Below are positions 1 to 47,202 of a DNA stretch of 47,202 nucleotides, piece by piece. The stretch is from a virus, in IMG/VR virus record IMGVR_UViG_3300027714_000028, positions 1 to 47,202 of that record, one strand, 5' to 3'. Position 1 is the first letter of the stretch. Each line of letters opens with the position of its first letter. The notes under the pieces are model-generated. The model saw only the letters and a program-made list of their open reading frames with translations. It was not told where the DNA came from and did not search any database. Both the position numbers and the translations under genes were made by a program.

Positions 1-1
1 T

Positions 2-1279
2 GGTGGTATTGCAAAACAAGGTATGGAGAAAGTAAAGTCTGGTCTTGGTGGTTTAAGTAAATTTCTAATCGGTGGTTTAGCTGTTGCTGCTCTTGCATTT
101 TTAAATCATCCTAAATTTAAAGAAATGGTAGCACTATTAACTAAAACTATTATTCCACTATTAGCAACATTTTATGATGAGGTTCTTGTGCCTATAGGTG
201 AATCTCTTGCAAAATTATTTGGTGATATTATGTTGGCACTTAAAGGTGAAAAGAGTTTAATGTCTGTACTCATGGATAATAAACTAGCAATTCTTGGTGT
301 TGTTACTGCGCTTGCTCCTGGCTTAGTTTTTGGAACACTTATGTCATCAGCAAAACTTTTAATTGGTGCTGTTACGAAATTTGGTGGACTCATGAAAGCA
401 TCATTTTTAAAACAGTTAGCTATTAATACTCTAGCAGGAGGCGGTAAAGCAGGAGTATTGGGAACAATGAAGGCATTAGGTACTACTATGTTGAAATTTA
501 CTGGAATTGCTGCGCTTATATACGCTGCTGTTGTTGGTATTTTTCAAGGAGCAAAAGATGCATATGCAGAATTTCAAGCAACTGGAAGTATATGGGAATC
601 AATAAAAACTTTTATGGTTTCATTCCTTGCAAATGCTGCTGGGGCTATACTCAACCCAATTAAAGATGGTTTTTCTTGGATTATTGGTAAAATAGGTAGT
701 ATATTTGGAATTGAAGCTTTTGCTGATATATCTAAAGCAATGGATAAATTTGATTTTGTTGAAGGAATCACAAGTTTATTAACTATGGTTGGTGATTACT
801 TTGCTGAATTGTGGCAAAGTGTTAAAGATGGTATTCAAGCTTTTTTAAGAAATTCTATTGGTGGTGGTTTTGTAGCTGATAAAATATTCGGTACTGATGA
901 AGAACAAGTAGTTGAAAAGAAAGCAAAAGCAGAAGAACAGAAAGTATTTGAAGAAAAAAGAAAAGCTCTAAAAACACAACAGAAGTTAGAAAAAGAAGCA
1001 GAAGAAGCAAAGAAATTAGAAAAGGTAAAAGCAGAACAGGAAGCAAAGCAAGCAGAGCAACGTAAAAAGTTAGAACTAGAAACAAAGATTTTAGGGCCTA
1101 AAGCTAATGCTTTTTTGGCCGAAGATTTAAAACCTCGGCCCCCACCACCAGTCCCTGGAGCAACCGTAGTTAATGCTCCAACATCAGTTGTTAATGCAAA
1201 TAGTTCTTCAAATACAACAACATCAACACCAGTTAGACAACCTAATGCTGTAATTGGTATGATAGCAACCGCAGGATAA
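2..1279 (+). CDS. Tail/tape-measure-like structural protein, 5' partial
   Basis: The reading frame is open from the first bases of the window, so the gene begins upstream and the ATG at 23 is probably internal. The visible part has several Gly/Ala-rich hydrophobic helices (roughly residues 10-30, 90-135, 150-175, 195-215), a Lys/Glu-rich coiled coil near residues 285-350, and a Pro/Ser/Thr/Asn-rich tail. Hydrophobic helices followed by a charged coiled coil fit a tail tape-measure or DNA-injection type virion protein, but I cannot assign the family. It is the only plus-strand gene and converges on gene 32, with a shared terminator between them. Confidence 0.7.
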   Translation, partial: GGIAKQGMEKVKSGLGGLSKFLIGGLAVAALAFLNHPKFKEMVALLTKTIIPLLATFYDEVLVPIGESLAKLFGDIMLALKGEKSLMSVLMDNKLAILGVVTALAPGLVFGTLMSSAKLLIGAVTKFGGLMKASFLKQLAINTLAGGGKAGVLGTMKALGTTMLKFTGIAALIYAAVVGIFQGAKDAYAEFQATGSIWESIKTFMVSFLANAAGAILNPIKDGFSWIIGKIGSIFGIEAFADISKAMDKFDFVEGITSLLTMVGDYFAELWQSVKDGIQAFLRNSIGGGFVADKIFGTDEEQVVEKKAKAEEQKVFEEKRKALKTQQKLEKEAEEAKKLEKVKAEQEAKQAEQRKKLELETKILGPKANAFLAEDLKPRPPPPVPGATVVNAPTSVVNANSSSNTTTSTPVRQPNAVIGMIATAG

Positions 1280-1283
1280 TAAC

Positions 1284-1309
1284 AACCCCTCATGTTTCCA
1301 TGAGGGGTT
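1284..1309. terminator. Bidirectional intrinsic terminator
   Basis: A perfect 11-bp GC-rich stem (AACCCCTCATG / CATGAGGGGTT) with a 4-nt loop lies between two convergent genes. It is five bases past the stop codon of the plus-strand gene and 17 bases from the stop of gene 32 on the minus strand, so it probably ends both transcripts. Confidence 0.85.
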
Positions 1310-1326
1310 CTTTGGTGTATTATGAA

Positions 1327-2226
1327 TTATCCTTCTTCTGCAAGTTTTTCAAAATAAGATAATGTATCATCTTCATCATCTTTTGTTACAGTTACGGTAG
1401 GACTTGGAGCTGGTGCTTCCTTCGTATCTACCCAAGCTGCTTTTTGTGGTTCATCTTCCATCAAAGTTGTTACGTTTCCTACAGTAGTAGTTCCCGCAAG
1501 AACAGTACCCAAACGAGTCTTCAATTCATCATAAGATTTGAAATTAGAATCAGATGAAAACTCTGCAAGAGGATACTGTTTATTCCACACTGCTTCAATC
1601 TCATCATCATTATCAAACAATGATGAAGCTGCACCAAACTCTGATTTATCGTAATTCCAATAACCATCTACCTTACGAATCTTCAATTTAAATTCTGCAC
1701 CTTCCCAGAAATCAAATGGATTTACTGGAGTCTCATCTTCAAATGCTGGTTGCATTGCTTCCATACACTTATCAAATATTTTCTTACCAAAACGATAAAG
1801 CATCACTTTACCCTCATTTTGAGGATTTGCTTTATCTTGGATTACCAGAATGTTTGCAAAGTATTGCAACTTACGTTTCTGTTTACGTGCAATCTCCTTA
1901 TCGGATTCTACACCAGAGTTCCAGTATGCAGAGTTCATTTCTGATACAGGATCGTTCTGTCCAATGGTAGTAAGAGAATTCTCAATATACCATTGACCAG
2001 TAGGGCCTTGAAACGCATGGTTCCAGACTTTTGCCCAAGGAAGATCTTCACCTTCAACGGCTGGAAGAAAACGAATAACGGCATAACCATTACCTGATTT
2101 ATCTACCACTGGTTTCCACAGACGTTCATCTGTATAGGACTTCTTTTCTAGGGGGGCATTTTCAGTTTGAACTGCACCCAGTAGTTTGTCCAAAGAATTG
2201 GACTTTTTTAGTGCTTGTAGTGACAT
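1327..2226 (-). CDS. 32: gp32-like single-stranded DNA-binding protein
   Basis: Coats ssDNA at the replication fork and in recombination. The 299-residue protein has a basic N-terminus, a central OB-like core with the aromatic stretch QWYIENSLTTIGQNDPVSE, and a strongly acidic C-terminal tail (DDEDD near the end) like the T4 gp32 tail that contacts replication partners. Only one cysteine is present, so the T4 zinc ribbon is missing. The start is preceded by a strong AAGGAGA ribosome site at 2233-2239, and a candidate promoter sits about 50 bases upstream inside the previous gene. Nearby gp59 and gp33-like genes reflect the T4 order 32-59-33, here with extra genes inserted. Confidence 0.93.
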   Translation of the reverse strand: MSLQALKKSNSLDKLLGAVQTENAPLEKKSYTDERLWKPVVDKSGNGYAVIRFLPAVEGEDLPWAKVWNHAFQGPTGQWYIENSLTTIGQNDPVSEMNSAYWNSGVESDKEIARKQKRKLQYFANILVIQDKANPQNEGKVMLYRFGKKIFDKCMEAMQPAFEDETPVNPFDFWEGAEFKLKIRKVDGYWNYDKSEFGAASSLFDNDDEIEAVWNKQYPLAEFSSDSNFKSYDELKTRLGTVLAGTTTVGNVTTLMEDEPQKAAWVDTKEAPAPSPTVTVTKDDEDDTLSYFEKLAEEG

Positions 2227-2260
2227 ATGTATTTCTCCTTATGTGAATATATGCGATTTA

Positions 2261-3049
2261 TTATTGTATACTTAATGTATCACAAAGTTCTGCTTTTGTC
2301 AAGTACCTTATATCAATATTATCAGTAGAACTTCCAATATTGTGTTTAGGTTCAACCCAATAAAATTGAGTATCTTTAAACTCTCTAAAAACAGCCAACA
2401 ACTGATTCACCCAATTTTGTGGATTAAATCCCCTTGCATCTGCTGGTAAATAGTAACTAGTTCCTTTATATATGTTATTCAAAGATTCGTTCTGAGAAGA
2501 TAAATCAAACCCTAACATATAAACTTCTTTTGCACCTTGTTGACAAGCCAGATGTAGTGCAGTAGTTCCTGCTGACCAACCTCTAGGATAGTCTATGTTC
2601 TTAACAGGATCGTTATCATCAACATATGTAATCCAGATACCTACATCTTTTGAAAATTTCTTTTCAATATCTTTCATATCTATATTTGCATTTAGTAGTT
2701 TGGCCTCTTCAATTTTTTCTTGTATAGTCGCTGGATCTTTTCCTTGCACTACACAATTACTAGTTTTATTTTTACTACGATGAATAAATGCAGGGCCCTC
2801 AAATCCCATAAGTGTCATCTCTGCAACCTCTGATGGTATTATAGACCAATCTGCAAACCAACAAGTATGACTATCTTGGTATTTAGAATCATAAATTTCC
2901 TGTTGCATACCATAATCTATGGAAACAAGATTATCAACATCACCATCACGGTAGATTGCATTGCAGCCCCAAGTGACAACATCATTTAATACTTTTGGTT
3001 TATACCACGATCTTGATTCGCCATTACCTATGACTAAGACCTTATCCAT
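2261..3049 (-). CDS. Rossmann-like protein, DUF115/motility-accessory-factor type (putative)
   Basis: A 262-residue protein opening with the glycine motif VLVIGNGESRSW, typical of the nucleotide-binding fold of DUF115/MAF-like and some sialyltransferase-like proteins. A later segment (GWSAGTTALHLACQQGAKEVYMLGF) resembles the second half of this fold, where a Gly-rich turn precedes a helix and a strand. No substrate can be read from the sequence; transfer or modification of a sugar or nucleotide-sugar is a guess. The start overlaps the end of thyX by 8 bases, so the two are likely translated together. Confidence 0.6.
   Translation of the reverse strand: MDKVLVIGNGESRSWYKPKVLNDVVTWGCNAIYRDGDVDNLVSIDYGMQQEIYDSKYQDSHTCWFADWSIIPSEVAEMTLMGFEGPAFIHRSKNKTSNCVVQGKDPATIQEKIEEAKLLNANIDMKDIEKKFSKDVGIWITYVDDNDPVKNIDYPRGWSAGTTALHLACQQGAKEVYMLGFDLSSQNESLNNIYKGTSYYLPADARGFNPQNWVNQLLAVFREFKDTQFYWVEPKHNIGSSTDNIDIRYLTKAELCDTLSIQ
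2274..2302 (-). promoter_or_regulatory. Sigma70-type promoter for gene 32
   Basis: TTGACA (-35, 2297-2302), a 17-base spacer and TACATT (-10, 2274-2279) on the minus strand. The predicted transcript starts about 40 bases before the gene 32 ATG. The -35 box lies inside the end of the upstream coding region. Confidence 0.5.
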
Positions 3050-3692
3050 TTCTTAAAGCTTCCCATGAATAAGGAAATAATTCTTTTCCTATCTTATCAA
3101 TTTCATTTGCAATCATTTGAGTTTCAAGTTGTGTATCTGGTTTACATCGTAGATTGCATACACGAGCAAATGCCATAAGTGTTCCACTCCAGTACCATTC
3201 AGTATACATAGACTGTGGTAAGACCATTCTGGCCATCTCTGGTGCAATCCCTGCTTCTAACATATTATTATATGTTTCTTTACATAATTCATATGCAGAA
3301 TTTACATCGTATTCTACAGTTTCATTAGAAGAACCTTGTTTCTTATTTACAGCTGCAAGTCGCCATTCTGTGGGTTCGTAGAACTCAGGTTCATTATCAA
3401 CATAACGTCTAGATACTTCATTCCAAACTAAACCAACTTGATGTTTAACTAATTGTCTTGCAACAAACACTGGAGCCTTAACATGGATTTGCATTGATGC
3501 ATGGCCAAAAGGACTCCAATGATTATGTTTCGCAAGATAATTAATCAACTTTTCGTCTGGATGAGATAAGAAACCCTCTATCTTACCACCCTCTGGAATA
3601 GAATCCCATTCAGATGTTTTTGAGAATGATACTCTTGCAGCATTAACTACAGAAAGATCACTCCCCATCTTATCTACAAACTTAACTTCCAT
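3042..3692 (-). CDS. thyX: FAD-dependent thymidylate synthase ThyX
   Basis: Makes dTMP from dUMP using FAD, NADPH and methylene-tetrahydrofolate. The 216-residue length is normal. The signature region reads RQLVKHQVGLVWNEVSRRY (residues 79-97), the phage variant of the RHRxxSxNExSxRY motif in which KHQ replaces RHR. It sits with glutaredoxin, NrdJ and MazG genes elsewhere in the window as a dNTP-supply set. ThyX rather than ThyA is usual where folate reduction is limited and is common in marine phages. Confidence 0.95.
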   Translation of the reverse strand: MEVKFVDKMGSDLSVVNAARVSFSKTSEWDSIPEGGKIEGFLSHPDEKLINYLAKHNHWSPFGHASMQIHVKAPVFVARQLVKHQVGLVWNEVSRRYVDNEPEFYEPTEWRLAAVNKKQGSSNETVEYDVNSAYELCKETYNNMLEAGIAPEMARMVLPQSMYTEWYWSGTLMAFARVCNLRCKPDTQLETQMIANEIDKIGKELFPYSWEALRNG

Positions 3693-3693
3693 A

Positions 3694-3876
3694 CTAGAAA
3701 ATCTCTGATATATATGTTACGATAGGATCACCTTTACTTGAACCAGTAGAAAAGTTTTCTGTCTTGGTTTTCTTTTTGATCACACGAATTGTCTCTGGTG
3801 TATTTTCTTCTCCACCATCAATATATTCATAGTACTCAACTGTTACTCGCCTTAATAGTTTATCTTCATTTTTCAT
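3694..3876 (-). CDS. Small hypothetical protein, 60 aa
   Basis: Highly charged (alternating Lys/Glu) with a predicted beta-rich body; no family recognised. The frame is open further upstream, but that extension would run into the CCA end of tRNA-Thr. The ATG at 3876, preceded by an AAAGAGA ribosome site, is therefore the better start. The stop is one base before the thyX start, indicating one transcript, probably processed from the tRNA precursor. Confidence 0.6.
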   Translation of the reverse strand: MKNEDKLLRRVTVEYYEYIDGGEENTPETIRVIKKKTKTENFSTGSSKGDPIVTYISEIF

Positions 3877-3896
3877 AATTTTCTCTTTCATATTAA

Positions 3897-3971
3897 TGGT
3901 GCCGGTGGTAAGAATCGAACTCACAACCTATTGCTTACAAAGCAATTGCTCTACCGTTGAGCTACACCGGC
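3897..3971 (-). tRNA. tRNA-Thr (UGU)
   Basis: Full cloverleaf on the minus strand: acceptor GCCGGTG/CACCGGC, D arm GCTC/GAGC, anticodon stem ATTGC/GCAAT around the loop TTTGTAA (anticodon UGU), T arm GTGAG-TTCGATT-CTTAC, discriminator A, and an encoded CCA end (3897-3899). It decodes ACA, a preferred Thr codon in this AT-rich genome. Confidence 0.95.
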
Positions 3972-3978
3972 ATACCAT

Positions 3979-4206
3979 TTAATCGCGTTTAAAGCGATCA
4001 TTCCTTTTTGGTTGAAAACCTTTTTGGTTATTAAAACGACTAGCAAGTTTTGCAACTCTTTCACTAAGCTCACCGTTCTTTTTATCCAAATTAGCATTTT
4101 CAAACTCTAAAGATTTAATCCTATCATTAAGATTATTAACTTTAGATTCAAAAAAACCTTCTTCACGGATAGTAGGATTACCATCCAAGTGTACTGTAAC
4201 GTCCAT
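3979..4206 (-). CDS. Small coiled-coil protein, 75 aa
   Basis: Residues 20-58 form a heptad-like coiled coil, followed by a basic, Phe/Arg-rich tail. No family recognised. It follows gp59 immediately (stop and start adjacent) with a GAGGAG ribosome site inside the gp59 end, so it is translationally linked to gp59. A candidate promoter lies about 35 bases upstream. Confidence 0.6.
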   Translation of the reverse strand: MDVTVHLDGNPTIREEGFFESKVNNLNDRIKSLEFENANLDKKNGELSERVAKLASRFNNQKGFQPKRNDRFKRD

Positions 4207-4809
4207 TTAATTAGACTCCTCAATAAGTTTCAGTAGTTTCATTCTATACCTGTTCTTGTTAATTGTCAAGAACCCTTTGTAATTTTTCATCAATTTTTTT
4301 AAATCAATCCATACAATATCATCCTTTAATTGTTTATCCCACCTTTGACCGTATCCTACTAGCTCATCTAGTATTATCATAGTTTCTAATGACAATCTAC
4401 TACCTAAAAACTCTTTTAATAATTTAGGATGATTGTTATCCTTAACTTGAAATATAGGTTCAAAATCTTTAATGAATGGCTGCATCTCTTTTTCAAAATG
4501 TTCGAAGAAACTAGTTTTTTTAAGTAACCACAATTTATAGTTTTCATCATTAAAGTTAGCAATGTATCCCTTTTTATCTTTAATAAAGTTAGATACATAA
4601 TAGTTTGTAATTTCTATTTTAGTTTTATATTTTCTTGATAGTTTAACAAAGAAATGTCTGTCTTTACGTTTGTAGAAAGAATCTCTAGAAACTTTAGTCT
4701 TACCACCATACTTAATAAAGTCATAATCTGTCTTACTAAAATGAGCCTTCATTGCACAATACATTATATAAACGTCAATTGGTTCCATCATCTTTGTACG
4801 CTTCTTCAT
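4207..4809 (-). CDS. 59: gp59-like replicative helicase loader
   Basis: Loads the replicative helicase onto gp32-coated forks. The 200-residue length is close to T4 gp59 (217). By my recollection of T4 gp59, the N-terminal half lines up well: VYIMYCAMKAHF, then DYDFIKYGGKTKVS, then YKRKDRHFFVKLSRKY, matching the T4 pattern VYKLYLMIKQHM / YDVIKYNW / QKRRDKYFFQKLSEKY. The protein is very basic, as expected for a fork-DNA binder. The start overlaps the end of the upstream membrane-protein gene; an alternative start is one of the paired ATGs near 4790. Nearby gp32 and gp33-like genes match T4 order. Confidence 0.88.
   Translation of the reverse strand: MKKRTKMMEPIDVYIMYCAMKAHFSKTDYDFIKYGGKTKVSRDSFYKRKDRHFFVKLSRKYKTKIEITNYYVSNFIKDKKGYIANFNDENYKLWLLKKTSFFEHFEKEMQPFIKDFEPIFQVKDNNHPKLLKEFLGSRLSLETMIILDELVGYGQRWDKQLKDDIVWIDLKKLMKNYKGFLTINKNRYRMKLLKLIEESN
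4241..4269 (-). promoter_or_regulatory. Possible internal promoter in gp59
   Basis: TTGACA (4264-4269), 17-base spacer, TAGAAT (4241-4246). It lies inside the 3' end of gp59 and would serve the coiled-coil gene, tRNA-Thr and thyX. Confidence 0.4.
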
Positions 4810-4963
4810 CTACTCTTCGTGTTAGTTTTTTACTTCCAATACTAGCAGCAATGAAACTTGCTGCAGCCAACATTGGAATAACGTAAATCATTTTATCAGT
4901 AAAATACGCTGTAATATACGTGGGTATTAATACTATGATTCCCTGTAAAAAACCTTTAATCAT
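4775..4963 (-). CDS. Small membrane protein, 62 aa
   Basis: Two hydrophobic segments (about residues 4-20 and 26-42) separated by a short polar turn, followed by a charged tail, suggest a two-pass inner-membrane hairpin. Function unknown. It overlaps the glutaredoxin gene upstream by 8 bases and gp59 downstream by 35 bases, so it is part of a tightly packed operon. Confidence 0.6.
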   Translation of the reverse strand: MIKGFLQGIIVLIPTYITAYFTDKMIYVIPMLAAASFIAASIGSKKLTRRVDEEAYKDDGTN

Positions 4964-5198
4964 TTATATTTGAATATCTGCTTTTAAAAGTTTCTAGAAG
5001 GTCTGTATATCCACCAATATGAATATTTCCTTCATCGTATATTTGTGGTACAGTTTTATGACCAAGTTCTTTCATCAAACCTTTTGCATTGCTATCATAA
5101 TCAAGAGATATTTCAATGAAATCATAATTATATTCTTTCATTAAATCTTTTGACTTATTACAGTACATGCAATTTTTTTGTGTATAAATGGTGTACAT
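4956..5198 (-). CDS. Glutaredoxin
   Basis: An 80-residue thioredoxin-fold protein with the redox motif CMYC (C10, C13), the cis-Pro segment KTVPQIY and the C-terminal GG (HIGGYTDL) that holds glutathione. It is the probable electron donor to ribonucleotide reductase, as with T4 NrdC. The start overlaps the stop of the gp33-like gene by one base. Confidence 0.92.
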   Translation of the reverse strand: MYTIYTQKNCMYCNKSKDLMKEYNYDFIEISLDYDSNAKGLMKELGHKTVPQIYDEGNIHIGGYTDLLETFKSRYSNIND

Positions 5199-5410
5199 TA
5201 CACTGGGAGTTGAGCTTGTCTAGGAAGAAAGTTTAAATCTCTAGCATTTGCTTCAATCTTCTCTTTAAGACTTTTAGAGATAAGAGAACCCACGGTATCT
5301 GGTTCAATACCTTCTTTAGTACAGTACCAAAGAACAGCTTCCATATGAGAGATTCTTTTTTCTTTAGCAATATTTTCAATTTCTAAAGAAAATGTTTTAG
5401 CAGTACTCAT
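5198..5410 (-). CDS. 33: gp33-like late transcription accessory protein
   Basis: In T4, gp33 bridges host RNA polymerase to the sliding clamp for late transcription. This 70-residue protein has an N-terminal helix-rich part (a short helix, a break, then YCTKEGIEP) and the end SLKEKIEANARDLNFLPR followed by a hydrophobic tail, resembling gp33-like proteins of marine T4-like phages as I remember them. Its place two genes upstream of gp59 matches T4 (59-33). TATAAATA late promoters in this window give it a role. Identity is by recollection and synteny, so moderate confidence. Confidence 0.65.
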   Translation of the reverse strand: MSTAKTFSLEIENIAKEKRISHMEAVLWYCTKEGIEPDTVGSLISKSLKEKIEANARDLNFLPRQAQLPV

Positions 5411-5441
5411 CTTATATATTCCTATTATAATTTATAAAAGT

Positions 5442-5465
5442 TGGGGGATTAACCATGATCCCCCA
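5442..5465 (-). terminator. Intrinsic terminator after the HTH gene
   Basis: Stem GGGGGAT/ATCCCCC plus one A-T pair, 8-nt loop, followed on the minus strand by AACTTTTAT. It separates the HTH gene from the gp33-glutaredoxin-gp59 operon. Confidence 0.75.
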
Positions 5466-5495
5466 CGGGTGTATTATGTCACCACACATTAAACA

Positions 5496-5759
5496 TTACG
5501 CTGAGCGTAGTGCTGCATAACCAGCAGCAACAACTGCTCGTGTCGGTGTACCAATCATATACTTCATATATGTCTCACCGTCAAAAGACGATACACGCTT
5601 GTTCAAATAGATCGTAAGACCTTCTGAACGTAGTTTACTAATCACGGAACGAACATTCTTAACACCATAACGTGATGTAATCTGTTTAGCGGTTAGTGAT
5701 GCACCATTAACAAGTGCGGCTTCGACCTTGGCGGCCTGGGTAGTGGTAGTAGTAGTCAT
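5496..5759 (-). CDS. Winged-helix/HTH DNA-binding protein, 87 aa
   Basis: After a Thr-rich N-terminus, residues 15-55 (SLTAKQITSRYGVKNVRSVI then SKLRSEGLTIYLNK) read as a helix-turn-helix with a following wing. The C-terminus ends in a conserved-looking TPTRAVVAAGYAALRS. It is a single-gene transcript with its own promoter, a 140-base structured leader and its own terminator. It occupies the position of T4 dsbA (next to gene 33), which also encodes a small DNA-binding protein, but I see no sequence reason to call it DsbA. Codon use is richer in GC than its neighbours. Confidence 0.75.
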   Translation of the reverse strand: MTTTTTTQAAKVEAALVNGASLTAKQITSRYGVKNVRSVISKLRSEGLTIYLNKRVSSFDGETYMKYMIGTPTRAVVAAGYAALRSA

Positions 5760-5786
5760 TTAAATGTTTTCCTTAACATTACAAAT

Positions 5787-5889
5787 AGGTTGAAAGTATT
5801 CCAACCTTTAAAATAGTAGTTTTTAATCCTATAAAGAGAACTACCAAACTCATTAAGTGTCGATATAGGAATAGGTTCCCGTCACTTAA
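5787..5889 (-). promoter_or_regulatory. Structured 5' leader of the HTH gene
   Basis: Three hairpins can be drawn in the untranslated leader: TTAAGTG/CACTTAA (5853-5889), GTAGTT/AACTAC (5816-5844) and AGGTTG/CAACCT (5787-5807). The last ends about 28 bases before the ATG. This suggests post-transcriptional control or a stabilising leader; no known riboswitch is recognised. Confidence 0.5.
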
Positions 5890-5905
5890 ATTCGTATTAT
5901 AACAG

Positions 5906-5934
5906 AGTATAACATAACAATACATATATGTCAA
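5906..5934 (-). promoter_or_regulatory. Sigma70-type promoter for the HTH gene
   Basis: TTGACA (5929-5934), 17-base spacer, TATACT (5906-5911). The predicted start near 5899 gives a leader of about 140 bases. Confidence 0.75.
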
Positions 5935-5952
5935 TACCCTTTTAAATAAAGT

Positions 5953-5980
5953 GGGAGACTTCTGTTGCAAGGTGTCTCCC
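5953..5980 (-). terminator. Terminator hairpin of ssrA
   Basis: Stem GGGAGAC/GTCTCCC with a 14-nt loop, followed on the minus strand by ACTTTATTT. It may double as the last helix of the coding piece. Confidence 0.65.
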
Positions 5981-5993
5981 GAACCCCGACAGA

Positions 5994-6038
5994 TTACGCA
6001 GCTAGTGCGAAATCCTCATATGCAATATTATCGTTTGC
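5994..6038 (-). other. tmRNA proteolysis-tag reading frame
   Basis: Fourteen codons from the resume codon GCA (6038-6036) to TAA (5996-5994) give ANDNIAYEDFALAA. The AND start and the ALAA end are the hallmarks of tmRNA tags; the terminal ALAA is the ClpXP/ClpAP degradation signal. Confidence 0.92.
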
Positions 6039-6350
6039 ATTTACTAATTTGACCAATAACGCAGTCATCCGACAATTCTCCACTCATCCGTCCCTGCCTG
6101 TCGATCCTAAATTTCGCCCCCATCAAAAAAAGACTAGGTAAATTATCCCTGCAAGTAAGGTTATGTCTGCACATATACTCCAAACGATATATGCCTTAAA
6201 CATCCACTTACTTACTTCTTTTACTAGAGGGCTCTTCATCAGAATCCCCTATTATTACCTTTAACACTCTAGTCTCCTTTTGGTGGAGGCGTTGGGTACT
6301 GCCCCCAAGTCCAGTTCAGTTCTCAATTCGTATCATCAAATTGTATACTA

Positions 6351-6379
6351 TTTATACCATACTAATAGTAATTTGTCAA
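6351..6379 (-). promoter_or_regulatory. Promoter for ssrA, overlapping a late-promoter box
   Basis: TTGACA (6374-6379), 17-base spacer, TATAAA (6351-6356). The -10 region extends to TATAAATA (6349-6356), identical to the T4 late promoter, so tmRNA could be made both early and late. It starts directly after the stop codon of the upstream gene. Confidence 0.75.
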
Positions 6380-6383
6380 TACC

Positions 6384-6794
6384 CTAAACGTCTTGGCCCT
6401 TAATTTTTTTCTTCTCAACAAACACACCAGCAGCAAGAACAAAACCCAGAAAATTATCTGTTTTTCCATTCACACCTAATACTAAGGAATCAATTCCATT
6501 AAAATCTTTATATGCAATTAATGATGATTCAATATGAAATAATAGAGGTTTTGATAATCTCAAACACTCTCCTACCGCATTAAGTCCACGAATTATACTT
6601 ATCACTTTTTCTTCTGATATAGTGTCAGCCCTTGCAACTTTTAGTATTGTTTCTTCATCTCTACAAATACTAACAACGGCAATTAAATCTCCGTTACTCC
6701 ATTCTTTTATTTTTCCACTACTATTTGCTAACGCTAAATTTGTCGAGGATACTAGTAGATATATTGCTACTATTAGTATCATTAGGTGTTTCAT
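6384..6794 (-). CDS. Exported hypothetical protein, 136 aa
   Basis: Residues 1-23 are a clear signal peptide (positive start, hydrophobic core, cleavage after ALA). The mature part has two cysteines (in SICRDE and GECLRL) that could form a disulfide. No family recognised. Its first 74 bases overlap the end of the nuclease gene in another frame, so it is translated from the same message. Confidence 0.6.
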   Translation of the reverse strand: MKHLMILIVAIYLLVSSTNLALANSSGKIKEWSNGDLIAVVSICRDEETILKVARADTISEEKVISIIRGLNAVGECLRLSKPLLFHIESSLIAYKDFNGIDSLVLGVNGKTDNFLGFVLAAGVFVEKKKIKGQDV

Positions 6795-7464
6795 TTTTCT
6801 TTCTCCATTCTGCAGCGGTTTCTACCAATGCATCAAGGTAATCATACTTCTCTTTTACAAACTCTTGTACAGTACCATCTTCGGTTACACATAGAATAAC
6901 AATCTGTTCTATCTCTGTACCTGTACGTTCCTCATACATCTCTGCATATGCTGAACACTGAATGTAATAGTTTTCATTCCAATCGTCACTACGTTCTTTT
7001 GTTGATGTTTTAAAGTCTATAATAGACAGTACACCATTGTACTCTGCAATACAATCAACTCTACCTGCCACCTTGTATTTATCACTATAGAGTCCTGCTT
7101 CTTGTGCATGAATGTTATTTATATTTGCAAACACTTTACTTTTTAGTTGATTAAACAAACAATATGGAAGAAAATTTTTCTTATGCTTATCCCATTTGGT
7201 TGGAAAGTTTATACTCATATTATTAAGGTAGTCTTCACACATATGGTGAACCTTAGTTCCCCTTGCAGCAGCCTTACCAGCAATATAGTTTGCAGTCTTA
7301 TCACCTACACGTTTACGCCATTCCATCAACCCAGACTTATTACGGACTGATAGAATAGTTGTGATTGATGGATACTTATTTCCTTCTGGTGTTTCATAAA
7401 GACGAACACCATCAGTTGTTGTTGCGCTTATAGGAGGCAACTTCACATTCAAATGATTAAACAT
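6721..7464 (-). CDS. PD-(D/E)XK (RecB/Cas4-like) exonuclease
   Basis: A 247-residue nuclease of the fold used by RecB, Cas4 and many phage exonucleases. Visible motifs: KVHHMCEDYL (early Glu helix), AGRVDCIAEYNGVLSIIDFK (the GxxD...DxK active site) and YYIQCSAYA (the QxxxY motif). It probably acts in recombination or degrades host DNA. The start codon lies only five bases after a -10 box and has no ribosome site, so the message appears leaderless. Confidence 0.85.
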   Translation of the reverse strand: MFNHLNVKLPPISATTTDGVRLYETPEGNKYPSITTILSVRNKSGLMEWRKRVGDKTANYIAGKAAARGTKVHHMCEDYLNNMSINFPTKWDKHKKNFLPYCLFNQLKSKVFANINNIHAQEAGLYSDKYKVAGRVDCIAEYNGVLSIIDFKTSTKERSDDWNENYYIQCSAYAEMYEERTGTEIEQIVILCVTEDGTVQEFVKEKYDYLDALVETAAEWRKKNETPNDTNSSNISTSILDKFSVSK

Positions 7465-7469
7465 ACTGT

Positions 7470-7498
7470 ATTATACCTTATTTACCTTACTTTGTCAA
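7470..7498 (-). promoter_or_regulatory. Promoter giving a leaderless nuclease mRNA
   Basis: TTGACA (7493-7498), 17-base spacer, consensus TATAAT (7470-7475). The ATG of the nuclease gene begins at 7464, where transcription should start. Confidence 0.8.
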
Positions 7499-7499
7499 G

Positions 7500-8657
7500 T
7501 CACTTATCCATAAATTCTGGGTAAGCATTTCCTGTACCTTCATACATATCAGAGCCGACTAATTCTTCTTCTTTACCTACACGAATACCGATAGTCTTAT
7601 GTAAGACCCACCATATCCCTAAAGATGTAGTGAATACAAATCCACCGATAACACCAATACCCAATACTTGAATTAATATTGTTGCATCTGAATTAAAGAT
7701 GGGAACTAATAGTAGACCAAGTATACCAGCAGTACCATGTACAGAGATAGCACCAACGGGGTCATCAATGCCCCACTTCTCAAGTAGAGTCATAGACAGT
7801 GGGACTAGTATACCACCCAATGCACCATAAAGTACTGCAATCTCTGGGCTTGGTGTATATGGATCAGCAGTAATAACTACCAACCCCGCCAATGCTCCAT
7901 TGAGAGTTACATTGAGAATGACCTTCTTTGTCCATAGTTTAGATACAATCATAGCACCTAACAGTCCACCTGCCGCAGCCATATTGGTGTTAACAAATAT
8001 CTTACCTAGTGCATTTGCATCAGCAATAGTAGAGAACGCAAGTTGAGAGCCACCGTTAAAGAAGAACCAACCCAACCATAGAATCAATGTACCTAATGCA
8101 ACCAGAGGCATATTTGAGCCAGGAATATTCTTCGGTTTACCATTCTTGTCATACTTCCCATCACGAGCACCAATCATAATTACAGACGCAAGTGCAGCTG
8201 CAGCACCAGCCATATGAACTATACCAGAACCAGCAAAATCAAAAAATCCTAATTCACTTAGGAATCCACCACCCCAAGTCCAAGAACCTTCTAGTGGATA
8301 TATGACTGCCGAAAATATAGCTGCAAATATTAGGAATGACCAGAGTTTCTTTCTCTCTGCGACTGCACCCGAAACAACAGACATTGCTGTTGCAACAAAT
8401 ACCATCTGGAAAAAGAAATCAGCATACATGGAATGAGTGTCTGGTTCATTCCACCCATACATTAGTCTGTATCCCAAAAACAAAAATGCAATAGATGCTA
8501 CTGAAAATAGTGCTACATTCTTTGTTAAAATCTCTGTGACATTTTTGGTTCTTACTGAACCTGCTTCTAGTGCAGTAAATCCTGCCGCCATCCACATAAC
8601 CATTGCACCCGATACTAGAAAAAATATCGTGTTTATTGCATAATTTGTTTCAATCAT
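7500..8657 (-). CDS. amt: Ammonium transporter Amt (phage-borne metabolic gene)
   Basis: Inner-membrane channel for ammonium uptake. The 385-residue protein shows about eleven hydrophobic segments and the family signature GFTALEAGSVRTKN near residues 26-39. Key residues are kept: Asp140 in FFDFAGS (equivalent to E. coli D160), and the twin pore histidines His148 (IVHMAGA) and His307 (ISVHGTAG), equivalent to H168 and H318. Length is close to mature AmtB; no cleavable signal peptide is apparent. No frameshift is seen. No PII/GlnK gene is in the window. It shares one base-overlapping operon with a small lipoprotein and lysozyme (ATGA overlap at 8654-8657). It probably boosts nitrogen supply in nitrogen-poor seawater. 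Confidence 0.95.
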   Translation of the reverse strand: MIETNYAINTIFFLVSGAMVMWMAAGFTALEAGSVRTKNVTEILTKNVALFSVASIAFLFLGYRLMYGWNEPDTHSMYADFFFQMVFVATAMSVVSGAVAERKKLWSFLIFAAIFSAVIYPLEGSWTWGGGFLSELGFFDFAGSGIVHMAGAAAALASVIMIGARDGKYDKNGKPKNIPGSNMPLVALGTLILWLGWFFFNGGSQLAFSTIADANALGKIFVNTNMAAAGGLLGAMIVSKLWTKKVILNVTLNGALAGLVVITADPYTPSPEIAVLYGALGGILVPLSMTLLEKWGIDDPVGAISVHGTAGILGLLLVPIFNSDATILIQVLGIGVIGGFVFTTSLGIWWVLHKTIGIRVGKEEELVGSDMYEGTGNAYPEFMDK

Positions 8658-8932
8658 AATTTATCCTTACACGGAGTAGCTTTAACTTTTACCGAACTTC
8701 CATCACTATTACGTTGTTTAAAATATATTCGATTAAATGTAGTTTTAACACTTAATCCAGGTAATCCCATAGTCCATTTTTCGTCACCTTCGGCACCTAC
8801 TATATGGCATCCGATATATTCAAAATTACCATTACTCATTTCTGGAGCAGTTCCATTAAACCTAGCTAAGTTTTCTGGCGCACACGCACCAAGAACTAAC
8901 AATCCAGATAACATCAATATCTTATTTTTCAC
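8654..8932 (-). CDS. Small lipoprotein, 92 aa
   Basis: Signal peptide with lipobox LGAC (Cys17), so the mature protein should be lipid-anchored in the envelope. Two further cysteines (CHIVG and TPCKD) may form a disulfide. It is joined to amt by an ATGA overlap and follows lysozyme without a gap. Function unknown; envelope roles such as lysis aid or superinfection exclusion are possible. Confidence 0.7.
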   Translation of the reverse strand: MKNKILMLSGLLVLGACAPENLARFNGTAPEMSNGNFEYIGCHIVGAEGDEKWTMGLPGLSVKTTFNRIYFKQRNSDGSSVKVKATPCKDKL

Positions 8933-9373
8933 TTATATATTCCTCATTCTATTAACGAGCCTATCAGCTCTTTTTGTAACCTGTTTATACCAACTGGAAT
9001 CAACCATCTCATCAGCAGCGGTATTCCAATCTTTCGCATCTACACCACGTTTCATTCCTTTGAACTTACTCAAACGAGGCCGACCCATATTGAACATCAT
9101 GTTCGCAATTATTTGTTGAGCTTCTTCCGGCAAAGTTTCAAAGTCTGGGTATAGGAGCTCGCAGTCCGACAGGACTCCTTGGAGATCAGATTCGAAGGCT
9201 TCGATAACCCGCCCTTCATTAACTGTTTTGCCGTCATCCCAACCATATTCGGCATCTGAATCCAAAATAAGATGGCCAATCCCAAAAGTAGGATAACCAA
9301 GATGGTCTTTGTATACTTCATACTTTACCCCTTCATCAATTTCTAGCTGCTTTCTAAGTTTATCTACAATCAT
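8933..9373 (-). CDS. T4-type lysozyme/endolysin (GH24)
   Basis: Cleaves peptidoglycan between MurNAc and GlcNAc. The 146-residue length is close to T4 lysozyme (164). The catalytic triad is present: Glu14 (IDEG), Asp23 (YKD) and Thr29 (YPTFGIGHL). No signal peptide, so release would need a holin. A strong GAAGGAG ribosome site precedes the start. Confidence 0.93.
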   Translation of the reverse strand: MIVDKLRKQLEIDEGVKYEVYKDHLGYPTFGIGHLILDSDAEYGWDDGKTVNEGRVIEAFESDLQGVLSDCELLYPDFETLPEEAQQIIANMMFNMGRPRLSKFKGMKRGVDAKDWNTAADEMVDSSWYKQVTKRADRLVNRMRNI

Positions 9374-9403
9374 ACTTTTTCTCCTTCATAATTTTTTCCT
9401 ATA

Positions 9404-9472
9404 TTAGAAAAATGTGTTTGAAAAAACAACTACAAACCACACTGCAATCATTATACCTAATGTTATATTCAT
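9404..9472 (-). CDS. Possible 22-aa membrane peptide
   Basis: A short frame starting in a TGATG overlap with the phoH stop encodes MNITLGIMIAVWFVVVFSNT plus FF, almost entirely hydrophobic. It fills the gap before lysozyme, so a mini-membrane protein (holin-like or regulatory) is conceivable. There is no good ribosome site apart from coupling to phoH. Confidence 0.4.
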   Translation of the reverse strand: MNITLGIMIAVWFVVVFSNTFF

Positions 9473-10182
9473 CAATCTAAACCAATTCCAAGTTTAATTT
9501 TATTTATCAAATAACTTCTAATAAATCCAGATCGTACTATGTCACCAATTGTAAACTCTGTACAATTAAATTCATCCATTTCTTGCAAAATTCTTAGGAA
9601 GTTATGTAATCCATTTATTTCATTTGTTTTCTGTAGATCAGTTTGATCAAAATCACCACAGAAAATAATCTTAGAATCTTGTCCAATTCTTGTGATAATT
9701 GTATCCAGTTCATGGAAGCTCATATTCTGACATTCATCTACTATAACAATAGTATTATCAAATGTCAATCCCCTTAGAAAAGAAGTTGATAAAAAGTAGA
9801 GTGATCCCTGTCCTTTGAGTCGATCATACAGATTATTAAATGATTGTTCGTTAGGTTGCTCAAACATAAACTGTACCATGTTTTGATAAGGTACTTGATA
9901 AAGTGCAGCTTTATCTTCTTCATCGCCTGGTAAAAATCCAATCTCTCTTGTAGGAATTAATGAACGAACAATAACAACTTTATCATAGTTACTTTTTAAA
10001 TCCATTACCGACTGTAATGCTAGATATAGTGATATAAAAGTTTTACCTGTACCAGCACACCCAAAAAGAAATTGATTTTTATCTTTCTTCCAAGATGCAA
10101 AAACTGATTTTTGACTGTCAGTGATTGGTTTAATTGCAACCAAATTGTTGTTACTAATTTCTTTACTTTTCTTCTTTGTCAT
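9472..10182 (-). CDS. phoH: PhoH-like P-loop ATPase
   Basis: A 236-residue ATPase with Walker A GCAGTGKT (residues 41-48), Walker B TIVIVDECQN and an R-finger-like end (DIVRSGFIRSYL). PhoH-like proteins are widespread in marine phages; their role is unsettled, with RNA helicase/RNA-metabolism links suggested for bacterial homologues. The gene stands behind a terminator and ends in an overlap with a tiny membrane peptide frame. Confidence 0.93.
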   Translation of the reverse strand: MTKKKSKEISNNNLVAIKPITDSQKSVFASWKKDKNQFLFGCAGTGKTFISLYLALQSVMDLKSNYDKVVIVRSLIPTREIGFLPGDEEDKAALYQVPYQNMVQFMFEQPNEQSFNNLYDRLKGQGSLYFLSTSFLRGLTFDNTIVIVDECQNMSFHELDTIITRIGQDSKIIFCGDFDQTDLQKTNEINGLHNFLRILQEMDEFNCTEFTIGDIVRSGFIRSYLINKIKLGIGLD

Positions 10183-10204
10183 TATTTTATTCTTTCATAA
10201 AAAA

Positions 10205-10330
10205 TTAGGTGAGAGGGAGCAATTCTGCCCCCTCTCTGGTACATAGGCGGAGGGACTTCCCAGCTTGCGTCAATGCTGTGCAAAGGTGCTGAAGTTTGGT
10301 TTTTCTCGCCTGTACCGTGTTCTTATACAT
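10205..10330 (-). CDS. Doubtful 41-aa small protein
   Basis: An open frame from ATG at 10330 to TAA at 10205 encodes a basic, Leu/Thr-rich peptide. Against it: no clear ribosome site, a GC-richer codon mix than the neighbours, and its last third is the terminator stem. The sequence may instead be an untranslated 3' region or small RNA. Confidence 0.3.
   Translation of the reverse strand: MYKNTVQARKTKLQHLCTALTQAGKSLRLCTREGAELLPLT
10211..10236 (-). terminator. Terminator upstream of phoH
   Basis: Stem GAGAGGG/CCCTCTC with an inner GC/GC pair and 6-nt loop; on the minus strand it is followed by ACCTAATTTTTT. It ends transcription coming from the 10.3-kb genes. Confidence 0.7.
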
Positions 10331-10334
10331 TAAT

Positions 10335-10652
10335 TTACGACACCAAAGGTTTTTTCTTTTTGTGTTTTTCTATTACTGCTCTTGCTTTAATTTTTGCATG
10401 AGATTCATTACTCTTATATCTAGATGCAAGAGGACTGCCAGGATGAGCGTCTGCAATTTGTGACATACGATCTTCAAATCCACCATCTGTTTTAGGCCCA
10501 ACACCCATAATATGATCTCCTGTATAAGAAAACATTACAGGAACTTGTCTAATATGTTTATTTTTTTCTAGAAATGTTTCTCTCTCTGCAAAAGATAGAA
10601 ACTCATCCCACTCTTTACCTGTTTTCTCATCACAAAATTTGTATGTTGGCAT
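10335..10652 (-). CDS. Conserved T4-like phage protein, zinc-ribbon-like N-terminus
   Basis: Opens with MPTYKFCDEKTGKEWDEF, the same layout as FmdB-type regulatory zinc ribbons, but only one cysteine is present so metal is not expected. The centre carries a Gly/Asp-rich GGFEDRMSQIADAHPGSPLA segment that recurs in marine T4-like phages as I remember them; the end is Lys-rich. Function unknown. The start overlaps the stop of the upstream coiled-coil gene (TAATG). Confidence 0.65.
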   Translation of the reverse strand: MPTYKFCDEKTGKEWDEFLSFAERETFLEKNKHIRQVPVMFSYTGDHIMGVGPKTDGGFEDRMSQIADAHPGSPLASRYKSNESHAKIKARAVIEKHKKKKPLVS

Positions 10653-10864
10653 TAAAAGTTAAGCTCCAATTGTTTTGGATCACCACCAAGTGTGGAAATC
10701 TTTTTCTCTAATTCATGATTTCTAGATATTACTTCTTTCAATCTTCGTAATACACTATAATGTGCTTCTGTTAAACTGGCCATATCATTTTCAATAGGAC
10801 TCATTTTATTATTTTCTTCACGCAATCTTCTTGCCATGTAATCCCAATAAGGTTCTCTCTCCAT
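10652..10864 (-). CDS. Small coiled-coil protein, 70 aa
   Basis: Charged, helix-rich protein with a coiled coil at about residues 30-58. I use the ATG at 10864 because it has a GGAAGGA ribosome site; a longer frame extends to 10918 but lacks one. The chosen start lies 47 bases inside the end of the upstream gene. Function unknown. Confidence 0.6.
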   Translation of the reverse strand: MEREPYWDYMARRLREENNKMSPIENDMASLTEAHYSVLRRLKEVISRNHELEKKISTLGGDPKQLELNF

Positions 10865-11363
10865 TAGAATTATCCTTCCACCATTTAGGGGCTGATCGTT
10901 TCTTATTCCAGGTTGCAATCTTTGCCTTCTCTATTATATAGTAAGTTCTGTATGATATAACAGTATCATCATTCTTACACTCTTCGGGCATACATTGTGG
11001 GGGGTCAGTGAAATCTGTAAAAGATTTTTCTAACAGCTGTTTAGGAATAGGTTCAAGACCAGTTTTAAGTCTTTCTGTAGCATGAGTTTTATCATATCGA
11101 TACGTGTACTCATTCATAAGAGCAACCATATGATGATACAACCAGAGATAGTGAAAAGGATTACTACGTGTCCAAATGGTACTAGGGTGGTTTTTGTGAG
11201 CCAACTTATACAATCCTACTTCATTTGCATACTCATCCCCATCACAGACACGATGGGCAGTAGAGAGCATCTGTGCAGACTCAAGTATCATCTTTACAAC
11301 GTGTTTATCACAACTCATCTGTGCGGCAATAACAGGGTCACGGTCTAGGTAGAATATATTCAT
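10818..11363 (-). CDS. Conserved marine-phage protein, unknown function, 181 aa
   Basis: The N-terminus (MNIFYLDRDPVIAAQMSCDK then HVVKMILESAQMLSTAHR) is a pattern I remember from many cyanophage and other marine phage genomes. His-rich motifs HKNHPSTIW and YLWLYHHM are spaced like metal- or nucleic-acid-binding residues. Some genome annotations call relatives DNA glycosylase-like; I do not see denV-type motifs and leave the function open. Confidence 0.65.
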   Translation of the reverse strand: MNIFYLDRDPVIAAQMSCDKHVVKMILESAQMLSTAHRVCDGDEYANEVGLYKLAHKNHPSTIWTRSNPFHYLWLYHHMVALMNEYTYRYDKTHATERLKTGLEPIPKQLLEKSFTDFTDPPQCMPEECKNDDTVISYRTYYIIEKAKIATWNKKRSAPKWWKDNSNGERTLLGLHGKKIA

Positions 11364-11587
11364 ACTTCCAACTCTTCTATTTTCTCTTCCAGCTTCTTCT
11401 TCTGCTTTTTTAATTTTGCAATATCCTCATGGAGACGCTCAAAATCTTTTATCTCAAACAGCTTAGTTTCCATTCGACTTCCAAGAGTTTGTGCTTCTTC
11501 AATCAATCCCAACAAATAAGAGAAGTTTAAAGTCTTAGTACATTCTCGCATTTCATCAAGAACACTACACAGATATCTATTCACCAT
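11360..11587 (-). CDS. Small coiled-coil protein, 75 aa
   Basis: The first 45 residues (MVNRYLCSVLDEMRECTK, then FSYLLGLIEEAQTLGSRMET) match a small protein I recall from cyanophages; residues 45-75 are a Lys/Glu coiled coil. It overlaps the next gene by an ATGA-type junction. Function unknown. Confidence 0.65.
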   Translation of the reverse strand: MVNRYLCSVLDEMRECTKTLNFSYLLGLIEEAQTLGSRMETKLFEIKDFERLHEDIAKLKKQKKKLEEKIEELEV

Positions 11588-11756
11588 CTTCTAACGCTTC
11601 TTTAACTTTCTCTAAGAGATTATCAAAGGTAGCATAACCGCCACCCATCCACTCACCATCTTCAAATTCACGAATCTCTATATTTCCTGCTGGTTGGCTC
11701 TGACCATCAATAGACAATTCATCATCTTTCATCAACGATATTTCAATATGTTTCAT
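11577..11756 (-). CDS. Small acidic hypothetical protein, 59 aa
   Basis: Encodes an acidic protein with a Gly-rich turn (EWMGGGYAT). A GAGAAGG ribosome site lies upstream of the ATG. The start overlaps the stop of the upstream coiled-coil gene, and the stop overlaps the next start, which supports it as a real operon member. No family recognised. Confidence 0.6.
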   Translation of the reverse strand: MKHIEISLMKDDELSIDGQSQPAGNIEIREFEDGEWMGGGYATFDNLLEKVKEALEDGE

Positions 11757-11986
11757 TTTTTTACCTTCTCTTCTAGTTTTATAATACTACTCCTTTTATC
11801 ACTTAAAGTCAATACCCTTTCTTGCTCAATCATGTCAATTATTAAGTTTGTTATGGATACTTCTTTACCTAACATACCAATCTTCTTTTCCAATTTAATA
11901 AGAGTTTCTTTGTAGTATTCTATCTCTTGTTCTTTTTTAAGTTTAGATTCTATCAAATCAGTAAGTGATATTATATCACTGGTCAT
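11753..11986 (-). CDS. Small coiled-coil protein, 77 aa
   Basis: Nearly the whole length is predicted amphipathic helix with alternating Lys/Glu and Ile/Leu, so a coiled-coil dimer is likely. ATGA overlaps on both sides place it between MazG and the 59-aa gene. Function unknown. Confidence 0.55.
   Translation of the reverse strand: MTSDIISLTDLIESKLKKEQEIEYYKETLIKLEKKIGMLGKEVSITNLIIDMIEQERVLTLSDKRSSIIKLEEKVKK
11784..11812 (-). promoter_or_regulatory. Possible internal promoter
   Basis: TTGACT (11807-11812), 17-base spacer, TAGTAT (11784-11789), inside the end of the upstream gene, about 28 bases before the 59-aa gene. Confidence 0.45.
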
Positions 11987-12291
11987 CGATTGTCGCCATC
12001 TCCTTTAATTTTATTACGTTCCATTCTAGACTTTAGTTTGTCTACATTTGCCTGTGCAACCTCTTCTAGTGTCACACCAAGGTCATCAGCAAGTGCTGAG
12101 ATGTACCAGAGAACATCACCTAGTTCTAATCCTACACCAACGAGAGTCTTACCATCTCTCATATGTTTCTTAACTTTTTCAGCAACTTCACCAGCCTCTC
12201 CACACAAACCAAGTGTAGGATATATTACCTTAGAGTCAGTTGGATAGATTGCTGTTGATCGTGCAAATTCTTGGTATTCATCGAATGTCAT
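11983..12291 (-). CDS. mazG: MazG-like nucleotide pyrophosphohydrolase
   Basis: Hydrolyses nucleoside triphosphates (or ppGpp in some proposals) to monophosphates. The 102-residue, single-domain form is the small phage type. The metal site reads EAGE (Glu32, Glu35) and ELGD (Glu56, Asp59), matching the ExxE...ExxD pattern, followed by a conserved helix VTLEEVAQANVDKL. It overlaps its neighbours by four bases on both sides. Confidence 0.9.
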   Translation of the reverse strand: MTFDEYQEFARSTAIYPTDSKVIYPTLGLCGEAGEVAEKVKKHMRDGKTLVGVGLELGDVLWYISALADDLGVTLEEVAQANVDKLKSRMERNKIKGDGDNR

Positions 12292-12443
12292 TTTCTTTCC
12301 TGTGCAATGTTAGCTCTACGTTGTTTTCGATTTATAGGTGTTGGATAAGGCAACGCAGCTATACGTTTTTCCTCAAATGATTTTAAAATTTGACGAATAT
12401 GTTCTCTCTCATTTTCATGAAGACTTTTGTCTCTATTTATCAT
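12288..12443 (-). CDS. Small basic hypothetical protein, 51 aa
   Basis: Starts at an ATG with a GGGAGAAG ribosome site and ends in an overlap with the mazG start. It is basic and ends in NRKQRRANIAQERK, so nucleic-acid binding is possible. No family recognised. Confidence 0.6.
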   Translation of the reverse strand: MINRDKSLHENEREHIRQILKSFEEKRIAALPYPTPINRKQRRANIAQERK

Positions 12444-12955
12444 TTCTTCTCCCATTTATAAAAAATATGATCCTGTATCTCTACAGTCTTAGTTTTAGTT
12501 TTTACCCAATCAGGGTTTACATAATCAGCATGATAAAACAAAGCACCGTCTGTTATATCTATAAAAGGTAACTCATCATATACTAGAGTTTTTGCAATCT
12601 CTATTAGTCTGTTATAAATTTTTCTATCTTTAATTTTATCACTCTTACCATCACAGTACCAACTGAATTGACACTTATGGCGAATAGGTATAAATTTTCC
12701 ATTTTTCTTCCAACTTTCTCTAGTTGGGCCTTGCTTGACCACCTCACAAATAGTATTAGGAAAACGACTATCTATAACACGATTTAACACAACACTAGAT
12801 ACAGCAAGTAAACCAGCTGAACCCTGACCTCTTGCTTCATGATACATATTGTCTGCCAAACATATTACTGAAGATGTATTAAAATCAAATTCTACATCAT
12901 CTGCTTTAACAGGAGTGATAAACATAAATCCTGTTAATAATAATTCACTTATCAT
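12440..12955 (-). CDS. SleB-like cell wall hydrolase, exported
   Basis: Residues 1-18 form a signal peptide ending in KA. The domain begins VICLADNMYHEARGQGSAGL, with the catalytic-type Glu40, and continues LAVSSVVLNRV, the hallmark of the Hydrolase_2/SleB family that cleaves peptidoglycan. Being Sec-exported, it would not need a holin and could thin the wall before lysozyme acts. It overlaps the SprT-like gene upstream by 11 bases. Confidence 0.85.
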   Translation of the reverse strand: MISELLLTGFMFITPVKADDVEFDFNTSSVICLADNMYHEARGQGSAGLLAVSSVVLNRVIDSRFPNTICEVVKQGPTRESWKKNGKFIPIRHKCQFSWYCDGKSDKIKDRKIYNRLIEIAKTLVYDELPFIDITDGALFYHADYVNPDWVKTKTKTVEIQDHIFYKWEKK

Positions 12956-13394
12956 AATAAGAACTTTCTTTAAACTCTTTTAAAAGATCACTTTGCATAC
13001 GATATGCTTCTACTTCCCAAGGTTGGCGCATATAATCGCAGTTAGTATAATTACGATATTTACCATCCTTGCACAACCATAATCGTTTATTTGATTCTTC
13101 TGTCATTCTTTTAGTTGCACCTTGCCAAACATGCACCATCTCATGACAAACAGTTTCTATAAACTCTTCTTCATTTAAAGATTGTTTAATTTCTAAGTTG
13201 AATTCACGATTACTATCGCCTTCCCAACAGAAACCAGTAGCATCTTCTCCTCTCATACTTTTAAGTCTAACATTCACCCAAAGAGTTTTCATACGAGGCA
13301 TAAGTTCCCCTATACAAAATTCAACTACGTTTTCGGCAAGAGTACGTCGAGCTTTGTAAGAACCATTAACTTCAATATTATTAAAAATAATCAT
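12945..13394 (-). CDS. SprT-like zinc metallopeptidase-fold protein
   Basis: A 149-residue protein with the zinc motif CHEMVHVWQ (His84, Glu85, His88) preceded by EEFIETV, the SprT/WLM pattern. The C-terminal part carries two cysteines (LWLCKDG and YTNCDYM) close to a Trp-rich segment. SprT-domain proteins in eukaryotes cut DNA-protein crosslinks; phage relatives are uncharacterised. Confidence 0.75.
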   Translation of the reverse strand: MIIFNNIEVNGSYKARRTLAENVVEFCIGELMPRMKTLWVNVRLKSMRGEDATGFCWEGDSNREFNLEIKQSLNEEEFIETVCHEMVHVWQGATKRMTEESNKRLWLCKDGKYRNYTNCDYMRQPWEVEAYRMQSDLLKEFKESSYYDK

Positions 13395-13424
13395 TAAAAA
13401 CTACTCTAAAAAATTTTAATTATA

Positions 13425-13889
13425 TTAACGTCCTTGTCTTGGATCAGGGCCATCTAGTTGCATAAATTCGTCATTCCAAGAAAATGCTTCCTTTACAACT
13501 GGTTCAGATAATCCTTTATATTTTTGATGAAGAATTTTGTCTTTTGCGGCAACGAGAACATCTGCTTCACTTTCATGAAGACCTTCTAACATTTGAACAA
13601 ACATTGTTTCGCGTTTGTTCTGATTAATGTCATTATTACCACCTTCAATAAAATGGAACAATTTACGAGCTTCATATGCAAGAACATTATGTTCTGTACC
13701 AATAGGAGCATCATTTCCCTTATATGGAACTTCTCCAGCTGGTAATGCCCATTTGATTTTTGGATCAAAAGCTGACTTGATTACCATACGTAGTGAATCA
13801 CTATTATGTTCTTGAAGACATTTAACCTTGTCTTTCTTTGATTTGATTTTTGAAACCTTTTCCAAGATTTCTGAAATTAATAAATCCAT
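13425..13889 (-). CDS. Conserved T4-like phage protein (DUF6433 type), 154 aa
   Basis: The pattern KSKKDKVKCLQEHNS, IKWALPAGEVPYK and EARKLFHFIEGG is one I recall from most marine T4-like phages, where it lies near rnh as here. Helix-rich and soluble. Function unknown, family label by recollection. Confidence 0.65.
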   Translation of the reverse strand: MDLLISEILEKVSKIKSKKDKVKCLQEHNSDSLRMVIKSAFDPKIKWALPAGEVPYKGNDAPIGTEHNVLAYEARKLFHFIEGGNNDINQNKRETMFVQMLEGLHESEADVLVAAKDKILHQKYKGLSEPVVKEAFSWNDEFMQLDGPDPRQGR

Positions 13890-13891
13890 TA

Positions 13892-14731
13892 TTAAAATTC
13901 TCCTATAGATTCTGTAAGTGTTTTTAGTCTCTGTTTTATAAAGTAATTTAGTATTTTGCTGCGACTGTTTTCCGGTGCCTCTTTATATATATCTAGTATT
14001 TCTGTTCGTAATTCATCTGGAATACATCCTAGATCAATTAGAGTTTTATTCCTCTGGAAGTTCCTCTTAACTTCATCATTTGGAAAATTACCATCTATCA
14101 TTGCAGCTATCTTCTTCTTACTTAGGGGTTTCTGTCGAATACCATCTACAAAAGAATTATCTGGTGAAAGAACATTAGGCACACCATCACTAGTATCACC
14201 TTTTAGAACGTGTTCTTTTAGATAGTCATCTGGATTAAAACCGTTAATCATTTTCTTAGTAATAGGACTGTATTGTTTTACATTTGGATATTTCTGTAAT
14301 TGGATAAAATCTTTATCACCAGAAAGTATCATAACCTCATCAGAAGATTCTGAACAAAGAGTGGCAATAATATCATCAGCTTCAGCACCATAAACTTCTA
14401 AGAACTTGTATGGCATATTATTCTTAATTTCTTCTTTTATCTTATTCAAACATTCGAAGATATTATCCCAATTTTTTTTATCTTTATCTCTACCTTTTTT
14501 ACGACTATGTTTATACTCTGGGAAATAATCACGCCTCCAATAATGTCTTGAATCATAGCACAAGACAATCTCTCCAAACTCAGATACAAATCTTGAGCGA
14601 TACATTCGTAGTGAATTAAGAATCATGTGTCTTACAATGTTCTCATCAATCTGATCCTCTTTCTGCATATGTAAATGCATCATAATGCTTGCAAGAGAAA
14701 TTTGGTTCATATCAACTAATATCATCATCAT
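13892..14731 (-). CDS. rnh: T4 RNase H-like 5'-3' nuclease (FEN family)
   Basis: Removes RNA primers and 5' flaps from lagging-strand DNA. The 279-residue protein has the acidic metal motifs in order: LVDMNQ, LCYDSRHYWRRDYFPEYK, GAEADDIIATL, SGDKDFIQLQKY, GDTSDGVPN. Paired ATGs at the start leave a few residues of uncertainty. The start overlaps the upstream gene by 20 bases. Confidence 0.92.
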   Translation of the reverse strand: MMMILVDMNQISLASIMMHLHMQKEDQIDENIVRHMILNSLRMYRSRFVSEFGEIVLCYDSRHYWRRDYFPEYKHSRKKGRDKDKKNWDNIFECLNKIKEEIKNNMPYKFLEVYGAEADDIIATLCSESSDEVMILSGDKDFIQLQKYPNVKQYSPITKKMINGFNPDDYLKEHVLKGDTSDGVPNVLSPDNSFVDGIRQKPLSKKKIAAMIDGNFPNDEVKRNFQRNKTLIDLGCIPDELRTEILDIYKEAPENSRSKILNYFIKQRLKTLTESIGEF

Positions 14732-15122
14732 CTTCCATTAGGGCCTTGCCTCTTTGTTTTTCAATCATACTAATAATAACAGTATCATTTAATTTGCAAT
14801 TGATAGAATTATCTGGATCAGTTGATATATCAGTAGTCATATCCATTAATATTTGCAAAGGGTGTGATATATCATTTGTTTTGAATATTGATGCTTTTAT
14901 TGTTTCTGTTATGAAAGTGATATTTTTAATAAAAGATTTTTCACCAGTATCTATTCCATTCTCAACTAATATTGATAAAATAGACATTAAACAGATATGA
15001 GAAATTTCATCACAATAAGCAAGTTGTTCAGCCTTTACAATTTGGTCTTCCGTAGGAGTATTTATTGTTCTTCTCCAAGGGCCCTTAATAATTTTTGCTG
15101 ATGATTTTTTTTCTTTAGTCAT
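14712..15122 (-). CDS. Hypothetical protein, 136 aa
   Basis: Basic N-terminus (about 20 residues), a helical middle with two cysteines (AYCDEISHIC), and an acidic end (EDDDD). It overlaps rnh downstream and the DNA-binding-like gene upstream by a few bases, so it is in one operon. No family recognised. Confidence 0.55.
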   Translation of the reverse strand: MTKEKKSSAKIIKGPWRRTINTPTEDQIVKAEQLAYCDEISHICLMSILSILVENGIDTGEKSFIKNITFITETIKASIFKTNDISHPLQILMDMTTDISTDPDNSINCKLNDTVIISMIEKQRGKALMEDDDDIS

Positions 15123-15652
15123 TCTTCCATACCACTTTCCCAGACCATACCCAAATCTGGATAGAATGTTCCAACATCACGTTTAGGTTTCCCTATGTTT
15201 GGGCCAAACCAATGATATGATAATGCGTAGCAATGATTACGAATTTTTCTCTCTTGGTATTCACCATAAAAAATAGATACCCAATCACCATGCTTGAGAT
15301 AACTTTGCATCTCTCTTATATAACCTTCATGCATTGCAAGTCTTGCAATTGATCCCTTAATGTTTTGTTTCACTTGAGCTCGTTCAGTAGTTGCAAGTTC
15401 TTTCTGTGTTTTAATCCACTTCTTAATCTTATCAGGATGTAGTGGGTGAACATCTAGTAATTCACGTAAAGATTTATGAAAACTACCTTTACCATAATCT
15501 GGATTTTTTGCAGCTCTTACTTCTCTTGCCTTTGCAAGACGTTCTGATGAAGCAACTTTCTGTTCATCAGTCATAGGTTTACGTTTCTTCCTAGTCTTAG
15601 GAGCAATCCACTTACTATTTTCTGTAAGTGAAGTGATTTTCTTTTTGGCCAT
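15119..15652 (-). CDS. Basic hypothetical protein, 177 aa
   Basis: Very Lys/Arg-rich first 60 residues followed by a helical middle and an aromatic C-terminus (HWFGPNIGKPKRDVGTFYPD). I recall similar proteins in marine T4-like phages but know no function. The ATG at 15652 has an AGAGG ribosome site. An in-frame ATG at 15676 sits seven bases after the -10 box and could be used in a leaderless form. Confidence 0.6.
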   Translation of the reverse strand: MAKKKITSLTENSKWIAPKTRKKRKPMTDEQKVASSERLAKAREVRAAKNPDYGKGSFHKSLRELLDVHPLHPDKIKKWIKTQKELATTERAQVKQNIKGSIARLAMHEGYIREMQSYLKHGDWVSIFYGEYQERKIRNHCYALSYHWFGPNIGKPKRDVGTFYPDLGMVWESGMEE

Positions 15653-15683
15653 TGTAACCTCTTTTTTAACTTTCATTATAATA

Positions 15684-15712
15684 ACTATATCACACTAATT
15701 AGTTGTTGTCAA
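15684..15712 (-). promoter_or_regulatory. Sigma70-type promoter
   Basis: TTGACA (15707-15712), 17-base spacer, TATAGT (15684-15689), heading the 15.6-13.4 kb operon. Confidence 0.75.
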
Positions 15713-15718
15713 GGTAAA

Positions 15719-16249
15719 TTAAATATAATTAATATTAATATTTACGCGGCGGCTGTCATTAGTACATGAAGTACTATGATGGGGTTTACTTGGATCAAAA
15801 AACAATATTCTATTTGCACGACTTTCAATCTCTGTACCGTCTTCTAACACAGTAAATCCATCATTATCATTTATATAAAATACTGCTCCCTTATGTTCAA
15901 AGTTAGTATCAACATGATCTTTATGATGGATTATTTCTTCTCTTTTAATATAAAGATTTGCTTTTGCTCTTATCAAAGTTTCAAAGTTAGGAAGATTTTC
16001 CAGAAGTGGTTCGATAGACCTATAAAAAGGACTTTTTTCTGGTGGGATTGGATTGCCATTAAAATCAATTTTTGCCTTTTCAACTAAACCCATATAAAAT
16101 AGATGCATAAAATAGATATCATTCTCAGTACCATCTTTATCAGCAATATTGTAACTATAATGCCAATTAAATTCTGGGCCTAAAATTATTCTTTCTAATT
16201 TTGCAAATTCTTTTATTGATAAAAAATCATCTTCAACTTCAAAATCCAT
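15719..16249 (-). CDS. 2-oxoglutarate/Fe(II) oxygenase-like protein
   Basis: A 176-residue protein with the facial triad expected for this fold: HxD at His112/Asp114 (KDHVDTNF), a distal His at 157 or 158 (SKPHHSTS) and Arg167/168 for 2-oxoglutarate. Such oxygenases are common in marine T4-like phages; the substrate (nucleobase, protein or small molecule) is unknown. The ATG at 16249 is chosen because it overlaps the stop of the upstream membrane gene; the frame is open further upstream but that part is in the membrane gene. Confidence 0.8.
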   Translation of the reverse strand: MDFEVEDDFLSIKEFAKLERIILGPEFNWHYSYNIADKDGTENDIYFMHLFYMGLVEKAKIDFNGNPIPPEKSPFYRSIEPLLENLPNFETLIRAKANLYIKREEIIHHKDHVDTNFEHKGAVFYINDNDGFTVLEDGTEIESRANRILFFDPSKPHHSTSCTNDSRRVNININYI

Positions 16250-16250
16250 A

Positions 16251-16520
16251 TCAAATACCTTTAAAATACATAACAAATCCGTTAACAAATATTGCACATG
16301 CAATCGCATTAATAACAATCAATGCACGATCATTCCACATAATACCAACCCATAACCATCCTAAACAACCTAAGAACTGTAACATCATATTGTATGGATA
16401 TAACTGATTAGTTGTTGCTATCATTCCAAATATCAAAACTATAGATGATGCCCACTTAATATACCATACTGTTTTATGATGTTCTTTTAGGGGAGTACTT
16501 TTTTTTGTATCATGAGACAA
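16251..16520 (-). CDS. Small membrane protein, 89 aa
   Basis: Three hydrophobic segments at about residues 18-37, 43-62 and 65-86 after a polar N-terminus. It lies between bS21 and the oxygenase with almost no spacing. I recall similar small membrane proteins in marine phages; function unknown. Confidence 0.65.
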   Translation of the reverse strand: MSHDTKKSTPLKEHHKTVWYIKWASSIVLIFGMIATTNQLYPYNMMLQFLGCLGWLWVGIMWNDRALIVINAIACAIFVNGFVMYFKGI

Positions 16521-16522
16521 TG

Positions 16523-16726
16523 TTAATATCCAAAATCTTCAAATCTTTTTTGTAGTGTCTTTTTTTCTCTACGAATTGAAGCAGCTCTTGATCTTCTACC
16601 TTTTTCACCTTTAGTCATGAAAAATTCGCGTTCTCGTAGTTCGTTAAAGACACCCTCTTGTTGAAGTTTCTTTTTTAAAATTCTCATTGCCTTATCGATA
16701 TTATTGTTTCTAACTTCTACTCTCAT
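16523..16726 (-). CDS. rpsU: Ribosomal protein bS21 homologue
   Basis: A 67-residue protein with the bS21 pattern: MRVEVRNNNIDKAMRILKKK, then EGVFNELREREFF and a basic end with SRAASIRREKK. bS21 sits near the mRNA exit/anti-Shine-Dalgarno region of the 30S subunit, so a phage copy may replace the host protein and bias initiation. Phage bS21 genes have been described, including in SAR11 phages. The ATG directly follows the stop of the 25-aa peptide frame. Confidence 0.93.
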   Translation of the reverse strand: MRVEVRNNNIDKAMRILKKKLQQEGVFNELREREFFMTKGEKGRRSRAASIRREKKTLQKRFEDFGY

Positions 16727-16804
16727 TTAAAATATCAACCCAACTAAACCAACTGCTGAGTTTACAGTTAAAACTCCAACAAAAATTACTAAACTTAAAA
16801 TCAT
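16727..16804 (-). CDS. Possible 25-aa membrane peptide
   Basis: A frame linked by ATGA to the upstream gene and by TAA-ATG to rpsU encodes one hydrophobic helix (MILSLVIFVGVLTVNSAVGL plus five more residues). The perfect junctions on both sides favour a real coupled mini-gene, or a leader that couples rpsU translation. Confidence 0.5.
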   Translation of the reverse strand: MILSLVIFVGVLTVNSAVGLVGLIF

Positions 16805-17157
16805 CTTCCAATATCCTTTATACTATTTTTACTGATTACTTGATATGCACCCTTATTATAAGCTGGTGCAATTGTGAAATTGTGATCCATCACTTTTTTC
16901 TTTGGTGCTACTCCTACTGGAATAACATTAGAAAGTGGTGGTAGATCGGGTTGGTGGAGGCAAACGGGATTGAACCGCTGACCTTCTGGTTGCAAACCAG
17001 ATGCTCTCCCAACTGAGCTATGCCCCCCTATACCCATCTTCTTTAAAAACTTTTCGTGTTTGATCTCTGCCTCTAAAACAGACTTAGATTTCTTAAATTT
17101 CTTGCGTTTACGAGTACTAGTTGTACTAAAATAAACTGGTAATAGATGCATTGTCAT
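16801..17157 (-). CDS. Phage protein gene containing an in-frame tRNA-Ala
   Basis: Residues 1-43 (MTMHLLPVYFSTTSTRKRKK and a Lys-rich run) and the last 47 residues (from LPPLSNVIPVG to KDIGR, including APAYNKGAYQVISK) look like the two halves of a small basic protein I recall from marine T4-like phages. Between them about 26 residues (GGHSSVGRASGLQPEGQR and on) are simply the translation of the tRNA gene. The frame is open throughout, with no stop in the tRNA. Either the full message is translated, or RNase P/3' processing of the tRNA cuts it. The start codon follows a -10 box by six bases, so the message looks leaderless. Confidence 0.6.
   Translation of the reverse strand: MTMHLLPVYFSTTSTRKRKKFKKSKSVLEAEIKHEKFLKKMGIGGHSSVGRASGLQPEGQRFNPVCLHQPDLPPLSNVIPVGVAPKKKVMDHNFTIAPAYNKGAYQVISKNSIKDIGR
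16952..17027 (-). tRNA. tRNA-Ala (UGC), nested in a coding gene
   Basis: Complete cloverleaf: acceptor GGGGGCA/TGCCTCC, D arm GCTC/GAGC, anticodon stem TCTGG/CCAGA around TTTGCAA (anticodon UGC), T arm GCGGTTCAATCCCGT region, discriminator A and encoded CCA (16952-16954). It is on the same strand as the surrounding gene. Confidence 0.95.
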
Positions 17158-17163
17158 ATTATA

Positions 17164-17192
17164 AATATACTACAGTGAAGAAGATTTGTCAA
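17164..17192 (-). promoter_or_regulatory. Promoter giving a leaderless transcript
   Basis: TTGACA (17187-17192), 17-base spacer, TATATT (17164-17169); the next gene's ATG starts six bases later at 17157. It serves the tRNA-Ala gene, rpsU and the following operon. Confidence 0.7.
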
Positions 17193-17200
17193 GGACTATT

Positions 17201-17752
17201 TTAATAAATATTTTTCATAACCCAAATGTTATTCTCTAAACAAGCAGTACCTCTCAATTTAGTAAGTTTTTGTCCAACTGTAACATTAGATATAAATTCT
17301 CTACAGTTACCTTTTGTTGTAACAGGGCCTTGTGTTACAGTAAACCCTTTTTGTGGATTTGCCCAAGTAGACATTTGACCATTACTATTACTACTTAGGG
17401 ATTGTCTCAACAACATTGTAGCGTGTATTTGATCTACCTTATCAAAGGTATCTCCAACGGTATAACCAAGAGCCATTCCACCTACAGATAATGCAGCAGC
17501 AGTTATAGGACTATAACTTGATCCTATCATTGCACCAACTCCCGCTCCAGCAATAGCACCAATCTTTGCTTTATTGAAACCATTACTTTTGGGAGCCCAA
17601 ACTCCCTTGCCTGGAATGTAATAATCTTTAGACGTACATCCTGTTATTTTAGAACACCCTAAAGAGGGGTTTAGACCAGAGGGCATTAGCCCCCCACCTA
17701 AACACCCACTCAGAGAGAAAACCAAGGTAATACTAAGTAGAAGGTTTTTCAA
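17201..17752 (-). CDS. Lipoprotein with glycine zipper, 17-kDa-antigen type
   Basis: Signal peptide with lipobox LSGC (Cys17). Residues about 60-98 form a glycine-zipper helix pair (AKIGAIAGAGVGAMIG and VGGMALGYTVGD) as in the 17-kDa surface antigen family. The C-terminal part (GNCREFISNVTVGQK then RGTACLENNIWVMKN) matches the disulfide-bearing end of that family. Probably sits in the outer membrane or periplasm. It overlaps the LPP20-like gene by 20 bases. Confidence 0.75.
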   Translation of the reverse strand: MKNLLLSITLVFSLSGCLGGGLMPSGLNPSLGCSKITGCTSKDYYIPGKGVWAPKSNGFNKAKIGAIAGAGVGAMIGSSYSPITAAALSVGGMALGYTVGDTFDKVDQIHATMLLRQSLSSNSNGQMSTWANPQKGFTVTQGPVTTKGNCREFISNVTVGQKLTKLRGTACLENNIWVMKNIY

Positions 17753-18413
17753 CTGTCACTGTCCGATTCTTTTTGATTACGTTTTCAAGATTCATAATAG
17801 ATTCACCTTCATCCTTCTTTTCAGAAGAATTGACTTCTGCATCAAGTTCTTTCCACGCTTCTGTGGAACGTAAACGACCATATACTAGACGATCTTTACG
17901 CAATCGATTGAAGATAATCTTAGATGCTTCTTTATCAGAATACTCTAAAAGTACAAATGCACGATACTGAGTACCAGCGGCAGAAACATCTACCTCAACA
18001 GGACTATAACCAGCAACATCGACATTAGCGATTACATTCTTTGCAACCTTTTCGATCTCACTCATAACACGGGTATCTACATCAGACTGACCAAACTTAG
18101 CCATCCATGATTTAGTCATCGCTTTCAACTTACCGTTGATACGATCTGCAAGAACAACCTTACCATTCAATGTAGCAATGTCAACTGCAAGTTGTAAGTC
18201 TGGTGCAGTTGCAGAACCGACTGTAAAGATAGAACCTTTCTTCTCAGGCATCTTCTTATACCAAGACGGGATAAGCGAAACAGCACGTTCAACCTTTGCA
18301 GTTTTGTATACAACTTCTGGTGTTTGTACCATAGGAACAGGGTTTGTAGCACCACATGCACCAAGGGTTAGTGCAACCACAGATACGGTTGCGAGTAGTT
18401 TAGCGTTCATCAT
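17733..18413 (-). CDS. LPP20-like lipoprotein
   Basis: Lipobox LGAC (Cys20) after a hydrophobic signal. The mature region starts IPSWYKKMPEKKG and has FTVGSATAPDLQLAVDIATL, the pattern of LPP20/FlgP-type lipoproteins found on bacterial outer membranes. The tail is charged. Codon use is more GC-rich (GTT/ACC/GCA mix) than neighbours, which would fit acquisition from a bacterium. Role in infection unknown. Confidence 0.7.
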   Translation of the reverse strand: MMNAKLLATVSVVALTLGACGATNPVPMVQTPEVVYKTAKVERAVSLIPSWYKKMPEKKGSIFTVGSATAPDLQLAVDIATLNGKVVLADRINGKLKAMTKSWMAKFGQSDVDTRVMSEIEKVAKNVIANVDVAGYSPVEVDVSAAGTQYRAFVLLEYSDKEASKIIFNRLRKDRLVYGRLRSTEAWKELDAEVNSSEKKDEGESIMNLENVIKKNRTVTVEKPST

Positions 18414-18983
18414 TTAACATGCTCCTCTAATAATTTCGTTTGCACTGCAACCACTACCACGATAACCACGCTTTCTACGAACAAGATTAGATACCTTGCT
18501 GTTTGGATTATCAAAATCACTAGTGAATTGACCGATTCCTTTTTCATTGAAGACAAAATTCTTTTCCATAGACTTCAAACGATCAAATTCTCCGGCACGT
18601 TTTGCAGTTTCATTGTAACGGTTGAGAGTTGAAGTTCCACCAAAATTAGGATACGTATTAGTTTCATACATACGTCTTGCCCCTTCTAAAAATGAAGATT
18701 TAGATGAAGGCTTCCTAGTCCTACCTTTTGTCATATTAATAAGATCATCAGTAGAAATATTGGATTTAAATGTAAATCCTGTACCAATTGCAAACTGAGC
18801 TTTAGACATATCACCACAATTTATCCTTGGTGGATTACTAAGTTCAATACTTCCCGTCCTTACATCATTAGAACACAAAATCGTGATTGAATCTGCATTT
18901 TCTAATGTTTTTGGAGAAACCTCACCAGCAATTACTGTAGTACTCATTAGGCCAAGTACAAAAGCCGTTGTAATTATTTTCAT
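18414..18983 (-). CDS. Exported hypothetical protein, 189 aa
   Basis: Signal peptide of about 19 residues ending VIAG. The mature part has paired cysteines (ILCSNDV, RINCGDM, and GSGCSANEIIRGAC at the end), compatible with periplasmic disulfides. No family recognised. Its stop is adjacent to the start of the LPP20-like gene. Confidence 0.6.
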   Translation of the reverse strand: MKIITTAFVLGLMSTTVIAGEVSPKTLENADSITILCSNDVRTGSIELSNPPRINCGDMSKAQFAIGTGFTFKSNISTDDLINMTKGRTRKPSSKSSFLEGARRMYETNTYPNFGGTSTLNRYNETAKRAGEFDRLKSMEKNFVFNEKGIGQFTSDFDNPNSKVSNLVRRKRGYRGSGCSANEIIRGAC

Positions 18984-18989
18984 AATAAT

Positions 18990-19130
18990 CTACTTTACTT
19001 CCATAAGAGTCTGAACTGTTGCATCACGAATACCTGACTCTATAAAGGCGTTCTTGACGATTGGAATAACATCTGGATAAAATGCTGTAAGCATAACACC
19101 CAATACAAATCCTATAAAAAATTTAATCAA
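18990..19130 (-). CDS. Small membrane-anchored protein with TTG start, 46 aa
   Basis: A TTG at 19130 is preceded by an excellent AAGGAG ribosome site at seven bases. The product starts MIKFFIGFVLGVMLTAFYPD, one transmembrane helix, then an amphipathic tail (SGIRDATVQTLMEVK). I recall similar short proteins in many marine phages. The ATG-less start explains why simple ATG searches miss it. Confidence 0.7.
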   Translation of the reverse strand: MIKFFIGFVLGVMLTAFYPDVIPIVKNAFIESGIRDATVQTLMEVK

Positions 19131-19131
19131 C

Positions 19132-19314
19132 TTATTTCTCCTTATTAGGATCATTTGCAACTTTTATTGCTACTGAAGTCTCAGAAGGTTTTACAAAATC
19201 AGATATTGCTTTACGAGTATCATAGATATCTGATTTAGCTCCTTCTAATGTACTTCCACAACCAGATAAGGCCATCATCATTATCGATAAATAACTAATT
19301 ACTAAAATTTTCAT
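19132..19314 (-). CDS. Small lipoprotein, 60 aa
   Basis: From the ATG at 19314: signal MKILVISYLSIMMMALSGCG with lipobox Cys19 and a short charged helix, entericidin-like in layout. A frame eight residues longer exists but starts with non-signal charged residues. The stop is one base from the TTG of the next gene. Confidence 0.65.
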   Translation of the reverse strand: MKILVISYLSIMMMALSGCGSTLEGAKSDIYDTRKAISDFVKPSETSVAIKVANDPNKEK

Positions 19315-19324
19315 TCTTATATTC

Positions 19325-19789
19325 TCACTTTTTCTCATTACAACTTAATATTCTAACTTTCTGTTTTCCAAAATCTGACACTTCTGCATCAATAAATACT
19401 ACTGTACACGATTTCTTAGGACTTGTCAAGTCACATTTCAAGTTTTTTTCACTTTTTAATGTTTCGGGTATAATAGTTCTCATAACTTTGATTTTTGCAC
19501 GATTTTCTGCTAGACTACAAGCGTCTAGTTCAGACATATCGGGCCCAAAGATATAACTTCCTGTAGATGGATACCACTTACTCTTTATAAGAGCTTCTAT
19601 GTTCATTGAACATTTACGAGTATCTTCTACATATTTTTTTACGTCTTTTTTGATTACACGTATAGACTCTATACTACCTTCATAGATAATATTGTCCTTA
19701 GATTTGTAATCACAAGGAGTTTCTGTCGCAAGGGCAGTAGTAGTCAGTAATGTACAGACTAATGTAATTAATTTATTTGGAGATTGCAT
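19325..19789 (-). CDS. Exported hypothetical protein, 154 aa
   Basis: Signal peptide of about 21 residues ending ALA. The central segment SELDACSLAENRAKIKVMRT resembles the helix that follows the signal in LPP20/FlgT-type proteins, so it may be distantly related to the LPP20-like gene nearby. Several cysteines suggest periplasmic disulfides. Confidence 0.6.
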   Translation of the reverse strand: MQSPNKLITLVCTLLTTTALATETPCDYKSKDNIIYEGSIESIRVIKKDVKKYVEDTRKCSMNIEALIKSKWYPSTGSYIFGPDMSELDACSLAENRAKIKVMRTIIPETLKSEKNLKCDLTSPKKSCTVVFIDAEVSDFGKQKVRILSCNEKK

Positions 19790-19810
19790 CTCTTATTTTA
19801 ACTTCTTTTT

Positions 19811-19862
19811 CATTATATACATAGTATAACATACCAATTAGAGTTTGTCAACAGTTAATTTA
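19811..19862. repeat. Direct repeat carrying a promoter (copy 1; copy 2 at 20193-20244)
   Basis: About 52 bases at 19811-19862 recur at 20193-20244 with two differences. The unit covers the -35 box, spacer, -10 box and start of the leader (CATTATATACATAGTATAAC and on). This is more than promoter convergence and points to duplication of a promoter cassette. Confidence 0.8.
19823..19851 (-). promoter_or_regulatory. Sigma70-type promoter, copy 1 of a duplicated cassette
   Basis: TTGACA (19846-19851), 17-base spacer, TATACT (19823-19828). The leader downstream could encode a nine-residue peptide (MYIMKKKLK) before the exported-protein ATG. Confidence 0.8.
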
Positions 19863-20174
19863 GGCAACTTCCTTCATAACTTCTTCACACAATTCTAGAA
19901 CTTCTTCCTTAGTAAACCTTGCAAAAGCACGCCGATAGTCCGCCACCCGCTCCCTACAGACACTCATCTTGATACCAATTGTATCATCTGGTGCTTTACC
20001 ATTGTCTTTCCCCCAAGCACCGGCAGTAGGAGTATCAATTACATGACCAAGATATTCCATCATGCGAAAGCTAACCTGCTTTTTGCATCCAGTGCTTTCA
20101 AAATATTTTGTCATTGACCACTTCGTATTACCTTTGTAAAGGCCGATATTTGATTTTTTCACCAGTTGATTCAT
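19860..20174 (-). CDS. Hypothetical protein, 104 aa
   Basis: From the ATG at 20174 (AAGGAA ribosome site) the product starts MNQLVKKSNIGLYKGNTKWS. An in-frame ATG at 20204 lies at the predicted transcript start and is less likely. The middle is Gly/Pro-rich; the end is helical (FTKEEVLELCEEVMKEV). No family recognised. Confidence 0.55.
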   Translation of the reverse strand: MNQLVKKSNIGLYKGNTKWSMTKYFESTGCKKQVSFRMMEYLGHVIDTPTAGAWGKDNGKAPDDTIGIKMSVCRERVADYRRAFARFTKEEVLELCEEVMKEVA

Positions 20175-20204
20175 CACAATTTCCTTATTTCTCATTATAT
20201 ACAT

Positions 20205-20233
20205 AGTATAACATACTAATTAGGGTTTGTCAA
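20205..20233 (-). promoter_or_regulatory. Sigma70-type promoter, copy 2 of a duplicated cassette
   Basis: TTGACA (20228-20233), 17-base spacer, TATACT (20205-20210). The -35 box is part of the last codons of the upstream gene. Confidence 0.8.
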
Positions 20234-20450
20234 CAGTTAATTTATTTTTAATTTTAGAAATAGGTATTAATGACTTTTCACCATCCTTATCTAATTCTGT
20301 CGCAAGAAATCCGTCTTCCTCAAGTCTATCTAGCATAGTCCCAACCATATCGGACAAAATCTCCATTTTAGTTAAATATCGTCCCCAAGCATAACAAGCA
20401 CCCATAGTTGCTAGAGCTAGTGCAGTATGTGTATAAACGTCTATTTCCAT
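20220..20450 (-). CDS. Small membrane-anchored protein, 76 aa
   Basis: From the ATG at 20450 (AAAGGA ribosome site): an N-terminal hydrophobic helix (HTALALATMGACYAWG) followed by a charged cytoplasmic or periplasmic tail. Function unknown. Its last codons contain the -35 box of the next promoter. Confidence 0.55.
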   Translation of the reverse strand: MEIDVYTHTALALATMGACYAWGRYLTKMEILSDMVGTMLDRLEEDGFLATELDKDGEKSLIPISKIKNKLTVDKP

Positions 20451-20480
20451 AATAATCCTTTGTTTTCTCATTGTATATAC

Positions 20481-20509
20481 ATTATAACAGACAAAAATAG
20501 GTTTGTCAA
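20481..20509 (-). promoter_or_regulatory. Sigma70-type promoter
   Basis: TTGACA (20504-20509), 17-base spacer, consensus TATAAT (20481-20486). The leader resembles those of the two repeated promoters. Confidence 0.8.
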
Positions 20510-20512
20510 GAA

Positions 20513-21088
20513 CTATTTTCGCATATTTGCTAAAGGATTCTTTAAAGCCTTAATAATCTGTTCATTTGTTTCTTTTTTCAAAGTCTTCATCTGATTAGTT
20601 AGAGAATCATCCAAACTGTCCATACGAGTGCTTAGTCTATCTCTAAGAGTATTATTTCTAGTATTTTCCTTATCAATCATAATACGAGTATCATCCTGTA
20701 TACCCTTGACTCGTCTTTCAATTGATTCTATCATTCTCTCACCACGAACAATCTCTCCCTTGAGATCGCGTTTAATCTCTCTAGCCTCATCTCTAGTTGC
20801 ATCTGCTGATTTTTGAATATTATCTTCTAACTTCTCAAATACAGATACCTCTGATGTAAGCGCTCTCATGTCTGCATTTAGAACATCAAGCCTCTTATCA
20901 AAACCAGATAGATCTGGCGCTGTGTATTTCTCTATTTTTGTTCTCATATTAATATAGTCTTTGTAGAATTCAAATCCTGCATATAATCCGCCGCCGAGGG
21001 TTGATAATGCTGTAATAATTATGAATATCTTTCCACCTCGAAACTTGACCCCAGCGAACTCAACTTCTGTTGTGCCGCCGTCTGACAT
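20513..21088 (-). CDS. Membrane-anchored coiled-coil protein, 191 aa
   Basis: One transmembrane helix (about residues 19-41: KIFIIITALSTLGGGLYAG) then a long coiled coil with many Arg/Asp/Glu. The short Gly-rich N-terminus stays in the cytoplasm. I recall similar anchors in marine phages, possibly virion or lysis related. It follows the 502-frame exported gene closely. Confidence 0.6.
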   Translation of the reverse strand: MSDGGTTEVEFAGVKFRGGKIFIIITALSTLGGGLYAGFEFYKDYINMRTKIEKYTAPDLSGFDKRLDVLNADMRALTSEVSVFEKLEDNIQKSADATRDEAREIKRDLKGEIVRGERMIESIERRVKGIQDDTRIMIDKENTRNNTLRDRLSTRMDSLDDSLTNQMKTLKKETNEQIIKALKNPLANMRK

Positions 21089-21098
21089 TTATTCTCTC

Positions 21099-22550
21099 CT
21101 ATCTATATTGCATACCTGTTAATTCATCCATTTTTTCATTACTTCCACCAATCATAAAATATGCTGCAGCATTATTATCTGATATTTCTGAATCTGGAAC
21201 ACGGTCTGTACTAAAAAAGTTTGGTACATCAGGTAACTGTGCTTGGTTAGCAAAGAATGTTTTTGTATTTCCTAGAACTTGCATCACTATCAATGTCTTT
21301 AATTGATTTGTGCTGTCGTATTTTCCCTTATCACCCATCCTCTTAACTATTTTATTTGCAGCCTTTTGTTTTGCTTCTTGTTTTTTTACTACCTTTGTTT
21401 TTACTTTTGGTTTATTCTTTTGTTCTACACTAGCAGATTCAGTTTCGTTCCCCTCTTCGGGTTCAACACTCTCTTCGGAAACTGCTGGTTCTTGTCCCTC
21501 CGATCCTTCTCCGTCCGATACAACTTCTCCACTTTCCTGTGTTGTTTCTGTTTCGGTAGGTGACTGATCTCCTGCGTCCACGCTGTCATTGAGATCATTG
21601 TTCATCTCCATTTCTATCTCTGTGTTAACTTCTGCAACTTCTACTTCAACAACTGTTGGAGCTTCAACTGTAGGCATTTCTAATTGTGTCTCTATTTCCA
21701 TTTCAGTAGAAACCTGTAATTCTAAAGAGGCAACTTGATTACCAGCAGGAGTGCTAACTTCAACTGATATCTCTGCAACTTCAACATTTTCTGGAATATT
21801 ATTATCCAATATATTAGTTGTGTTTAATATGTCTATAATTTCTGTTTCTATAAATGTTACAAGATCAAAGGTTGTTGTCAGTGCTGGATTTGCAAAAGCA
21901 GGCCCAAAAAACTTATTTGGAAAACCAGCATCTATACCAAACATTGCAAATTCTCCTGTCAAAGAGTTAAAGGAGTTTTCTGGAATAGCCTGTTGAAAGA
22001 CAAAATTCCTTGTACCACTAAAATCTAACTCAACCTCATGTTCAAACTGATGAGCCAAAACACTACCGCTGTCAAATAAAGATACTGTTAATTTAAATAT
22101 ATCTTTACAATCAGCTGCTTGTGACGTATTCCCACCAACACAGCTTAAAACTGTAGCACGAACATTGGATACATGAGAATCTACATCCATTCCATAGTCC
22201 ATTGTGAAACCACGATTGATTTGATCTATGGTCATATTTTCTTCTAAATCAAATGTGGATGTATAAGTACCGCCGGGGCCCTGTTTACCAGCAGTACAGA
22301 AATTACCAGAAGAACATCCCTTTGATGTAGATGCTCCATTATTAATAAAAGTACCGCCACTTCTTGTAAAATTTTGCATTGTCGGTAACTGATTTGGGGT
22401 TGTTTCTGATCCTATAACAATTTCTGTTTGTTGTGCATTAGAAGAATGGGATACCAAGACAAGAGGGAATACCAAAGAAGCAACCAGCAGCCAATATCCC
22501 AGTACCAAGCATGGAAAGCGCGCTAGTATTGTCTTCGATTTCGTGTTCAT
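21099..22550 (-). CDS. Large exported acidic protein, about 483 aa
   Basis: The start is uncertain: the frame is open to 22607, and I prefer the ATG at 22550, which puts a hydrophobic signal (LVLGYWLLVASLVFPLVLVS) near the N-terminus with cleavage after SNA. The mature protein has a beta-rich, Cys-containing front half (to about residue 280), a Glu/Thr/Ser-rich spacer (about residues 285-385), and a Lys-rich then helical end. The layout is that of a secreted or surface fiber-like protein; no family recognised. Two TATAAATA boxes upstream of the neighbouring gene suggest late expression. Confidence 0.6.
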   Translation of the reverse strand: MNTKSKTILARFPCLVLGYWLLVASLVFPLVLVSHSSNAQQTEIVIGSETTPNQLPTMQNFTRSGGTFINNGASTSKGCSSGNFCTAGKQGPGGTYTSTFDLEENMTIDQINRGFTMDYGMDVDSHVSNVRATVLSCVGGNTSQAADCKDIFKLTVSLFDSGSVLAHQFEHEVELDFSGTRNFVFQQAIPENSFNSLTGEFAMFGIDAGFPNKFFGPAFANPALTTTFDLVTFIETEIIDILNTTNILDNNIPENVEVAEISVEVSTPAGNQVASLELQVSTEMEIETQLEMPTVEAPTVVEVEVAEVNTEIEMEMNNDLNDSVDAGDQSPTETETTQESGEVVSDGEGSEGQEPAVSEESVEPEEGNETESASVEQKNKPKVKTKVVKKQEAKQKAANKIVKRMGDKGKYDSTNQLKTLIVMQVLGNTKTFFANQAQLPDVPNFFSTDRVPDSEISDNNAAAYFMIGGSNEKMDELTGMQYR

Positions 22551-22623
22551 CCGAATCAGCATAGTCATCCAAGATTCCATCGTAATTGATTCCATCGTAA
22601 TCATCATTTAATCCATATTCCAA
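22438..22623 (-). CDS. Small protein overlapping the large exported gene, 61 aa
   Basis: Starts in the last codons of the upstream gene and covers the N-terminal coding region of the 483-aa gene in another frame. It has an acidic Asp/Tyr-rich front (residues 1-33) and a hydrophobic Cys/Gly-rich end (LGTGILAAGCFFGIPSCLGI), like a small membrane protein. Coupled start and protein-like composition support it; the overlap argues for caution. Confidence 0.5.
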   Translation of the reverse strand: MEYGLNDDYDGINYDGILDDYADSDEHEIEDNTSALSMLGTGILAAGCFFGIPSCLGIPFF

Positions 22624-23174
22624 CGGGACATGTCTTCCTCCGTTGGATAAGATTCCGACGACTGATTCGAGTAATCGTTGTTCTTCCTTGGCTTCAAGTT
22701 TTTTAAATTTTTCTTTTTTTTTAGTTCAGCCATAAGTCTGGAGCCTGATGGTATATAATCTGGATTTTCTTCCCACGCAACTTCTGCTTCTTTTCCTATC
22801 TTACCTTTGTAGGGACAAGGTGTTCCTGCCATAATCATTGCATCAAAAATTCTTGCGTCCTGACATAGTGCAGCAACAGCAGCAACTTTCATACCCATTC
22901 CAAAAAGAGAACGAGACAATTTAAGACGTTCACAATTTTCATCTGTAACTGTAATACCTGATGCAATACCAAAAATTTGTGTTTGTACACCAGCGCTAAA
23001 TGCTGACTTGCAGACATCACTGTTGTTTATAACTATAGATGGTGCAGAAGCAGTTGGTGGTGCTTTATCAGTTACTACGGTTGAACTTACTGTATTTGTA
23101 TCAGCTGCGTATGCACCACCTGTTATTAAAATTGTTAACAGACTTCCGACCAAAATTTTATGTAAGTTACGCAT
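22608..23174 (-). CDS. Exported hypothetical protein, 188 aa
   Basis: From the ATG at 23174 (GGGAGAG ribosome site) a signal peptide of about 23 residues (ending AYA) leads into a Ser/Thr/Ala-rich stretch and a Cys-containing core (NENCERLKLS-like segment, AALCQDARIF, TPCPYKG). The C-terminus is Lys-rich then acidic. I recall similar proteins next to fiber-like genes in marine phages. Two late-promoter boxes lie just upstream. Confidence 0.65.
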   Translation of the reverse strand: MRNLHKILVGSLLTILITGGAYAADTNTVSSTVVTDKAPPTASAPSIVINNSDVCKSAFSAGVQTQIFGIASGITVTDENCERLKLSRSLFGMGMKVAAVAALCQDARIFDAMIMAGTPCPYKGKIGKEAEVAWEENPDYIPSGSRLMAELKKKKNLKNLKPRKNNDYSNQSSESYPTEEDMSRWNMD

Positions 23175-23213
23175 TAGGCTCTCCCTATTACACACAAATC
23201 TGGTTTATATATC

Positions 23214-23221
23214 TATTTATA
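23214..23221 (-). promoter_or_regulatory. T4-type late promoter
   Basis: TATAAATA on the minus strand, about 40 bases before the start of the 188-aa exported gene. Confidence 0.6.
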
Positions 23222-23232
23222 ATAATAATTGG

Positions 23233-23640
23233 TTATATGCTATTTATATACCACTCAAGGTACTCATCTTCCCACAATATTTCATAATTATTACAATTAC
23301 CGTAGGTTTTGATATGGGTATAAATTTTTCTTGTAGAATATTTTTCTATCATAGTTTTCCACCAACCAATCGATTCAACACCATTGTTAGTTGATATGCC
23401 TAGATAAACAAATCTTTCTGATTTTAAATATATCTCTCTAATAATTTCTGGAAGTCTTTCTTTTGGTAATTTCTCTATTGTTTCATAAGTAAAAATACCG
23501 TCAAAGTTTTCTTGAATTTTATCACCAGTATAATGTAATACTTTTTCTGATTTAGTATCATTAACTAAATCTGATATGTGTATATCGTTAACACTCATAT
23601 CAGATTTAAATTTTTTATATCCTTCAATCCAACTATTCAT
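23233..23640 (-). CDS. Methyltransferase-like fragment, 135 aa
   Basis: The segment FDGIFTYETIEKLPKERLPE resembles the central part of class I SAM-dependent methyltransferases (motif post-I to IV), and VYLGIST fits the next strand. The Gly-rich SAM motif I is missing at the N-terminus, so it is either a shortened enzyme or a remnant. It overlaps the GIY-YIG-like gene by four bases. Confidence 0.5.
   Translation of the reverse strand: MNSWIEGYKKFKSDMSVNDIHISDLVNDTKSEKVLHYTGDKIQENFDGIFTYETIEKLPKERLPEIIREIYLKSERFVYLGISTNNGVESIGWWKTMIEKYSTRKIYTHIKTYGNCNNYEILWEDEYLEWYINSI
23241..23248 (-). promoter_or_regulatory. Second T4-type late promoter
   Basis: Another TATAAATA, 27 bases upstream of the first, inside the last codons of the gene before it. 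Confidence 0.5.
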
Positions 23641-24059
23641 TTTTTTACTTTAGTCAATAGATGTTTACGATTTATTTTACATCCTATAAATGCATTATAA
23701 TATTCATCTGGTTTTAATAAACAATCTGTTTCAAACTGAAGTTTTGCTTCGTAGTAATTTAATTGTCCCTTTGTCTTACATAGTCTAACTATTTCTCTAT
23801 CAAACAATTCTAATCCGTGTTCTTCTACTAACAACTTTACTTCTTCACTTGAGCCACAATAAGTTTTCCAATCAGTCTCCACTATCTTAATGCGTTTCCT
23901 TTTCGCACCCTTCAATGGAGGCAATCTCCTTTTTGACATTAAACCTTTTTTACCAATATATAACTTACCATTTATTGTGTTAGTTATTATATAAACAAAA
24001 CCAAGGTTGTCTTCTATCATCTCACTTGTAAATGGTTTACCTTTATAGTGCCAAGTCAT
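23637..24059 (-). CDS. GIY-YIG-like endonuclease
   Basis: Residues 18-37 read LGFVYIITNTINGKLYIGKK, a good GIY-YIG core (YII...YIG), followed by a basic stretch and TYCGSS, then an acidic-Glu helix (LNYYEAKLQFE). T4-like phages use such domains in homing endonucleases of the seg type; a stand-alone 140-residue form could be that or a repair nuclease. Confidence 0.75.
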   Translation of the reverse strand: MTWHYKGKPFTSEMIEDNLGFVYIITNTINGKLYIGKKGLMSKRRLPPLKGAKRKRIKIVETDWKTYCGSSEEVKLLVEEHGLELFDREIVRLCKTKGQLNYYEAKLQFETDCLLKPDEYYNAFIGCKINRKHLLTKVKK

Positions 24060-24241
24060 TATGTGTTATTTACTATTAGTTCTTGGCCAATGTCTGACCT
24101 GACAACAACTTGTCTGCAATTGTCATCATGTAATCCATACACTTGCATATGACTGCAACCCATACCACCACACTTACCAGTACCAGCAGGATTAGGTATT
24201 TTTTCAACAATCTCTCTAGTGCAGTATTTACATGTTTCCAT
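24059..24241 (-). CDS. Cys-rich small protein, 60 aa
   Basis: Six cysteines and several histidines (CKYC, GKCGGMGCSHM, DDNCR) suggest zinc binding. The stop overlaps the start of the GIY-YIG-like gene. Function unknown. Confidence 0.55.
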   Translation of the reverse strand: METCKYCTREIVEKIPNPAGTGKCGGMGCSHMQVYGLHDDNCRQVVVRSDIGQELIVNNT

Positions 24242-24257
24242 AATATATTATATAGGT

Positions 24258-24896
24258 CTATATCCTTAAAAGTTTTATATTAGTAACAACACATATTCTT
24301 AATTCGTCTGTTTCTTTTTGAACAGGAACTTCATGTTGTAGTGTTGCTGGAAATATTATCATATCATCTTCAACAGCTGGATAATCAAATTCACCATACA
24401 AATATGAATTTGAAATATGAGAACGATCTGATATATTATATTGTTCATCCATTATTTGTCTACCAAATAATCCTGTAGGACTACTATTTACAAACCTTAA
24501 AGAACTGTGTTTCTCTGGATTGAAATTGATATAATGTGTACAAGAAAAATCATACTCTGGATGAGTATGAGCTTTCATATATTGACCTGTTTTAATTGCT
24601 GTATAGTTTACAATATTCCAATGATAATTAAAAAGTTCTCCACTAACAAAATCATTATGAAAAAAGTTATTAAAAGTTTTTTGATATATTTCTTTTAGTT
24701 TGTTATAGTTTATATCTATAAACTTTTCGTTTTCCCAATCGCCATAAGGATGATGAAGATTACTAGATCCCCACTCATTCCTATCACTATCTATCTCATA
24801 ATTTTTCTTTATATCACCAACTATGTTTTCTTTATCATAGGAATTAGGATCAATTTTGACATTATGTATAGGAAACCCAAATAAAGTTACACCCAA
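24258..24896 (-). CDS. 2OG-Fe(II) oxygenase-like protein, 212 aa
   Basis: Metal ligands appear as HTHPEYDFS (His110, His112) and ATLQHEV (His188), with Arg200 in ELRICVVTNI as the 2-oxoglutarate anchor. This is the pattern of the 2OG-FeII_Oxy_5-type family that is frequent in marine T4-like phages. Substrate unknown. It is one base from the zinc-ribbon-like gene. Confidence 0.8.
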   Translation of the reverse strand: MGVTLFGFPIHNVKIDPNSYDKENIVGDIKKNYEIDSDRNEWGSSNLHHPYGDWENEKFIDINYNKLKEIYQKTFNNFFHNDFVSGELFNYHWNIVNYTAIKTGQYMKAHTHPEYDFSCTHYINFNPEKHSSLRFVNSSPTGLFGRQIMDEQYNISDRSHISNSYLYGEFDYPAVEDDMIIFPATLQHEVPVQKETDELRICVVTNIKLLRI

Positions 24897-25304
24897 TTAT
24901 TCATCCTCATTGTTGTATTCAATTCCTAATACATCATTTAATTTTTTTGCAGCAGGGCCAGATGGATCATCGTTATGATCTTTAACAAATTCTTCAATTT
25001 TATTTGTCCAATAATCTTCGTCTTTAATTTTAGCATGTTTTTTGGTTTTAGGAAATCTATCATCTTTTGCCCACTGTACGAACATTCCACCACAATCCAC
25101 ACAAATAATTTTACATCTGTGGGGGCCCTGAAGTAAATATTCTTTTTCTAATCTATGATTAGGATTAATTTTACACTTTATTTCTTTAAGAGGTTTTTGT
25201 GGAGTATTAATTTTTTGGGCAGATTCTTTATCATAAGACCAATTAATATTAGTCTTCCCAAAATTATTACCTCTATTAACATAATTACTTCGTGATTTAT
25301 ACAC
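24897..25304 (-). CDS. Zinc-finger-like conserved phage protein, 135 aa
   Basis: Cys/His pattern CKINPNHRLEKEYLLQGPHR followed by CKIICVDCGG suggests a zinc site. The rest is Lys-rich and helical with an acidic end. I recall similar proteins next to nrd genes in marine phages, but no function is known. Confidence 0.6.
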   Translation of the reverse strand: MYKSRSNYVNRGNNFGKTNINWSYDKESAQKINTPQKPLKEIKCKINPNHRLEKEYLLQGPHRCKIICVDCGGMFVQWAKDDRFPKTKKHAKIKDEDYWTNKIEEFVKDHNDDPSGPAAKKLNDVLGIEYNNEDE

Positions 25305-25306
25305 AG

Positions 25307-25474
25307 CTATTCATCCTCATTATCATAACCTTCAAGCTCTACCTCATCTTGCAATTCACTTTCTACCAATTTATTACCACAAAAAATACAATATTTAATA
25401 ACATAATATCTTTCATTCATATTATGAGATATTTTGAATTCTGCTTCACAACCTTCACATACTATTAATTTCAT
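25307..25474 (-). CDS. Small zinc-ribbon protein, 55 aa
   Basis: Two CxxC pairs (VCEGCEAEF and YCIFCGNKL) form a clear zinc-ribbon pattern, followed by an acidic tail. The ATG overlaps the nrdJ stop, so it is translated with nrdJ. It could be a partner of the reductase or a nucleic-acid binder. Confidence 0.65.
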   Translation of the reverse strand: MKLIVCEGCEAEFKISHNMNERYYVIKYCIFCGNKLVESELQDEVELEGYDNEDE

Positions 25475-27396
25475 TGAATTTCACAAAAACCTGCTGCACA
25501 TGCAAGTTCCTGTGAACCGATAGTCATATCAGTCTGTTCATATTCTGACAATTTATTCCACTCCACATTTTTAGGCATCTTTTCTAAGAGCACTTCATAT
25601 TCTTCTTTTGAGCAATCCTGATAGGGTGCTTGTTTATATGTATGTTCTGAAAATGGAAGAAAACTAACTCCGCTCATGTAGTCAAAATGTTCATAGACCC
25701 AAGCACCAACTTCAAGCCATTCATGTTCTTTTACAGAAATGGTTACAGAAGGTTTATGCTCACACCAATGTTCTTGGTATGTCTTCCAAAGTTTCAACTG
25801 ATCAATTGCAGTCAAGTCTGTACGAAACATAGCACCTTGATCTACTTTATGAGGGAAAGAAAATACAGAAGTATGACTTGGATTCATAACATCATCCTCA
25901 ACAGGAAATCCTTCAGCAACCATCATCATTGTAAGAGGGTCTTTTTTATCACCACGGACTGTTCGAACATAGTAAGGGTTGTGCCTTGCATGGATACCGG
26001 ATGCAGAGTCTGTTAGCTGACTGACCGTCCCTGATGGTTTAACACACGTTACAGCAACACTTTGATTGATACCCAACTTTATAGAATATAGTTTGTTTGT
26101 ATCAACTGCCATATTTTTTAAATCTGTTAGAATTGCTGGAAGTGAACCATTTGGGCCCTTACCATTTGTCAATTTACAATCCATGATACCTGTTAGAGAT
26201 ACACCAAGTAACCGTTCCTCTTCACAATTCTTTTTCCATGATTTAGAGATATATTTGAAGTTCACAAGTGTTGATTGGAATGTACCCAGAATCGTTGCAA
26301 GCCTCACCTTCTCCAAAAGAGACTCCCGTGTATCAGATGCACGAACTACAACCTCTGATAGATTACAGAACTCTCTGCTACGTAGAATAATTTCACTACA
26401 AGGATTTGTACCAAATGCAAAGTCTTCTGTATTTCTACGACCATTCTTAGATGCCATAAGTACAGCAGACTCACGATTGAAAATACCACGTTCACCAGAC
26501 TTAGAATCATAAAGAGCCTTCCATTCATCCATGAAGATACCAATATCAGGTTTTTCAGAGTATGCAGCAGAATTATTTGCTAATGCACGTTGGGGATTGT
26601 CATCCCACCACTGACCACTTTTCGCATTACGCATACGGTCATCAGATAGATTAGATAAACTAATAAGGGCAGAACGACGAACACCACCAACTACTACAAC
26701 TTCTGCAATTTTACACACAATATCATGTGCTTCAAGTGAAGATAATTTACGTCCAGCTGCGTTTTGAAAAACATTTACGGCAAAGTTAAACAAAGACTCA
26801 AGTGGTTCTGGGCCACTAGCACGCCCCCCAAAGGTCTTTAAAGGTGCGCCAGCGGGTCTTATCTTAGATAAGTCCCATCTGGGTATCTGTCCAATATACA
26901 ACATTCCCACCAATTCTTTAAGTGCTTTTGCCCACCCTAACTTGGAATCTGCAACCGTGATAGTAGTGTCTGAGGGATGAAATTCATCTGCAATACGAGG
27001 AAGTTCAGCTACATATTGACGTTCCACACTGAAACCAACACCAGTACCATTCATAAGAACATATAGAATTTCGTCAAATGCTTGTGGACGGTCAACTGCA
27101 ACATAAGAACAGTTATACCCAGCAATGTTCTCACGTTTCAATGCTTCACCAGCAGTCATAAGACAACGCATGGATGGCATAATACGCAAACCTAAAACCG
27201 ATTGTTCTAATTCAGATCGTAAAGATTTTGATAAAGTGTAGTCAACAGTTTCTTTTAGATGTTCAGTAAAAAAATCAAAATACCTAGCAACAGTTTCATC
27301 CCAAGTTTCTCTGCGTTCTTTTTGTGGCAACCACCTTGAATATCTTGATAGGTGAATAAATTCTTGATATGATGTTGGTAGTAAATTAGTAGGCAT
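25471..27396 (-). CDS. nrdJ: Class II (B12-dependent) ribonucleotide reductase
   Basis: Reduces ribonucleoside triphosphates to dNTPs using adenosylcobalamin. The 641-residue protein has the active-site NPCSE (Cys333) and redox cysteines Cys96 and Cys344; the 11-residue spacing between Cys333 and Cys344 is the same as in the Lactobacillus leichmannii enzyme (C408/C419). The C-terminus has the swinging-arm pair CAAGFC. This is the monomeric type, common in marine phages, and independent of oxygen and iron. The start overlaps the primase stop by 11 bases. Confidence 0.95.
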   Translation of the reverse strand: MPTNLLPTSYQEFIHLSRYSRWLPQKERRETWDETVARYFDFFTEHLKETVDYTLSKSLRSELEQSVLGLRIMPSMRCLMTAGEALKRENIAGYNCSYVAVDRPQAFDEILYVLMNGTGVGFSVERQYVAELPRIADEFHPSDTTITVADSKLGWAKALKELVGMLYIGQIPRWDLSKIRPAGAPLKTFGGRASGPEPLESLFNFAVNVFQNAAGRKLSSLEAHDIVCKIAEVVVVGGVRRSALISLSNLSDDRMRNAKSGQWWDDNPQRALANNSAAYSEKPDIGIFMDEWKALYDSKSGERGIFNRESAVLMASKNGRRNTEDFAFGTNPCSEIILRSREFCNLSEVVVRASDTRESLLEKVRLATILGTFQSTLVNFKYISKSWKKNCEEERLLGVSLTGIMDCKLTNGKGPNGSLPAILTDLKNMAVDTNKLYSIKLGINQSVAVTCVKPSGTVSQLTDSASGIHARHNPYYVRTVRGDKKDPLTMMMVAEGFPVEDDVMNPSHTSVFSFPHKVDQGAMFRTDLTAIDQLKLWKTYQEHWCEHKPSVTISVKEHEWLEVGAWVYEHFDYMSGVSFLPFSEHTYKQAPYQDCSKEEYEVLLEKMPKNVEWNKLSEYEQTDMTIGSQELACAAGFCEIQ

Positions 27397-28387
27397 TTAT
27401 CTTTCTCCATTCTGCAAACCTTAACTTGGCACCAGCGCCAGAAAAGGTATTATTCTTTATGATTTCTTGTACTTCTTCTTTTGACATTCCAGACAGTATC
27501 ATGTCATTAATATCTTTTTCTTTAATCTGTTCTGGCCACAGAACAATACTACAACCTTTATTAATAGTTTTTTCAATCTGTTTGTTTATCTCCTTGTTTC
27601 TAGGTTCATTATCAAATATAACTGTAAAATCTCCTTCAAGTCTATCAAAATCAGAACCACCAACTGCAAGACAATTATCAATAAATAAACTATCCAATGG
27701 GCCTTCACACACATAAAAGTGTTTGGATTTATCTACTCTATCTAACCCGAATATCTTATCACTTTCTTTTAACTTGATGGTGATATACTTAGGTGTTTCA
27801 TTTCCAAACGCTCTTCCTTGATAAGCAAATATTTCTCCTTTATTATCTCGAAACGGTATCATCAATCTTGGATGATCACCACCCAAATTGTAAAATTTAT
27901 TCGGTATTAAAGTGTTGGTAAATTTAAAGAATGAATCACATAGGTATATATCTTTGAGTGATTCTTTTGGTAGCTTTCTCTTCTCAATAATCTTTCTGGC
28001 AGGATGCTCTGATTCAAGTTTCGAGATAGATATAAGGTCTTTGAATATATCTTTTTTACGAAACACTGGTGCATTAAATTTAAACTCTGGTTTTGGTGTG
28101 AGAGTATCACAACCTGTTTTATATCGTTCCATTATATAGTCTTTGTGAGTTTTTGAGTCTATATACTCTATCAACTTACCAACTGTGGTTCCGACATCAC
28201 AATTATGACACTTGAAGAATAGATCATTCTTCTTTTGATATACAAATCCTCTAGCTTTTGTTTTATTCTTTTGAGAATCTCCACAATAAGGACACCTAAA
28301 ATTCCAAAGGTTATTACTCTTCTTTTTAAATTTTTGGAGTTGTGGGGAAATAATGTTAAGATATTTTATGTCAATGTATGAACTCAT
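27386..28387 (-). CDS. DNA primase (zinc finger + Toprim)
   Basis: Makes RNA primers for lagging-strand synthesis. From the ATG at 28387 the 333-residue protein has a CxxC zinc site (Cys32/35, Cys60/63) and a Toprim domain: YVCEGPLDSLF (catalytic Glu) and VIFDNEPRN (DxN/D). It is the gp61-equivalent in layout. An upstream GTG at 28393 directly touches the -10 box, so the ATG is preferred; the message is predicted to be leaderless. Confidence 0.9.
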   Translation of the reverse strand: MSSYIDIKYLNIISPQLQKFKKKSNNLWNFRCPYCGDSQKNKTKARGFVYQKKNDLFFKCHNCDVGTTVGKLIEYIDSKTHKDYIMERYKTGCDTLTPKPEFKFNAPVFRKKDIFKDLISISKLESEHPARKIIEKRKLPKESLKDIYLCDSFFKFTNTLIPNKFYNLGGDHPRLMIPFRDNKGEIFAYQGRAFGNETPKYITIKLKESDKIFGLDRVDKSKHFYVCEGPLDSLFIDNCLAVGGSDFDRLEGDFTVIFDNEPRNKEINKQIEKTINKGCSIVLWPEQIKEKDINDMILSGMSKEEVQEIIKNNTFSGAGAKLRFAEWRKINAY

Positions 28388-28393
28388 TAACAC

Positions 28394-28422
28394 ATACTAC
28401 TTCATTCAAGAGGTTTTGTCAA
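28394..28422 (-). promoter_or_regulatory. Promoter giving a leaderless primase mRNA
   Basis: TTGACA (28417-28422), 17-base spacer, TAGTAT (28394-28399). The primase ATG begins six bases later. Confidence 0.7.
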
Positions 28423-28853
28423 CCCCCTATTACCATATATTTTTGAATTATAAATCCTGCAATAATTGAACCACCTATGATGATCCATCTCCAGCGTTCT
28501 AAAACACCTACTCTTTTACTTAGCTCATCTCGTATTTTTTGTATTTCTTTATTTTGTTCATTATGTTGGGAAACTGCTGCAGCCATTATTTCTTTAGTAT
28601 TTGTAGTAATACGAGAGTGTAAATCATCTATCTTTTTCTCTAGATCATCCCTACGTTTTTCTATATGGTCTTCTGTTGCAATTATTGCTTCTTCTTGTCT
28701 AGAAATCTTTTCTTCGTGAACGGCAAGCATACGATGAATTGAGTTGGAGACATCAGTTAACTTCTCTATTGCAACATCCAAACGGACGTAAATTTTTGTT
28801 TGTTCATGCAATTCTTTTTTGATAAGAATAACTTCTGTCTCCAACTTATCCAT
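28419..28853 (-). CDS. Coiled-coil protein with C-terminal membrane anchor, 144 aa
   Basis: Residues 1-115 are a long coiled coil with a conserved-looking MLAVHEEKI segment; residues 121-142 are a transmembrane helix (WRWIIIGGSIIAGFIIQKY). I recall close relatives in many marine T4-like phages. C-terminal anchoring plus nearby spanin genes make a lysis or envelope role possible. Confidence 0.65.
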   Translation of the reverse strand: MDKLETEVILIKKELHEQTKIYVRLDVAIEKLTDVSNSIHRMLAVHEEKISRQEEAIIATEDHIEKRRDDLEKKIDDLHSRITTNTKEIMAAAVSQHNEQNKEIQKIRDELSKRVGVLERWRWIIIGGSIIAGFIIQKYMVIGG

Positions 28854-28856
28854 TAT

Positions 28857-29027
28857 TTACTCTCCACTTCTCGTAACAGACCAGATACCCCAAGCAAGAG
28901 CACCCCAAAGAATAACTTTGGTTAAAGGTATTGCAAAGAATAATACTGCTACAGCAGCTGCTGCAACAATAACTCCTTGGTGTGTAGACGCTTCAGATAT
29001 CCTTTCTGAAATCCATTTACTAATCAT
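28857..29027 (-). CDS. Small membrane protein, 56 aa
   Basis: Starts with MISKWISERISEAS and has a hydrophobic, Ala/Val-rich body (about residues 18-50). Strong AAAGGAG ribosome site. It lies between two membrane-associated genes. A holin-like role is possible but unsupported. Confidence 0.65.
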   Translation of the reverse strand: MISKWISERISEASTHQGVIVAAAAVAVLFFAIPLTKVILWGALAWGIWSVTRSGE

Positions 29028-29028
29028 A

Positions 29029-29277
29029 CTAATCTCCTTTTTCTAACTTGTTAACTTTGGCTTCAAGTTCGTTAATCTTACGATTAACATGGGGATATTT
29101 TTTCTTCCAATTCTCTTCATCTGCAAGAACCTTCAATCCCAACTTTTTAGAAGCCCATGTCGAAACATCATCAACTTTCGTATAGAACCACAGTCCAGCT
29201 TTAGTTTGTGCAAACCAACTACCAGCTGCACTACCAAGTATACTCCCTGTGATATTAGATATGATAAAAATCCACAT
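29029..29277 (-). CDS. Small membrane protein with coiled-coil tail, 82 aa
   Basis: From the ATG at 29277 (GGGAG ribosome site) a Gly/Ala-rich membrane segment (IISNITGSILGSAAGSWF) is followed by a Trp-rich turn and a charged helix. A longer frame begins at 29310 with charged residues and no ribosome site. I recall relatives in marine phages. Confidence 0.6.
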   Translation of the reverse strand: MWIFIISNITGSILGSAAGSWFAQTKAGLWFYTKVDDVSTWASKKLGLKVLADEENWKKKYPHVNRKINELEAKVNKLEKGD

Positions 29278-29278
29278 A

Positions 29279-29503
29279 TCAAACTCCCTTATAAAATTTT
29301 TGGAGTTCACCGTAGTTAATAATCTTTAACATATAAAGCATATCATTCATCTTTAATTTTTTTCCCCATAATTTATGACACCTTTCAACAGACTCTTTCA
29401 TTGCTTTAAATTTATAATAAGTGAGTCCTCTTGCATATATAACTATAGAATCCGATCCCCAACTATTTTTATTGGATAAAGGATTTCTCACGATTAACCC
29501 CAA
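29279..29503 (-). CDS. Small basic hypothetical protein, 74 aa
   Basis: Basic and aromatic, helix-rich from residue 30 on (FKAMKESVERCHKLWGKK). It starts inside the last codons of the Cys-rich gene, so it is in the same operon. No family recognised. Confidence 0.55.
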   Translation of the reverse strand: MGLIVRNPLSNKNSWGSDSIVIYARGLTYYKFKAMKESVERCHKLWGKKLKMNDMLYMLKIINYGELQKFYKGV

Positions 29504-29655
29504 TCACTCATTCTGCATTTTTTGCAATTGCAAGAGTTGCAAACTTCTGTTTGCCACCTAAAAGATGATTTTTTATTAGCATCATTTTTGTCTACATATT
29601 CTTTCAAAGGTTTACCACAATGAGAATCATTACCACAATTTTTACATTTAAACAT
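29494..29655 (-). CDS. Cys-rich small protein, 53 aa
   Basis: Three Cys pairs: FKCKNCGND, EVCNSCNCKKC, plus HCGK, giving a likely zinc site. It overlaps the DUF1353-like gene and the next gene. It may bind nucleic acid or stabilise a complex; function unknown. Confidence 0.6.
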   Translation of the reverse strand: MFKCKNCGNDSHCGKPLKEYVDKNDANKKSSFRWQTEVCNSCNCKKCRMSDWG

Positions 29656-30124
29656 CTAAATCACTATCTCTAGGAACTATAGACCATCTACCAAATGATA
29701 CAACTGCACTATGTGCAAGAAAAATTTTCCAAGATGGTATACTAGGATTAGAATCTTTCATGGCCATCAAGAATACGTCATCTGCTGCTTTCTTTGCCTT
29801 ACTAACTGTTTCTGGATTTTCACCACCAAGACTTTTACTTGATTTCCTACGGTATTGACGAATTCTTAAATATAGAAGATCATGAATAATTGCAGCTCGT
29901 GCAATGTCCCAAGGTGCAATCATAGTCCAAAGAAATTTAGGTGTAGATGCAAGATCAGTTTTAAATCCAGCATAACAAGTAATTTTGTTGTCAGGTGCCT
30001 TAACCCCAACATCCATAAGAGCACTAATATTAATTTTATCATTTTGATATGATAATGCTCTAGATAAAATCCATTGTTTAGGTGGATTATATTCTGCTTG
30101 TATTTTGTTATTAAAAGTTCCCAA
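29648..30124 (-). CDS. DUF1353-like protein, 158 aa
   Basis: The sequence GFKTDLASTPKFLW followed by RAAIIHDLLYLR is the conserved core of DUF1353, found in many phage structural regions. The conserved Asp and His-Asp suggest a metal or catalytic site. Function unknown. Confidence 0.75.
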   Translation of the reverse strand: MGTFNNKIQAEYNPPKQWILSRALSYQNDKINISALMDVGVKAPDNKITCYAGFKTDLASTPKFLWTMIAPWDIARAAIIHDLLYLRIRQYRRKSSKSLGGENPETVSKAKKAADDVFLMAMKDSNPSIPSWKIFLAHSAVVSFGRWSIVPRDSDLDV

Positions 30125-30159
30125 TTTAAATTTCCTTACAATTTTTATTTCGTTTAAAC

Positions 30160-30675
30160 TTACTTAGCTTCAAGTTCAAGTTTAAGTTCTTCAATCATAC
30201 GAGATTTAGTTTTTCTACGATCAAGTTCTATACCACGCTCAAGGGCCCAATCATCAAGTTTTTTCTTAGACATTTTTTTAAAGTTTGGAAGTTCTTCTTC
30301 TTCTTTATCCTCATCGTGAGAATGTTTACCTTCGTGTGGGTGAGAATGTACTGTGCCATCTTCGTGCTCATGTTCGTCTTTATTATCCTCAACTTGTAAA
30401 GTTGGAGCAGAAAAATCTAAGTCTCCCATATACCTTTTAAATTTAATATCACTATCAGTGTCTTCACCCATATCACTTACTTTATATTCTCCACTTTCTA
30501 CACCAGATGTAATAACTCCATCTACAACTTTTGCAATAATAGACTTTCTATCAGCACGTATGTTTTTAATTTCAACATTAATTTCTTTAGCTTTCTCAAT
30601 TAAAAATTGAGTTGTAAATTTTGCGTCACTATTCCACTCTTGGATAATTGACCACCTTAAATCTGCATAATTCAT
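30160..30675 (-). CDS. Protein with His/Asp-rich segment and SAP-like end, 171 aa
   Basis: The N-terminus is helical. Residues about 95-128 are packed with His, Asp and Glu (DEHEHEDGTVHSHPHEGKHS), probably metal binding. The C-terminus (KMSKKKLDDWALERGIELD then a basic helix) resembles a SAP or Rho-N type DNA-binding helix pair. It overlaps the o-spanin-like gene by four bases. Function unknown. Confidence 0.6.
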   Translation of the reverse strand: MNYADLRWSIIQEWNSDAKFTTQFLIEKAKEINVEIKNIRADRKSIIAKVVDGVITSGVESGEYKVSDMGEDTDSDIKFKRYMGDLDFSAPTLQVEDNKDEHEHEDGTVHSHPHEGKHSHDEDKEEEELPNFKKMSKKKLDDWALERGIELDRRKTKSRMIEELKLELEAK

Positions 30676-31064
30676 TTCTTTACTCCTTCTTTCACTTTTG
30701 GTTTTATGGCATCTTCATAATATACAATAATTGATTTTTGCTGTTCGATATATCTTTTAATCTCTGCCATATTCAAAGCAAGAGTTTCATAATCTCTTAC
30801 ACTTATAACATATGCAACTAGAGGATCACCATTTTCTTTTTGGAAAGCTGCTTTAAACTCTTTAAAGTTTTCTTCCGTAACAACCCACCACCTCATATTA
30901 GTGTTCATTCTAATTTTAGGAGGCCTGTTCTGTGGTGGTATTTGTCTTTCTACCTCTACAGTTTTAACTTCAATTTGTTTTAGTGGATTCCAAGTCGAAC
31001 AACTACTTAATATCAGGGATACTAGTAGTAGACTCGAAACTTTCCAATAATCTTTTACTTGCAT
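30672..31064 (-). CDS. o-spanin-like lipoprotein (Rz1 type)
   Basis: Signal with lipobox LSSC (Cys22) followed by a Pro-rich stretch (RQIPPQNRPPK) and a soluble helical domain. Its first 62 bases lie inside the end of the i-spanin-like gene in another frame, the usual overlapping arrangement of Rz/Rz1. At 130 residues it is longer than most o-spanins. Together they would fuse the inner and outer membranes at lysis. Confidence 0.65.
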   Translation of the reverse strand: MQVKDYWKVSSLLLVSLILSSCSTWNPLKQIEVKTVEVERQIPPQNRPPKIRMNTNMRWWVVTEENFKEFKAAFQKENGDPLVAYVISVRDYETLALNMAEIKRYIEQQKSIIVYYEDAIKPKVKEGVKK

Positions 31065-31392
31065 TGTTTATCTTCTTTTCCCAGACGGCAGGTTCTTCTG
31101 CACTTAATTTTTTCAAATTAATTTTACGTAGTTTAGTTAACAGATTATTCTTATATTTAGTTGCCTGTACCAACTTAACATTCAGTTCACTATTTAGTTG
31201 TTGAAACTTCTTTGCATCTGCAATAAGAGTGTCAATAGTATTACTTTGTGTTTTTGTAGCCAATTCTAGTTTTGCACTATTCTCTGTGAGAGTGGCAATA
31301 CGTGCTTGTGTGTCTTTGTAGTAATAGAAACCACCATAGACAACACCACCTACAAGACCAAGAACTGCTATTAGTATATAAACTTTTATCAT
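31003..31392 (-). CDS. i-spanin-like protein (Rz type)
   Basis: One N-terminal transmembrane helix (VYILIAVLGLVGGVVYGGFY) followed by a long coiled coil to about residue 100. Overlaps the lipoprotein gene. The layout is typical of inner-membrane spanins. Confidence 0.7.
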   Translation of the reverse strand: MIKVYILIAVLGLVGGVVYGGFYYYKDTQARIATLTENSAKLELATKTQSNTIDTLIADAKKFQQLNSELNVKLVQATKYKNNLLTKLRKINLKKLSAEEPAVWEKKINNASKRLLESFESTTSIPDIK

Positions 31393-31409
31393 TTTAAATA
31401 ATTAAATCC

Positions 31410-33797
31410 TTATGCTAAAACTAAGAAATCTGAGCTTGGTTGGAAAAATACAACATCAGCAGTAGCGGCGTAACCAACTGCTCTAACAATATCTCCAGAA
31501 CCCGTAGGCTTTGTATGTGTCATGGCCCCAAGAGTGCCACTAACATAAAGTGCTGCTCCTGGCGTAAAGTTAAATGTATCATCTCGTACAAACGATCCCG
31601 GCAATGCTACATTTACTGATGATCCACTGTCTGCTGCTGCTAAAGCAATACCCAACATATTTATGCTTGTTCCAGTTGCATCTGCATCAGCTTCTAACCA
31701 TGTAGAAGAACTACCCAAAAACACTAAATCAAAAGCAGCGACTGCATATCCAGCATTAAACGTACTAGTCTGCGGCCCTGTTGCTGTGTGATCTGATGGT
31801 GGTGTACCATCTAATTGGTGTGGTGCTTGAAGACCAGCTAAACTAAAGTGTTCTGCGTCAATAGAACCGTCTATATATTCATCACTATCGATAGAGTTTG
31901 CAGGCATAACTGGAATTTGTGAAAAGGTAACTACACCATTAGAAGCAATAGCAATAGCGTCAGCATCCCCAACTGAACCAATTTGTCCAGCATTAGCAAC
32001 TGTAATACCACCACTGTGAATGTCTCTACCAGTAAAAGTTGCAACACCATCAACTTGAAGTGTAGTTGAAAAATCTACAGCACTACCAACAAATAATTTT
32101 TTAGCAATACTGGCGCCACCTTCAGTTCTTAATGCACCTGTATCACCTGTATCATTACTAGAATCAGTAGCGTCTGTTATATCAACAACACCAGTTGTTG
32201 TTATTGCAACTGTTGTAAGAGCACCAGCAACATCAACTGCTCCAGAATAGTCACCTGTTGCGGCGTCTATCTCACCAGTAATAGTTAAGTTTCTTATGCC
32301 CGTATAATCTAGATTTGAATCAAGGATAACTGCTTTACTAGCAATTGCAGTTCCTACTGCCGTACTACCTAAATCTAAAGCATTAATTTCTCCAACAACA
32401 ACTGTTGCACCGTCTAATTTATTTAATTCTTCTGGAGTTGAAGTAATTGCAGTTGCTGAAGCAGCAGCTAAAACAGGAAGTGTTCCTGATACATTAGGTA
32501 GAGATATTGTTCTATCACCAGTAGCATCTATAGATGTTAATGTCGTTTCATGAGCATCTGCTGTAGAACCCTCAAATATAACCGCATTATTAGCATCCAT
32601 AGTAACAGAATTTACAGTACTAAATGTACCACTTACAGAAATATTAGTAGCAGAAAGAGTACCTGTGCTTGGGTTGTATTTTAAATCTCCATCTGATTCT
32701 AAACCTAAGTTACCACCATCTAAGTCTCCACCAGCAGTAAATATAATAGCGTTATTTTCATTTGTTGATTCATTGTCCGTAATGACAACTGTTGTTGCTA
32801 GTGTGGCTGTATCAGCATTACCTGTAACGTCACCTGTTATATCACCAACAAATGCAGTTGATGTAATACTTGTTGCTCCAGTAACCACACCAGCATCAAT
32901 AATAATAGTACCATCAAGAACAATCTGTTGACCACTTAGTGGTGTAATTAACAAGTCAGTACCAGCAGTTGAACTTAATGTATTACCATTAATGTTGAGA
33001 TTGTCTACCTGTAATGCAGTTAATGTACCAACACTTGTAATATTTGTTTGTGCGGCAGTTGTTAGTGTGACATCAGCAACATAGGTTTTAATTCGTGATG
33101 CAGCTGTTTTCCTATTTGTGCCACCAGCACCGTCATCTATAACCAATAAGTCTGCATCAACGATTGCAGCACCAATATCTGTACCACCGTCTATATCAAG
33201 TTTACTTAATGCTAAAGTAGTAACAGAACCAGCCTCTCCACCAATAAACTTACCATCTGAAGCTCTAAATTGTAGAAACTCACCATCAGATAAATCTTCT
33301 ACATCATTTGCATCAGCAATACTACCAATACCACCACCCCCACTAGAAGCAAATCCTACCTTCTGAAGATGTTCATTAATTTTTACTTTAAAATCGGCAA
33401 GTTCTTTATTTAATGCTGGTTCATCTTTGAAGGGTTCTGGATAATCTTTTGCTACTGGAATAAATTCTCTAGGAAGATATGTATTAATTGCTTGTTCTCG
33501 TACAGTATTCATATCTTTTATTTTGGGTTTAAATGCATTTGTAAGAGATTCAGTAACAAACTTATTTCTTTTTTCTGAGTTTTGTTCTTTTATAACTCTT
33601 TGGTGTTCGTCTTCTACTGCTCTTTGTATTCTTGCATTTTCAGCAATCCCTGCAAGTTCTGCTTCGTGTTCTTTTTGTTTTCTCTCTGCAACTTGCCTGT
33701 CTTCTGCACGTTTGAAGGAACCAAAGGTTATTGCTTTCCTTTTGGCCTTATGTTCTGGTTTTTCTGTTTTTGTGACAAGTTCAGTTATTTTTTTCAT
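31410..33797 (-). CDS. Fiber-like virion protein, 795 aa
   Basis: Residues 1-150 are a charged, helical stalk-attachment region; a Gly hinge (SSGGGGIGS) leads into a long beta-repeat body with repeated short motifs of the kind TTLxVDGxATFxG, GALTTVAITTTGVVDIT and NDLxDGEFLQFRAS. The segment DGKFIGGEAGSVTTLALSKLD is one I recall in marine phage tail-fiber-like proteins. It is probably a tail fiber or whisker component. Downstream of the gene cluster 33.8-35.6 kb, read with it. Confidence 0.75.
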   Translation of the reverse strand: MKKITELVTKTEKPEHKAKRKAITFGSFKRAEDRQVAERKQKEHEAELAGIAENARIQRAVEDEHQRVIKEQNSEKRNKFVTESLTNAFKPKIKDMNTVREQAINTYLPREFIPVAKDYPEPFKDEPALNKELADFKVKINEHLQKVGFASSGGGGIGSIADANDVEDLSDGEFLQFRASDGKFIGGEAGSVTTLALSKLDIDGGTDIGAAIVDADLLVIDDGAGGTNRKTAASRIKTYVADVTLTTAAQTNITSVGTLTALQVDNLNINGNTLSSTAGTDLLITPLSGQQIVLDGTIIIDAGVVTGATSITSTAFVGDITGDVTGNADTATLATTVVITDNESTNENNAIIFTAGGDLDGGNLGLESDGDLKYNPSTGTLSATNISVSGTFSTVNSVTMDANNAVIFEGSTADAHETTLTSIDATGDRTISLPNVSGTLPVLAAASATAITSTPEELNKLDGATVVVGEINALDLGSTAVGTAIASKAVILDSNLDYTGIRNLTITGEIDAATGDYSGAVDVAGALTTVAITTTGVVDITDATDSSNDTGDTGALRTEGGASIAKKLFVGSAVDFSTTLQVDGVATFTGRDIHSGGITVANAGQIGSVGDADAIAIASNGVVTFSQIPVMPANSIDSDEYIDGSIDAEHFSLAGLQAPHQLDGTPPSDHTATGPQTSTFNAGYAVAAFDLVFLGSSSTWLEADADATGTSINMLGIALAAADSGSSVNVALPGSFVRDDTFNFTPGAALYVSGTLGAMTHTKPTGSGDIVRAVGYAATADVVFFQPSSDFLVLA

Positions 33798-34173
33798 CAG
33801 ACTTTATCTTTTTCTTACTAACTTTTTTTTTCTTTTTTGCAGAAGTAATATCTGCCATATCTGCTGTTGGACGCATTGCACCAATAGCACCAGCACCATA
33901 AGTCATTTCAGATACTATAGATTCTGTAAACTTATCACGTTTATTTCTTGCTTCTTGTCTTTTTAAACGAGCAGTTTCTAATCTTTCACGATGTTGACGA
34001 TATGCTTTAGATCGACCATCAATGAGTGGTTGTTTTTTCCTTTTCTTTACGCCTGGTTCTCCCATAGGGCCGACACCAAGACCAGCAACACTTCCAGAAC
34101 CAGATGAATTTGTTGGAGCATCTTCTCCTATTTCTGAACCATTAAAGGGAGAAATTTCATTCCATCTTTTCAT
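33781..34173 (-). CDS. Small virion-associated protein, 130 aa
   Basis: N-terminus includes the stretch GEDAPTNSSGSGSVAGLGVG and EPGVKKRKK, which I recall from marine T4-like phages next to the fiber-like gene. The rest is Arg/Lys-rich. A candidate prohead-protease site (IGE, residues 15-17) is present. Function unknown. Confidence 0.6.
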   Translation of the reverse strand: MKRWNEISPFNGSEIGEDAPTNSSGSGSVAGLGVGPMGEPGVKKRKKQPLIDGRSKAYRQHRERLETARLKRQEARNKRDKFTESIVSEMTYGAGAIGAMRPTADMADITSAKKKKKVSKKKIKSDEKNN

Positions 34174-34790
34174 TTTATGTCCTCCAAACTAACGTATATT
34201 TTTTCTTTACTTTTCATATGAATAACTGGAAATATCTCTACTCCCAAAATAGTATCTACTGGTGGTTCATCTTCAAATACCTCAACCTTATCACCAATCT
34301 TTGCAGTTAATTCTTCTTCCTCTTTATTTAGAATATCATTGACTAGAGTATATTCACCCTTTGGTAATACCTCACCAAATCCAATAACATCTTCATTTAT
34401 AGTGTTATCTATTTCACAACCCTGTTCTTTTAGATACTTCATAAATTCTTTTTCGAACATATCTGGATCGTCTACCGATTCCTTAAATGTATCTTTGAGG
34501 AGAAATAGTGCTGCAGCATAAGTACCAACCTTTGTTCTTAGGCCAGGAACTTTAGAGAAAATCTTTTTTATGTTGAATATGAGTTTATGCAGAATGGTAT
34601 AAGCGTTCTTCTCTGCTGTAGTTCCAAGTGTAGCAGGTTTTGTTTGCCGAACTCCACCAACAGGATCAGGCATAACACGATTACCTTTTTCATCAATAAT
34701 ACCAAGCTTGAAAGCATCAGTTTTATTAAAAGGTGTTGTTAACAACTTTATAAATCTGTAGGTTACAAATAAATCTACCGCTCTTCCCAT
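34170..34790 (-). CDS. Conserved marine T4-like phage protein, 206 aa
   Basis: Opens MGRAVDLFVTYRFIKLLTTP followed by FNKTDAFKLGIIDE and the helical SYAAALFLL-like segment (TYAAALFLLKDTFKES), a pattern I recall from cyanophages in the head/tail region. The C-terminal half is acidic. No function known. Confidence 0.65.
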   Translation of the reverse strand: MGRAVDLFVTYRFIKLLTTPFNKTDAFKLGIIDEKGNRVMPDPVGGVRQTKPATLGTTAEKNAYTILHKLIFNIKKIFSKVPGLRTKVGTYAAALFLLKDTFKESVDDPDMFEKEFMKYLKEQGCEIDNTINEDVIGFGEVLPKGEYTLVNDILNKEEEELTAKIGDKVEVFEDEPPVDTILGVEIFPVIHMKSKEKIYVSLEDIK

Positions 34791-35152
34791 TACAGTTTCC
34801 TTAAAATATCTAGAACCTCTTGGTTCATAATTACATTTGGTAACTCATCATCTCTTATAATATTTAGATACAATAAAAAAGACTTGAGTGTTCCCCAATA
34901 CTCTGTTTGTATCTTAAAGAGTATCAGTGTCACGCAAGCCTCGGGCCCAAATAAATTTGTCAAAACAATGATATGGTTAAGTAAAAGTCTCTCTTTAAGA
35001 ATACCAGAATCTTTATGTTTTCTTAAAAGACGTTTAATATACTTAAACCTCTTCATATCATCATGAAACTCTTTTTCACCTTCACACTGTGGATTATCAT
35101 AATGTTTAATTGCAAACATCATGACGTTCTCAGTCTTTATGTTTTCATACAT
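34790..35152 (-). CDS. Conserved phage protein, 120 aa
   Basis: The pattern NVMMFAIKHYDNPQCEGEKEF and RLLLNHIIVLTNLFGPEA is recalled from T4-like cyanophages, where it sits between the 206-aa type gene and a small virion gene as here. Helical and soluble. No function known. Confidence 0.65.
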   Translation of the reverse strand: MYENIKTENVMMFAIKHYDNPQCEGEKEFHDDMKRFKYIKRLLRKHKDSGILKERLLLNHIIVLTNLFGPEACVTLILFKIQTEYWGTLKSFLLYLNIIRDDELPNVIMNQEVLDILRKL

Positions 35153-35590
35153 TTATTTAATACTAGCACGCAACCTACATTGATTAGTGTCAGTTGTTTC
35201 ATAAGTTATATTAAGGGATAATCCCCCTTCAATTGTGTTAGATAATCCATCGTCATTAATAAATTGATCATGTGGAGTATCTATATCTTTACCAAAACGT
35301 CCACCAAATAGTGTAAGAGGTAAATCCATAGAGCCACTTTGTTCAATCATAATATCATCAGATAAAGAAGCAAATGTAAGACCAATATTATTCAAAGAAC
35401 CACGAATACGTGTAAGGGCAGACATAGGATCAATTAAATCCTCTGCTACATATGATCCAATGATTGCATTAATTTTCTTTATAACAGACGGACTAAAAGA
35501 ACCACTTGCTGGGTTTCTTCCAAAAACTGCTTGAACTCCTGCGCCAGGTATTGGGCCGTTTTCTGCAATTACTTGTTTAAATTTCTTCAT
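35153..35590 (-). CDS. Virion protein with capsid-targeting-like N-terminus, 145 aa
   Basis: Starts MKKFKQVIAE, strikingly like the T4 internal-protein targeting peptide MKTYQEFIAE that prohead protease removes. The mature part begins NGPIPGAGVQAVFG, is Gly/Ser/Asp-rich and probably beta. A head-associated role is inferred. The start overlaps the stop of the 46-aa gene (ATGA). Confidence 0.6.
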   Translation of the reverse strand: MKKFKQVIAENGPIPGAGVQAVFGRNPASGSFSPSVIKKINAIIGSYVAEDLIDPMSALTRIRGSLNNIGLTFASLSDDIMIEQSGSMDLPLTLFGGRFGKDIDTPHDQFINDDGLSNTIEGGLSLNITYETTDTNQCRLRASIK

Positions 35591-35727
35591 TTTTTTTCTT
35601 CCTCTATATCTGTAGGAACTTGATCTCTAATCTGTTCTTCTAGAAATTGAGGCTCTTTCTTTTTTTCAAATAACTTTTTAATAGGTTTTACAATATTACC
35701 TACATTTACTTCCGAAAGAACTTCCAT
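35587..35727 (-). CDS. Small hypothetical protein, 46 aa
   Basis: ATG with a GGAGAAA ribosome site; ends in an ATGA overlap with the next gene. The N-terminus MEVLSE carries an LxE motif at residues 4-6, a possible short protease-cut leader. The rest is charged and Glu/Lys-rich. Confidence 0.6.
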   Translation of the reverse strand: MEVLSEVNVGNIVKPIKKLFEKKKEPQFLEEQIRDQVPTDIEEEKK

Positions 35728-35749
35728 TTTTTTCTCCATTAATAAAATA

Positions 35750-35773
35750 GTGAGGGGGAAAAATCCCCCTCAC
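35750..35773 (-). terminator. Strong intrinsic terminator
   Basis: Perfect 10-bp stem GTGAGGGGGA/TCCCCCTCAC with a 4-nt loop, then TATTTTATT on the minus strand, just after the stop of the small virion gene. Confidence 0.9.
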
Positions 35774-35785
35774 CATAAAACGATA

Positions 35786-36271
35786 TTAGGAAATATCGAT
35801 AGTTGTTAGACCTGTATAGTTCGTAACAGCTTCGTTACGTGCAAGAGCAAGAAGAGCCCATGCTGCACCACTCCACAGGATGTTGCCTGTTTCACCAACT
35901 GTTTGGAAGGTGTAAGTTACACCGCCACCAAGAGTTGTTGTAAGATCAACGTCAACAGCGTTCGAAACATCAAGAGTTACAAAAGTACGCAATTGACCTA
36001 CGTTTGTTGAGTTAGCAAGTGTTGTCTGGCAAGTAGCATTTGCACCCGAAAGGATTGAAATTGCTTCTGTCAGAGCAAGAGCACCGTTAGCTGTATACGT
36101 TACAACACTGTTTAAACCCAAGAATGTTGGGACTGCGTTGAAAACGCTTGTTACTGCGATTTTCTTGTTAATAGGTGTTCCTGCGGGATCATCGATCACA
36201 TGGAACAAGTCAGCTCCAGCAAGTGAACCACTTGCGAGTGCTGTTAGGGCCGTAATTTTCTTATCTGCCAT
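35786..36271 (-). CDS. Small, probably abundant virion protein, 161 aa
   Basis: The start (MADKKITALTALASGSLAGA) and beta-rich, Gly/Thr/Ala-rich body resemble small virion proteins I recall from marine phages (head decoration or fiber tip; cannot tell which). Codon use is more GC-rich than the neighbours, as expected for a heavily expressed gene. It is bounded on both sides by terminators, so it forms its own unit, yet I see no promoter between it and the upstream terminator. Confidence 0.6.
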   Translation of the reverse strand: MADKKITALTALASGSLAGADLFHVIDDPAGTPINKKIAVTSVFNAVPTFLGLNSVVTYTANGALALTEAISILSGANATCQTTLANSTNVGQLRTFVTLDVSNAVDVDLTTTLGGGVTYTFQTVGETGNILWSGAAWALLALARNEAVTNYTGLTTIDIS

Positions 36272-36290
36272 TTTTTTTGTCCTTATAAAA

Positions 36291-36306
36291 ACCCCGTAAT
36301 TGGGGT
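36291..36306 (-). terminator. Intrinsic terminator upstream of the small virion gene
   Basis: Stem ACCCC/GGGGT with a 6-nt loop and a T5 tract (CGGGGTTTTTAT) on the minus strand, after the stop of the 76-aa gene. Confidence 0.65.
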
Positions 36307-36321
36307 AAATTACTGTAGATA

Positions 36322-36552
36322 TTAACTTTCGTTATTCTCTACATCACTATCTGAGTCAGAAACCAAGTCTGGCTCATCATCATCAATTCCTTTAAGAAAA
36401 TGATCACATTGTTGTAAAGCACCCGTAAGTGCATTAATTAATGCAACATCTTCTTTTTTCTTGACTTCGTATTCAGACAGCCTACTTTTGACTGTCTGAA
36501 TATCGTTATTAATTACTTCTTTACGTTCTTCAATTTCTTCTTTACTAATCAT
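36322..36552 (-). CDS. Small coiled-coil protein, 76 aa
   Basis: Residues 1-45 are a charged coiled coil (MISKEEIEERKEVINNDIQT), then a helix with one cysteine and an acidic Asp/Ser-rich tail. Preceded by an AAGGTG ribosome site and a TATAAATA late promoter. Probably a virion or assembly protein; function unknown. Confidence 0.6.
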   Translation of the reverse strand: MISKEEIEERKEVINNDIQTVKSRLSEYEVKKKEDVALINALTGALQQCDHFLKGIDDDEPDLVSDSDSDVENNES

Positions 36553-36594
36553 ATATTCACCTTTTTATTTAATGATCTATTTATTGTATAATGT

Positions 36595-36602
36595 TATTTA
36601 TA
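36595..36602 (-). promoter_or_regulatory. T4-type late promoter
   Basis: TATAAATA, about 43 bases upstream of the 76-aa gene and just after the stop of the 409-aa gene. Confidence 0.65.
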
Positions 36603-36610
36603 CAGTTTTA

Positions 36611-37840
36611 TTAAGTGGTTGTGATACCATTCAATACTCTAGCTGTTCCACTTGTTGAACCGATTTCGTCAAATACAGCAATATCTGTAGAACCAAGTTC
36701 TGCAAGTAACCTATCTCCAGCATTAGCTGCAGTATCCATAACGATACAATCTTCACCAAGATCGTGATCATCAGTTCCATCTTCCAGAAGTCCAACAAAG
36801 ATTTCTGTATCACCACCTGTTTTAGTAACACCAGTAATATCAGCAGTAGTCTTAGCTTCACCCTCAACTGTAAAGTCGATAGCGTCAGCAGTAACTTCTT
36901 CACCACCGTTTGCTGAGAACAACAAGACTATATCGGTTGCAATTGTAACTGCTTCAGAAACCGTAAATGAAGTTTGTGATGCAACAGCAGTAATAGTAAG
37001 TGTATTATCTGTACTAATTCCTGTGGCACCAAGGCTATCAGATATAGATGCTGTAGCTACAGTTTTTACTGTAACTGTTTGACCAGCTGTAATAGCAGTA
37101 GAAGCACCAGAAGCAACTCCATCAACGACAATTGTTGTAGATGCAGTAACCGCACCGTTAGTAGTCATAACACCACCAGCAGTACTGTCAAGAATAATTG
37201 CGTCTTGACCATCAGCTGTTGCAGTTCCTTCTTGTTTAATTCCAAGAACAGAAGTTCCATCTTCTCTGTTTAATGCAGAAGTACCAGCAAAAATAATACC
37301 TGTACTTGTTGCATCATCACCAACACCGTCACCGTTAAATCCAATGAAACCAGCATCAGCTGCTTGTAGTTTTCCACGGAACACTAGTGAGTTGGTTCCA
37401 GTACCAGAGAAGTACTGAGCAGCAATTGTGTTGTCTTCAACCATATCAGTTGCACCGATACGAGACAATAGAATGAATGCTTTGTTTGTGATAACCTGAT
37501 CTTCTGTTGCGGCAGCAGATGTAATATCAACTGGCTCTTCAAAGTTAACAGTGATATCGAATAAAGCACCATCAGCATATGCGCCGTCTGTCCATCCGAT
37601 AGACCTTACGTTAACAGAACCACCAATTACACCACCCTGTAAACCAGAGATGGCAATTAAAATTTCTGGATCAGCATCATTATTATCATTTCCAGATGCA
37701 GCAAGGCCAGGAGCTAATGCCCAACCCCCTTTGTTTGTTACTATGTCCGATATTGCTCCGTTATTTCCAGATGCATTTCCATCTTCGGAGTAGTTTTTAG
37801 GACGCGATGCAGCAGCAGCTGTATTTGACCATAAACCCAT
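36611..37840 (-). CDS. Structural protein, 409 aa
   Basis: Starts MGLWSNTAAAASRPKNYSED; a Gly/Asn/Asp-rich front is followed by a beta-rich, Thr/Ala/Val body with repeats such as TVKTVATASISDSLGATG and SDSLGAT-type turns. The composition is that of a virion protein (fiber, whisker or head fiber). It has its own late promoter and a strong AAAGGAG ribosome site. I cannot name the family. Confidence 0.65.
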   Translation of the reverse strand: MGLWSNTAAAASRPKNYSEDGNASGNNGAISDIVTNKGGWALAPGLAASGNDNNDADPEILIAISGLQGGVIGGSVNVRSIGWTDGAYADGALFDITVNFEEPVDITSAAATEDQVITNKAFILLSRIGATDMVEDNTIAAQYFSGTGTNSLVFRGKLQAADAGFIGFNGDGVGDDATSTGIIFAGTSALNREDGTSVLGIKQEGTATADGQDAIILDSTAGGVMTTNGAVTASTTIVVDGVASGASTAITAGQTVTVKTVATASISDSLGATGISTDNTLTITAVASQTSFTVSEAVTIATDIVLLFSANGGEEVTADAIDFTVEGEAKTTADITGVTKTGGDTEIFVGLLEDGTDDHDLGEDCIVMDTAANAGDRLLAELGSTDIAVFDEIGSTSGTARVLNGITTT

Positions 37841-37879
37841 TTTTATTCTCCTTTAATCATTAAAGATTATGTTTCTTTC

Positions 37880-37887
37880 TATTTATA
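37880..37887 (-). promoter_or_regulatory. T4-type late promoter
   Basis: TATAAATA about 40 bases before the 409-aa structural gene. Confidence 0.7.
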
Positions 37888-37895
37888 AATCTATA

Positions 37896-38411
37896 CTACT
37901 TGAAACCTAAAGATTTCAATTTGTTTATGGTTTTTCCTACATCTGTGTGATGTACGCCAATTCCACCCTTTGCTTCCCACTCATTAATATTTTTAATATA
38001 ATCATCTATTAATATATTTGGTTCACCATCTTCTTTTGCATAAGCTTGTTTTTGTGCTCTTTTAACTAATTTTATTTTATAATTATTAATATTAGTATTT
38101 TTTCTTAACCACCTTATCTTACCACTCTTAGATGATGGGTCTTTAGTACTAAAAGCAGATAATATTAAAGGATCATATCTACCAATAAATTTATATAACC
38201 TTTTTGCATTTGGCATCCAATCTAAATTTGCCCAAAAATCTTTTGTCTGGGTTATCTTATTCCAGCGTTCAGCTTTATCAATTGATGCGAAATCCCCACC
38301 AATAACATCTTCAGCGCCTTTTATAAAATCTACAAGAACATTATCCATATCACAGTAAATAAGAGGTAATTTGTCATTTGAAACTTCTAGTAAGTTTAAC
38401 AAGTCTTTCAT
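37896..38411 (-). CDS. HAD-like 5'-nucleotidase with capsid-targeting-like N-terminus
   Basis: The catalytic motif is CDMDNVLVDF (residues 20-29; the DxD of HAD phosphatases) and the metal motif is NILIDDYIKNINEWE near residues 132-146, as in 5'(3')-deoxyribonucleotidases. A conserved Lys lies between (KLVKRAQKQ). The first nine residues, MKDLLNLLE, precede a Val like the leaders of neighbouring genes, so the enzyme may be packaged in the head and trimmed. Lies in the virion gene region rather than with nucleotide-metabolism genes. Confidence 0.75.
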   Translation of the reverse strand: MKDLLNLLEVSNDKLPLIYCDMDNVLVDFIKGAEDVIGGDFASIDKAERWNKITQTKDFWANLDWMPNAKRLYKFIGRYDPLILSAFSTKDPSSKSGKIRWLRKNTNINNYKIKLVKRAQKQAYAKEDGEPNILIDDYIKNINEWEAKGGIGVHHTDVGKTINKLKSLGFK

Positions 38412-38414
38412 AAA

Positions 38415-39146
38415 TTATTTTTTCTTTTCTTTAATGGTTGGTTTGATATCAATATCTGCAACCTTTTTACCCGTCATTGTTATACTACTACCTTTAACAC
38501 CATTTGTCAAGTCTTTTTTTGTTTCTTTTGCAAAAACATTTTTACCTTCCTCAAAATCCCACATTTTAGCTAAAGTCTCTCTCATTGATGCAGCTTTCTT
38601 AGTTACTGTTTCAGACCATGCTTTCTGGCCAGGAGTTGAATTTACAGTATGCTTGAGATACTTCTCAGTTCCAATCTCAAAAGACTCAGGAACCATTTTT
38701 TCATAATTGGACATCAATGTTTTAATAGTTTTGACATCTACTTTCATTGCTTTAGCAATCTGCTCAGGAGTTTTCTTGTCCTTAATCATTTGGTGTAGGT
38801 CTGACATTTTACCTTCATCAAGGTCAAGTTCTTCTTTTACTTCATATGTTTTACCAGAAACAACAAAGGTCTTTTCACCCTTGTCTTTGGCAGACTTTAG
38901 TGCCATTCCAAATGCATTACCTTCATTTTTGTCTTTCTTTATTGCTTTTGCAACAGTCTTACGTCTTTTTGCAAGATACTTATCAGATGCATCCTTGTCT
39001 CCATCGTTGTCGATGTCTCCATCTTCTTTACCAACTGGATCAAGTTTTTCTTTCTTTACACCAGATGCTTCTTGAATCCCATGTAAAATATTAAACACAG
39101 ACGACTCAAGACTATTTTCCTTAATCTCCAAATATCGTTTTCCCAT
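38415..39146 (-). CDS. Head-associated protein with LxE cleavage-like sites, 243 aa
   Basis: The start MGKRYLEIKENSLESSVFNI is one I recall from marine T4-like phages. Candidate prohead-protease sites are IQE-A (residues 24-26) and LDE-G (109-111, in EELDLDEG). Between them an Asp-rich loop (DGDIDNDGDKDASD) resembles an EF-hand/dockerin calcium site. The second half is Lys-rich and helical. Probably an internal or scaffold-type head protein. Confidence 0.6.
   Translation of the reverse strand: MGKRYLEIKENSLESSVFNILHGIQEASGVKKEKLDPVGKEDGDIDNDGDKDASDKYLAKRRKTVAKAIKKDKNEGNAFGMALKSAKDKGEKTFVVSGKTYEVKEELDLDEGKMSDLHQMIKDKKTPEQIAKAMKVDVKTIKTLMSNYEKMVPESFEIGTEKYLKHTVNSTPGQKAWSETVTKKAASMRETLAKMWDFEEGKNVFAKETKKDLTNGVKGSSITMTGKKVADIDIKPTIKEKKK
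38482..38510 (-). promoter_or_regulatory. Possible promoter before the HAD gene
   Basis: TTGACA (38505-38510), 17-base spacer, TAGTAT (38482-38487), inside the end of the upstream gene, about 70 bases before the HAD start. Confidence 0.45.
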
Positions 39147-42100
39147 TACTTTTCTCCCTTGAGTTGTTTGTTTATAATACCAAACTTTGATTCTTTAATT
39201 GTTTCTTCTTTAATTGCTTTTAACAAATCTTTATACGATTTAGAAATCTGCATTTGAAATTTCTCTTTATCTGCTGGGCGGCGCAATTTATTGAACTTAT
39301 TTTGAACTGCTTGTGCAATTTTTGATGAAACTTTCACTTTCTTCTTATCACCAAATTCAACTTCCATATCTCCACGTAGACTTACAGACTTTCTTAATTG
39401 CATTATAATATTCTTAGATGCAGCCTTTACATCATCATCAGATGCAAAAGTATCTACATCAGCAGGATCAACCGATTTACCTTTATGCATGGCCTTCATT
39501 GCATCAGCACGAGCAGATGCTTCATCAAGGTCAACTTCTTCACCAAACAGATTAGATTGGCCACTACGAAATTTTTCTGCTTCTTTAGCACTATTATATG
39601 GTTTGCCAATATCCACAAATTTACCTTTGGTCATTTTTTGAATTTGGAATTTACCATCTTTGGTCTTGATAATTTTAATAGTCCCTTCTTTGGATGCTTC
39701 ATCAAGATCAACTTCTTCTTTGATCAATTCTTCATCATCGTAAGATTGAACCTTACCATCAGAAAATTTTACAGTATAAGCACCTTTATTTCTTCCTGTA
39801 CCAACTTTGTGGATAACTCCAGATTGTCCGTTATGAGTTTCGCCCTCAAATTCAGTATCAATCTTTACTTTGTCTCCCGTCTTAAAACCTTCATCAAGAT
39901 CAACTTCTTCTTTTTTAGGAGCGTCATGAGTATATCCCATCTTCTTCATTCTTAGATGGTCATCCATAGTGTCTGCTTTGTAACCTTTACCAGTTTTTGG
40001 ATCATACATCATATGGGTTTTGAAATCATCTGCTTCTTCTTTTTTAGGTTTATTACCACGTTCTTTTTTAGATATTGCAATTGCGGCCTGTTGTGCCATT
40101 GAGACAGCTTCTTCAATCTCTGGATAATTTTCAGATTTCATAACTACTTTTGCAATACTCGCAAAAGCACTTTTTTTACCTGTATTAATCAACTTGGTAA
40201 GTTTTTCACGATTTTTATCATTGACTTTATCAAGAGCTTGAGTAACAGCAGATGCAGTAAACAGATCAACTCCCATTTTGCCATCAGAAAACTTAATAGG
40301 TTGCATTTGTTTGTTCTTAACGATGTTACGTAATACAGCAACATTGTCTTCAGAAAGATACATATTATTATATACCTCACTCATAGACTTTCTATAACTA
40401 CTCATATTCTTTAACCTTTCATCAAATCTGTTACTGATTTACCAGACCAAAATTTACAAGACCAATATCCGGCCGTTGTTTTATCTTTCTTTTGATCGCA
40501 ATTGTGTCTAGCTCTAAATGCTTTTCTACGTGCTGGATCATCTCGTTTAATCTCCATATTTGGATCACCAAACTCAACTTTTACCACGTTTCCTTTGTCA
40601 TTTTTTACATAAACTTTATATTTCTTTATATCACCTTTTGTAGGATTATTTAGTTCTTTTCCACTCTTATCATCCACTTCTGTGATTTCTCCCCACTTAT
40701 TGAACGATTTTATATCCTCTTGCATCTCTTTTGTTTTCTTTTTCATCTTATCAATATATGTGCGATACACAGATGCTTCAGCAGTCTTACCCATTTCTTT
40801 TGCACGTTGTTCCATAGCAATTGCAGCTTGTATCTTGTGTGCGTGAGTTTTTCCACTACCTATAATCTTTTTTACACTTGATTTTGCAGTATCTACATCC
40901 TTGAAACCTAGACCTTGAATAGTGCCTACTGGATTCTCATCCGTATATAAATCAGAATGTTTATCACTTCCAGCTGGTTGACCTTTTTTACGAGGTATTC
41001 TAGGCTCTTCATTTTTTGGAACACAATTAGGAACCATTTTTCCACTTTTCTTTTTCATTCCAACTTGTTTATAATCATCCCAACAAGCTTCTTCAATTTG
41101 TTCAACTTGTTTTGCAAGGTCTTTGTCTGCCTTACCCCAAGTACCAGCAGATTTAGTTGTGAATGAATTAACTCTTGCAAATGCCCACTGTTGTGGAGTT
41201 GCGCCTGGACGGTGACCTGTCTTATATGCAGCCATACCACGATCATACACTTTCTTTAGAATACTATATGGCATACCAGATTTCTCTGCTTTATTTACAA
41301 GTCCAGTAATCTTTTCATCAAGTTCAACTCCTTCTACCTGTGTATCAAGATAGTCAGACATATCATCAAGACGAGACACAGCAGTTGCAACTTTGTTTGT
41401 CCACCATGTAGGAAGACTATCTTCATCACCAAGTTTACTTAATTCACCTTGCATCTTCTGAAGAGCTGACATTGCAACCTTCACTTTATTTTTCATAGAT
41501 GCAACATCAGTATGGCCATCCTCATTTAACGAATGTATAGCCTTATCAATTAAAGATTCATTCTTAGAAAGATATGCGGCAATGGCCATCTCTTTACGTT
41601 TCTTTTTAGATTTTCCTTTGAACTGAGGTGCATCAGAGTCAACAAAATCATCTATATAATCTCCTTGGTCTGCATTTTTACTAAGAACTTCTTCCTTACC
41701 AAATGCTCTTTCTTGCCAATTATAAGATTCTTTATCTTTATCTATAGGCCCACCCTTTGCCCAAGTATGACACGCTCTTGCAGAATGGCATTTGAAGTGA
41801 TGCATCCAACAATAACCAAGTTCTCCATCATCATCAGAGGTAGCTCCTGGCAAACAATCTTCCATTCTAGGAGAAACATCAAATGCTACACAATTTTCAC
41901 ATAATGATTTCTTTGCAGCTTCTACTGAAGTTTTCCAATGTTTAGCAATTTTTTCCCAATAGTCAGCAGGTTCATCTACATTAAGTGGGCCATAGTTATA
42001 CTTTTTAGTTGCGTGATCTCTGTTCTTGGTATTGGTAGCTAAATCTTGTGTTGCAGGAGGGCAATCCATCTTTTTTTCACCAAACATCTGTTTGAACTTC

Positions 42101-42576
42101 TTAGTATGTTTAGATGGTTTAGTTTTTGCGCTATCGCCAGGAGCAGGGCCAGACTTCTTTTTCTTAAAGTGAGCATCTCTTTTATCTTTAGTAGACTTTG
42201 CCATATCACCATCATAATACTTTGCGGGTTGTGTACCCTTCTTATCATCAATATCTTTATCTTGTTTGACTTCATTTATTTGATCAACAAAATCTTTAAA
42301 TGTTTCAATTTGAAATTCTGCTTTAATTTCCTTGGGGAGTTTACCATCATCAACTAGTTTGTTGATATACTGAATAAGAGTTCTACCCGTGTGTCCTTCA
42401 TAATTACGGGCAATTTTATCTGCTATGTAAGAATGGGTTTTGTTTTTTAGTTTTGGGTTTACCAAATCATCAACATATTTTTTTGTCATTTTTTCAAAAT
42501 CTTTTGGGTGACTCATCTGATCAAGTTTTGCTTTTGCTTTCATGAACCATGACATTTCATCAAGGTCAACTTCTTC
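38816..42576. repeat. Dispersed 20-bp coding repeat (linker), five copies
   Basis: TCATCAAGGTCAACTTCTTC (plus strand; encodes EEVDLDE) occurs at 39522-39541 and 42557-42576, and with one or two changes at 38816-38835, 39699-39718 and 39891-39910; a looser copy lies near 41311. Because the DNA is conserved beyond what the protein demands, recombination between modules or recent duplication is likely. Confidence 0.75.
39146..40405 (-). CDS. Modular head-associated protein with EEVDLDE linkers, 419 aa
   Basis: Modules are separated by EEVDLDE followed by Gly or Ala (cuts expected after residues 172, 236, 295) plus IEE-A at 97-99. The module at 173-230 has a Gly-rich, KOW-like beta fold (KTGDKVKIDTEFEGETHNGQ then GVIHKVG). 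The last part is a basic helix-rich domain. I infer a polyprotein cut by the prohead protease; the enzyme gene is not in this window. It overlaps the next gene by one base. Confidence 0.65.
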   Translation of the reverse strand: MSSYRKSMSEVYNNMYLSEDNVAVLRNIVKNKQMQPIKFSDGKMGVDLFTASAVTQALDKVNDKNREKLTKLINTGKKSAFASIAKVVMKSENYPEIEEAVSMAQQAAIAISKKERGNKPKKEEADDFKTHMMYDPKTGKGYKADTMDDHLRMKKMGYTHDAPKKEEVDLDEGFKTGDKVKIDTEFEGETHNGQSGVIHKVGTGRNKGAYTVKFSDGKVQSYDDEELIKEEVDLDEASKEGTIKIIKTKDGKFQIQKMTKGKFVDIGKPYNSAKEAEKFRSGQSNLFGEEVDLDEASARADAMKAMHKGKSVDPADVDTFASDDDVKAASKNIIMQLRKSVSLRGDMEVEFGDKKKVKVSSKIAQAVQNKFNKLRRPADKEKFQMQISKSYKDLLKAIKEETIKESKFGIINKQLKGEK

Positions 42577-44055
42577 TTTTCTTCTTGAAAGTGCGTTCTT
42601 TTTCATGAAATCTTTAGGAACACCCTTTAGAAATCTCTTAGTTAAATTAGTTGCTTTCTCATAGTCTGCTTTTGCTTTTTTGTATGCTGGACTAGACTTT
42701 ACTTTATCAGAAGTCATTCCCATTTGACCTTTTGGAAACTTTTTCAATTTTACACTTGCATCATCCATTGCTTTATTCAACTGTGCATACATTTTTACAA
42801 ATGTTTCATAATCTTTTCTGTGGTCTGATGCTTCTCGTAATCGTGGCTCTCTACGATTTAAAGATGGGTCTTCATTACGTAGATTAGTAGGATCATTATT
42901 CATAGGATTATTATCCTTGTGTCCTACATCCATACCAATCTTAGTCTTATCACCCATAACCCTACGAGCTTTATTTCTTGAGGATCGTCTTGCAATCTGT
43001 TCTGGTGTTCCTTGATAGTTTACATATTCCTTTGCATAGTTACGCTCATCAAGTTCTGTACCCTCAATAATCTTATAACCCTTTTCAATAAAATTATCAA
43101 CCTCATCAGCAGGAACATTCATAATAGTTCTCTGTCCCTGTTTACTCATACGAACAAACTCTTGACCTTTCTTATCTTTAAATATAGCAGGTTTACCGGA
43201 GGCAACACGGGATTTATCAAACTTTCTTAGTTTGTCTAATGCAGACATTCTAGCTTCATCAACTTGAATATCATGTAACCATGCCTTATGAACCTTACTA
43301 TCTTCTGATACAAAAGAAAGATAGTTTGTACCCTTACGAACAATCTCACCTGTAATACCTTTTGATTCTACAACATCACCAACATTCCAAATCTTACCTG
43401 TAAGATAAGCATCACGTACCTGTTCAAAGTCTGACATATCTCCCATGTCACGCTCTTCACGTATATCCATACCTTTACGAACATCACTATAAAGTTTATC
43501 ACCATCTTTGAAACTAGAAGGAACTCCTTGTAAAAAAGAATCCTTATCACCATCAGCAGCTGCAGCTCTCATCTTTGATGCAGACATTCCCGATACACCT
43601 TCTGCATCAGGATCACGTTCTCCAGCAGATATAACTTGAATGTTATCAAACTCATAAAACCCGTGTGTAGATTCAACTCCATCATATTTTTCTAGTAACT
43701 TTGTAAATTCAGCAACACGATCAGAACCAACAACCATAATGATTGATTTGTGTCCCTTGTCAAACAATACCTTTGCAACTTCAAATACATTTCGTGCTTT
43801 AGATATCTTTATGTTCTTTGCATACTTCTTATACATCTTCTTCATGTATGCAACTTTTAACCCGTGAGGTAATGGATTCTTTGCTGGATCATTTGAGTGT
43901 GTGGGAAATACGGACATAGAAGCATTGTTCTGTTTTGCAACAGAGTCCATTTTCTTTATTAGTTTTTCATGACCTGTGGTTGGTGGATTGAAACGTCCAA
44001 GTGTGAAAACTTCCGTATCACCACGAGCTTCAATTAAATCTTTAAATTTACGCAT
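40411..44055 (-). CDS. Giant mosaic protein, 1214 aa, candidate capsid polyprotein
   Basis: Modules in order: cytidylyltransferase-like domain (LGRFNPPTTGHEKL at 19-32 with the TTGH motif; SGMSASKMR at 155-163); a KOW-like module (226-262); an HNH-like module (DVGHKDNNPMNNDPTNLR at 376-393); helical modules; a Cys/His cluster (CENCVAF, YCWMHHFKCHSARACH at 719-763); a DUF5824-like module (928-970); a GMKKKSGKMVPNC segment; a module with SGKTHAHKIQAAIA (1067-1080); and an end with a Cys-Trp motif (YWSCKFW). LxE/IxE sites sit at many borders: LIE 7-9, LRE 406-408, LDE 498-500, LDE 912-914, IEE 987-989. Names of the modules are by recollection. Confidence 0.7.
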   Translation of the reverse strand: MRKFKDLIEARGDTEVFTLGRFNPPTTGHEKLIKKMDSVAKQNNASMSVFPTHSNDPAKNPLPHGLKVAYMKKMYKKYAKNIKISKARNVFEVAKVLFDKGHKSIIMVVGSDRVAEFTKLLEKYDGVESTHGFYEFDNIQVISAGERDPDAEGVSGMSASKMRAAAADGDKDSFLQGVPSSFKDGDKLYSDVRKGMDIREERDMGDMSDFEQVRDAYLTGKIWNVGDVVESKGITGEIVRKGTNYLSFVSEDSKVHKAWLHDIQVDEARMSALDKLRKFDKSRVASGKPAIFKDKKGQEFVRMSKQGQRTIMNVPADEVDNFIEKGYKIIEGTELDERNYAKEYVNYQGTPEQIARRSSRNKARRVMGDKTKIGMDVGHKDNNPMNNDPTNLRNEDPSLNRREPRLREASDHRKDYETFVKMYAQLNKAMDDASVKLKKFPKGQMGMTSDKVKSSPAYKKAKADYEKATNLTKRFLKGVPKDFMKKNALSRRKEEVDLDEMSWFMKAKAKLDQMSHPKDFEKMTKKYVDDLVNPKLKNKTHSYIADKIARNYEGHTGRTLIQYINKLVDDGKLPKEIKAEFQIETFKDFVDQINEVKQDKDIDDKKGTQPAKYYDGDMAKSTKDKRDAHFKKKKSGPAPGDSAKTKPSKHTKKFKQMFGEKKMDCPPATQDLATNTKNRDHATKKYNYGPLNVDEPADYWEKIAKHWKTSVEAAKKSLCENCVAFDVSPRMEDCLPGATSDDDGELGYCWMHHFKCHSARACHTWAKGGPIDKDKESYNWQERAFGKEEVLSKNADQGDYIDDFVDSDAPQFKGKSKKKRKEMAIAAYLSKNESLIDKAIHSLNEDGHTDVASMKNKVKVAMSALQKMQGELSKLGDEDSLPTWWTNKVATAVSRLDDMSDYLDTQVEGVELDEKITGLVNKAEKSGMPYSILKKVYDRGMAAYKTGHRPGATPQQWAFARVNSFTTKSAGTWGKADKDLAKQVEQIEEACWDDYKQVGMKKKSGKMVPNCVPKNEEPRIPRKKGQPAGSDKHSDLYTDENPVGTIQGLGFKDVDTAKSSVKKIIGSGKTHAHKIQAAIAMEQRAKEMGKTAEASVYRTYIDKMKKKTKEMQEDIKSFNKWGEITEVDDKSGKELNNPTKGDIKKYKVYVKNDKGNVVKVEFGDPNMEIKRDDPARRKAFRARHNCDQKKDKTTAGYWSCKFWSGKSVTDLMKG

Positions 44056-44413
44056 CTGATTTATCTGCCCTAGCTTTTTTAATTCTTTCCATTTCTTGTT
44101 TTCTCAATTGCAATGCCATCTTTTTAGAAATTTTATCTATTTTTTTACCATACTTTTGCATTATAAGTTGATCAACCTTAACTTTTTGTTGTAGAGACAT
44201 ATCAGCATATGATGGGTAAAATTTATCTCTAAAAGATTGTGTGGCTTTTTTTCTAGCAGCCATATGAAGTTTTGCGGGATTACGCATCTTGAGTAATGCT
44301 TTTTTCTTTTTAAATTGAAATGCTGGTGATCTTGCAAGTTTTGCCATACGGCGACCCATCTTCTTTCGAGTCTGCACTGACATAACTTCAAATAATTCTC
44401 TAAATGTTTTCAT
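44048..44413 (-). CDS. Basic internal-head-like protein, 121 aa
   Basis: From the ATG at 44413 (in ATGA overlap with the previous stop) it starts MKTFRELFE-VMSV, a capsid-targeting-like leader. The rest is very basic (Lys/Arg-rich, e.g. KARSPAFQ-type and MERIKKARADKSD) with a helical middle (FYPSYADMSLQQKVKVDQLI) recalled from marine T4-like phages. A DNA-associated internal head protein is inferred. Confidence 0.65.
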   Translation of the reverse strand: MKTFRELFEVMSVQTRKKMGRRMAKLARSPAFQFKKKKALLKMRNPAKLHMAARKKATQSFRDKFYPSYADMSLQQKVKVDQLIMQKYGKKIDKISKKMALQLRKQEMERIKKARADKSDA

Positions 44414-45651
44414 TTGTCCCATGCCTTTATTGCAGTAAAGTTATTATACGAAAATTCCATACGATCTACTAGTTTAACTGCACCACCACTTACTCTATCA
44501 ATTGCCACATATCCCTCTGGATTAGTGACTTTAAATCCATTTTTGGTCTTTACAAATGTATCTGTTAAACCCTTAACACTATTTAGTTTCTTTACTATCT
44601 GCATTTTTGCATCAACTAATAGATTTTGAAAAGTAATGATTTGTATTAGATTTGTAGTATTTTTTCTAACTTCTCGCATATACTCTTTTTGTTGATTTTT
44701 ATATTTGTCTTTTCCAGCTGGAGATTTTACTTTATCTATCTGTTTCTTTATAGAATCAAAAACCCACTTCTCATAACCTTTTGCATGAGCAGCAGGATTA
44801 GAAATGATTTCTCCTGCACGAACCTTTGAATTATTATAAGTCTTTAAACTAGCACCAGCGAGTGTTCCTGTCATTTGACCTTGCAGTACTAGAAATGACC
44901 TTAACTTACTTGCATTAATCTTTTGAAAAGTCTTACCAGTTTGTGATAGTACATCAGTAATTTTCTCTGTCTCTGCGGCAGTAAATGTTGCTTTTCCAGA
45001 AGCATCCTTGTATGTTGCATCATCCATCCACACACTAGAAGGTTTCTTCAAACTAGAAATGTCTGCACCAAAGGATGCTTTCATTCCCTGTAGAGTTTTC
45101 CCTGTATATGTTGTATGCCATACGATACCTATTTTTGATGTTTTTAATAGTCTACCAAAATCACTATTAACAGGTGCAGCATAAACGATAGTATTAGGCT
45201 GAAAAGTATAGTACTTCTTCCCATCAATCGTATCCGTTTCGATATCATCAGTGAACATAAGATCGCCTTGAAGTACTCCCTTAATGCCCAGTTTTGAAAA
45301 TTCTCGTAATGCAACTTTAAACTTGGAGTTGAGGGTGCCGGATAAATCATCATCTATTTCCTGTTCTGTTTTGTATAATTTAGGATTTACGTTGAACACT
45401 GATTTCTTTGCAACAAAGAAGTCACCTGTCTCTGGTTCTATACCCGCAAACATAGCAGGAGCGCCATCCCACTTAACAGTCATATTGACAGAAGATCGAC
45501 TTGCACCAGCCAACATGTCTCTAAGAGATCGTAGAAAGTTAAGAGCAGCACGACCACCTTCTACACCATAGTTGAGTATCTCATCTTCTAGATGTTCTAG
45601 GTGAAGGTTTTTGCCACCCTTGTCTTCTGTGAGTTCTAAAAAACTAATCAT
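44410..45651 (-). CDS. KxDG nucleotidyltransferase/ligase-like protein, 413 aa
   Basis: Residues 59-66 read VKWDGAPA, the KxDG motif of covalent nucleotidyltransferases (DNA/RNA ligases, capping enzymes). A later GVLQGDLMFTDD fits motif III/IIIa, and EGYVAIDRVSGGAVKLVDR near residue 380-398 fits motif V (EGxV...KxxD). I recall marine phage relatives labelled DUF6267. The N-terminus MISFLELTE followed by Asp has the LxE leader pattern. A ligase-like enzyme packaged in the head is possible; substrate unknown. Confidence 0.7.
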   Translation of the reverse strand: MISFLELTEDKGGKNLHLEHLEDEILNYGVEGGRAALNFLRSLRDMLAGASRSSVNMTVKWDGAPAMFAGIEPETGDFFVAKKSVFNVNPKLYKTEQEIDDDLSGTLNSKFKVALREFSKLGIKGVLQGDLMFTDDIETDTIDGKKYYTFQPNTIVYAAPVNSDFGRLLKTSKIGIVWHTTYTGKTLQGMKASFGADISSLKKPSSVWMDDATYKDASGKATFTAAETEKITDVLSQTGKTFQKINASKLRSFLVLQGQMTGTLAGASLKTYNNSKVRAGEIISNPAAHAKGYEKWVFDSIKKQIDKVKSPAGKDKYKNQQKEYMREVRKNTTNLIQIITFQNLLVDAKMQIVKKLNSVKGLTDTFVKTKNGFKVTNPEGYVAIDRVSGGAVKLVDRMEFSYNNFTAIKAWDK

Positions 45652-47105
45652 TTGTACACCACATGAGGAGCAGCTGCATCAGATTGGGATAATGAGTATG
45701 CTGCAATATTATCGCATACTTTATTTGCTATGCGTTTGTTGTCTTCTAACTGTGCAACAAAGAACATACTTCTAAATTTAGAAAATCTCCAATCTGCTCC
45801 ACTTACTCGACCAATCGTTTTTGCACTTGCTTTTTTAATCCATTTTTCTTTTTGTTCTGCATTACCTTTACCAACTAATCCCACATACATTTGATAAAGT
45901 TCTTCTAAAAATGGTGGTTTTCCTTGTGAAGCAAGTGTCTTTAATTGTGCATTGGTATAAGGAAACTTTGTTAAAGTAGTATTATTTATCATAATAGCTT
46001 CTAATACCCCACCGCCTATCTTACCAGCACCCACGCCTGCTCCTGCTCCTTTTGCCTCACCCTGCCAAGAACTTGCAGTAGCAAAAGTTCGAAGTTGCAT
46101 CCTTTGTTTTCCCAATCCAATGTACAAATCCTTTGAACTGAAATAATCCTTCGGTTTCTCGTAACCTCCATATTTTACTGGCCTACGAATAAATCCAGTT
46201 ATATTTTTCTCTTCTATTGTGACACTCCCAGACGCTAATTTCAAGGAAATACCAATTAAATCTCCACTATCGTACCGTTCTTTTAATTCGTTAGTAAGTT
46301 CTCCCAAAGTTGAAAATTGGTTAAAATCAAAAGTCGTACCATTTTTTACTGCCCATATATCAGCTGGTGTCCATTTATTGATATTAGAAAATGGTTTAGG
46401 TTTTTCTGCTTTATTTAATTCCTTAAACCTATTCTCTATTTCCTTAACAAAAGCAGAGCCCCTGTGCCAAGTATAGTTTGTTCCCTTTATATTTTTCTTT
46501 AGTGCATTACCAATTAGAATACTAGAGTCCATCCATGCTTGTGAAAATCCATTTGCGATTGCATCCAAAGATTGATCTACATCAAATGCAGAACTATACG
46601 TTCCCCAAGAAGATGCATCCAGTTCATCTCCTACTGATAGTTTTGCTCCACCAAATATAGCAGCTGCATATATGCATTGAGCACATTCCATCAAACCTGT
46701 CTGTTCAGCACCGCCGCCTGAACCCTTACCACCACCAAAAGCAGCAGTTTTTAATATATCGTTAAGTTTAATTTTATCACCAGCATCAGTAACAAATGCT
46801 GGTTTATATCGTGACGGGCGAGTTTCAAAAGCAGAGGAATAATCACCACTTTCAGCAGCAATTCTATCAGTATCAGATATCCAATTTAAGGTTACTGATC
46901 CTTTAGTGGTTTCTAATTTAGTTTGATTTTTGATAGCATCAAAAAGAACTGTTGATCGTAATTCATTAGAACCAGGCAATTCCTTTTGTAATACTTTTAT
47001 ATTGATACCTTTAACAGCTTCAAAAAGACTTTGAACTTTATCGACAGGGGGAATATACGACTCATCTCTGGGTCTTAACTGTGATACGTATTTTTGTAGC
47101 GACAT
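45648..47105 (-). CDS. Conserved marine T4-like phage protein, 485 aa
   Basis: The start (RPRDESYIPPVDKVQSLFEA) carries LFE-A at residues 27-29, another candidate prohead-protease cut. The centre has a Gly-rich segment (FGGGKGSGGGAEQTGLMECA), then SGDLIGISLKLASGSV and SSWQGEAKGAGAGVGAGKIG, all recalled from marine T4-like phage head regions. No function known. A late promoter lies upstream, and the gene heads the LxE-leader cluster. Confidence 0.65.
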   Translation of the reverse strand: MSLQKYVSQLRPRDESYIPPVDKVQSLFEAVKGINIKVLQKELPGSNELRSTVLFDAIKNQTKLETTKGSVTLNWISDTDRIAAESGDYSSAFETRPSRYKPAFVTDAGDKIKLNDILKTAAFGGGKGSGGGAEQTGLMECAQCIYAAAIFGGAKLSVGDELDASSWGTYSSAFDVDQSLDAIANGFSQAWMDSSILIGNALKKNIKGTNYTWHRGSAFVKEIENRFKELNKAEKPKPFSNINKWTPADIWAVKNGTTFDFNQFSTLGELTNELKERYDSGDLIGISLKLASGSVTIEEKNITGFIRRPVKYGGYEKPKDYFSSKDLYIGLGKQRMQLRTFATASSWQGEAKGAGAGVGAGKIGGGVLEAIMINNTTLTKFPYTNAQLKTLASQGKPPFLEELYQMYVGLVGKGNAEQKEKWIKKASAKTIGRVSGADWRFSKFRSMFFVAQLEDNKRIANKVCDNIAAYSLSQSDAAAPHVVYK

Positions 47106-47132
47106 CCAAAGTTCTCCATATATACTATAATG

Positions 47133-47140
47133 TATTTATA
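47133..47140 (-). promoter_or_regulatory. T4-type late promoter
   Basis: TATAAATA, about 28 bases before the 485-aa gene; it probably starts the 47.1-37.9 kb late transcript. Confidence 0.7.
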
Positions 47141-47161
47141 AGTTTAATGTATTACCTTTTT

Positions 47162-47202
47162 TTAAAAGAAATCCTCTAAATTACCACTCTCTTTTGCAGC
47201 AT
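47162..47202 (-). CDS. 3' end of an unidentified gene (partial)
   Basis: The frame ends AAKESGNLEDFF and stop (TAA at 47162-47164). The acidic, Phe-ending tail is typical of a real protein terminus, but too little is visible for a name. Confidence 0.5.
   Translation of the reverse strand, partial: AAKESGNLEDFF

Follow-up and report, generated by a model that had tools for sequence, protein, structure and literature searches.

A permuted tmRNA gene of a marine T4-like phage with a predicted small-protein cassette in its intervening segment

A permuted two-piece-type tmRNA gene was observed on the minus strand of the window, by which is meant the whole stretch of 47,202 nucleotides analysed here (IMG/VR virus record IMGVR_UViG_3300027714_000028), where cmscan gave matches to the Rfam families RF01849 (alpha_tmRNA, positions 5950-6383, 117.1 bits against a gathering score of 50, E 2e-31) and RF04321 (tmRNA_permuted, positions 5994-6344, 103.6 bits against a gathering score of 47), and where ARAGORN called a permuted tmRNA at 5903-6373, with the gene end carried on to 5903. 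A chance origin is ruled out by these covariance-model and ARAGORN matches, the gene is virtually certain to be intact, complete and circularly permuted, and its placement in the permuted, two-piece-type, alphaproteobacterial class, here in a T4-like marine phage, is supported. The acceptor (tRNA-like 3') piece, delimited at 6281-6344 by both Rfam matches and ARAGORN, contains the T-arm TTGGG-GGCAGTA-CCCAA (6308-6292) and the acceptor strand CGCCTCC (6291-6285), followed by A and the encoded CCA (6283-6281). The coding piece lies at 5950-6121, with the RF01849 match reaching 5950; it starts with GGGGGCG (6121-6115), which pairs with CGCCTCC at seven positions including one G-U, and carries the open tag frame ANDNIAYEDFALAA plus TAA (5994-6038, ARAGORN) with an ALAA-type degron end. 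The earlier note on this DNA had claimed a minus-strand tmRNA of this kind, with the CGCCTCC-A-CCA end placed before the GGGGGCG piece, a single G-U and the same tag, and had named the Rfam alphaproteobacterial model as the check; all of this is borne out, the model matching the minus strand well over its gathering score. The piece ends at 6281 and 6121 were also given correctly, while the 159 nt between them were overlooked and the protein-coding cassette within them was missed.

The gene is preceded by a sigma-70-like promoter candidate, TTGACA (6379-6374), 17 nt and TATAAA (6356-6351), recognized by eye as a consensus match at 6351-6379 and ending seven bases ahead of the RF04321 match start (6344); it is unlisted by the promoter scanner because the scanner requires T at the last position, and the tmRNA of phage Melnitz is preceded by the same layout. 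A second strong promoter-like site, TTGACA-17-TATACT (5934-5906, minus strand), lies just 3' of the tmRNA and before a small HTH-like ORF at 5496-5759. No intron family was matched in the window by cmscan at gathering score, nor at E values up to 1. The tmRNA family has an established function in recycling stalled ribosomes. SmpB was found neither in the window nor in the complete records of Melnitz and HTVC008M, so the tmRNA of the window would need SmpB from the host.

The intervening segment (ITS; 6122-6280, minus strand), which would be removed on maturation, encompasses a two-ORF cassette, as judged from its sequence and its relatives. A Shine-Dalgarno motif AAAGGAG begins at the first base after CCA (6274-6280) and is followed by ORF1 (6208-6267, ITS 14-73), a GTG-started frame of 19 aa, MLKVIIGDSDEEPSSKRSK, which overlaps ORF2 (6123-6239, ITS 42-158), an ATG-started frame of 38 aa, MKSPLVKEVSKWMFKAYIVWSICADITLLAGIIYLVFF, whose TGA (6125-6123) ends one base ahead of the coding piece. 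Among 48 distinct 159-nt relatives of the segment, ORF2 showed pN/pS values of 0.23 at ITS 74-155 and 0.36 in the overlap with ORF1, against 3.23 and 0.99 for the other frames over ORF2, and stops were present in none of the 48 in the ORF2 frame, against 35 and 48 in the other two frames. The core of ORF2 remained at 0.28 across length classes (69 distinct sequences), and in segments of 120, 157, 159, 160, 165, 174, 177, 183 and 186 nt alike the ORF2 frame runs on to the same stop; some relatives (253 and 260 nt) carry an additional ORF ahead of it. ORF2 is thus very probably a real protein gene, and a chance ORF is ruled out by the coding constraint in the 48 and the 69 sequences together with the shuffle comparison of phage segments described below. 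An assembly artefact is likewise ruled out, as the spacer of the window recurs identical to the letter in other contigs, at 6 places including the window. Different results were observed for ORF1, the frame of which is open at ITS 17-41 in all 48 relatives (stops in 41 and 15 of 48 in the other frames) with a pN/pS of 0.90, a value that reveals no codon-level purifying selection, so that ORF1 may be only a leader; an always-open frame with freely changing residues would be the pattern anticipated for a translated leader. The N-terminus of ORF2 is basic and precedes a single predicted transmembrane segment (hydropathy 2.1 across 19 residues), and the most likely product is a small membrane protein with a single span, predicted to be early. 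Comparison of ORF2 with Pfam gave only a sub-threshold match to DUF2542 (E 0.016), and no match was found in PHROG or by tblastn against 50,697 phage records.

The two ends of the segment are predicted to form a terminal hairpin (6123-6280, minus strand), in which AAAGGAGACTAG is paired with CTAGTCTTTTTTT and stacked on the acceptor stem, with a z score of -5.96 for the fold in the window. In the alifold consensus, ITS 1-11 pairs with 155-145 in 47-48 of the 48 sequences, and spacer ends pair in nearly all of the phages, with a mean of 11.6 bp. Phages outside the AAAGGAG family have a mean of 11.1 bp of spacer-end pairing against 6.0 when ends are cross-paired between phages, whereas real and cross-paired stems are alike within the AAAGGAG family (11.96 and 11.55), since its helix ends vary little. 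The surplus over cross-paired ends argues that the helix is real and that its likely role is to position the cuts. In the window, one strand of the helix holds the Shine-Dalgarno motif of ORF1, which both the fold and alifold bury, and the other holds the last codons of ORF2, the own Shine-Dalgarno motif of which (AGGGGA) lies under a small hairpin. In stand-alone cassettes the hairpin at the start of ORF2 is predicted and the terminal Shine-Dalgarno helix is not. ORF-free segments form the helix as well, and it is probably needed for processing anyway, so the burial of the Shine-Dalgarno motif could be a by-product.

Reading frames were also observed in the spacers of other phages, in a viral sample drawn with a pattern confined to the T-arm and acceptor, blind to ORFs and representing one acceptor sequence, which yielded 95 distinct segments among the matches listed. 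With a qualifying ORF defined as Shine-Dalgarno-led, at least 30 aa long and covering at least 70% of the segment, 20 of the 37 marine phage segments of at least 100 nt among the matches listed contain one, against a mean of 0.83 and a maximum of 4 in 200 dinucleotide shuffles of these 37, and among those below 100 nt the count is 0 of 58. Under the same rule none of 46 cellular alphaproteobacterial segments qualifies (5-126 nt, with the longest matches deliberately included); a 55-nt spacer with a frame of 23 codons comes nearest, and cellular alphaproteobacterial spacers measure about 5-75 nt as a rule. The cellular spacers were taken from a genome search; a pattern scan of genome contigs gave mainly one-piece tmRNAs of other phyla, and one further spacer-pattern scan gave no match. 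When loci were anchored on the exonuclease gene, 67 of 80 displayed a permuted tmRNA by pattern, with the AAAGGAG cassette in 37 (38 with L137, which the pattern missed), another ORF in 2 and a short spacer in 28.

The phage spacer ORFs belong to unrelated families of predicted proteins, such as a DUF6356 protein (PF19883, E 3.4e-8) in the segment of another phage, and relatives of spacer ORFs exist as stand-alone genes in Melnitz, Mosig and C48C1, those of spacer-encoded proteins of 120 aa and 82 aa being in Melnitz and Mosig. Melnitz itself has a spacer ORF of 54 codons, unrelated to that of the window and unannotated in its record, with a pN/pS of 0.36 and stops in none of 6 variants, against 6 of 6 in each of the other frames. 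The longest spacer seen (L036, 499 nt) contains an ORF of membrane type (120 aa), to which a stand-alone gene of Melnitz is related. Mosig_00184 (MT647606.1) is annotated at 125506-125613, and in-frame homology reaches upstream (125506-125751, about 82 aa), so the annotated start is probably wrong. Otherwise different spacer proteins of L084, L109, L146 and L167 exhibit a common C-terminal motif Y[ED]D[LV]C[MK], perhaps an exchanged tail, and the TTG-started spacer ORF of L040 has zinc-ribbon-like paired cysteines and histidine (CQNH...CDAC) and reads into the coding piece.

The locus as a whole is probably a dual-purpose gene, that is, a tmRNA precursor and a small-protein messenger. One transcript from the early-type promoter would represent both the precursor of the two-piece tmRNA and the mRNA for the small proteins, and tRNA-processing enzymes would cut it at CCA and at GGGGGCG, the latter presumably through host RNase P, to give the two tmRNA pieces. 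As the helix holds the Shine-Dalgarno motif of ORF1 together with the last codons of ORF2, loading and folding would be mutually blocking, with ribosome loading on the segment opening the helix and the folded helix preventing loading, and translation of the small proteins would then compete with maturation of the tmRNA; this competition, drawn from comparison and fold, is conceivable and close to evenly balanced in our judgement. Translation of ORF1, as a leader, would probably open the small hairpin that covers AGGGGA. A single short gene would supply the phage with both a small membrane protein made early and an RNA for ribosome rescue. A broader proposal, put forward tentatively and with somewhat more doubt, is that in marine T4-like phages the discarded spacer became an expression slot for small proteins, where RNA folding and ribosome loading are mutually exclusive and the level of translation in the infected cell sets the amounts of tmRNA and small protein.

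A different account of the cassette makes it a passenger, a mobile small gene pair for which the spacer of a permuted gene is a safe landing site free of any regulatory tie, likened to the ORF-bearing intervening sequences of 23S rRNA and compatible with coupling; we consider it possible and on the doubtful side. Its evidence comes from cassette copies outside the tmRNA, among which L492 has the cassette just ahead of the acceptor piece, in a tmRNA locus whose own spacer measures about ten bases, L192 has it directly upstream of a short-spacer tmRNA, L016 has it about 500 nt upstream of another such tmRNA, and in L489 it adjoins structural-type genes far from the tmRNA, as it is far from the tmRNA in others also. 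These outside copies keep the same ORF1/ORF2 overlap, and their existence implies that the two ORFs form a real gene pair, which has moved into or out of the spacer. Mature tmRNAs that are close relatives may have the cassette or lack it (L134, L143), those close to that of the window having an ORF-free spacer of 18 nt or 74 nt, and several unrelated ORFs occupy the slot, both of which favor a passenger. Adaptation to the slot is suggested, however, by the distribution of the AAAGGAG-type cassette, present at 133 places within the segment and in 17 true copies outside it, in a collection made with a DNA pattern and drawn partly for this motif (17 stand-alone among 19 listed, L485 and L506 being spacer copies with the acceptor side outside the pattern or contig), and by the observation that across families the Shine-Dalgarno motif lies in or beside the processing helix, with the start codon about 14-24 nt after CCA.

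Far less room is left for a conserved structured RNA with accidental reading frames, which the strong fold and the conserved terminal helix would fit, but which is scarcely credible given the codon-specific constraint confined to the ORF2 frame, the frame-keeping length changes, the homologous ORF outside the tmRNA and the known family DUF6356 in the segment of another phage. The view of the earlier note, an ordinary host-derived tmRNA and nothing more, agrees with the intact gene, the Rfam matches and the published phage examples, but does not explain a spacer of 159 nt where cellular alphaproteobacteria rarely depart from the short lengths above; as a complete account it is refuted by the coding signature in the 48 relatives, and it is very improbable. 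A sensor resembling ArfA, in which cleavage removes the stop of the ORF, so that the product is tagged if the tmRNA works and is full-length only if the tmRNA fails, gains support from 12 of the 92 ORF-bearing segments, in other phage families, where the ORF runs past the cut and stops within the coding piece (+13, +42 or +105). In the family of the window (73 of 92), however, the stop precedes the cut by one base and is kept on the excised RNA, and the sensor would there require an extra helix cut, for example by RNase III, which is speculation; we regard this explanation as unlikely.

With the known permuted tmRNAs of Alphaproteobacteria (RF01849, merged RF04321), the gene of the window shares the T-arm, acceptor pairing, encoded CCA, order of pieces, ALAA tag and paired spacer ends, whereas the two overlapping ORFs in 159 nt set it apart from cellular spacers, which lack qualifying ORFs. 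The ssrA of Melnitz is alike in permutation, gene order and the presence of an (unrelated) spacer ORF, and differs in the glutamine riboswitch after the tmRNA, which cmscan did not detect in the window; the Melnitz record and the portion of PMC9004378 considered here make no mention of a spacer ORF. The 23S rRNA intervening sequence with the S23p ORF in Coxiella, in the part of PMC4990558 considered, likewise represents a protein ORF in an excised segment of a non-coding RNA without splicing, and the results given there suggest that the protein is not made; the RNA concerned is an rRNA, and ORF2 has no Pfam match to S23p. Genes nested within a tmRNA gene are also described in PMC11915505, namely a tRNA-Ala in the permuted tmRNA spacer of GCA-2688965, termed a unique feature there, and a homing endonuclease gene in group I intron tmRNA; the former concerns a nominally archaeal genome and an RNA gene, not protein genes in a phage, and the latter sits in a self-splicing intron in the T-loop, while the window matches no intron family. 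In a curated survey of 2025 with 97,179 tmRNA sequences, the spacer oddities singled out are a tRNA and a repeat, and no description of protein ORFs in a permuted tmRNA spacer was found in the literature searched, which was mostly open-access and included this survey. If the cassette is translated, one transcript would serve as messenger and as precursor of a ribosome-rescue RNA at the same time, and the competition between processing and translation becomes directly testable; the spacer ORFs would also explain the great length of some phage spacers and add a group of small phage proteins now concealed by the label 'tmRNA' in pipeline annotation.

Proteins of the window match those of Melnitz, with the shared gene order PhoH, exonuclease, tmRNA, gp33, gp59 and gp32, and this comparison identifies the phage as a T4-like relative of Melnitz. 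According to the part of the Melnitz paper considered (PMC9004378), phage genomes contain 53 two-piece tmRNA structures, of which 50 are marine or aquatic, so the tmRNA of the window by itself adds one more member to an established kind; further unannotated permuted tmRNAs were detected by ARAGORN in HTVC008M, RpoS-V10 and RcXuper. A rough tree of the mature tmRNA places the window among other phage tmRNAs and apart from the 10 cellular rows, with few cellular rows and an unsettled bootstrap, and the gene looks like an old phage lineage. The alphaproteobacterial type proposed by the earlier note stands, whereas its statement that the gene was taken from the host is weakened, and its use of the layout as a host marker is unsafe, as Melnitz, with an alpha-type tmRNA, infects a gammaproteobacterial OM43 host according to the same part of PMC9004378. 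Near the tmRNA, an ORF of 385 aa (7500-8657, minus strand) reads by eye like an ammonium transporter (Amt) and is a possible nitrogen auxiliary gene. Elsewhere in the window, a tRNA-Ala(TGC) at 16952-17027 (minus strand) lies within an open frame of 118 aa (16801-17157) that is unlikely to be a real gene there.
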